Assembly (NCBI GenBank): GCA_034722995.1
Contig: JAYEOL010000067.1
Span: 1 to 34,913 of the forward strand
Length of the DNA stretch: 34,913 nucleotides
Source: Candidatus Cloacimonadota bacterium
GTDB taxonomy: Bacteria; Cloacimonadota; Cloacimonadia; JGIOTU-2
Direction of reading: 5' to 3'
The notes under the pieces were generated by a model that was not told the DNA's origin, made no database searches, and was given only the letters and a program-made list of their open reading frames with translations. A program made the position numbers and the translations under genes. Numbering within the stretch: position 1 is the stretch's first letter; every line of letters begins with the position of its first letter. Below are positions 1 through 34,913 of this stretch, in pieces.

Positions 1-206
1 CAGAACAACCAATAATACTGGATTTAATATGAGCTGCAGAATTCCCTTCCAAATGTTGATAATTATCTTTTAAAGGGATTACCTTATCAAGTTCACTTAA
101 TATATCTCTTGTAACAGCTGGGTCAGCCTTAGTCAGGAAGATTTAATTTTTTTGTTGATTTATTGAAACTTTCATTTGAACTAACTTTGATAAATTCACG
201 CCTCAT
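1..206 (-). pseudogene. YjbQ/UPF0047 family remnant, runs off left edge
   Basis: On the minus strand an ATG at 204-206 follows a GGAAG ribosome site and opens a frame beginning MRREFIKVSSNESF, which resembles the first strand of YjbQ/UPF0047 proteins. It stops after about 24 codons. In another frame, from about 133 down to base 1, the strand reads ADPAVTRDILSELDK followed by HLEGNSAAHIKSS, the conserved core of this family (thiamine-phosphate-synthase-like fold). The roughly 35 residues normally between these parts, including the conserved HTT stretch, are missing, and the frame changes. I infer an internal deletion with frameshift, so a dead gene. The C-terminal part lies outside the window and cannot be judged. 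An assembly error is the alternative. Confidence 0.6.
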
Positions 207-391
207 TCTTTACTTCCTTGAATACTCAATATCCTGTTTGGTAGAATAATTAGAAACAATCTACCAAGAAAATATCTTTTCTCCTTCTATTTCGGGCTCC
301 CGATATGTCGGGATAAAGAGCAAAGCGACAACGAGCCTATAATCCTACACCAGATCACCATGTAAAAATATATTAAAAGCCTGAAATAAAC
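207..391. other. intergenic region downstream of recX
   Basis: There is no credible gene here. The notable structure is the palindrome TCCCGATATGTCGGGA at 298-313, a member of the short CCCGA..TCGGG family that recurs through the window. It may serve as a transcription end for the minus-strand recA-recX pair, but no clear T-run follows it on that strand. Confidence 0.4.
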
Positions 392-1009
392 TTAAAAAAA
401 GTCTTTAATCACCCCAAAGGCAATTTTAGAAGAAAATCCCTTCCTTTGTAAAAACGCAAGAGCTTTATTCTTTCTATCAGCAGGAGATAACTTCTCAAAT
501 CTATACCTTTGACTATCCAGGCTTCGTTCAGCCATCTCCTTTTCTGTTTCATTAGTTAAATGTTTTTCAATTACTTCATTAATGAGCTCTTGATTTACAC
601 CTTTTGTTCTTAACTTATTTATGATTGAATATTTACCCTGTGGGTGATGTGAAATAAGGTCCAGCAGGTAACTTTCTGCAAAAGTAATATTATCTATATA
701 ACCAAAATTTTTATACCTTGTTATCAATTCAGAGATAATTTCAGACTTACAGCCCTTAGTTTTTAGTTTACGAACAATCTCCTTTTCAGACCGCATTCTA
801 TATTGCAGGAAGTTAATAAGAGCGGATTCACATTCAAATAAGGTGATATTCCTTCTTAATTCCGAAAGGCCTTTTGAGTCAAACTCTTGTTCTTCTGAAA
901 GGTCAAATTTGGTGAGTGCTTTTGAAGAGATGGAAAGGAAGTAGTTCCCATCAACAAAGATGTTATACTTTTTGTGGTTCTTTTGCTTTTTTATCTTTGT
1001 TATCTTCAT
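392..1009 (-). CDS. recX: RecX, regulator of RecA
   Basis: Regulatory protein of 205 aa that binds RecA filaments and modulates recombinase activity. The N-terminus ([21 protein letters not shown]) has the usual RecX strand pattern. It is followed by three-helix repeats, including [20 protein letters not shown] near residues 63-82 and [19 protein letters not shown] near the C-terminus. Length is typical for the family. The gene lies directly after recA on the same strand and its start overlaps the recA end by 47 bp in another frame. The start is kept because residues from position 2 onward already match the family N-terminus. Translation is probably coupled to recA, since no separate ribosome site is obvious. 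Identification is from motif pattern and position. Confidence 0.9.
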
Positions 1010-2024
1010 CAGTTTTGAGCTCAGGCAAATTCAATGCCTCCCTTACTTTTTTTTCTATTTCATTTTTTGTTTTTTTATTATCATACAGAAATTTCTTTGC
1101 TTGCTCTTTGCCCTGTCCTAATTGTAATTGTCCATAAGAAATCCAGGAACCTCGTTTTTGAACTATTTTGTGTTTGATGCCTTCATCAATTAGAATTCCT
1201 TGATGTGAGATTCCCTCACCATAGATAAGGTCAAACTGTGCGGACTTAAATGGTGGAGCTAACTTATTTTTCACAATCTTTGCCCAGATTACATTCCCAA
1301 TCACATTATCTCTCTCACCTCCTAACTTGATACTAGGACCTCTTTTAACCTCAATGCGGACTGTTGAATAGAATTTTAGTGCAACACCACCAGTAGTGGT
1401 TCGGGGGTTCATATAAGGTGCAACACCAATCTTCATTCTGGTTTGATTAATGAATAGAAGAGAGCAATTGGATTTGTTGATTACGCTAGTAAGTTTCCTT
1501 AATGCTTGTGACATTAAACGGGCTTGCAATCCCACATGAGAATCTCCCATATTACCTTCAATCTCTGCCTGAGGGACGAGTGCTGCGACAGAATCAATAA
1601 TAATCAGGTCTACGGCATTACTGCGAATCAGGGTCTCAGCGATTTCCAGAGCTTGCTCGCCTGTATCGGGCTGAGAAATTAGCATCTCATCTGTGTTGAT
1701 GCCTAATTTCCGGGCGTATATTGGGTCTAAGGCATGTTCTGCATCAACAAATGCAATAATACCATTTCTCTTCTGTGCTTCAGCGGCAATATGTAATGCA
1801 AGAGTAGTCTTACCAGAAGCCTCTTCTCCATAAATTTCGGTAACTCTTCCACGCGGAATTCCGCCAATCCCCAAAGCTGCATCTAAATTGATTGCTCCTG
1901 TAGGTATAGAATCAATTTCTACAAGTGCATTATCTCCCAGACGCATAATAGAGCCCTCACCATATCTCTTTCTGATTTGACCCATAGCAGTATTTAAGGA
2001 TTCATCGAATTTTTTATCTTTCAT
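963..2024 (-). CDS. recA: RecA recombinase
   Basis: DNA-dependent ATPase for homologous recombination and SOS induction, 353 aa, normal length. Seen: N-terminal helix [18 protein letters not shown]; Walker A as GEEASGKTT near residues 66-74 (family norm GPESSGKTT, so Pro-Glu-Ser is replaced by Glu-Glu-Ala); Walker [11 protein letters not shown]; the L1/L2 region with NQTRMKIGV and NPRTTTGG; and a lysine/acid-rich C-terminal tail. The ATG is preceded by GGAGG on the minus strand (AATATTGGAGGTAATACA). It is the first gene of a recA-recX pair. No SOS box was recognised upstream; the roughly 40 bases before thpR are AT-rich and featureless. Confidence 0.98.
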
Positions 2025-2064
2025 TGTATTACCTCCAATATTTATTTCTTTATTTTACATTCAG

Positions 2065-2619
2065 TTATTTGAAGTCATATTTTTTTACAATTGAATAAAT
2101 CGGTCCCGAACTTGTTAATTGACTTTTAAAAAGGGTTAATTTTCTGCAATCAATAGTATCATACAAGGGCTTTAGTTTTTTTAGAATTACTTTCCAATCT
2201 AACTTCTTCACATATTTTACTCTACCAAGAGTTGTGTGTAATTTAAAATAACGTATCTCTTTTTTGAAACCAAAATTAACTAATCTCATTTCAACATCAT
2301 GAAATACTTTTTGTGAAATACCAGTTTCATCAAGCATATTATACCAGATAATTCTTGGGCGATAAAAGTTTGGAACTACTTCTATATTACCAAATGCGAT
2401 TGAAAAATGATGATAGTTTTTTGTAACAGCCTCAATTTCAGTGTTTAGACCATCCAAAATTTTAGGCTCAGCATCACCTAAAAAACGAAAAGTGACATGA
2501 AGATTTTCTGTCTCAACCCATTTTACACCTTTTGAAATTTCAAGATGTAAAATATTTATATTTTGTTCTATTTTCCTCTTTACATTTAAAGGAAAATCAA
2601 GTGCCAAAAAAAGTCGCAT
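2065..2619 (-). CDS. thpR: 2'-5' RNA ligase-like / RNA 2',3'-cyclic phosphodiesterase (LigT/ThpR)
   Basis: Two-histidine phosphoesterase superfamily protein of 184 aa. Both HxT signatures are visible: HVTF about one quarter into the protein and HTTL about two thirds in, each in the expected context (WVETENLHVTFRFLG; FKLHTTLGRV). The N-terminus MRLFLALDFP is the family opening. The ATG at 2617-2619 is chosen over an upstream TTG at 2631 because GGGG lies a good distance before it and the family starts at this Met. Known relatives hydrolyse 2',3'-cyclic phosphates at RNA ends. It lies 40 bp upstream of recA on the same strand, so co-transcription is possible. Confidence 0.9.
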   Translation of the reverse strand: MRLFLALDFPLNVKRKIEQNINILHLEISKGVKWVETENLHVTFRFLGDAEPKILDGLNTEIEAVTKNYHHFSIAFGNIEVVPNFYRPRIIWYNMLDETGISQKVFHDVEMRLVNFGFKKEIRYFKLHTTLGRVKYVKKLDWKVILKKLKPLYDTIDCRKLTLFKSQLTSSGPIYSIVKKYDFK

Positions 2620-2949
2620 TTTTATCCCCAACTAAATAGGATCAAACAGTCCGCCAATCCTTCCAATGTATCGGGGCGACAGGCGCCCAGACGGAAAAGA
2701 AAAATATTGGTCAATAATAATTCCCGATCAAATCGGAGACCAAAATTTCTAAATCCTCCCGACCTGTCGGGACTAATTTCAAATGTTAAATATACTTCCA
2801 TCGCTTCGGAGGCTTTCTAATTTTTTTGCTCTTGAAATTCTATTAGAAATTAGATATTTGTAATTAGTAATTTACCACCAATTAAATTTGGCGTTTTGCC
2901 AAAAATTACACCAATTTTATTAATAACTTACTACGGTCAAGCCTTTGGA
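2620..2949. repeat. intergenic region with nested palindromes
   Basis: About 330 bases without a gene. TTGGTC (2707-2712) pairs with GACCAA (2738-2743) around an inner CCGAT/ATCGG stem. TCCCGA (2757-2762) pairs with TCGGGA (2767-2772). TTTGGC (2887-2892) pairs with GCCAAA (2898-2903) and is followed on the minus strand by TTTAATT, so it may be a weak terminator for the DUF355 gene ending at 2950. The first two belong to the CCCGAT-type palindromes dispersed in this window. Confidence 0.5.
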
Positions 2950-3432
2950 TTACCTTTTATACCCAATCATTCGGAGAAATTCTTCTCTCTTTTTGATATC
3001 TTCATCACTTTCCACACCTTTGGGCGAAAAGCCGTCCACTACACCAAGAATTCCACATCCTTGTTCGGTTTTTGCAATAATAACTTCAACTGGATTTGCG
3101 GTAGCACAGAAAATATTCACAACCTCTGAACAATTCTTAAGATTATTAAGCACATTGATGGGAAAAGCATCCTTTAAAATAATTATAAATGAATGACCTG
3201 CACCAAGCCTCCCAATATTTTTAACGGCTAATTTGATTAATTCCTCATCATTACCATCTTTTCTAATCAAACATGATTGAGAAGCCTCGCTGAAAGCTAA
3301 TCCAAACTTAATTTTAGGAACACTCGTTACCAGTAACTCATAAATGTCTTCAACAGATTTAATAAAATGAGTCTGACCAAGAATAATATTACACTCTTCT
3401 GGAAATTCTAATCTAATAGATTTTATGTTCAT
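2950..3432 (-). CDS. adenosine-specific kinase (DUF355 family)
   Basis: Protein of 160 aa matching the DUF355/adenosine-specific kinase family over its whole length: EECNIILGQTHFIKSVEDIY near the N-terminus, VPKIKFGLAFSEAS, GAGHSFIIILKDAFPINVLN, and near the C-terminus FCATANPVEVIIA followed by GCGILGVVDGFSPKGVE. The family is small, commonest in archaea and thermophiles, and an archaeal member is described as binding adenosine; the physiological role in this organism is unknown. The start ATG has GAGGAAG upstream. It is divergent from the Mth938-like gene, so 3433-3580 must carry promoters for both. Confidence 0.88.
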   Translation of the reverse strand: MNIKSIRLEFPEECNIILGQTHFIKSVEDIYELLVTSVPKIKFGLAFSEASQSCLIRKDGNDEELIKLAVKNIGRLGAGHSFIIILKDAFPINVLNNLKNCSEVVNIFCATANPVEVIIAKTEQGCGILGVVDGFSPKGVESDEDIKKREEFLRMIGYKR

Positions 3433-3540
3433 CTGTTCTTCCTCATTGTTAGATCTGCGATTTCAAAAAAATAATTTAGAAATTTCTTTTACACTAAAAA
3501 ATTCTTATTTGTATAACCTGTCAATTTTTGTAGAATTTTC

Positions 3541-3586
3541 TTGACAATCGTTATCATTTGCTAAAAATTGTCATAAAATTATGACA
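3541..3586 (+). promoter_or_regulatory. 18-bp palindrome TGTCAT-N6-ATGACA over the start of 3581, with TTGACA upstream
   Basis: The perfect inverted repeat TGTCATAAAATTATGACA lies at 3569-3586 and includes the ATG of the downstream gene. A TTGACA at 3541-3546 could be a -35 box, with TAAAAA about 15 bp later as a poor -10 box. There is no Shine-Dalgarno before the ATG, so a leaderless or very short-leader transcript is possible. The palindrome could be an operator. A site with the same arms and spacer length lies at 8052-8069. The promoter call is weak; the palindrome itself is certain. Confidence 0.4.
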
Positions 3587-3925
3587 GTAAATAACTATAG
3601 TTTTGGTAAAATTAATATCAGTGGTAAAGTTTATACCCATGATGTAATTATTATGTCAGATTCAATAAAAAGCAACTGGTGGCGCAGTCAGTCCCATTTG
3701 CTTACTCTTGAGGACATACAAGAAATTATTGATAATAAACCAGACATCTTGATAATTGGGACAGGAAAATTTGGCTTGATGAAAGTAAAAAGAGAAGTTC
3801 TTAATTATTGCAAAAATCATAAAATAAAGTTAATAATAGAGAACACTTCGGAAGCTACTAAAAAATTTAATAGTTTATCTCAATCTAATAATAAAATAAT
3901 CGCAGCATTGCACCTAACATGTTAA
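3581..3925 (+). CDS. Mth938-like (DUF498) domain protein
   Basis: Protein of 114 aa consisting of one Mth938-like domain: YSFGKINISGKVYTHDVIIM at the N-terminus, then SNWWRSQSHLLTLEDIQEII, DILIIGTGKFGLMKV and a C-terminal alternating helix/strand part. The fold is an alpha/beta sandwich whose members include a mitochondrial assembly factor (NDUFAF3) and small stand-alone bacterial proteins; the bacterial function is not established. No ribosome site is visible before the ATG, which lies inside an 18-bp palindrome. Another palindrome, GTAATTTT-G-AAAATTAC (3935-3951), follows the stop. Family assignment is fairly secure, function unknown. Confidence 0.8.
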   Translation: MTVNNYSFGKINISGKVYTHDVIIMSDSIKSNWWRSQSHLLTLEDIQEIIDNKPDILIIGTGKFGLMKVKREVLNYCKNHKIKLIIENTSEATKKFNSLSQSNNKIIAALHLTC

Positions 3926-4208
3926 GATCTACTTGTAATTTTGAAAATTACTGCCAGGAGCATAATATAGTTTACTTTATTTCTATGGATTATAATGGAG
4001 TGCGAAAACAAGCCCTTCCGATGTATCGGGAGGGAGAACTTTTCGCAAATTCCGATATGCTGAAAGTTCGTCCCGAGTAAATCGGGACTCGTTTCAGCAC
4101 TCCGTTTTTATTCAGTATCATGTATTGGAAATAGATGCAAAACAGTTTTATGCACTCAGTAATAACTTGTGATTACAAGCTGAAATTGCAAAAAAAACAG
4201 GAGTAATA
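3926..4208. repeat. intergenic multi-hairpin element upstream of histidine kinase
   Basis: GGAGTGC (3997-4003) pairs with GCACTCC (4097-4103) and encloses two further hairpins. One is TGCGAAAA/TTTTCGCA (4001-4008, 4040-4047) around a CCCT-CCGAT..ATCGG-AGGG stem. The other is TGCTGAAA/TTTCAGCA (4058-4065, 4092-4099) around TCCCGA/TCGGGA. The whole can fold like a three-way junction. TATAAT lies immediately upstream at 3991-3996, but no well-spaced -35 box is seen. A structurally similar element occurs at 14836-14928. Confidence 0.55.
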
Positions 4209-5639
4209 ATGAAAAGAAAAAAGGTTGGCTTAGAAAAGAGAATATTTGTCCGCTTTTTTGTTATAACCTTTATACTTGCAATCGTTTTGCTCATTTCTGA
4301 GTGGTTTATTATAAAATATCAGATTGAACAAGATTATTTGGTTTTCTTGTTGGTATTGTTGGTTGCCACGCTAATTGCGATAATTATTTTAGGCAAAGTG
4401 TTCGGCAGAACCATAATGCAACCCATTAAAAGAGTAAGTGAAAAGATGCAAGCCATTGGTGAAAATCCTCTAAAATATGAGCCAATACCAGAAAGATACA
4501 GCGGTAAACTTGGTGATGTGGTGGAAACATTTAATGCAATGAATATGTCCCTGTCTAAATATAATCGTTCACTTAATGAATACAAAATAATAACTGAGAA
4601 CCTTGATTCAGGAATTTTTTGGATGAACTCTGATTTTAATATTATTTTATGTAATCCGAGTTTTATGCGAATTTTTGAGCTTAAAAATTCTGAGGAAATC
4701 ATTGGAAAGAATTTAAATGAATTTATTAAACTGAATGAAAAAACTATCCAGGATGCAAAGAACGATAGTATCACTTTGCCACAGTTAGAAATAAATCTTC
4801 CTCAGAGGAAAAATTTGCCTGACAAAATAAAGTATGTTATATTAAATATTAGAGCTGTCAAAGATGAACGAAAATTAAAATTAGTTGGAAGCATTACAAA
4901 TATTACTAAAGAGGTAAAAGAGAGAAAAGCTAGACAAGCATTAGAATTAGAACTAATAAAAAGTAATAAATTGGCTGAAATCGGAAGACGAGTTGAGGGC
5001 ATTGTTCATAATATAAACTCTCCTTTAAACTCTATATTAGGGTATGCACAACTAATTAAAAAGGATATTGGTGATAACAAAGATATTGATAAAATCCTGG
5101 AATCCGGAAAAAATATCTCACATTCTGTAAAAATACTCCTAAGAAAAGTAAAACAGGATAATATCTCAATGATGATTCCAATAAACATAAATGAACTTGT
5201 TAAACAAGAACTGGAACTTTGCGACCATAACTTATTTTTTAAACATTATGTCATTTTAGAAACAAATTTTTTTAAAGAGCTTCCAGAGATAAAAGCAGTA
5301 TACAGTGAGATTAGCCAGAGTTTTACAAACATTATAAACAATGCAATTGAATCTCTAAAAAATAGTTTAGAAAAGCTCATCTTTGTCAGAACTTATCAAA
5401 CTAGCGATATGATTGCAATTGAAGTAAAAGATACTGGTGAAGGAATAAAGAATGAGGATTTAGATAAAATATTTGACCCATATTATACTACAAAAGGGCA
5501 AAAGGATGGTGGGGGCTTTGGTTTAGGATTAGCAATAAGCAAAAGTGTGGCGGAAAGATATGGAGGTTATATCAGTGTGAAATCTGAAGTTGGCAAAGGT
5601 AGCACATTTACATTGTTTCTACCAATTAATAATAAATAA
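4209..5639 (+). CDS. membrane sensor histidine kinase (HAMP-PAS-HisKA-HATPase)
   Basis: Sensor kinase of 476 aa. Seen in order: two membrane helices (about residues 12-34 and 43-65) with almost no external loop, a HAMP linker (about 65-118), a PAS domain (about 123-235), a dimerisation/H-box with the phospho-acceptor His267 in GIVHNINSPLNSILG, and an HATPase domain with an N-box (NNAIES, near 376), DTGEGI, and G-box GGGFGLGLAISKS. The H-box with Asn-Ser-Pro-Leu resembles NtrB/PilS-type kinases. The ATG has CAGGAG upstream. The NtrC-type regulator at 6477 follows on the same strand, with only a transposase remnant and repeats between them, so the two are the likely cognate pair. With so little periplasmic sequence it probably senses a membrane or cytoplasmic cue. 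Confidence 0.92.
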   Translation: MKRKKVGLEKRIFVRFFVITFILAIVLLISEWFIIKYQIEQDYLVFLLVLLVATLIAIIILGKVFGRTIMQPIKRVSEKMQAIGENPLKYEPIPERYSGKLGDVVETFNAMNMSLSKYNRSLNEYKIITENLDSGIFWMNSDFNIILCNPSFMRIFELKNSEEIIGKNLNEFIKLNEKTIQDAKNDSITLPQLEINLPQRKNLPDKIKYVILNIRAVKDERKLKLVGSITNITKEVKERKARQALELELIKSNKLAEIGRRVEGIVHNINSPLNSILGYAQLIKKDIGDNKDIDKILESGKNISHSVKILLRKVKQDNISMMIPININELVKQELELCDHNLFFKHYVILETNFFKELPEIKAVYSEISQSFTNIINNAIESLKNSLEKLIFVRTYQTSDMIAIEVKDTGEGIKNEDLDKIFDPYYTTKGQKDGGGFGLGLAISKSVAERYGGYISVKSEVGKGSTFTLFLPINNK

Positions 5640-5803
5640 TTTGCTTATTACGAGGGCTGTCAGCAACAGGATAAACCTATTGCTACCCGCCAGCTTCTAA
5701 GACGGAGTAGCGATTCATCCTTCGTAGGAGAACGGACAAATCGGGGCAGGCGGGTAGATTCGGGTTTATCCCGAATTGAGATAAAGAAAAGTGATTTTCA
5801 CAT
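5640..5803. repeat. large nested inverted repeat
   Basis: GGATAAACC (5669-5677) pairs with GGTTTATCC (5763-5771), and inside it CTACCCGCC (5683-5691) pairs with GGCGGGTAG (5749-5757). Together they make an interrupted long stem of about 100 bases with GC-rich arms unlike the surrounding AT-rich genes. It lies just after the histidine kinase stop and could end that transcript or be a mobile palindromic element. No T-run follows. Confidence 0.6.
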
Positions 5804-5844
5804 AAAAGACAACCTGATAAATTTGAACCGTTTTAACGGTTTTT
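5804..5844 (+). repeat. 41-bp direct repeat, left copy
   Basis: Identical over 41 bases to 6419-6459. Both copies begin AAAAGACAACCTGATAAATT and contain the inverted repeat AACCGTTTTAACGGTT. The two copies bracket the IS200-like gene. Each copy directly precedes a coding start region: the transposase here, the response regulator on the right. Confidence 0.9.
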
Positions 5845-5861
5845 CAGAAAGGAGACGGAAT

Positions 5862-6305
5862 ATGTCGCATTCCTTAACGAGGATTTGGATACATGCAGTC
5901 TGGAGTACTTAAGATAGATATCCATTTATGAATGAAAAACAGAGATTAAAAATTATACAACATTTAGAAACAAAACTTGAAGATTTAGAATGCGGAGTTA
6001 GAATTATCAATGGGACTAAAGATCATCTACATGCCTTATTTCTCCTAAATCAAAATAAATCTATCAAAGAAATCATAAAAAATGTTAAAGGTGAAACATC
6101 TCATTGGATTAATCAAAATAATTTTTATAAAGTAAAATTTGCATGGCAGATTGGTTATGGAGCATTCTCTGTTAGTGAGTCAATGGTGAAGATTGTTGAA
6201 AATTATATTAGAAATCAAAAAGAACATCATAAAAAAATGTCATTTCAAGAAGAGTGGGAATTATTGTTGAAAAAACATAATATTGTTGCTTCTGGAAACC
6301 ATTAA
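5862..6305 (+). pseudogene. IS200-like Y1/HUH transposase gene with in-frame stop
   Basis: Reading from the ATG at 5862 (with GGAGACGG before it) gives MSHSLTRIWIHAVWST, then TAA at 5910-5912, then DRYPFMNEKQRLKI and an open frame to 6305, all in one frame. The total of about 147 codons equals a normal IS200/REP-associated transposase. Visible: the HUH motif as HLH in GTKDHLHALFLL, the family block WQIGYGAFSVS, and the catalytic-helix Tyr in ENYIRNQKEHH. Relatives usually read STKDRYPF, so the stop looks like AAA or AAG changed to TAA. A restart at the ATG at 5928 would lose the first strand, so activity is unlikely unless the stop is read through. It interrupts a two-component gene pair and is flanked by hairpins. 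Confidence 0.85.
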
Positions 6306-6333
6306 AATGGTTAATAATGAGGTATTATTGTTA

Positions 6334-6414
6334 CCCACGATTAAAATCGTGGGCTTCCCTTCCCAGTGATAAGAACAAATAAATGAGTCAGAAGCCCACA
6401 AATTCATTTGTGGG
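6334..6414. repeat. REP-like hairpin pair downstream of transposase
   Basis: Two perfect 9-bp hairpins occur: CCCACGATTAAAATCGTGGG (6334-6353) followed by GCTTC, and in opposite orientation GAAG followed by CCCACAAATTCATTTGTGGG (6395-6414). Hairpins with GGGCTTC/GAAGCCC tails in head-to-head order are the kind of structure recognised at the ends of IS200-like and REP-associated elements. They probably mark the right end of the element carrying the gene at 5862-6305. Confidence 0.65.
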
Positions 6415-6418
6415 TATA

Positions 6419-6459
6419 AAAAGACAACCTGATAAATTTGAACCGTTTTAACGGTTTTT
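6419..6459 (+). repeat. 41-bp direct repeat, right copy
   Basis: Identical to 5804-5844. It forms the leader of the response regulator gene, with the AACCGTT/AACGGTT hairpin ending about 20 bases before its ATG. IS200-type transposition normally makes no target duplication, so this repeat more likely reflects duplication of a leader or recombination than a target-site copy. Confidence 0.9.
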
Positions 6460-6476
6460 TAAAAAAGGAATAAAAA

Positions 6477-7910
6477 ATGGCAAATCAAGTAATACAAACA
6501 GATTTTTTTAAAAGAAATGCCAAGATACTTATTATTGATGATGAGCAGGACACTCTAAATATTTTTCGCCGTCAATTAGAAGATGAATATGAAATAGACA
6601 CAGCTGATTCGGCAGTTTTAGCTATTGAAAAGCTAAAAAAAGAAGTATACCATATAGCAATGACAGATTTGGTGATGCCGGGTGAAGATGGTCTTGAACT
6701 TATGAAAACAATTAAGGAGAAATGGCCCCAGGTTGCTGTAATAGTAATAAGTGGAAAGGCTTCCATTAGTATGGCAGTTGAAGCAATGAAATTAGGGGCA
6801 GAAGAGTTTATTGAAAAACCTGTAGAAGACCTTGACCTACTTAAACTAACGATTGAAAAAATTTTGAAAGCAAGATGGCAATCTGAAGAAATTGAAAGAC
6901 TGCGTCGTATATTATCTCAGGGATTTGATAGAAAAAATATTGTAGGTAATAGCTTTGCAATACAAAAAGTGATGGAAAAAGTAAAAAGAATTGCTCCTCT
7001 TGATGCTACAGTCCTGATAACTGGTGAAACTGGTGTTGGTAAAGAACTATTCGCAGAATTAGTTTATAAAAATAGCAAAAGGAAAGATGAAAAGTTCGTT
7101 ACCGTAAACTGCGGAGGTTTACCTGAAAATCTATTGGAAAGCATTCTGTTCGGACATAAAAAAGGTGCATTTACTGATGCTATTAGAGATAAAATCGGTT
7201 ATTTTCAAGAAGCAGATAAAGGGACTTTATTCTTAGATGAAATTACAGAAACATCTCAAGCATTCCAAATAAAATTACTTCATGCTCTGGAAAAAGGTGT
7301 GATAAGACAGGTTGGAGGAGATAAAGATATTGAAGTTGATGTAAGAATTATCACAGCAACTAATAAGAACATTGAAGAAGAGGTTAAGAATGAAAACTTT
7401 AGAGAAGATTTATATTATAGATTGAATGTTATCAATATAAATATTCCACCTCTTAGAGAAAGGGTTGAAGATATTAAACTGCTTGCAAATGCTTTTGTTA
7501 ATGAATTTGCTGAAAGGTATGATAAAAAGGGTTTACAATTATCTGAACCTGTTATGTCAATCTTACTATCAGGGGAATGGAAAGGAAATATAAGAGAGTT
7601 GAGAAATGCAATGGAACACGCAGTTGCATTGGCTTCTCATAATAAAATTATTCCTGAGGACCTACCTGACCACATCTATCTAAATAAAATTCCTTCAAAA
7701 AATATGTCTGCACAAAATTTTATGCATCTGCCATTTGCTGAAGCTAAAGAGGAGTTTGAGAAATCCTACATTGAAGGATTGATGAAAAACTGTAACGGTG
7801 ATGTTACTAAAGCTGCAAATATTTCCCAGATAAAAAGACAAAATATTTATGATAAATTTAAAAAATACGAGATTGATATTAACAGGTATAGAAAAAATAA
7901 TGATAGTTAA
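6477..7910 (+). CDS. NtrC-family response regulator, sigma-54 activator
   Basis: Regulator of 477 aa with three parts. The receiver domain (about 14-130) has phospho-acceptor Asp64 in MTDLVMPGEDG and switch Lys in IEKPVED. The AAA+ sigma-54 interaction domain (about 145-375) has Walker A GETGVGKE at 183-190, the sigma-54 contact loop GAFTDA at 230-235, Walker B GTLFLDEI at 249-256 and the R-finger region FREDLYYRLNV. A Fis-type helix-turn-helix lies at about 440-470 (GDVTKAANISQIKRQNIYDKF). Complete GAFTDA means it should activate sigma-54 promoters. A consensus sigma-54 promoter with an upstream palindrome occurs about 540 bp downstream, before the pilin-like gene, so a PilR-like role is inferred. 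AAGGAATAAAAA is the ribosome site. Confidence 0.95.
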   Translation: MANQVIQTDFFKRNAKILIIDDEQDTLNIFRRQLEDEYEIDTADSAVLAIEKLKKEVYHIAMTDLVMPGEDGLELMKTIKEKWPQVAVIVISGKASISMAVEAMKLGAEEFIEKPVEDLDLLKLTIEKILKARWQSEEIERLRRILSQGFDRKNIVGNSFAIQKVMEKVKRIAPLDATVLITGETGVGKELFAELVYKNSKRKDEKFVTVNCGGLPENLLESILFGHKKGAFTDAIRDKIGYFQEADKGTLFLDEITETSQAFQIKLLHALEKGVIRQVGGDKDIEVDVRIITATNKNIEEEVKNENFREDLYYRLNVININIPPLRERVEDIKLLANAFVNEFAERYDKKGLQLSEPVMSILLSGEWKGNIRELRNAMEHAVALASHNKIIPEDLPDHIYLNKIPSKNMSAQNFMHLPFAEAKEEFEKSYIEGLMKNCNGDVTKAANISQIKRQNIYDKFKKYEIDINRYRKNNDS

Positions 7911-8339
7911 ATAAAATCAGTGTTGTAGAACGACCTTCCAAGGTCGTTGGTTTACTCCGTTTCGGAGCTGGCGGTTCGTTTTCGCACTCCGAATAGAGCA
8001 TCTTAGAAACAGAGGACTTAATATTAAGTTTCTATTCTCTATGGATAGTATTGTCATAAATACATGACACACATTTTTGCTATGTAATTATTTTATGACA
8101 GATTATCATCCTAAAAGTCAGGATTATTTAAATTTCTTTTATCCCGTTCTGGAGAACGGAAACATTGCTGGTTCTCCCGAAGGCTTTCGGGACAAATCTG
8201 AACCAGCATAGTACTCTTTGTAAAGTAAATATGGAGTCCTTATCTACAGAGAAAGTTATAAAAGACTTTACAGGGCTGTCACGAACTCCCGATATACCTG
8301 TACCGTGAAATCTCTTTTTTCTATTTCACTGGGATCGGG
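7911..8339. repeat. repeat-rich intergenic region between regulator and pilin promoter
   Basis: No gene is recognised. Palindromes: AACGACCTTCCAAGGTCGTT (7929-7948); TGTCATAAATACATGACA (8052-8069); CCGTTCTGGAGAACGG (8144-8159); and TGCTGGTTC (8166-8174) paired with GAACCAGCA (8200-8208) around CCCGAAGGCTTTCGGG. The segment 8170-8211 is repeated with four base changes at 9539-9580. The first palindrome, close after the regulator stop, may help end that transcript. Confidence 0.6.
8052..8069. promoter_or_regulatory. candidate operator TGTCAT-N6-ATGACA, second copy
   Basis: TGTCATAAATACATGACA is an 18-bp inverted repeat with the same 6-bp arms and 6-bp spacer as 3569-3586. Its right half plus the next base (ACATGACAC) recurs at 8369-8377, in the right arm of the palindrome next to the pilin promoter. 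It may be a distal binding site for a regulator of the pilin gene. Binding protein unknown. Confidence 0.35.
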
Positions 8340-8356
8340 ATGACAGAAATTTTTTA

Positions 8357-8374
8357 TCATGTTATAGAACATGA
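8357..8374. promoter_or_regulatory. candidate enhancer (UAS) for the sigma-54 promoter
   Basis: TCATGTTATAGAACATGA is a perfect inverted repeat with 7-bp arms and a 4-bp spacer. Its centre lies about 87 bp upstream of the -12 element, i.e. near -100 from the expected transcription start, where enhancer-binding proteins of the NtrC/PilR type usually bind. The gene for such a protein ends at 7910. Binding is inferred from symmetry and spacing only. Confidence 0.5.
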
Positions 8375-8439
8375 CACCCGAAAAAATAAAATTTATCTTG
8401 ACAGAAAAAAGTTTTTCTTAGAAAAGTTACTTAAAACTT

Positions 8440-8455
8440 TGGCACAAAAGTTGCA
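8440..8455 (+). promoter_or_regulatory. sigma-54 (-24/-12) promoter of pilin-like gene
   Basis: TGGCACAAAAGTTGCA matches the sigma-54 consensus TGGCAC-N5-TTGCW at every defined position, with the GG and GC doublets correctly spaced. The start of transcription is expected about 12 bases after the GC, near 8465, giving a leader of about 110 bases before the ATG at 8573. It is the only full match noticed in the window. Confidence 0.88.
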
Positions 8456-8532
8456 TAATATATTTATGTTTGTAATAGATGTGAAAATTTCCCAAAATAA
8501 TCCCGTTTTTTACGGGAAAAAAAAATAATATA

Positions 8533-8567
8533 GTCCTCCTACGCTGAAGCTACGGAGGACAAGGAGG
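8533..8567 (+). promoter_or_regulatory. 5'-UTR hairpin and very strong Shine-Dalgarno of pilin-like gene
   Basis: GTCCTCC (8533-8539) can pair with GGAGGAC (8554-8560), directly next to the ribosome site AAGGAGG (8561-8567), which sits five bases before the ATG. The left arm TCCTCCT can equally pair with AGGAGGA of the ribosome site (8562-8568). Two exclusive pairings, one hiding and one freeing the ribosome site, are therefore possible. Confidence 0.45.
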
Positions 8568-8572
8568 ATAAC

Positions 8573-9037
8573 ATGGGAATGCAACAAATACTGCTCATTG
8601 TATTGAGCGTAATTATCGTTGGTGTGGCTATTGCCGTTGGTATCACTATGTTCAAAAGCCAAGCTGTAACTTCAAATCGTCAAGCGGTTATTACTGATCT
8701 AAATTCTTTTGCTGGTCAAGCATTAGGATTCTACAAGACTCCTATAGACTTTGGTGGCGGTGGATATACCTGGACAGGTGATGGAACTGACGATCAAAAT
8801 CTTGGTGCATGGTTAGGATATGGTCATGATGGAACAACTGGAGATACTTTAACAACTGAGAATGGAACCTATAAACTAATAATCGACGCTGATAAACTTA
8901 CAATAACAGGAAATGGAAAAGAAATAGGTGATAAGGCAGGCTATCCTGCTACCGCCTTTGGTGCAGATGGTTGTGTCGCAGCACAAGTTGTAGTAACAGG
9001 AAAAACTGGCGCAATAAAATTTACCAGATTAAACTGA
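8573..9037 (+). CDS. small pilin-like protein, probable major subunit
   Basis: Protein of 154 aa beginning MGMQQILLIVLSVIIVGVAI: a two-residue leader ending in Gly, then a long hydrophobic N-terminal helix (about 3-27), then a soluble Gly/Thr-rich domain of alternating strands. This is the shape of a type IV pilin or pseudopilin, but the leader is minimal and mature position 5 is not Glu. Cleavage after Gly2 is an inference. It has its own sigma-54 promoter, a perfect ribosome site and a strong terminator right after the gene. That implies abundant, separately controlled expression and fits a major subunit of the pilus-like machine encoded from 10514. Sequence identity to a named pilin family is not recognised; an uncleaved membrane-anchored protein is the alternative. 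Confidence 0.72.
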   Translation: MGMQQILLIVLSVIIVGVAIAVGITMFKSQAVTSNRQAVITDLNSFAGQALGFYKTPIDFGGGGYTWTGDGTDDQNLGAWLGYGHDGTTGDTLTTENGTYKLIIDADKLTITGNGKEIGDKAGYPATAFGADGCVAAQVVVTGKTGAIKFTRLN

Positions 9038-9070
9038 GTTATTGATTAAAGTATCAGAGCTCAAAAAATA

Positions 9071-9106
9071 AAATATGGGAGGTTTTTGTGCCTCCCATAT
9101 TTTCCC
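9071..9106 (+). terminator. strong rho-independent terminator after pilin-like gene
   Basis: A perfect 12-bp stem is formed by AAATATGGGAGG (9071-9082) and CCTCCCATATTT (9091-9102) with an 8-base loop TTTTTGTG, followed by TTCCCC. A-rich before and T-rich at its 3' edge. It isolates the pilin transcript from the downstream machinery genes. Confidence 0.85.
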
Positions 9107-9779
9107 CATTATCCTATAGCAAAGAACATTTTGTCAGGGTATGGACCCTGACAACCAGAGTTTCGTCAGGGTTTGGACTCTGACAACCAGAGTTCACTTC
9201 ACGGCTGTCATGGATTCATCTCTGCCCGCCAGGGCTTTTGGCAGGCGGGCTTCGTCCCGATTTCATCGGGACTACGCTTGTCCGCTGTAATACTATAGAA
9301 GGCGGGAAGAATGGACCATTCCATGACAGTTTTCAACCAGTGTTAGGTAGGCTTGGGTTTTCATCCTTTATCCCGATTTGTGGCACATTGTGGTTAAATT
9401 TTTGTCAGGGTATGGACCCTGACAACCAGAGTTTCGTCAGGGCGTGGACCCTGCCAACCAATGTTTCCATTGCTGGTTCATCCGCCAGTCATTGCTGGTT
9501 CCCCGATATTCATCGGGGTTACTTGAACCAAACATTTTGGTTCTCCCAAAGGCTTTCGGGACAAATTTAAACCAGCATAGTTTTCCCGGCCGGGTATCCC
9601 CAATTAAATTGGGGACGGGTTCATCCCGAACCTGAACGAAGCTGAACGTATCGGGAGACTGTGACAGATTTTACGGAAGACAGTTTTTGTCATAGTATGG
9701 ACCATTACAACCAGGGTTCACTTCACGGCTGTCATGGACCATTCCATGACAGAATGGACCATAACAACCAGAGTATAAA
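9107..9779. repeat. cluster of GTCAGGG/CCCTGAC and CCCGAT palindromes
   Basis: About 670 bases without a credible gene, built of short palindromic units. GTCAGGGTATGGACCCTGAC occurs at 9133-9152 and 9404-9423. Variants are at 9165 (GTCAGGGTTTGGACTCTGAC), 9436 and 9689, plus GTCATGGACCATTCCATGAC at 9731-9750. Most are followed by AACCAGAG. Also present are GCCCGCC/GGCGGGC (9224-9250), GTCCCGAT/ATCGGGAC (9254-9272), and the 42-base copy at 9539-9580 of the segment at 8170-8211. Units vary in spacing and sequence, unlike CRISPR. GC content is higher than in the neighbouring genes. Confidence 0.75.
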
Positions 9780-9782
9780 CTA

Positions 9783-10085
9783 ATGAATGCTATAATTAAA
9801 AATAATATAATTGACATTCATAATCTTTGCAAGAAATATAAAGTTAAAAATTTATATGTTTTTGGTTCTGTTTGTTCTGAAAAATTTGATGATAAAAGTG
9901 ATATTGATTTCCTAATTTCATTTAAAGATATCTCCGTTGAAGAATATTCAGATAATTATTTTGCTTTACACGAATTATTTGAGAATTTATTTACAAGAAA
10001 AATAGATTTGATAACTGAAAATTCACTTTCCAATCCATATTTTATAAAGTTTATGGAAAAGACTAAAACTTTAATTTATGAATGA
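9783..10085 (+). CDS. mntA: MntA-type nucleotidyltransferase antitoxin
   Basis: Minimal nucleotidyltransferase of 100 aa. Motif: G28-S29 followed by Asp40 and Asp42 in GSVCSEKFDDKSDIDFLI, with the third acidic residue Asp75 in RKIDLIT. All catalytic positions are present. Family knowledge: MntA antitoxins inactivate the partner HepT by transferring AMP to a Tyr in its active site. The stop overlaps the start of the HepT gene by 8 bp (10078-10085), the usual tight coupling. The pair sits alone within repeats between the pilin-like gene and pilC, so it looks like an inserted accessory module. Confidence 0.88.
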   Translation: MNAIIKNNIIDIHNLCKKYKVKNLYVFGSVCSEKFDDKSDIDFLISFKDISVEEYSDNYFALHELFENLFTRKIDLITENSLSNPYFIKFMEKTKTLIYE

Positions 10086-10434
10086 TAAAATAAAAAAATA
10101 TCTTTTTGATATTAAGGTTTCAATAAATTCAATATACGAGTATCTTGGAGAAGAAAAAGATTTCACAAAATATCAACAGAACAAATTATTGAGAAGAGGA
10201 ATTGAACGGGAATTTGAAATTATTGGAGAAGCAATGAATGGGATATTAAAAGAAGATAAAACCATTCAAATAGAAAGTGCCAAGAAAATTATAGGATTAA
10301 GAAATTGGGTTATTCATGGATATGATAAAGTTGATGATGCAATAATTTGGGGCATTATCGTAAAACATTTACCAAAATTGAAAATTGAGATTGATAATTT
10401 ATTAGATTTAGATAATGAAAATGATAAAAGATAG
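10078..10434 (+). CDS. hepT: HepT-type (DUF86) toxin ribonuclease
   Basis: HEPN-fold protein of 118 aa. The RX4HXY active-site motif is intact: Arg75, His80 and Tyr82 in RNWVIHGYD. The helix before it (RRGIEREFEIIGEAMN) is typical of the family. Known members are RNases neutralised by MntA-mediated AMPylation of the motif Tyr. The short C-terminus ends in a helix rich in Asp and Lys. The gene overlaps mntA by 8 bp and has no ribosome site of its own. Since the motif is complete, the toxin is probably functional. Confidence 0.88.
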   Translation: MNDKIKKYLFDIKVSINSIYEYLGEEKDFTKYQQNKLLRRGIEREFEIIGEAMNGILKEDKTIQIESAKKIIGLRNWVIHGYDKVDDAIIWGIIVKHLPKLKIEIDNLLDLDNENDKR

Positions 10435-10513
10435 GATCCATTGCTGGTTCATCCGTCAGCTGACTGACAATCGGGAGACTGTGACAACCAGAGTTAATAA
10501 AAAGTAATCAAAA
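10435..10513. repeat. right-flank repeat of the toxin-antitoxin module
   Basis: Contains CCATTGCTGGTTCATCCG followed by TCAG, and ATCGGGAGACTGTGACA followed by ACCAGAG. The same strings occur left of the module at 9467-9488 and 9650-9666, and ACAACCAGAG also directly precedes mntA. The toxin-antitoxin genes are therefore bracketed by sequence of the same repeat family. Confidence 0.7.
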
Positions 10514-11866
10514 ATGCAAAAAGAATTTCGCTATCAAGGAGTGTCTTTAAATAATAAACCTATTCAAGGTTTAGTATTAGCACATAACAAATCTAAAGCA
10601 AAGCAATTAATAAAACAAATAGCTACAAAACATAGAATAAGAATAAATTCTATACTTCGCAAAAAGACCTTTATTTATACAGTAAAACTTCCTACAGGTA
10701 AAAAATTAAAAGGAAAGCAAGCCGCATATACAAAGCAAGAAGTAGAAAGGGCATTACTAAGGATTGGATATAGGGACGCAAAAATTCAACCAGTTTTGAT
10801 TGATTTTCATCCAAAGCCTTCTAAACAAAGCATTATGATGTTTATCAATCTTAGCTCGTTTCTACTTAAAGAAAAGATGGCTTATGATAAAATTCTTCGT
10901 ATGTTAGCAGAAGAAGAATCCAATTCAACATTAAAAGAAACATTAAAAAAAGTTGAAGGTCAATTAAAAGCAGGTAAAGAGGGCACAGAGGTTTTTTCAC
11001 GCTATTCTGATGTCTTTGGGAAATTCCCTGCTTATATGCTCGGTCTTGCAACCAAAAGTGGTAATATGAGTGAGGTTTATGCTGCTACTTCCAAATTTAT
11101 GGAAAGGGACCATGAGTATAGAAAAAGTTTAAAGCAGGCAATACTCGCGCCAATGATTACAGTTGTGGCTACAATACTTGCTGTTGGATATTTTGTGGTC
11201 TCAATATTTCCCGCAACTGCTAAGATTTTTGTTGAGCACGGAATAAAAGTTCCACCAATGACTGCTTTTACATTAAAGCTGAGTGATTATTTAGGTGCTA
11301 ATTGGTGGTGGATGTGTCTTATAATTGCAATTTTTTCAATCGCAATTTTTATGTGGTGGAAAACTCCAAAAGGAAGGGTATGGAGGGACAAATTTTTAAT
11401 TAAATTACCAATTATTGGGCATCTGTTACATAAATCAAGTATTGAGATATTTTTTAGAGTTTTCTCTGCTATCTATTCCGGGGCAGAAGCTAATATAGAA
11501 GCCCTAACATCTTCTGCTGAAGCATGTAGAAATGCTTATATAGAAAAAGGAGTTAAAAAGACTACTATTCCACTTATGTTAACAGAAGGTATGTCATTAG
11601 TACCGGCATTGGAAGAAGCAAATGTATTTAATAAAACAACTCTAAGTAGATTAAGAACCGGGGCAGAAACTGGTAATGTGCTACAATCTGCTCGGCAAAT
11701 TTGCTCATTCTATGAAAAAGAAACCACATATAAAATGAATAATGTCATTCAATCGGTTCAGTCTTTAATTGCACTTTTTATTGGCGTTGTCATTTCATTA
11801 TTAACTATTGTTTCTGCAGAGATTGCACTTGTTTCTCCAGAAATGCCTGGTATGGTTGGAATGTAA
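10514..11866 (+). CDS. pilC: PilC/GspF-like inner-membrane platform protein
   Basis: Polytopic protein of 450 aa of the T2SSF family, the membrane platform on which the PilB and PilT motors act. An N-terminal cytoplasmic part (about 1-100) precedes two T2SSF halves. The first has FINLSSFLLKEKMAYDKILRML and GLATKSGNMSEVYAA; the second has FFRVFSAIYSGAEANIEALT and RLRTGAETGNVLQSARQI. Membrane helices lie near 207-230, 263-281 and 417-440. The double-repeat pattern and order are family-typical. The gene starts the long machinery operon and is followed 13 bp later by pilB. Start: the ATG after a weak AAGTAATCAAAA. Assignment between pilus and type II secretion rests on the PilT gene downstream. 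Confidence 0.9.
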   Translation: MQKEFRYQGVSLNNKPIQGLVLAHNKSKAKQLIKQIATKHRIRINSILRKKTFIYTVKLPTGKKLKGKQAAYTKQEVERALLRIGYRDAKIQPVLIDFHPKPSKQSIMMFINLSSFLLKEKMAYDKILRMLAEEESNSTLKETLKKVEGQLKAGKEGTEVFSRYSDVFGKFPAYMLGLATKSGNMSEVYAATSKFMERDHEYRKSLKQAILAPMITVVATILAVGYFVVSIFPATAKIFVEHGIKVPPMTAFTLKLSDYLGANWWWMCLIIAIFSIAIFMWWKTPKGRVWRDKFLIKLPIIGHLLHKSSIEIFFRVFSAIYSGAEANIEALTSSAEACRNAYIEKGVKKTTIPLMLTEGMSLVPALEEANVFNKTTLSRLRTGAETGNVLQSARQICSFYEKETTYKMNNVIQSVQSLIALFIGVVISLLTIVSAEIALVSPEMPGMVGM

Positions 11867-11879
11867 ATTAAAGGAAACA

Positions 11880-13664
11880 ATGATAGGAAGATCAAGATTA
11901 GGAAAATTATTAGTTGAGAAAGAAATAATTGATAAAGATACGCTTGATAAAGCACTTATGATTCAGGCTGATGAGGACTCATCTAATCCTCGCCGATTAG
12001 AGGAAATATTAACCTCAGACCTAAAAATAGACCACGATACAATTTATAGTCTGCTTGCCGACCTTTATGCATTCCGCACAATTGATGTAGACCTGGAAAA
12101 ATTAGACCAAAATCAGAAAAAGCGTACAAAAGAAATACTTTCCAGGTTTCCAGAAGACTTCAAAAAGCAACTGTTATATAATAAAATTTTACCATATAGA
12201 ATATCTTACGGCAGAAAAAATACATTAATAGTTTTATCCGCAGATCCAACAAACAAAATCGTAGAAAAAATCCCTTTAAATTCTGAATTCAAAAAATATG
12301 AAGTGGTTTTTTGTCGTCTTAAAATTATAGAAGAACTTATTGAAATCATAGCTCCTCAGAAGAATGAATTTTTAGAACTTCTTGAAGAAGCAGGCGAACA
12401 GATAGAAGAAGTAGGAGAAGTTGGAAAAGTAACAGGCGTTGATGAATATGCATTAGATGAAGAGATAAATAAAAGTCTTTTGGTGAATTTATTTGAAGCT
12501 GGCTTGGTTGAAGCTGTACGACAAGGAGCAAGTGACATACACATTATCCCATATCAACGTTCAAGTGTGGATTTCTTTTTCAGGATTGATGGAAGACTTC
12601 ATCGCTGGCATAGGCAGGATAATACTTCTCCAGAAGCTATAGCAGCAGTTGCTAAAGACCGCTCTACTGGTGTTGACAGATTTGAAAGAGATACTGCACA
12701 GGATGGCTTTGCACAGCGTCTTGTTGATGGGCATCTGATTAGATTTCGTGTTTCAATCTTACCTATTATATCCGCAGAATATGAAAGAAGATTTGAAAGC
12801 GTGGTCGTAAGAGTAATAGACGATAGAAATGTAATAACAGATTTAGAAAAGTTGGGACTTCAAAAGCAAGCTGAGAAGGATTTTGTTAAAGCCATAAATA
12901 CTTCCAAAGGTATTGTTTTACTTACTGGACCAACTGGTAGTGGAAAAAGCACAACCTTAATGGCTGCACTTTATCATGTGATAGACCCTTCAAAAAATGT
13001 ACTTACCTGCGAAGACCCTGTAGAATATGTAATTAAAGGGGCAAGACAGCTAAAGATTGGACATAAACTTAGCTTTGAAAATGCTATCCGCTCTATCCTC
13101 AGACACGACCCTGATATTGTAATGGTTGGTGAAATAAGAGATAAAATTACTGCTGATGTTGCAGTTAAACTTGCAAATACAGGTCATCTAACATTTTCTA
13201 CACTTCATACTAATGATGCACCAAGCGCAATTTCACGATTATATAAAATGGGTATAGAACCCTTTCTCCTTGCTTATGCAATAAATATTATAGTTGCACA
13301 AAGATTAGTAAGAAAATTATGCCCGTACTGCAGGAAACCATTAGCAAAAGAAAAATATCAGGCTGCACTTGAATTAGGCCTAACTGAAGAGGATTTAAAA
13401 TCCGGCAAGATATACGAAGCAGGAAAAGGCTGTAAGAAATGCACTGAAGGATATAAAGGAAGAGTAAATATTTGTGAAGCCCTATACTTCTCACATGAAG
13501 TAAGAAAAGCTATTGTTGAATCCGGAGAAGAAATTGATGAAGCGCTCATTAGAAACATTGCTGAAAAACAAGGGATGTTATCTCTTAGGGACTCAGGGTT
13601 AGATAGAATAAGAAATGGGCTTACTACTATTTCTGAAGTGGCTTATGCAACAACAGAGGAATAA
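11880..13664 (+). CDS. pilB: PilB/GspE-like assembly ATPase with MshEN domain
   Basis: Hexameric secretion ATPase of 594 aa, powering pilus extension. The ATG at 11880 (ribosome site AAAGGAAAC) is chosen over an upstream frame extending into pilC. The N-terminal region SRLGKLLVEKEIIDKDTLDK followed by ALMIQ follows the MshEN pattern (RLGxxL..L..AL..Q) known to bind cyclic di-GMP in relatives. Catalytic core: Walker A GPTGSGKST at 350-358, Asp box CEDPVEY, Walker B MVGEIRD with Glu418, His box TLHTNDA. A tetra-Cys zinc site: Cys481/Cys484 and Cys518/Cys521. All active residues are present. The lower-motif acidic stretch near residue 170 (EEAGEQIEEVGEVG) is an unusual insert. It is followed 3 bp later by a pseudopilin-like gene. 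Confidence 0.95.
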   Translation: MIGRSRLGKLLVEKEIIDKDTLDKALMIQADEDSSNPRRLEEILTSDLKIDHDTIYSLLADLYAFRTIDVDLEKLDQNQKKRTKEILSRFPEDFKKQLLYNKILPYRISYGRKNTLIVLSADPTNKIVEKIPLNSEFKKYEVVFCRLKIIEELIEIIAPQKNEFLELLEEAGEQIEEVGEVGKVTGVDEYALDEEINKSLLVNLFEAGLVEAVRQGASDIHIIPYQRSSVDFFFRIDGRLHRWHRQDNTSPEAIAAVAKDRSTGVDRFERDTAQDGFAQRLVDGHLIRFRVSILPIISAEYERRFESVVVRVIDDRNVITDLEKLGLQKQAEKDFVKAINTSKGIVLLTGPTGSGKSTTLMAALYHVIDPSKNVLTCEDPVEYVIKGARQLKIGHKLSFENAIRSILRHDPDIVMVGEIRDKITADVAVKLANTGHLTFSTLHTNDAPSAISRLYKMGIEPFLLAYAINIIVAQRLVRKLCPYCRKPLAKEKYQAALELGLTEEDLKSGKIYEAGKGCKKCTEGYKGRVNICEALYFSHEVRKAIVESGEEIDEALIRNIAEKQGMLSLRDSGLDRIRNGLTTISEVAYATTEE

Positions 13665-13667
13665 AAC

Positions 13668-14120
13668 ATGAATATGGGACAAATGCTACTCGTTCTTCTT
13701 GCAGTAATGCTGTTTTCCACTATTCTCATTACAACCTATAGTAATCTCTACACTTTTACAGATATAGTGTATAAGGTTATGTACCAACTGCAAGGCTTGA
13801 AAATTGCAGATAGATACATACAGAAAATTGATGCTGAGCTTTTTGGTAATTCTACATTTGTGGAGATACATGATTTTTATCATAAAGATATTCCTTATAA
13901 TCCAGGTAATCCTGATACAACAATGACAATTAATGATGCGGACTATAATGTTTGGTTAACCTCAAATTATTGTAATAGTTCTGGTGATATTTCTTATCCT
14001 GATAGCGCATATCAAAAGATTGATATAGTTATTTATTGTTATCCATTGGGACCTGATACACTCTGGATTGGAACAAGGGATAAAGCTATCAGTAGAATTT
14101 TTATTGATATGGAGGGTTAA
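13668..14120 (+). CDS. short-leader pseudopilin-like protein 1
   Basis: Protein of 150 aa opening MNMGQMLLVLLAVMLFSTIL: a four-residue leader ending in Gly, then a hydrophobic helix of about 20 residues, an amphipathic continuation (YTFTDIVYKVMYQLQGLKIA) and a soluble domain. This is the build of pilin-like minor subunits, without the Glu5 of classic pilins. No named family is recognised. It lies 3 bp after pilB and 11 bp before the next pseudopilin-like gene, so it is co-transcribed. A minor pilin or assembly-priming role is inferred from position. The ribosome site is GAGGAATAAAAC, within the end of pilB. Confidence 0.65.
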   Translation: MNMGQMLLVLLAVMLFSTILITTYSNLYTFTDIVYKVMYQLQGLKIADRYIQKIDAELFGNSTFVEIHDFYHKDIPYNPGNPDTTMTINDADYNVWLTSNYCNSSGDISYPDSAYQKIDIVIYCYPLGPDTLWIGTRDKAISRIFIDMEG

Positions 14121-14131
14121 AATTAGAAATC

Positions 14132-14728
14132 ATGGGAAGCCTATTAGATGCACTGGGAGCTGTAGTTATTGGAGGATTATTCCTCGTTGCTATGTTTAAT
14201 GCTTTATCAAATGTGCAAGCTGTAGGATATAATACTAATATGCAAGTAACCCTTAATGAAATTTCAGAAAGAGTTATCTCCGGTACAATTGATGATGATA
14301 CGGGAGAAACAATACCCGGAATCTCAAATGGCTACTTATCTAGAGTTGGTGCTGGTATCGATTCCCTGGCAGTCTTACTTGCTACAGATAGCACATTTCA
14401 GTTCCGCATAAAAGATAGTGTTTCTGCAAGTATTGATACAATACTAATTTATAAGGAAAATGATTCATTAAAACTTATGCGCAATGGCTCAATGGAATTC
14501 GGACCATTTGAACTATCACAAAATTCTAATAATCTAAAATTTACTTATTATGATGAGGAAAACGATAGCATATCATTCCCAATAGCAACTCAAACCCGTC
14601 GGGATGACATTCGTTCTGTAAGAATTGATATAGAATTTTTTGCGAATACATATCGGGGTGATATTGATAAAAGGGTTCTTAATAATAAAATTGTATTATG
14701 GCAATATTTTAAAAATTTGTATTTATAA
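14132..14728 (+). CDS. short-leader pseudopilin-like protein 2
   Basis: Protein of 198 aa opening MGSLLDALGAVVIGGLFLVA: a possible MG leader, then one hydrophobic helix to about residue 26 and a soluble domain with regular strands and many Asp/Ser. The C-terminal stretch RRDDIRSVRIDIEFFANTY resembles the last strands of PilW-like minor pilins, where variable loops join a conserved sheet, but this is only a structural impression. ATG preceded by GGAGGG about 20 bp upstream and by AAATTAGAAATC closer in, so the initiation signal is modest. Located second in the run of pseudopilin-like genes. Confidence 0.6.
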   Translation: MGSLLDALGAVVIGGLFLVAMFNALSNVQAVGYNTNMQVTLNEISERVISGTIDDDTGETIPGISNGYLSRVGAGIDSLAVLLATDSTFQFRIKDSVSASIDTILIYKENDSLKLMRNGSMEFGPFELSQNSNNLKFTYYDEENDSISFPIATQTRRDDIRSVRIDIEFFANTYRGDIDKRVLNNKIVLWQYFKNLYL

Positions 14729-15071
14729 TGATATAATTAATGTGTATTAAAATATGGAACAACAAAGAAGAATGAAAATTAATGAGTTGTCAGGGACCAT
14801 TCCCTGACATTAAAGATATTCAATTTAAGTTCGTCATGGAGTGGTCCGTTCTTCGGAGTCCCGATTATATCGGGACGGAGAATGGATCTCTTGCCGAATT
14901 CAGTTCCGATATATCGGAACTACTCCATATAATATTAAAAGTATTTTCAGATGAAAAGAAATTATTTGTAATAAAATCATTGACAGTAATTTTAATAATT
15001 ATTTTTTTTATTTATATGTATAAAATAGTAATTAGAAAAATAATAAAATAAAAAACCATTAGTGAGGAAAA
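14729..15071. repeat. repeat-bearing gap inside the pilus operon
   Basis: Contains the palindrome GTCAGGGACCATTCCCTGAC (14789-14808). It also holds a multi-hairpin element with outer stem ATGGAGT (14836-14842)/ACTCCAT (14922-14928) enclosing GTCCCGAT/ATCGGGAC (14858-14876) and GTTCCGAT/ATCGGAAC (14903-14920). The element has the same outer-stem-plus-two-hairpins layout as 3997-4103. A small ORF at 14782-15051 crosses it. Confidence 0.6.
14782..15051 (+). CDS. doubtful small membrane protein crossing repeats
   Basis: Open frame of 89 codons. Its first two thirds are translated repeat palindromes and are not protein-like. Its end (ELLHIILKVFSDEKKLFVIK, then a hydrophobic helix at about 65-81, then a basic tail) does look like a small membrane protein. 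A shorter frame (MEQQRRMKINELSG) begins at 14754 and runs into the same palindrome. One reading is a small operon gene interrupted by a palindromic element; the other is chance. No ribosome site stands out. Confidence 0.22.
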   Translation: MSCQGPFPDIKDIQFKFVMEWSVLRSPDYIGTENGSLAEFSSDISELLHIILKVFSDEKKLFVIKSLTVILIIIFFIYMYKIVIRKIIK

Positions 15072-15983
15072 ATGGGCAAAGTTCTAATAATAATAGTGTT
15101 ATTACTAACTGCAATTTTTGCAGCCATAACATTATCGGTCCAACACCGAGCAGAAAAAGCACCAGAAATGTTATCACAGGGATATGGTTTGCGTAATGTG
15201 GGTACTTATGCCCTCCGATATGCAATAAAACAAATAAAAGCTGGTTCTATCACTTCTGATATAACTACGAGTTTTGATGATTTTATTGTATTGACCGATG
15301 GAAGAATTAATAGTATCAAATATGATTTTGAATATGATTATAGTGGAGATTCTACTGCAATAGATATTATTGCAAATGTAAGCTGGATAACACCTGATGA
15401 TACACTTTATCATGAATGTGAAGCAGTAGTAAGACTTCAATCATCAGGCTCAACAATATATCAATTCGGTGATTATGCACTTACTACAGCTGGGACTATT
15501 CGCTTAAAAGGTCAATCTTCTGCAACACCAAATAAACAGAATACTGAGTTTACATTTGAAAACATTTTTGGAATGACACAACAAGAAGCAAAAGATTATG
15601 CAACTAGCAAGGGAACTTGTTATGAGGGAGGTACTGATCCAGGCCATGGAGAGTATACTATTGATGACTTCACCTGGATTGAAGGTGATTATCATCCTAC
15701 ATCTTGGAATATATCAAGCGGTATTCTAATAGTAAATGGTAATCTCCACAGTTCAGCTCATGTGATTTTTACCGGTGTTATTTATGTTATAGGAACTTTC
15801 TTTCCAACTGCTTGGACCAGTATAAGTGGTGCAGTTTTTGTAGAATATACAGGGCAGACTGAATTATCAGGCCATGCTACGATAGATTACGATAAAGATG
15901 TTCTTGATAGTTTAGGTGCTGCAGAAACTTCTTTAGGTGCTGCAGAAACTTCAACCATCAAAATTTTGTATTGGAGGGAATAA
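15072..15983 (+). CDS. short-leader pseudopilin-like protein 3 (PilX-like position)
   Basis: Protein of 303 aa opening MGKVLIIIVLLLTAIFAAIT, paralogous to the next gene: same leader, same length, and the same C-terminal layout ending in WRE. After the membrane helix comes an amphipathic helix with APEMLSQGYGLRNVGTYALR, a mid domain, and a C-terminal part with SSGILIVNGNLHSSAHVIFTG, repeating short strands like those of bactofilin or other beta-solenoid proteins. The same layout is seen in large PilX-type minor pilin components. A perfect 21-bp tandem repeat (15911-15952) doubles SLGAAET near the C-terminus. The ribosome site is GAGGAAAA. Its stop overlaps the next ATG by one base. Confidence 0.65.
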   Translation: MGKVLIIIVLLLTAIFAAITLSVQHRAEKAPEMLSQGYGLRNVGTYALRYAIKQIKAGSITSDITTSFDDFIVLTDGRINSIKYDFEYDYSGDSTAIDIIANVSWITPDDTLYHECEAVVRLQSSGSTIYQFGDYALTTAGTIRLKGQSSATPNKQNTEFTFENIFGMTQQEAKDYATSKGTCYEGGTDPGHGEYTIDDFTWIEGDYHPTSWNISSGILIVNGNLHSSAHVIFTGVIYVIGTFFPTAWTSISGAVFVEYTGQTELSGHATIDYDKDVLDSLGAAETSLGAAETSTIKILYWRE

Positions 15984-16885
15984 TGGGAAAAACAGTTATA
16001 ATAGGCGTCTTGATAATTATTGCCATCTTTGCAGGAATTCTCATAACCGTTAATAAGCATACTGAGAAAATGCCGGAAATTGCTTCAGAAAATCTGGCTG
16101 AGATGCAAGTAAGAGCTTTGGGCAATTATGCCTTAGGTTATGGTATAAATAAGTTTCTTGATGGTAATGTTACTTTTTGCGATAGCATAACTGGATATAT
16201 TGATGATTTTACTCCATTAGAAGTTTTGGATGGTTCAATTGATAGCATCAAATTTACTTATGAATCAGATGGTTCAATTCGTATTAATTCGTATGTAACT
16301 TATAATATCAATGATGAAACTGTTAATCACCAGAGTGAAGCAAATTTTTCATTCATTATTGATGATGCAGCTAAATCAAATATTACATCTGCTCTTGTTT
16401 ATGGTGGCTCTATTACTATCCATGCAAAGGCTGCTATTCATGGAGAATTAACTGAAACTACAGAATTTGATTTTGAAGAAGTGTTTGGTATATCAGAAGA
16501 AGATGTAAAAAACGAAGCAATAAGTAATGATGCTTTTATTATAAATCCAGAAAATAACACACCAATGCCAGATAGCCTTACATGGATAGAATTTGAGGGG
16601 GGTGACAGCCTCTTCAAAGTTACAAATGATTGGACTGGTGCTGGTATATTAATTATTAAGGGAAATCTAAAGTGTACAGCACAAATAACTTTTGAAGGTA
16701 TTCTGGTTGTGTTTGGGACATTAGACATTACAGCACATTCAGATATTACTGGCTCTGTGTTTGTCGTGGGTGATGCCAGTTTGGGAGCTTTTGCTACTAT
16801 TACTTTTGATGGTGATATAGTGGCTACAGCTTTGGAAAATTTACCATTTAATGTTTCTTGCAAGATTATCAGCTGGAGAGAATAA
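15983..16885 (+). CDS. short-leader pseudopilin-like protein 4, paralog of preceding gene
   Basis: Protein of 300 aa opening MGKTVIIGVLIIIAIFAGIL. The ATG at 15983 is preferred over a TTG at 15971 because GGAGG lies correctly before it and the leader then equals that of the upstream paralog. It shares with that paralog the MG-K leader, the EMxxRxLGNYAL-type amphipathic helix, an IDDFTPLEVLDGSIDSIKF-like block, the solenoid-like GAGILIIKGNLKCTAQITF and the WRE ending. Adjacent paralogs suggest a tandem duplication followed by divergence. The role is probably as a minor pilus or pseudopilus component. Coupled to the upstream gene by a TAATG overlap. Confidence 0.65.
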   Translation: MGKTVIIGVLIIIAIFAGILITVNKHTEKMPEIASENLAEMQVRALGNYALGYGINKFLDGNVTFCDSITGYIDDFTPLEVLDGSIDSIKFTYESDGSIRINSYVTYNINDETVNHQSEANFSFIIDDAAKSNITSALVYGGSITIHAKAAIHGELTETTEFDFEEVFGISEEDVKNEAISNDAFIINPENNTPMPDSLTWIEFEGGDSLFKVTNDWTGAGILIIKGNLKCTAQITFEGILVVFGTLDITAHSDITGSVFVVGDASLGAFATITFDGDIVATALENLPFNVSCKIISWRE

Positions 16886-16955
16886 TAAAAATTCTATCCT
16901 TTTATAAGCTCATTAAATTCGTAAAACAGGTTGGTGAAAAAATCTTGTAAAAATT

Positions 16956-16961
16956 TATAAT
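16956..16961 (+). promoter_or_regulatory. possible -10 box upstream of regulator pair
   Basis: TATAAT lies 36 bp before the ATG of the kinase-like gene, with TTGGTG at 16931-16936 as a poorly spaced (19 bp) -35 candidate. The AT-rich gap 16886-16991 is one of the longer gaps in the operon, so an internal promoter is plausible but weakly supported. Confidence 0.25.
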
Positions 16962-16991
16962 ATTAATAATAGTATATTGGAAAAGGAAAAA

Positions 16992-17897
16992 ATGGATAAA
17001 TCACAATTTCTTGAAACAGAAAAAAGCATGTTCCATTGGTGGTCAAAAATCCGCTGGTTTATGGTAATAATCCTTTTTGCAATAGGTATTATTCGTGTTC
17101 AGCAATCTCCACAAACCTTCCCAATTATTATCTTTATTGCTGCCTTTTTAGGAATATGTGTTTTAAATCTTCTCTTCCATCTACAGATTATTAAAACTAA
17201 TAATATCTTTGCAACAGTTCAAATTGTTTTAGATATTGTTTTCTCTACTTTAATTGTGCATCTGACTGGTGGAATTGAAAGCTCTTTTGTATGGATATAC
17301 CTGATAGCAGTTATTACCGCAAGTTTAGCAATAGAAAAAGCAGGTGGTTTTATATCTGCTCTGATTGGTAGTATGTCTCTTTTAGCCCTAATTCTTCTTT
17401 ATAATTTTAAATGGCTTTTGCCAATTAATGGCTCGTCTTTTAATTACGATGTTTCTTTGCAAACTATATTTTTAATTTCCTATACTGGTCTTTTTACTGC
17501 CATAGCCTTTATTGCGAATTTTATTAGTGATATGGCAAAAAAACTATCTTTTAACTCCTTAAAAGTCAATGAAAAATTGAAGGATAAAGAAGACCAATTA
17601 TTGGAGAAGCAAAAAATAATTATAGAAGATAAGAAAAAAATCGCTAACTACCAAGAAGTTGTCCAAACTGCAGCCAATATTGCCGAGATAGACCATGATA
17701 TAAATAATCCTCTGAGTGTAATCTCCCTGTCATTAAGTAGAGTCAAAAAAGCTGCTGATGAATATGATGACGAAAAACTTTTTAAGTCAAGCAATCAGAT
17801 GACCGAAGCCATCAATAAAATAAATGGTATATTAACAAGGTTGCAAGACTTAAAAAAATTAGAATTGATTAAAGCGGAAAGAAAAAAACAGGTTTAA
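16992..17897 (+). CDS. histidine-kinase-like protein with DHp but no ATPase domain
   Basis: Protein of 301 aa. The ATG at 16992 is chosen (AAAGGAAAAA before it) over a TTG at 16977. It has five or six membrane helices between about residues 15 and 185 (for example MVIILFAIGIIRV and ALIGSMSLLALILLYNF), then a coiled coil rich in Lys/Glu, then an H-box with His235 in AEIDHDINNPLSVISLSLSR and a second DHp helix ending at 301. The HATPase domain (N-, D- and G-boxes) is absent, and the next gene begins 5 bp after the stop with no leftover kinase sequence. It therefore cannot autophosphorylate alone. It may be a phosphotransfer or receptor partner for the following receiver protein, phosphorylated by another kinase. 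Confidence 0.82.
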   Translation: MDKSQFLETEKSMFHWWSKIRWFMVIILFAIGIIRVQQSPQTFPIIIFIAAFLGICVLNLLFHLQIIKTNNIFATVQIVLDIVFSTLIVHLTGGIESSFVWIYLIAVITASLAIEKAGGFISALIGSMSLLALILLYNFKWLLPINGSSFNYDVSLQTIFLISYTGLFTAIAFIANFISDMAKKLSFNSLKVNEKLKDKEDQLLEKQKIIIEDKKKIANYQEVVQTAANIAEIDHDINNPLSVISLSLSRVKKAADEYDDEKLFKSSNQMTEAINKINGILTRLQDLKKLELIKAERKKQV

Positions 17898-17901
17898 TAC
17901 T

Positions 17902-18756
17902 ATGAAAAAACATATTTTAGTTGTGGATGATGAACAAACTATACGAGAACTTTGTAAAGAGTTTCTTGAAGAAGAGGGATATAAAGTAACACTTGCAGTT
18001 GATGGACAGGATGCTCTTGATAAAATGGAATATGATGACTATGACCTTTTCCTCGTTGATATGGTTATGCCTCGTATAGATGGACTTGAACTAATGAAGA
18101 GGATTAAAAAGAAACAACCATTAGCTGTTATTGTTATTACAACAGGATTTTCCAGCATAGAGGGCGCAGTAAAGGCTGTGCATGCTGGAGCTTTTCAATA
18201 TCTTTCTAAACCTATTAATGCTGAAGAACTTATTGAAGTTGTAAAAAAAGGCTTACAATACGCCAAAGATTTATACGGTCCACTTCAACAGGCTTTTGAA
18301 CCAGGTGCTGAAGTTATGCAAAAGGCAGAACCTCTTATGTTACATGGATTCACACCAGAAGAAAAAGTTGACTTTTTAGCACTGGGACGTATTCATAAAT
18401 ATGATGTCAGTGAATATATTCCGATTGGTGATAAAAAGTCAGGTTCAATCATTTTGGTTGAAAGTGGCGACATATCAGTCTGGCTTAGTAATACAACTGT
18501 AGATTATCTAAGAAAGGGAGATACCTGGGGAGAAGAAAGCTTTATATTAGCTGGCTCTGTATTTACTAAACTTCGAGCAGAGACTGCTGTCAAAGTTAGA
18601 CATTTTGATAGAAAAAGGATGTTAGATTTCTTTGCATATAAAGGGGAAAAATTATTAAAAAGATTTATGATTAATCTTATAAATTGTACATTTTCCAAAT
18701 GGCGCAAATCTATTCAAAGAATTGTTATGCTGAAACTTGTCACCGGAGAAAAATGA
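17902..18756 (+). CDS. response regulator with degenerate cyclic-nucleotide-binding-like domain
   Basis: Protein of 284 aa. The receiver domain at about 1-120 has the acidic pair in VVDDEQ, phospho-acceptor Asp53 in LVDMVMPRIDG, and switch Lys in YLSKPIN. Residues about 150-270 read like a cNMP-binding/CAP barrel (IILVESGDISVWLSN, then LRKGDTWGEESFILAG, then TAVKVRHFDRKRMLDFF). The Arg-Ala of the nucleotide-binding cassette is not seen (SVFTKLRAET instead), so cAMP/cGMP binding is doubtful. No helix-turn-helix is recognisable; the basic C-terminus (FSKWRKSIQRIVM) is helical. Coupled to the DHp-only protein and followed by pilT, so it probably controls pilus function by protein contact rather than by transcription. 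Confidence 0.85.
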   Translation: MKKHILVVDDEQTIRELCKEFLEEEGYKVTLAVDGQDALDKMEYDDYDLFLVDMVMPRIDGLELMKRIKKKQPLAVIVITTGFSSIEGAVKAVHAGAFQYLSKPINAEELIEVVKKGLQYAKDLYGPLQQAFEPGAEVMQKAEPLMLHGFTPEEKVDFLALGRIHKYDVSEYIPIGDKKSGSIILVESGDISVWLSNTTVDYLRKGDTWGEESFILAGSVFTKLRAETAVKVRHFDRKRMLDFFAYKGEKLLKRFMINLINCTFSKWRKSIQRIVMLKLVTGEK

Positions 18757-18910
18757 AGAATATAGTATATCGTCAATCCCCGCGGACGCGGGGATTGCGT
18801 CCCGATAAATCGGGAGAAACGGTATATGTTCAATATCTATCGGCTCGTTAACCGTTTACCTAATGATGATTGGAGCCTCGCAATCGTTCAATGAATGACG
18901 AAAGGAACTT
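18757..18910. repeat. palindromic gap between regulator and pilT
   Basis: CAATCCCCGC (18774-18783) and GCGGGGATTG (18788-18797) form a perfect 10-bp stem with loop GGAC, followed directly by TCCCGATAAATCGGGA. GC-rich compared with both neighbours. No T-run, so attenuation or RNA processing is more likely than termination. The ribosome site of pilT (AAAGGAAC) lies at the right end. Confidence 0.6.
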
Positions 18911-20128
18911 ATGAGCCTGTCTTTTACACCTGAAATGTTAGTAGGATTACCAGAATATTTAATTGGTACAAGTAGATTCCAGAACATTAACAAAATTATC
19001 ACTTATAATGCAACCTGGAGAAACGAAGCTTACAACAACCTAAAAAAATTACTTAAGCATATGCGAGAAATAAATGCCTCTGATATGGATTTCGGCGGAC
19101 CAGGAGCAAATAGACAAATCTGGTATAGAGTCTATGGGAAAAAATCTCCATATCAAGATATGCCTTCGTACATTAATGATGAAGTTACCGCTATTTTATT
19201 AAGCATCCTATCTGACGAACAGAAAATAACACTTTTTAAAAATAAAAATGTAGACCTTTCTGTAGGAATGGTATTAGAAGAGGGGGAAGAACCCAGCCGT
19301 TTTCGTAGCGATATCTATTATGAAAGTAATGTTTTAGTAGCAAACTTTAGACGCATCAACCAAGAATTATTTACAATACAATCTTTAAACTTTCCCGAAC
19401 CAATTATCAAAAGGTTAGACCTCCAATATGAAAAATCTGGTCTAATTTTAGTCACCGGAATCACAGGGTCAGGAAAAAGTTGTACATTAGATTCTATTAT
19501 AGATATGAACAATCACAATAATCACTCTCATATTGTAATTATTGGAAATCCAATTGAATATATCCACCAATCAGATAAATGTATTATCAGACATAGGGAA
19601 GTTGGCGAAGATGTATTAAACTTTAGAGAGGGAACAATACAAGCATTAAGACAGGACCCGGATATAATTGTTGTTGGAGAGATGCGAGACCCGGAAACAA
19701 TTGCTACAGTTCTTGAAGCCACTGATAGCGGTCATAAGTGTTTTACTACCCTGCACACAAGTTCTGCGGTTGATAGTATGCATAGAATTATTGCTGAATT
19801 TCCTCCAAGAGAGCAAGATAGAATAAGATTGAGATTGGCAGATACATTGAAAGTGATTATCTCTCAAAAATTAGTTCCAAATAAGCAAGGCAAGCTAACC
19901 TTAGCAAAAGAGATTCTTTCTGTAGATGCATCAGTGCGCGCTGCGATAAGAAATAAAAATATCAACGAAATTTATCAGATGATTACTGAAGGTAAAAGAA
20001 AAGGTATGATAGCCCTTGAGCAAGACCTATTTAATCTATGTAAAAACAATATAATAACAAGAGAAACAGCTATAAACTTTTCAAATAGCAGAAAAAGAAT
20101 GCAGCAGTTGTTAACTTACTCAAAATAA
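18911..20128 (+). CDS. pilT: PilT-like retraction ATPase with altered Asp box
   Basis: ATPase of 405 aa, somewhat longer than typical PilT (about 345-370) because of an extended N-terminus. Seen: Walker A GITGSGKS at 183-190, Walker B VGEMRDPET with Glu257, His box TLHTSSAVDS, AIRNKNINEIYQMITEG and the C-terminal block KRKGMIALEQDLFNLCKNN, all PilT-type. The Asp box, normally EDPIE, reads GNPIEY at 212-217: both acidic residues are replaced by Gly212-Asn213, although the flanking HIVII and IHQSDK stretches are conserved. The Walker A also has Cys after the Ser. Retraction kinetics may differ, or the protein may have a regulatory role. Located in the operon between the regulators and pilM. Confidence 0.9.
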   Translation: MSLSFTPEMLVGLPEYLIGTSRFQNINKIITYNATWRNEAYNNLKKLLKHMREINASDMDFGGPGANRQIWYRVYGKKSPYQDMPSYINDEVTAILLSILSDEQKITLFKNKNVDLSVGMVLEEGEEPSRFRSDIYYESNVLVANFRRINQELFTIQSLNFPEPIIKRLDLQYEKSGLILVTGITGSGKSCTLDSIIDMNNHNNHSHIVIIGNPIEYIHQSDKCIIRHREVGEDVLNFREGTIQALRQDPDIIVVGEMRDPETIATVLEATDSGHKCFTTLHTSSAVDSMHRIIAEFPPREQDRIRLRLADTLKVIISQKLVPNKQGKLTLAKEILSVDASVRAAIRNKNINEIYQMITEGKRKGMIALEQDLFNLCKNNIITRETAINFSNSRKRMQQLLTYSK

Positions 20129-20139
20129 GCCTCTAAATA

Positions 20140-22956
20140 ATGAAATTTAAAAAAGAGAAATTAGCATTTGGCATTTTCCAGGATGGATTATCAATTAAAG
20201 TTGCTCAACTTGCTTTAGAAAATGGTAAAATAAAAATACAGCGTTTAGAAGAAACTGAACTTTCATCTCCTTTATACCCAAAAGAAATTACTGAAGAAGA
20301 AAAGAAATCTACATTAGAAGAATCAGAGTTTACTGACTTAGAAGAGGAAGAGCTAAATATTCCGGAAGTCTCAGAATTTGATGAAAAAGAAAGTTTTGAG
20401 GAAATTGAAAAAGAAAAAGCAATATCAGGAAAAAGTGACTTACAAAAATTACTTCTTAAATTTCCTATAGAAAAAGGCAAGATTGCCCTCAATGCAAACG
20501 AAGAACAAATTTCGTATAAGCAATTTGATGAAATACCTACAGCAAAGATAAAAAAGAGAATCAAATCAGAACTTTTATCCAAAGAAGAAATCCAATCCAA
20601 AGATTATGAGTTAAGTTATATATTAAATCCTGATAAAACTATTCTGGCCTTTGTGCATCGCGGTAAGTTTGAACTCCTTAATGTCTTACAGGATACTAAT
20701 CTTGTTACTTCAAAAAAGAAATTCTTTTATAGTTTTATAGATACAAATGAAATCTCACTAATAAATTTAGTGAGAACTTGCTATGACTTTCCTCCAGAGG
20801 ATTATGTGTTGATTTTGTACATTGGTGTTGATTATAGAGTGGAAATTGTAATGAAAGGTAAAAACTATCACGCAGCATTTCCAATTATTGTTACAGAGAC
20901 AAAACCGGAAAAAATGAGGCAAGCAATTTACTCTAAAATTATCTTAGAGCAAGATGTGTCTAATATACCTATTACTAAACATATTATTTTGGCTGGAGAG
21001 CATGTTAGCGACGAAGATATTGAATCATTCCGAGAAAAATGTGATTCCGGGTCAACAATCAATCGCTTAGAATTAGGTAAAATCGGTATCATAAAAGGAA
21101 AAGATGAAATTACTCCTGAGAAAATTGCTCAGTATGCTATACCTATTGCACTTGCCTGGAAGACATTAGAACCAAAAAATAAAGATTTCTTCCCGAGCAA
21201 TCTCCTTCCATCAAAGATAATTGAAAGTCAAAAGCATTTTAAAATAGCCTGGCATGGATTTATTGTTTTAGCTGCAATATTCTATTTTGCTTTAACCGGG
21301 ACTATCAAGAATATGAACTTGAAGCAAGAAGCCTTAGATATGGGAAAAAAGAATATAAATCTAGAAATTGAACTAAAAAAAATTAGGGTTCAAATTGCCA
21401 GGCTTAATAAAGTAAAAAGAGAACTTGCTATTCTGGAAAAAAATGTTAAAAAAATCGAGAAATTAACTGGAAACAAAAATCAGTGGCATTATATTCTAAA
21501 TGTTATAGCAAACTCATTCTTAGAAAATAAAGTAAGTTGGATAACTAATTTAAAAAGCTCAGAAAATAACTTTCAAATTTCAGGATATACAACGAAAAAA
21601 AGAAATATTATCAAGTTTTCAAAACTATTTCCTGGCGGCAGAATTGAAAGAATTACAGAACATTCCATTCAAGATTTACCGATCTGGAAATATGATATGA
21701 CTTTTTCATATCCTAATCCTAAAGATACTAATAAAGAAAAAGAAGAAAGTTTATCTGAAATTCACATAGCTGAAGTGCCGGAAAAATCATCAGAACCCAT
21801 AACTGAAAAACCAGTTGAACCTGAGATTTATAAAGAAACTTCTGAAAAAGATAAATTAAAAATTTATAACTCTATTACAAAATTATATTTTGCAAGTAAT
21901 TCAAAAGAAGCATACGAAAGGTTTCAAGAATTTGTTTTAGAATATCCTGAGTATAAATATTCTTATAATGCTAATTATCTTATGGGGGAATGTCTTTACA
22001 CGATGGGAAAAATTTCAGAAGCGAAAGATATCTTTGAAAATATTCTCAAACAAAATGGAGCTAAAACACCTGATGCTCTTATTATGCTTGGGAACTCCTG
22101 CCAAAAACTAAATGACATTAATACTGCAATTTACTATTGGAATAAATTAGTAACCGATTATCCAAATAATAAATTAGCAAAAATAGCTCAAAATAAAATC
22201 AATACCTTTTCTAAAACTAAGGATACTAATAAAGAAAAAACGGAAAGGGCGCCTGAAGCGGCTATAAACAAAATTATAGAAAAATCAGCATCTAAAACAC
22301 CACAAAATGAATATGTTTCTTATAAAAAAAATAATGAAAAAAATGTATTTGAATTGCAATTAATATCAAGAAAAAACCTTTCAAAAGTTGAAGAAGCAAA
22401 GAACAAAATAGAACAACATGGATATAAAACAAAAGTTTCTTCGGTTAAAAAAGATGGGGAAATTTTCTATCGCTTACGGCTGGATAGTACATATACAAAA
22501 TCTGAAGCTGTTGCAATAGGAAAAAAAATAAAAGAACAATTTCCTTTTATTAACAGTTATTGGATAGAGAAATTAGAATATAATGAAAATATTCCAGAGA
22601 TTTATCAGAGTATTACAAAAACATATTTTTCTGGAAATATTGAAAAAGCATATAAAGAGTTAAATAAGTTTATTGAAAATTATCCAACCCATCCTCTCGC
22701 TTATAATGCCAGTTATCTTATTGGAGAATGCTTGTACAGATTGGATAAAATTAGCCGGGCAAAATCTATATTTGAAAATGTAATTAAACTAAAGGGGACT
22801 AAAACATCCTATGCTCTTATGATGCTTGGAAACTCCTACCAAAAACTAAATGACATTAATACTGCAATTTATTATTGGAATAAATTAGTAACCGATTATC
22901 CAAATAATAAATTATCAAAAATCGCTCAATATAAAATAAATGTTTTCGGAAAATAG
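20140..22956 (+). CDS. PilM-PilN fusion with TPR-SPOR-TPR extension
   Basis: A single 938-aa chain combining several pilus roles. Residues 1-360 resemble actin-like PilM (KLAFGIFQDGLSIKVAQLAL), with a strongly acidic insert at about 38-100. One membrane helix is at about 370-386, then a coiled coil (about 390-440), and a PilN-like domain (WHYILNVIANSFLENKVSWI to about 530). The extension has TPR-like repeats (about 570-690), a SPOR-type domain (about 733-812: FELQLISRKNLSKVEEAKNK, VSSVKKDGEIFYRLRLDS) and a second TPR-like block (820-938). The TPR blocks repeat at the DNA level (22084-22203 and 22822-22941). SPOR domains bind denuded septal peptidoglycan in other proteins, suggesting a periplasmic tail contacting the wall. 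Confidence 0.8.
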   Translation: MKFKKEKLAFGIFQDGLSIKVAQLALENGKIKIQRLEETELSSPLYPKEITEEEKKSTLEESEFTDLEEEELNIPEVSEFDEKESFEEIEKEKAISGKSDLQKLLLKFPIEKGKIALNANEEQISYKQFDEIPTAKIKKRIKSELLSKEEIQSKDYELSYILNPDKTILAFVHRGKFELLNVLQDTNLVTSKKKFFYSFIDTNEISLINLVRTCYDFPPEDYVLILYIGVDYRVEIVMKGKNYHAAFPIIVTETKPEKMRQAIYSKIILEQDVSNIPITKHIILAGEHVSDEDIESFREKCDSGSTINRLELGKIGIIKGKDEITPEKIAQYAIPIALAWKTLEPKNKDFFPSNLLPSKIIESQKHFKIAWHGFIVLAAIFYFALTGTIKNMNLKQEALDMGKKNINLEIELKKIRVQIARLNKVKRELAILEKNVKKIEKLTGNKNQWHYILNVIANSFLENKVSWITNLKSSENNFQISGYTTKKRNIIKFSKLFPGGRIERITEHSIQDLPIWKYDMTFSYPNPKDTNKEKEESLSEIHIAEVPEKSSEPITEKPVEPEIYKETSEKDKLKIYNSITKLYFASNSKEAYERFQEFVLEYPEYKYSYNANYLMGECLYTMGKISEAKDIFENILKQNGAKTPDALIMLGNSCQKLNDINTAIYYWNKLVTDYPNNKLAKIAQNKINTFSKTKDTNKEKTERAPEAAINKIIEKSASKTPQNEYVSYKKNNEKNVFELQLISRKNLSKVEEAKNKIEQHGYKTKVSSVKKDGEIFYRLRLDSTYTKSEAVAIGKKIKEQFPFINSYWIEKLEYNENIPEIYQSITKTYFSGNIEKAYKELNKFIENYPTHPLAYNASYLIGECLYRLDKISRAKSIFENVIKLKGTKTSYALMMLGNSYQKLNDINTAIYYWNKLVTDYPNNKLSKIAQYKINVFGK
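22084..22203 (+). repeat. 120-bp in-gene repeat, copy 1
   Basis: Matches 22822-22941 with about seven differences by eye (about 94% identity), offset 738 bp (246 codons, in frame). It encodes the end of the first TPR-like block, including NDINTAIYYWNKLVTDYPNN. The rest of the two TPR blocks is much less alike, so this part was probably kept similar by recent conversion or is a late duplication. Confidence 0.85.
22822..22941 (+). repeat. 120-bp in-gene repeat, copy 2
   Basis: Second copy of the repeat at 22084-22203, located at the very end of the PilM-PilN fusion gene. Most differences are silent or conservative; NDINTAIYYWNKLVTDYPNN is identical in both copies. Confidence 0.85.
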
Positions 22957-22961
22957 ATAAT

Positions 22962-23834
22962 ATGCCACATACAGTTAGAAATACAATTGTTTTAGTTGTT
23001 TTATTGTTAATTGTAATAATTGGCATTATATTAGCTAATGCAAATTATGTTAAAAGATTAGAAAAATTAAAAAAATCAAACAAAGAAAACTCAGAGATGC
23101 AGGAAAGACTCAGAAAGGAAAATCCAGATTTGGAAAATGAAGAAAAAGTTATGGAATCTCTTGATGATATGAAAAAACAAGTTCTTGAAAATAGTAAACT
23201 TATACTCAAAGAAGACACTCCAACTCTTACATACCAATATTTAGTTGATATTGCGGATAATTTCTGCCCTGATGTAAGTTTTAATTTCCAGATTTCAAAA
23301 TCTGGAAAGGTTAAAGAATTTTCTTTTAATACATACACGATTTCTGGTGATGCCAACATAAAATCTCTTTATTTTTTTGTATTTCAAATTGAGTATCAAT
23401 CCCCTCTTTATACAATTGAATCTATTAAAATTGCTGAACAATCTGTAGCTAAAGCTGATACAGTAAGCTTTACAATTACCCTGAATGCATATTATAATGA
23501 GGATGGGACTGAACTACAAAACATACTATTTAGAAATTTTAGGTTTACAAATCTTAGATATAATCCATTTTATTCCAGAATCCATACCCCTATATCTGAT
23601 GAATATGAGCTTAAATTTCTAAATATATATACATCAACGATAATTGGATTATCTCCGTATAAAGCTTTTTTGCGTGATGATAAAGGAAGGATTCATACCT
23701 TAAGGACCGGTGAAAAGGTGGCTTATGGATATTTAGATCACATTAATTGGTATAAACAGGCAGCAGTTTTTACGATAAATAGAATTGGTATTCCTGAAGA
23801 GAAAATAATATATATGAATGAGGATAAATTATGA
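22962..23834 (+). CDS. PilO-like protein with PilP-like C-terminus
   Basis: Bitopic protein of 290 aa: membrane helix at about 7-26, a coiled coil rich in Lys/Glu (about 28-80), then a PilO-like ferredoxin fold (about 85-165: PTLTYQYLVDIADNF, then FNTYTISGDANIKSLYFFVF), and a C-terminal part (about 200-290) with GLSPYKAFLRDDKGRIHTLR, TGEKVAYGYLDHINW and VFTINRIG, which has the strand pattern of PilP/GspC HR domains. Its place between pilM-N and the secretin is where pilO and pilP normally stand, and no other pilP candidate exists here. A fusion of both functions is inferred; the PilO part is the firmer assignment. Overlaps the secretin ATG by 4 bp (ATGA). Confidence 0.7.
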   Translation: MPHTVRNTIVLVVLLLIVIIGIILANANYVKRLEKLKKSNKENSEMQERLRKENPDLENEEKVMESLDDMKKQVLENSKLILKEDTPTLTYQYLVDIADNFCPDVSFNFQISKSGKVKEFSFNTYTISGDANIKSLYFFVFQIEYQSPLYTIESIKIAEQSVAKADTVSFTITLNAYYNEDGTELQNILFRNFRFTNLRYNPFYSRIHTPISDEYELKFLNIYTSTIIGLSPYKAFLRDDKGRIHTLRTGEKVAYGYLDHINWYKQAAVFTINRIGIPEEKIIYMNEDKL

Positions 23835-25030
23835 AAAAGACACTGATAATTTTGATCATATTTTTTGTGTATTTTAACTTATTCGCTCAACTCCAGACAG
23901 GTAAAAATTATAGTGAAAAAGAATTAATAACTATCTCTCAAACTCTACCTATTCCAGATGCTTTGAAAACTCTTGAAGTTATGTCTCAACAGTTTGAAGG
24001 TAAAAAAATCATTAATATGAGTAGCGTAACAAAACCAATTGGAATTCCAATTAAAAAATTATATTGGAAGGAAGCCCTCAATATTATTATTAGTTATCAT
24101 AATCTCGTACTTGAGGAACTACCAGGTGCATACTTAATTAAAGATTTAATTGTAGAGAAAGAAGTTCCTAAAGAAGAAAAACCAGAAATTTCAATTGATA
24201 CCAAACAGGTAAAAATCAGTGCAATACTATTTAAAGCTGATAGATCATTCCTAAACAGTATTGGCATTGACTGGTCAACACTATTCAACAATAAAGTAGT
24301 TGCTTCAATTGATTTCAAAGGTGGAAGTATGGTTGGTTCTGAACTATTGCAGGCTACAGGTTCTACAAGACTTGAATCAGGTAATATAACTGTTGATATT
24401 AATACCCTTTTACGAATAATTGAAAGTAATCAAAAGGGAACAGTTATCGCAAGACCATCTCTTTGTGTTTTATCTGAAAAAACTGGAAAGATTCAAGTTG
24501 GTGATGATTTCTCTGTCAAACAAGTAGATGAAGCCGGAAATATCACCGATAAATTCTTTAGCACCGGTGTTATTATGGATGTTACACCAACCGTTATAGA
24601 AGAGGATGGAAAAGAGGCTATTCATCTGCATACTAGCGTTGAAAAGAGCTCAGCAGTTCCCGGGGAAATTAGCACGATTATCCATACAAGTCAATCAGCA
24701 ACCGATGTTTTATTATTTGATGGCGAGGAAACCGTGATGGGTGGCCTATATGATACAGAGGTTACAATAGTTCGTACTGGAATTCCACTTCTAAAAGATT
24801 TACCATGGTGGGTCTTTGGAATACGTTATCTTACAGGATATAATAAGAAAGAGAAAAATATTCGCGAAATGATTATCATATTAAAGGCTGAAATCGCAAA
24901 ACCTCTTGATAAGAGAAAAAAAGAATTTATCTCTACTAAAGAAAAGATAGAAAAATTTAGAAAAGCTTCAACTAATATTGATACACTATTTATTGAGAAT
25001 AAAAAAGGAAAAAATGAAAATAAAAAATAA
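23831..25030 (+). CDS. pilQ: short PilQ/GspD-type secretin
   Basis: Outer-membrane channel protein of 399 aa with a signal peptide (MKKTLIILIIFFVYFNLFAQ). Residues about 40-110 look like a secretin/TonB short N-terminal domain (VTKPIGIPIKKLYWKEALNI, followed by IISYHNL). The C-terminal secretin core follows at about 120-355: KQVKISAILFKAD, GTVIARPSLCVLSEKTGKIQ, GVIMDVTPTV and the gate/closing motif GIPLLKDLPWWVFGIRY. It is short: usual PilQ proteins carry more N-domains (AMIN, N0, N1), so only one remains. A lysine-rich tail of about 45 residues follows the core. Overlaps the pilO-like gene by 4 bp and the lipoprotein gene by 17 bp. Confidence 0.9.
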   Translation: MKKTLIILIIFFVYFNLFAQLQTGKNYSEKELITISQTLPIPDALKTLEVMSQQFEGKKIINMSSVTKPIGIPIKKLYWKEALNIIISYHNLVLEELPGAYLIKDLIVEKEVPKEEKPEISIDTKQVKISAILFKADRSFLNSIGIDWSTLFNNKVVASIDFKGGSMVGSELLQATGSTRLESGNITVDINTLLRIIESNQKGTVIARPSLCVLSEKTGKIQVGDDFSVKQVDEAGNITDKFFSTGVIMDVTPTVIEEDGKEAIHLHTSVEKSSAVPGEISTIIHTSQSATDVLLFDGEETVMGGLYDTEVTIVRTGIPLLKDLPWWVFGIRYLTGYNKKEKNIREMIIILKAEIAKPLDKRKKEFISTKEKIEKFRKASTNIDTLFIENKKGKNENKK

Positions 25031-27089
25031 AAAATATATTTTATTTCTCTTCTCTGTAATTATTGTTGTTCTTTATATTATGAGTTGTGGAAAATTGACT
25101 TCTCCAAGTAAAGAAGCTCCCACTAACTTAAAAATTGAAAAAATTGTAGATGGCAGAATAAAACTAACCTGGAATTACTTTAACACAAATGACACTATTC
25201 AATTTGTTGTTGCCAGAAGAGCTGGTGAAGGTAACTGGAACGAGAATTATGAAGTCATTTCTGATGAATCTTGTTTATTTGAAGATAATATCCCAACTAA
25301 TGATAGTTTAGTTTATGCGTATAAAGTAAAAGCTGAGAATATAACAAAGGCTACCTCCTCATATTTCTCAGAAGTTATTGCTTACTTTTCTGATAATACA
25401 ACACCAACAAATATTGTTATTGAGCAAATAACTCAAGATACAATTAAAATAATCTGGAATGATAGGTGCGCAGGCGAAGATGGATATCTCGTTGATAAAA
25501 AGATTGGTAACGGTTTATGGAATAATAACTACAAAAAGCTTACAGCAAATGTAAACAATTTTCTTGATACTACAACACTTTTTGATACAATATATTACAG
25601 AGTATCTGCCTTTGTTGGAGAATCAAAATCAGTTTCAGTTGAAAATTCAATAACCCCTACTTTTCCAAGCCCATCAAATTTAACATACAGCATACTCGCA
25701 ATAACCAAAATTAAACTTAATTGGACTGACAATTCAGATGGAGAGGAAGGTTTTAAAATAGATAAAAAATTAAATGATGGGAACTGGCAATCCTCTTATG
25801 GAACGACTGCAGAAAATGCTACGCAATGGACAGATAATAATGCTGATATTAATCAAAATATAAAATATAGAGTCTATGCTTATGGACAGAACCACTATTC
25901 CAGCTTTATTGAAACCGATGAGATTGATGATATCTTTCCGGCACCATCAAATGTTACATTACAGAAACCAGATCCAAGTAAAATCAAAATTATGTGGGAT
26001 GATAATAGCCAGGGTGAACAAGGATTTTATATTGATAAAAAAATTGGAGAATTGGATTGGGTAACAGAATATGCAACTATTGATAGTAATATAACAAATT
26101 GGATTGATGATATTCCACAACCCTGCGGTACTTTTTACTATCGGGTTAGAGCCTTTTATAATGGATTTTATTCAGATTATAGTAATGAAGAACATACAAA
26201 TATTAGATTAAAGCTGGTTGATTCTTTAAATACTTTGTGTAAGGCTAATGAAGTATTTGTATCAAACTCCGGCTGGTATGCTTTTGTAGCTGATGGATAT
26301 AACGGACTTGTTATTATTGACTGTATAAATCCAACTTTACCCAATGAAATCACCACAATGGATCTTCCCGACCGTACATTGTCAGTTTTTGTTCAGGACA
26401 ATTTAGCTTATGTAACAAATCACAATGGTGGTTTTAATTTTGTTGATATTAGTATTATTAATTCTCCTGAAATAATTGGAAGTTGCTTTACTGAAGGTAT
26501 GCCAAACGATGTATTTGTTTATGGAGATTATGCATATGTGGCGGATGGAGCTGAAGGTCTTACAATAATTATTACATCTGGAGATCCTCATTTTAGTGCA
26601 AACATCTCAACCAATGGTGATGCCAGAAGGGTGTTTGTTAAAAACAGTTGTGATTATGCATTCGTTGCCAATGGTCTAAACGGAGGACTTGCTATTATTG
26701 ACATTTCTGACCCATCAACTCCTATATCTGTATCTAACTTACCAATTAATGGTCTCTCACAAGATGTCTATGTACTTGAAAACTATGCATACTTAGCAAA
26801 TGGCGAGTATGGATTAGAAATTATTGATATTTCTGATGTAAACTCTCCGACTCCTGTTGCCAATTGTCCAACCAATGGTTTTGCCTATAGCGTTTATGCT
26901 CAAGATAATTATGTATACTTAGCAGATAAAGATAGGGGTTTGATTGTAATAGATGTTTCAAACCCTTTATCTCCTTATGTCTTAGGGAATTTTGAAATGT
27001 CAACAGAACCCGTATCCATTTATAAGTTTGGGAGTTATGTATACTTAGCAGATAATGAAGGATTAAAAATTATTCAGGTCGCACCATAA
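25014..27089 (+). CDS. FN3 and LVIVD-repeat lipoprotein overlapping the secretin gene
   Basis: Protein of 691 aa. The ATG at 25014 (AAAGGAAAAA before it, inside the end of the secretin gene) is preferred over an upstream TTG. The N-terminus is a lipoprotein signal with lipobox IMSC and lipidated Cys25. Four fibronectin type III-like domains follow (about 33-400; repeated pattern IKLTWxD-GEEGFxIDKK-W). Then come about six LVIVD-type beta-propeller blades (about 410-691) with repeated GLxIIDIS-P-P and YVYLADxxxGL. No sorting domain. The 17-bp overlap with pilQ argues for co-expression; it could act at the outer membrane with the secretin, as an anchor or adhesin. Function not established. Confidence 0.85.
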   Translation: MKIKNKKYILFLFSVIIVVLYIMSCGKLTSPSKEAPTNLKIEKIVDGRIKLTWNYFNTNDTIQFVVARRAGEGNWNENYEVISDESCLFEDNIPTNDSLVYAYKVKAENITKATSSYFSEVIAYFSDNTTPTNIVIEQITQDTIKIIWNDRCAGEDGYLVDKKIGNGLWNNNYKKLTANVNNFLDTTTLFDTIYYRVSAFVGESKSVSVENSITPTFPSPSNLTYSILAITKIKLNWTDNSDGEEGFKIDKKLNDGNWQSSYGTTAENATQWTDNNADINQNIKYRVYAYGQNHYSSFIETDEIDDIFPAPSNVTLQKPDPSKIKIMWDDNSQGEQGFYIDKKIGELDWVTEYATIDSNITNWIDDIPQPCGTFYYRVRAFYNGFYSDYSNEEHTNIRLKLVDSLNTLCKANEVFVSNSGWYAFVADGYNGLVIIDCINPTLPNEITTMDLPDRTLSVFVQDNLAYVTNHNGGFNFVDISIINSPEIIGSCFTEGMPNDVFVYGDYAYVADGAEGLTIIITSGDPHFSANISTNGDARRVFVKNSCDYAFVANGLNGGLAIIDISDPSTPISVSNLPINGLSQDVYVLENYAYLANGEYGLEIIDISDVNSPTPVANCPTNGFAYSVYAQDNYVYLADKDRGLIVIDVSNPLSPYVLGNFEMSTEPVSIYKFGSYVYLADNEGLKIIQVAP

Positions 27090-27132
27090 TAAAATATGTG
27101 AAAACTATGAAAAAATTAAATAAGGAGGAACC

Positions 27133-30100
27133 ATGAAAAAGATAGTTATTATCTTATTTGGTGTATTACTTACAGCCTCAATTACAACCGCTGACACAAA
27201 TATTCCCGGTGGCAATGTCAGCGGAATTTGGACCTTTGCAGGTAGTCCGTATATTATTGATGGTGAAATCCAAATCCAAGCAGGAGATACATTGATAATA
27301 GAACCTGGTGTAGAAATTCAATTTTCAGGACATTATAAGTTTAATGTGTATGGTAGATTGTTAGTAGAAGGTAATGCTGATAGTCTTATTACTTTTACTG
27401 CACAGGATACTTCTACTGGCTGGCATGGACTTAGATTCTATGATACCAATATAAACGGGCAGGAAGCTTCAAGCTTAGTTTATTGCACATTAGAATACGG
27501 TAGGGCAACTGGAGCTGAGAGTTCGGGCGGTGCTGTTTATCTTGAAAATTCTGATGAAAATTTTCAAGATGTAACTATTCATAACAACTATGCTGCTGGA
27601 TATGGTGGTGGAACGTATTTCTTGAATTCAAATCCTAATTTAACCAATGTTAGTATACTTGACAATTCAGCTTATTATGATGGTGGTGGTGTGTTCTGTT
27701 TCTCCTCCAGTCCATCTTTAATTAAAGTTACAATAAGTGGAAATACTACTGAGTGGAATGGTGGTGGTATTGCATGCTTTAATAATTCAAATCCAGAGTT
27801 AGTAAATGTTACAATTTCTCAAAATATCTCCTATCAGAATGGTTGTGGAATTGCTTGTTTATATAATTCAAGTGTGGATTTATTAAATTCAATTGTGTGG
27901 AATAATGATAATCATGAAATCTTTGTAGCTTCCACAGGTGAAATAACAGTTGAATATTCGGATGTCCTTGGCGACTCTGCTGGAATTGAAATCTCTGGTG
28001 ATGCAATTGTGAACTGGCTTGAAGGGAACATTGATGAAGACCCACTTTTTGTAAATCCATTTAATCATGATTATAATTTACAGGCAGCTTCTCCCTGCAT
28101 TGATGCGGGTGACCCAGATCCTTTTTACAATGACCCTGACGGAACCAGAAATGATATGGGAGCGTATTGCTTTCACCAATCTGGGATTCGGGGAACAGTT
28201 ACTATTACTCAAGGATCTGGCAATGTTGAAGATGTTGTTATAGAAGTTACTGGTGACACAATAACATCAGTAAGTCCATCCGAAAATGGAACTTATACTG
28301 TTACTGTATCGGCTGGGACTTATAATGTAACAGCCACTTTGGAAGAATATTTCCCTTATCCAGTAAGTTATGATAGTCTAGTAGTTGGAGAAGGAGAATT
28401 GGTTTCAGGTATTGACTTTGATATGAGTCCAATTTTACCAGGCTCAATTGAAGGTAAAGTTGACATTGCAGGTTTAGGAGATGTAGAAGATGTTGAAATT
28501 ACTGCAGGCGAAGAAATGACCAATCCTTATCCGGTATATGATCCTTGGGGGGTCTTACTTTATTACTATTATATTTTAGAAATAGCTCCTGGTATCTATG
28601 ATGTTACTGCCTCTCTGACAGGTTATCAAGATTCTACTGTAACAGATGTAATTGTTCAATCAATGCAACAAACATTAGACATAAATTTTGTGCTTCAGCC
28701 TATCACTTATGAAGGCTATATCTCTGGAACCGTTACTCTTAAAAATGGGACTGGCAATGTAGAGGATGTAGAAGTTAGTGTTCCTGGTTTTGACCCAGTT
28801 CATCCTGATGCAAATGGTGATTATTTATTAACAGTTGTAAATGGGACTTATGATGTTACCGCTTCTTTAGAGGGATATACTTCCATCACAATTCGCGATG
28901 TAGTTGTCATACCTGATCAAACTATTACAGGTATTAATATGACACTCATAAATTGGGAGATTATTCCAGGAACTCAGTATAATATGACTGTATTTACAAC
29001 AGTCACATTAGATGGTAAATTTGTTTGTGGTGATAGTAGTAATCAAGTAGCAGCATTTGGACCTGGTGGAGAAAATGACTGTCGGGGAATAGCTATATGG
29101 CAAGAAGGGAATCATTCATTATGGAGTAATTATTGGGATTTATCTGGATACTGGCATTTTACAATAGTAAGTAACAATAATTCTGGAGAAACAATACGAT
29201 TCAAATTATATGAAACTCAAACTGATAGTATTTATGACTATTGTTATGAATCAATTATCTTCGTAGATGATCCTGATACTTGTAGTGCTACTGCAATTGA
29301 TTTAAATGCTCCGTCACCAATAAGAGACCAGCAATTTAATCTTATTGAAGAATGGAACTGGATATCTTTCAATCTCCATCCGGAGAATCCTTCAATTGAC
29401 TCGGTATTTGCTTCTTTAACTCCAAATGATATTTATCAGGTGAAGAATCAAACTCAGGCTTCAACATATTTTCCTGGCGGATGGGTTGGAGACCTTAACT
29501 ATATTACAGACGGAGAAGGATATTTAGTAAATATGATCAATAGTTATGACGGCTTTACTTTGAGCGGAGAAGCAATTAATCCAATAATACATCCAATAGA
29601 TTTAGTTCCAAATTGGAATTGGGTTGGATATTATCCTTATGTCTCACTTACTTTACCTGAAGCATTAGCTTCAATAAGTGCAACTGTGGTAAAGACACAA
29701 GACAAATCTGCTGTGTATGATGGTGGTTGGCTTGGAGACTTAACGCAAATGGAACCTGGGGTAGGGTATAAAATATGTATGACCGCTGAGGGTGTACTAA
29801 CATATCCTGGAACCAGTTGTTATAGAACTCTGCCTTTGAATGGACAAGATAAGGAATATAACGCCGCAGGCTGGGAAGTAGTGTCAGGAACTCAAGCTAA
29901 TATGATAGCTATGGTAAAGATTATACTTAATGAAGAAGTTATTAATAATTCAGAAGACTATGTTATTGGAGTCTTTGATAATGAAGATAATTGCCGTTCT
30001 ATTGGAAAAAAAGTGTATGATTTTTGGTATTTTACTATAGTCGGAAATGTAGATGGAGCAGAATTACACTTTAAAGTATACAATTTACAAACTGAAAAAA

Positions 30101-30483
30101 TATTTGAAAGCAATGAGAAAATAATCTTCCAAAATGATGCTATTATTGGCTCTCCTGAAAAAGCTATTATTGTAACTTGTAATGGTTCAAACAGTGATAT
30201 TCCAGAAGAGTATAATTTGTATAATTCCCATCCCAATCCTTTCTATAACTCAACTTCTATAAAGTATCAAATTCCAAAAAGAACTAAAGTTAATATCTCA
30301 ATATATAATATTCTTGGTCAAAAAGTAAAAACTTTAGTTAATTTAACAAAAGACCCGGATACATATCTTGTAAAATGGAATGGAAAAGATGCTAAAAATA
30401 ACTCATTGCCAAGCGGAATATATTTCTATAAACTAACTACTGATAAATATACTGAAATTCAGAAATTAGTAAAACTTAAATAA
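27133..30483 (+). CDS. large exported beta-helix protein with T9SS sorting domain
   Basis: Exported protein of 1116 aa with signal peptide (cleavage near TTA-DTN, about residue 20). In order: a right-handed beta-helix (about 30-300; repeats such as GGGTYFLNSNPNLTNVSI and GGGVFCFSSSPSLIKVTI, then NDPDGTRNDMGAY), three carboxypeptidase-regulatory-like Ig folds (about 352-607, each with GTYDVTASLEGY-like text), a module starting WEIIPGTQYNM (608-735), two copies of a WNWISFNLHP..GGWVGDLNYI..GEGYLVNM unit (735-890), a second GTQANM module (911-1020), and a FlgD-like T9SS type A sorting domain (about 1032-1116, SHPNPFYNSTSIKYQIP, SGIYFYKL). Ribosome site AAGGAGGAACC. Probably secreted by the type IX system and anchored to the surface; an adhesin or polysaccharide-binding role is plausible. 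Confidence 0.85.
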   Translation: MKKIVIILFGVLLTASITTADTNIPGGNVSGIWTFAGSPYIIDGEIQIQAGDTLIIEPGVEIQFSGHYKFNVYGRLLVEGNADSLITFTAQDTSTGWHGLRFYDTNINGQEASSLVYCTLEYGRATGAESSGGAVYLENSDENFQDVTIHNNYAAGYGGGTYFLNSNPNLTNVSILDNSAYYDGGGVFCFSSSPSLIKVTISGNTTEWNGGGIACFNNSNPELVNVTISQNISYQNGCGIACLYNSSVDLLNSIVWNNDNHEIFVASTGEITVEYSDVLGDSAGIEISGDAIVNWLEGNIDEDPLFVNPFNHDYNLQAASPCIDAGDPDPFYNDPDGTRNDMGAYCFHQSGIRGTVTITQGSGNVEDVVIEVTGDTITSVSPSENGTYTVTVSAGTYNVTATLEEYFPYPVSYDSLVVGEGELVSGIDFDMSPILPGSIEGKVDIAGLGDVEDVEITAGEEMTNPYPVYDPWGVLLYYYYILEIAPGIYDVTASLTGYQDSTVTDVIVQSMQQTLDINFVLQPITYEGYISGTVTLKNGTGNVEDVEVSVPGFDPVHPDANGDYLLTVVNGTYDVTASLEGYTSITIRDVVVIPDQTITGINMTLINWEIIPGTQYNMTVFTTVTLDGKFVCGDSSNQVAAFGPGGENDCRGIAIWQEGNHSLWSNYWDLSGYWHFTIVSNNNSGETIRFKLYETQTDSIYDYCYESIIFVDDPDTCSATAIDLNAPSPIRDQQFNLIEEWNWISFNLHPENPSIDSVFASLTPNDIYQVKNQTQASTYFPGGWVGDLNYITDGEGYLVNMINSYDGFTLSGEAINPIIHPIDLVPNWNWVGYYPYVSLTLPEALASISATVVKTQDKSAVYDGGWLGDLTQMEPGVGYKICMTAEGVLTYPGTSCYRTLPLNGQDKEYNAAGWEVVSGTQANMIAMVKIILNEEVINNSEDYVIGVFDNEDNCRSIGKKVYDFWYFTIVGNVDGAELHFKVYNLQTEKIFESNEKIIFQNDAIIGSPEKAIIVTCNGSNSDIPEEYNLYNSHPNPFYNSTSIKYQIPKRTKVNISIYNILGQKVKTLVNLTKDPDTYLVKWNGKDAKNNSLPSGIYFYKLTTDKYTEIQKLVKLK

Positions 30484-30499
30484 TTACAATTATCTAATA

Positions 30500-30540
30500 A
30501 AAGGAAAGGTGGTTTTTGATAAGCTGCCTTTCCTTATATT
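30500..30540 (+). terminator. terminator-like hairpin after beta-helix gene
   Basis: AAGGAAAGG (30501-30509) pairs with CCTTTCCTT (30527-30535), extended inward by two wobble pairs and one G-C pair, with a loop of 11 bases. The stem is A-rich on the left; the T-run is short (ATATT). Confidence 0.65.
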
Positions 30541-30550
30541 CAAATTATTA

Positions 30551-30579
30551 TATGTGAATTGATAAATTAATTTCACATA
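30551..30579. promoter_or_regulatory. inverted repeat TATGTGAA-N13-TTCACATA upstream of T9SS-sorted gene
   Basis: Perfect 8-bp arms at 30551-30558 and 30572-30579 separated by 13 AT-rich bases, about 20 bp before the next ATG. A regulator site or an AT-rich RNA hairpin is possible. The TGTGA/TCACA halves are 15 bp apart, which does not fit a CRP site. Confidence 0.35.
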
Positions 30580-30598
30580 GAGCCTAAAGGAAGAATTA

Positions 30599-31303
30599 AT
30601 GAAAATAAAAATATTTATTCTTACCTTACTATTAATATTTGTAAATCAATTTTTATATGCAGATCCACCAAACTGGGAACATATATATGGAACTCAATAT
30701 TCAATGGTATTAATGGCAGAAGTTACATTTGATGGAGAGGTATTTGAAGGAACAGGGAATAATATGGCTGGTGCTTTTTGTTTCACTGATAGTTTAGAAT
30801 GCCGAAGTGTAGCTACATGGCAAGAACCCAATCCTCCACATTGGGAAGGATACTGGCATTTTGTTATTGTTGCAAATGAAAACGGCGAAGAAATAAGTTT
30901 TAAAATATACGACGATTCAACTGATGTAATTTACAATTGTAACCAAACAATCTTTTTTGAAGATAATACAACAATTGGTAATCCAGGTGAACCTTTTATG
31001 TTAACCTCACCCCTATCTGTAGATGCTCCGAATCACATTCTAACTTTTCATCTTAATCAAAATATACCTAACCCCTTTAATGCAACAACATATATCAGTT
31101 TCTCACTACCAAAGTCATGTAATGTTAAAATACAAATTTACAATGTGAAAGGTCAATTAGTTACAACTCTAATTGATGAATATAAACCTGCTGGATATCA
31201 TTCGGCTGACTGGAATGTTAAAGATATGAGTTCTGGAATTTATTTCTACAAATTACATACCGATACATTTATTTCTATCAAAAAGTGCATTATTTTGAAA
31301 TAA
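30599..31303 (+). CDS. small T9SS-sorted exported protein sharing module with preceding gene
   Basis: Protein of 234 aa: signal peptide to about residue 21 (LLLIFVNQFLYA), one module at about 24-135 (WEHIYGTQYSMVLMAEVTFD, then GYWHFVIVANENGEEISFKI and IYNCNQTIFFEDNTTIGNP) that matches two modules of the 1116-aa protein upstream, and a FlgD-like T9SS type A sorting domain at about 150-234 (NIPNPFNATTYISFSLP, VKGQLVTTLIDEYKPAGYHS, SGIYFYKL). It has its own hairpin-bounded unit between terminators at 30500 and 31329. Likely exported through the type IX system and displayed; the module may bind a ligand, but no catalytic motif is seen. Confidence 0.82.
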   Translation: MKIKIFILTLLLIFVNQFLYADPPNWEHIYGTQYSMVLMAEVTFDGEVFEGTGNNMAGAFCFTDSLECRSVATWQEPNPPHWEGYWHFVIVANENGEEISFKIYDDSTDVIYNCNQTIFFEDNTTIGNPGEPFMLTSPLSVDAPNHILTFHLNQNIPNPFNATTYISFSLPKSCNVKIQIYNVKGQLVTTLIDEYKPAGYHSADWNVKDMSSGIYFYKLHTDTFISIKKCIILK

Positions 31304-31328
31304 TGTAAAAGGTAGAAAAAATGAGACA

Positions 31329-31370
31329 AGACCTTCAAGCCACTAACTGATGGGTGAAGGTCTATTTTTT
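31329..31370 (+). terminator. rho-independent terminator
   Basis: AGACCTTCA (31329-31337) and TGAAGGTCT (31355-31363) form a perfect 9-bp stem with a 17-base loop, followed directly by ATTTTTT. It closes the T9SS-protein region and separates it from the signalling cluster. Confidence 0.85.
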
Positions 31371-31430
31371 ACAATAAAGTTTGACAAAAAATTTCTACAA
31401 TATCTATTTCTATTTTAGGAGATATACAAA

Positions 31431-32669
31431 ATGATTGACAAAGGTAAGACAAAAAAAGAACTTGTAGATGAACTGGCAAAACTGCGTAGGCGAATTGCGG
31501 AATTGGAAAAATTAGAAAATCATCGCAAGAAAGCAGAGATGGAAAACGAGGAACGCCGCCTTTATCTGCAAGCAGTGCTGACTGATGCTCCTGATGCCAT
31601 AATTACTATGGATGCCCATCATAAAATAATTATGTGTAATCAGGTAGCTGAGAAACTTTTCGGATATTCAAAAAAAGAGATGATAGATAAGGATATTGAT
31701 GACCTGATTGCAGGTGCTGATAAATTTGAGGAAGCAAAACTTTATAGTAAACAGGTATTAGCTGGAGAAAATATACCAACTGTAGAGACCGTCCGATATC
31801 GGAAGGATGGTACCCCTGTGGATGTAGTGATGGCTGGTTCACCAATATTAATAGGAAATGAATTAGTCGGAGCAGTGGCAGTTTATACTGATATTACCAA
31901 GCGAAAGCAAATGGAAGTAGAAATTAAAAAATATTCACTGGAACTTGAACACAAGATAGAAGAGTTGAGGAAAGTTAATGATGAGTTATCTCAATACACT
32001 TATGCTGTTTCACACGACCTTCGTGCTCCTCTACGCGCACTAAACAACTATTGCCGATTCCTTCAAGAGGATTGTAGTGATAGTTTAGATGATACTGGAC
32101 AGGAATATATCCAAGGTATTGCAGAGAATGTATGGCATATGGAGGAACTGGTAACAGACCTTCTGGAATACTCAATAATAGGAAGAACCAAGCCAAAGAT
32201 AACCAATGTAAATGTTGGCAAGCTCCTGTCTCGGCTTGTCTCCCAGTTGCACCCAGATGAAAATGTTGAGATAACTCTTCCAAAAGAAGATATTATAATT
32301 CAAGCCAACGAAATCCAGATGGAACAAATATTTTCCAACCTCCTTTCAAATGCACTTAAATTTAACAAATCTGATAATCCGCATATTATTGTAGGATATA
32401 AGGAAACCAATAACACCTGGGAATTCTCTATTAAAGATAATGGAATTGGCATTTCGTCTAAATATTTTGATAAGATATTTGGTATCTTTCAACGACTGCA
32501 TACCCAAGAAGAATATGAGGGTACCGGCATTGGACTGGCAATTGTTAAAAAGGCTGTAGAACAACATGGCGGCACCATTTGGGTAGAATCAACGTCAGGT
32601 AAAGGTAGTATCTTTACATTTACCTTGCCGAAAATAAAGGCAGAACAATTACACCAAAAAACTGGGTAA
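31431..32669 (+). CDS. cytoplasmic PAS histidine kinase
   Basis: Soluble hybrid-type sensor kinase of 412 aa with no membrane helix. An N-terminal coiled coil (about 5-45), then PAS with its PAC end (about 45-165: VLTDAPDAIITMDAHHKIIM, KDGTPVDVVM, GAVAVYTDITKRKQ), coiled linker, H-box with His195 in YAVSHDLRAPLRALNNYCRF, and HATPase with N-box SNLLSNALKF, DNGIGI, GTGIGLAIVKKAVEQHGG. The phytochrome-like H-box SHDLRAPLR commonly pairs with Rcp1-like single-domain regulators, and exactly such a gene follows. TTGACA at 31381 may be a -35 box but no good -10 was found. Ribosome site AGGAGATATACAAA. Confidence 0.95.
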   Translation: MIDKGKTKKELVDELAKLRRRIAELEKLENHRKKAEMENEERRLYLQAVLTDAPDAIITMDAHHKIIMCNQVAEKLFGYSKKEMIDKDIDDLIAGADKFEEAKLYSKQVLAGENIPTVETVRYRKDGTPVDVVMAGSPILIGNELVGAVAVYTDITKRKQMEVEIKKYSLELEHKIEELRKVNDELSQYTYAVSHDLRAPLRALNNYCRFLQEDCSDSLDDTGQEYIQGIAENVWHMEELVTDLLEYSIIGRTKPKITNVNVGKLLSRLVSQLHPDENVEITLPKEDIIIQANEIQMEQIFSNLLSNALKFNKSDNPHIIVGYKETNNTWEFSIKDNGIGISSKYFDKIFGIFQRLHTQEEYEGTGIGLAIVKKAVEQHGGTIWVESTSGKGSIFTFTLPKIKAEQLHQKTG

Positions 32670-32701
32670 TGCCAGAGAACAAATATAGGTGGTATAATAA
32701 A

Positions 32702-33142
32702 ATGAGTAATATATTGAAAGATTTCCCTGTTCTCCTCGTTGAAGACAATAAGCACGATGTTATTTTTGTTAAGCGTGCCTGGAAACTTCATAAAATTACA
32801 AATCCTCTTTCCGTAGTCCCTCATGGTGAGGCGTGTCTCCAATTTCTCCGTAATGAAGAAAAATACTCTGATTCTGAAAAATTTCCAAGACCAGGCATCA
32901 TACTAATGGATATACGAATGCCCATAATGGATGGTGTTGAATGCCTCGGTATTCTCAAAAAAGATCCACAACTTAAGTCAATTCCAGTGATTATGCTTAC
33001 AACCTCAAAAGAAGAAAGTGACCGCATCAGAAGCTATCAACTCGGCTGCAATACTTTTATCCAAAAACCCGTGGATTTTGAAAATTTCTCAAACGCCATT
33101 CGTGAGATTCAGATATACTGGACAATGTCTGAATTACCATAA
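32702..33142 (+). CDS. Rcp1-like single-domain response regulator
   Basis: Receiver of 146 aa without output domain. The ATG at 32702 is preferred over 32669 because AGGTGG lies 9 bp before it and the family starts about 10 residues before the VLLVEDN strand. Acidic pair in LLVEDNKHD, phospho-acceptor Asp70 in ILMDIRMPIMDG, Thr/Ser switch in MLTTSKEE, Lys in FIQKPVDF. Insert EEKYSDSEKFPRPG is typical for Rcp1 relatives. Likely phosphorylated by the kinase encoded just upstream, with output by direct protein contact, possibly to the next REC-PAS-GAF protein. Confidence 0.92.
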   Translation: MSNILKDFPVLLVEDNKHDVIFVKRAWKLHKITNPLSVVPHGEACLQFLRNEEKYSDSEKFPRPGIILMDIRMPIMDGVECLGILKKDPQLKSIPVIMLTTSKEESDRIRSYQLGCNTFIQKPVDFENFSNAIREIQIYWTMSELP

Positions 33143-33255
33143 AAGATTGATTATAAAAGATAACCAAAAATGAAATGAAAATACATCCCTCTCTACATCG
33201 CCGATTATCCTTGCGGACCCGGTGAGAAAAATAATAAAAATATGGAGAAAAAATT

Positions 33256-34757
33256 ATGAAAAAAAAGTTAAAAATCCTTTTGGTTGAAGATATCAAACAT
33301 GATTACATTGCTATGAATAGAGCATTGGACAAGAGTGAGCTTGACTGCAAAATACTTTGGGTAAAGCAAGGAAAAGATGCAATCCAACATCTTTGCTCCG
33401 CATCATTTGATATAGTTCTAATTGATTATAAACTCCCAGATGAGAATGGCCTTGAACTTTTAAAAGAGATAAAGAAGAATAAACTAAATGTCCCTGTTGT
33501 TTTTGTAGCAGCTTCAGGGAACGAATCTATCGCTGCAGAGGCAATCAAATTAGGTGCCCAGGATTACATAGTAAAAGACCCTTTGGCGAGATACCTTGAA
33601 ATAATCCCTGATGTAATAAAAAAAGCTATGACTCAATGGAAAATGGAGCAGGAACAAAAAATATCTGCTGAAAAATTAAAAAGAAACGAAGAACGCTATC
33701 GTGCATTTATACAGAGCAGCTCAGAAGGAATATGGTGTTTTGAATCTGCTGAGCCAATTCCTATTGACCTTGATGAAGATAAAATTATAGAACTTATATT
33801 CGCTACTGGAACTCTTGTTGAATGCAACAATATGATGGCACAAATGTATGGATTTAAAAAAAGGGAAGATATAATCGGAGCCCGACTTGAGAATCTCCTT
33901 GTTCCTGCTGATAAAAGAAATATTGAATACCTAAAAAACTTTATTCACAGTGACTTTCGACTTATTGATGGAGAATCCCATGAACCTGATATTAAAGGAA
34001 TAATTCATGTGTATCTCAATAATCTAATCGGAATTATTGAAAAAGACTCTCTAATCCGCTGTTGGGGAACACAACGTGATATTACTCCTTTGAAAAACAT
34101 TGAAAAATCTTTGAAACAAGAACTACGCAACAGAAAAATTCTACAAGATGTAGTCCTAAGTCTTCTTGAAACTGATTTTAAAAAATCTATTTTAACCGCT
34201 TTAAAAGCTATTAGAATAGGGCTAAATCTCCCCCGTGTCGTATTTAGAGCAAAAGTTGATTCAAAAAAGATTGGCAAATTTCAGATGAAAGAGAAAACTT
34301 CCCGGGTATTGAATCGCTTCTACCTATTACTAAACGAGGAGAAGAGACAATAGCCGCTTATGAAAAAAAGGAAATTTCTGTAGTTAATGATGTTCGTGAA
34401 AAATACTGGTACGAAAAATATAAAGAAAAATGGCGAAAAGCAAAATTGATTGCTTATCTTATCATACCTTGTATAAATTCTAATGGTAATGTTAATGGCG
34501 TTCTCTACCTTCATGATGATAAAGTACATAATTGGAACCAGGATGATATTAATATTGGCAAAGCAGTAGCAACAGAATTTTCCGCAGTCATTGAGCGCAA
34601 GCAAATAGAAGAAGCACTTAAGAAGAAAAATGAAGAATTGGAAGCTTTCAACAAATTAGTTATTGGAAGAGAATTAAGAATGATTGAACTGAAAAAGGAG
34701 GTAAATGAACTTCTTGAGAAATTGGGTAAAGAGGCAAAATATAAAATGGTAGAATAA
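33256..34757 (+). CDS. REC-PAS-GAF signalling protein, frameshifted in this sequence
   Basis: Frame 1 (33256-34353) encodes a receiver (phospho-acceptor Asp57 in LIDYKLPDENG), a PAS-like domain (about 150-285, ending GTQRDITPLKNIE), and the start of a GAF-like domain (LLETDFKKSILTALKAIRIG). After TCAAAAAAG at 34261-34269 the GAF sequence continues in the -1 frame (DWQISDERENFPGIESLLPI, then IPCINSNGNVNGVLYLHDDK) and ends with a coiled coil at 34757 (ELKKEVNELLEKLGKE). The tail of frame 1 after this point is not protein-like. The junction is the heptamer A AAA AAG in the phase needed for a -1 slip. A lost A in the sequence, a real mutation, or programmed frameshifting would all fit. About 500 aa if read through; no kinase or GGDEF domain. 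Confidence 0.8.
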
Positions 34758-34894
34758 AGACTCGAGTTCAGAGGAGCAAAAGCGAGGCTGGACTTGAGTC
34801 GGAAGAGATGCATTGCATTCTGAACTCCATCAAAAAAGATGAAGTCCAGTCTGCTGTGAAGTCAAATATCTAAAATTAGAAAAAGGAGAAAACC
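34758..34894. repeat. interlocked inverted repeats before the last gene
   Basis: GAGTTCAG (34764-34771) pairs with CTGAACTC (34820-34827). AGGCTGGACTT (34785-34795) pairs with AAGTCCAGTCT (34842-34852) with one wobble. The order A-B-A'-B' means the two stems interlock, as in an H-type pseudoknot, or exclude each other. The ribosome site AAAAGGAGAAAACC of the next gene lies about 30 bases further on. Confidence 0.55.
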
Positions 34895-34913
34895 ATGGAT
34901 AAGAAAACATTAA
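34895..34913 (+). CDS. start of a gene cut by the window end
   Basis: ATG after the strong ribosome site AAAAGGAGAAAACC; only MDKKTL is visible before the window ends. Nothing can be said of its product except that it follows the signalling cluster on the same strand. Confidence 0.55.

Follow-up and report, generated by a model that had tools for sequence, protein, structure and literature searches.

Enhancers of the NtrC and NifA type are tandem imperfect TGT...ACA palindromes that act at a distance on the σ54 RNA polymerase, the site recognized by NifA being TGT-N10-ACA. The closest described pilus system is PilS-PilR, known from Pseudomonas aeruginosa and also from Myxococcus, Geobacter and Kingella, in which an NtrC-type regulator activates pilA from a σ54 promoter; the P. 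aeruginosa PilS protein has six membrane segments (PMC6058289). In Myxococcus xanthus, type IV pili are under a further NtrC-type regulator, NmpR, whose effect is exerted by way of pilR rather than on pilA directly (PMC6211767).

The locus considered here lies in a stretch of 34,913 nucleotides from a Candidatus Cloacimonadota bacterium, which was analysed as a whole and is referred to as the window. It contains a pilin-like gene in the company of several type IV pilus genes, as follows:

8573–9037, + strand: pilin-like gene (MGMQQILLIVLSVIIVGVAIAVG...), with homologues in 29 of the 41 genomes searched, near PilC/PilB
10514–11866, + strand: PilC/GspF-like inner-membrane protein (Pfam T2SSF; NCBIfam PilC models below cut-off)
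11808–13664, + strand: PilB-like extension ATPase (Pfam T2SSE; NCBIfam type_IV_pilB at 413.8 bits, below cut-off)
18911–20128, + strand: PilT-like ATPase (Pfam T2SSE; NCBIfam pilT_fam, 314 of 319 bits)
23831–25030, + strand: secretin, PilQ-like (Pfam Secretin; NCBIfam PilQ below cut-off)

With a prepilin peptidase (peptidase_A24) encoded on contig C73, the type IV pilus set of PilB, PilC, PilT, secretin and prepilin peptidase is present, and the type IX secretion tail domains found in the window are in keeping with an FCB-type genome. The product of 8573–9037 is safest called “pilin-like”, because this protein, which starts MG-MQQIL, has no Glu5 and gave a negative result in the test for the N-terminal cleavage/methylation motif, and because no Pfam pilin model or other family matches it over cut-off. 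A profile search of solved structures with the same protein returned no pilin, and a single-sequence model, of low confidence (pLDDT 45), predicts a long N-terminal helix followed by strands. It is on this helix-plus-strands model, the gene context and the conserved N-terminus that the pilin-like identity rests. Between the pilin-like gene and PilC, positions 9783–10434 hold genes for an MntA-like nucleotidyltransferase and a HepT-like protein, which together probably form a toxin-antitoxin module. One congener, G001, has expanded tandem pilin arrays with about 15 homologues (L088 10747–14462 and 18550–19969; more on L089, L092, L093, L101 and L102), and several of these array pilins carry their own candidate enhancer pair and σ54 promoter, some copies of the control region being decayed.

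Two features stand directly upstream of the pilin-like gene:

8440–8455, + strand: σ54 (-24/-12) promoter TGGCACAAAAGTTGCA, with a predicted transcription start at about 8465–8467
8534–8571, + strand: hairpin in the 5' leader (GTCCTCC...GGAGGAC), preceding the GGAGG ribosome-binding site of the pilin-like gene

The sequence-only reading had claimed a full σ54 consensus at this gene and had proposed a comparison of the region in relatives, and as far as the promoter goes both turned out in its favour. The promoter matches the consensus TGGCACNNNNNTTGCW with 0 mismatches, its GG and GC dinucleotides standing 10 bp apart in a TGGCAC-N5-TTGCW context, and no other exact match occurs in the 1.89 Mb genome, where 92 further matches have 1 mismatch each. 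Shuffles of the window are expected to yield 0 exact matches, and show no excess of matches when up to 2 mismatches are allowed. The reversed pattern gave 7 matches against 93 at up to 1 mismatch, a comparison that is kept out of the statistics because the dinucleotides of the reversed pattern differ. The σ factor itself is available, since rpoN is present on contig C21 of the same genome (Sigma54_DBD, E=1.4e-46). In 21 of the 22 genomes examined, counting that of the window, the pilin homologue is preceded by a site of the -24/-12 type; only G026 departs, with a truncated pilin gene at a contig end. These sites stand 56–174 bp upstream of the pilin gene, and up to 585 bp in some same-genus copies. 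Promoters were scored by how well they match the consensus, with simple weights; in most loci the score of the real site was reached by 0–5 of 200 shuffled upstream regions, and at the weaker promoter of G014 by 14 of 200. Conservation is by type and not letter for letter, as the -12 element reads TTGT or TTGA in several genomes of genus g4. The inner copies of the G001 tandem arrays have no -24/-12 site, as would be expected for an operon. Judged from these comparisons, the -24/-12 element upstream of the pilin-like gene is real. The leader hairpin recurs right before the pilin start codons in G001, inner array copies included, and nowhere else in the loci scanned; its 5' arm could pair with the ribosome-binding site.

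The presumed activator and its presumed partner are encoded upstream, with an insertion between them:

4209–5639, + strand: sensor histidine kinase, presumed partner (2 predicted membrane segments, HAMP, PAS, HisKA, HATPase)
5805–6459, + strand: IS200-type insertion between kinase and regulator (Pfam Y1_Tnp; transposase-like ORF 5928–6305)
6477–7910, + strand: NtrC-type response regulator, presumed activator (Pfam Response_reg, Sigma54_activat, HTH_8)

The regulator consists of a receiver, an AAA+ domain with GAFTDA and a Fis-type HTH, which bears out the earlier identification of an NtrC-type regulator with that motif. A search of contigs with an alignment of this regulator found distant NtrC-type proteins only, at most 45% identical. 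Its orthologues adjoin the pilin gene in relatives, where the kinase in turn adjoins the regulator: the order kinase-regulator-pilin-PilC-PilB is found in G006, G009, G014 and G038, and the congeners G001 and G002 have kinase, regulator, PilC and PilB in order with pilin copies between. Linkage of regulator and pilin gene is mostly absent in family f3 of the class. Direct repeats of 40 bp, identical in sequence and starting at 5805 and 6420, flank the insertion, and no such gap between kinase and regulator was seen in the relatives' loci; the repeat includes a terminator-like hairpin (AACCGTTTTAACGGTTTTT). With promoter and gene order conserved and rpoN present, the idea of a PilSR-like circuit is well supported. 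Its description as “self-contained” stands only in part: the regulator does adjoin the pilin-like gene, but rpoN lies on another contig and the IS200-type insertion parts the kinase from the regulator. Farther along the window, 16977–17897 encodes a membrane protein of the 6TM_PilS type, conserved in relatives, that contains HisKA but no ATPase domain; it adjoins a response regulator (17902–18756) with a weak match to a cyclic-nucleotide-binding domain.

Where the activator would bind is a separate matter, and here the earlier proposal of an enhancer just upstream of the promoter is not supported. The palindrome on which it was based exists, and belongs to the following elements:

8357–8374, no strand assigned: palindrome TCATGTTATAGAACATGA, a diverged copy of the dispersed repeat TCANGGTNTGGACCNTGACA
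8276–8384, + strand: composite dispersed element CTGTCACGAACTCCCGATAT...ATCGGGATGACAGAAATTT...CATGACACCCGA, separating the promoter from the candidate activator sites

The sequence is a near-perfect palindrome (16 of 18 positions), its centre about 88 bp upstream of the GC of the -12 element, a usual distance for an enhancer, and 0 occurrences are expected in window shuffles. It is non-random because it is a member of a dispersed repeat family: the consensus TCANGGTNTGGACCNTGACA, with up to 2 mismatches, has 21 matches in the own genome versus 0 for the reversed control, and seven related copies, 8347–8384 among them, occur within 1.4 kb of the window. Copies of the family stand at unrelated intergenic places, as is characteristic of a dispersed repeat, and the stretch 8287–8342 has further copies in the own genome. 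The congener G001 has a palindrome copy with the same flanks on its contig C117, of which the fetched 2.9 kb revealed no pilin or other pilus-locus genes, and the palindrome block is missing from its eight aligned promoters as well as from G002. Among G001, G002 and G012, only G012 has the block in the promoter, in a form nearer to that of the family. Although the G012 palindrome is kept there with paired changes, as would suit a bound site, such changes follow from the repeat family itself. Membership in this family and absence from the congeners' promoters speak against 8357–8374 as the enhancer, and this candidate was rejected; the palindrome is probably no enhancer, and we regard its being bound as one by the regulator as highly improbable. 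A palindromic repeat cluster (GTCAGGGTATGGACCCTGACAACCAGAGT), of a family dispersed in the genome, occupies 9124–9774, downstream of the pilin-like gene. An Rfam search of the window gave no matches.

Better candidates emerge from the promoters of relatives:

8052–8069, + strand: candidate upstream activator site 1, TGTCATAAATACATGACA, an exact pattern match, kept at relatives' pilin promoters
8083–8100, + strand: candidate upstream activator site 2, TGTAATTATTTTATGACA, its centre 31 bp from that of site 1
3569–3586, + strand: third site of the activator type, TGTCATAAAATTATGACA, which overlaps with the beginning of the DUF498 gene and is kept in two congeners
3581–3925, + strand: DUF498/DUF598 protein (Pfam PF04430), the first gene of the DUF498-kinase-regulator group

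The paired sites are 18-bp imperfect palindromes of the TGTCATANNNNTATGACA type, and the aligned G001 promoters have in common two palindromic sites, TGTCATANNNNTATGACA and TGTAATNNTTNTATGACA, that are 31 bp apart. Exact matches to TGTNATNNNTNTATGACA on both strands of the whole genome number three, all of them in the window: the two sites of the pair and the third site. When all spacings from 18 to 59 were scored in 17 promoters, the best pair spacing was exactly 31 bp in 15 of them, the remaining two giving 30 and 33; omission of the four promoters that had been found with the 31-bp pattern leaves 11 of 13. The distance from the pair to the -24 element is 349 bp in the window and varies between 108 and 371 bp across the promoters with a 31-bp pair. 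A search for such pairs in 125 genomes of the class found matches in 19 genomes, versus 2 hits of the reversed control pattern. Six new locations with enough flanking sequence (G092, G093, two in G099, G096 and G100) are followed within 600 bp by a σ54 site and the start of a pilin gene; contig ends interrupt two further ones, and a few matches of low score are probably due to chance. The 31-bp pair thereby reaches pilin promoters of other genera and of a second family of the class; in family f3, tandem sites were not found with the pair pattern, and the promoter is kept. A block at about 8232–8270 (ATATGGAGTC...AGACTT), at first taken as the enhancer from the G001 alignment, was set aside, because it is common to G001 and G012 and the paired sites extend to other genera and another family. 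The best-supported candidate for the enhancer is therefore the pair at 8052–8100, about 350 bp upstream of the promoter.

All 18 bp of the third site agree between the window, G001 and G002, and in both congeners the DUF498 gene lies directly upstream of the kinase gene, so that the site may possibly serve autoregulation of the regulator's own gene group. Its overlap with a start codon is, on the other hand, the usual place for repression, and a reading of the paired sites as targets of a repressor or nucleoid protein, with a promoter activated without any fixed enhancer, could appeal to this overlap and to the variable distance between sites and promoter. Variable distance combined with fixed inter-site spacing is nevertheless how an enhancer behaves, and the pair marks σ54 pilin promoters across genera and families; such another purpose is accordingly given very little credence, and the pair continues to be treated here as the candidate enhancer.

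A different question is which activator would use it. The genome encodes two other complete NtrC-type σ54 activator domains (contigs C22 and C35), and a σ54-dependent pilin-like gene whose paired sites are bound by one of these proteins is conceivable. We consider this unlikely, as it is the regulator 6477–7910 that neighbours the pilin gene in many genomes, the third exact site stands at this regulator's own gene group, and in G012 the DNA-binding domain of the regulator has been exchanged along with the sites. The G012 regulator (L090 4110–5543) shows a sharp change of ancestry around codon 390, which coincides with the DNA-binding domain boundary: codons 1–390 show mostly 82–97% DNA identity to G006, a member of its own genus, and 62–79% to the window, whereas codons 391–477, which make up the DNA-binding domain, are 91–93% identical to the window and 53–68% to G006. 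Downstream of it follow window-like sites, promoter, intergenic DNA and pilin start, with 83% identity over 8340–8523. Exchange of the domain together with the sites ties the regulator to them, although the chimaera could be an assembly artefact. The regulators of G006 and G011 have the recognition region SGIKRPNLYEKFNKH and sites ending in TATTACA; those of the window group have SQIKRQNIYDKFKKY and sites ending in TATGACA. This correspondence between helix and site is imperfect, since G014 combines SGIKRPNLYEKFNKH with site ends of the TATGAC type. DNA-binding domain, enhancer pair, promoter and pilin start might form a cassette that recombines between genera while the host keeps the receiver and ATPase halves, a proposal that we put forward tentatively and hold to be slightly less probable than its negation; if true, natural domain swapping, in which the output half of the regulator is replaced, is how the pilin switch evolves.

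Taken as a whole, the sequence comparisons make it very likely that the pilin-like gene is σ54-dependent and activated by the regulator 6477–7910, with 4209–5639 as its kinase, through the pair at 8052–8100 and looping, that the third site is autoregulatory, and that the palindrome is an inserted repeat. The kinase would phosphorylate the regulator, oligomers of which would bind 8052–8069 and 8083–8100 on the same face of the helix, 31 bp being about three turns. The roughly 350 bp between sites and promoter would loop, the AAA+ domain of the regulator would open the RpoN-polymerase complex, and the gene at 8573–9037 would be transcribed from 8440–8455. Through the single site over the start of the DUF498-kinase-regulator group, the regulator would adjust its own level, and repeat elements holding the palindrome 8357–8374 would have been inserted between enhancer and promoter. 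What the sequences themselves establish is the promoter, the three sites, rpoN, the conservation of spacing and gene order, and that the palindrome is a repeat; it is phosphorylation, binding, looping and autoregulation, the sign of the last included, that we infer here. Against this explanation it may be said that the two other complete activator domains could contribute, that about 350 bp is long for an enhancer, though relatives' pairs lie within the range given above, and that family f3 keeps the promoter with its regulator mostly unlinked and no tandem sites found with the pattern.

The locus would extend PilSR-like σ54 control of a pilin gene to an apparently FCB-type lineage, and it offers a precise candidate enhancer, made of two 18-bp sites with a constant 31 bp between their centres. 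Thanks to the natural chimaera, and to recognition regions that differ between regulator groups, the recognition of sites by the regulator can be tested directly, and the palindrome illustrates how a mobile repeat of palindromic form can be mistaken for an enhancer.

When compared with the tandem imperfect TGT...ACA palindromes of NtrC and NifA enhancers, the sites of this locus are of the same kind, but differ from those of NifA in being TGT-N12-ACA and in having a pilin gene as target. As in PilS-PilR, an NtrC-type regulator adjoins pilus genes and the pilin gene has a σ54 promoter with sites, here candidate ones, upstream (PMC6058289). In contrast to PilS, the kinase 4209–5639 combines 2 predicted membrane segments with HAMP and PAS and does not show the six helices; the 18-bp paired sites at 31-bp spacing are unlike the elements that are cited for PilR, TGT-N11-AGA and GTCT; and, unlike the pilin of PilSR systems, the pilin-like protein is without the usual N-terminal methylation motif by Pfam. 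NmpR is likewise an NtrC-like regulator with a pilus locus and its own operon as targets (PMC6211767), whereas the candidate sites found here are at the pilin promoter itself. The comparisons lend good support to a circuit that is ordinary in kind, a PilSR-like σ54 control, and unusually clear in its anatomy, in which the candidate enhancer has been relocated.
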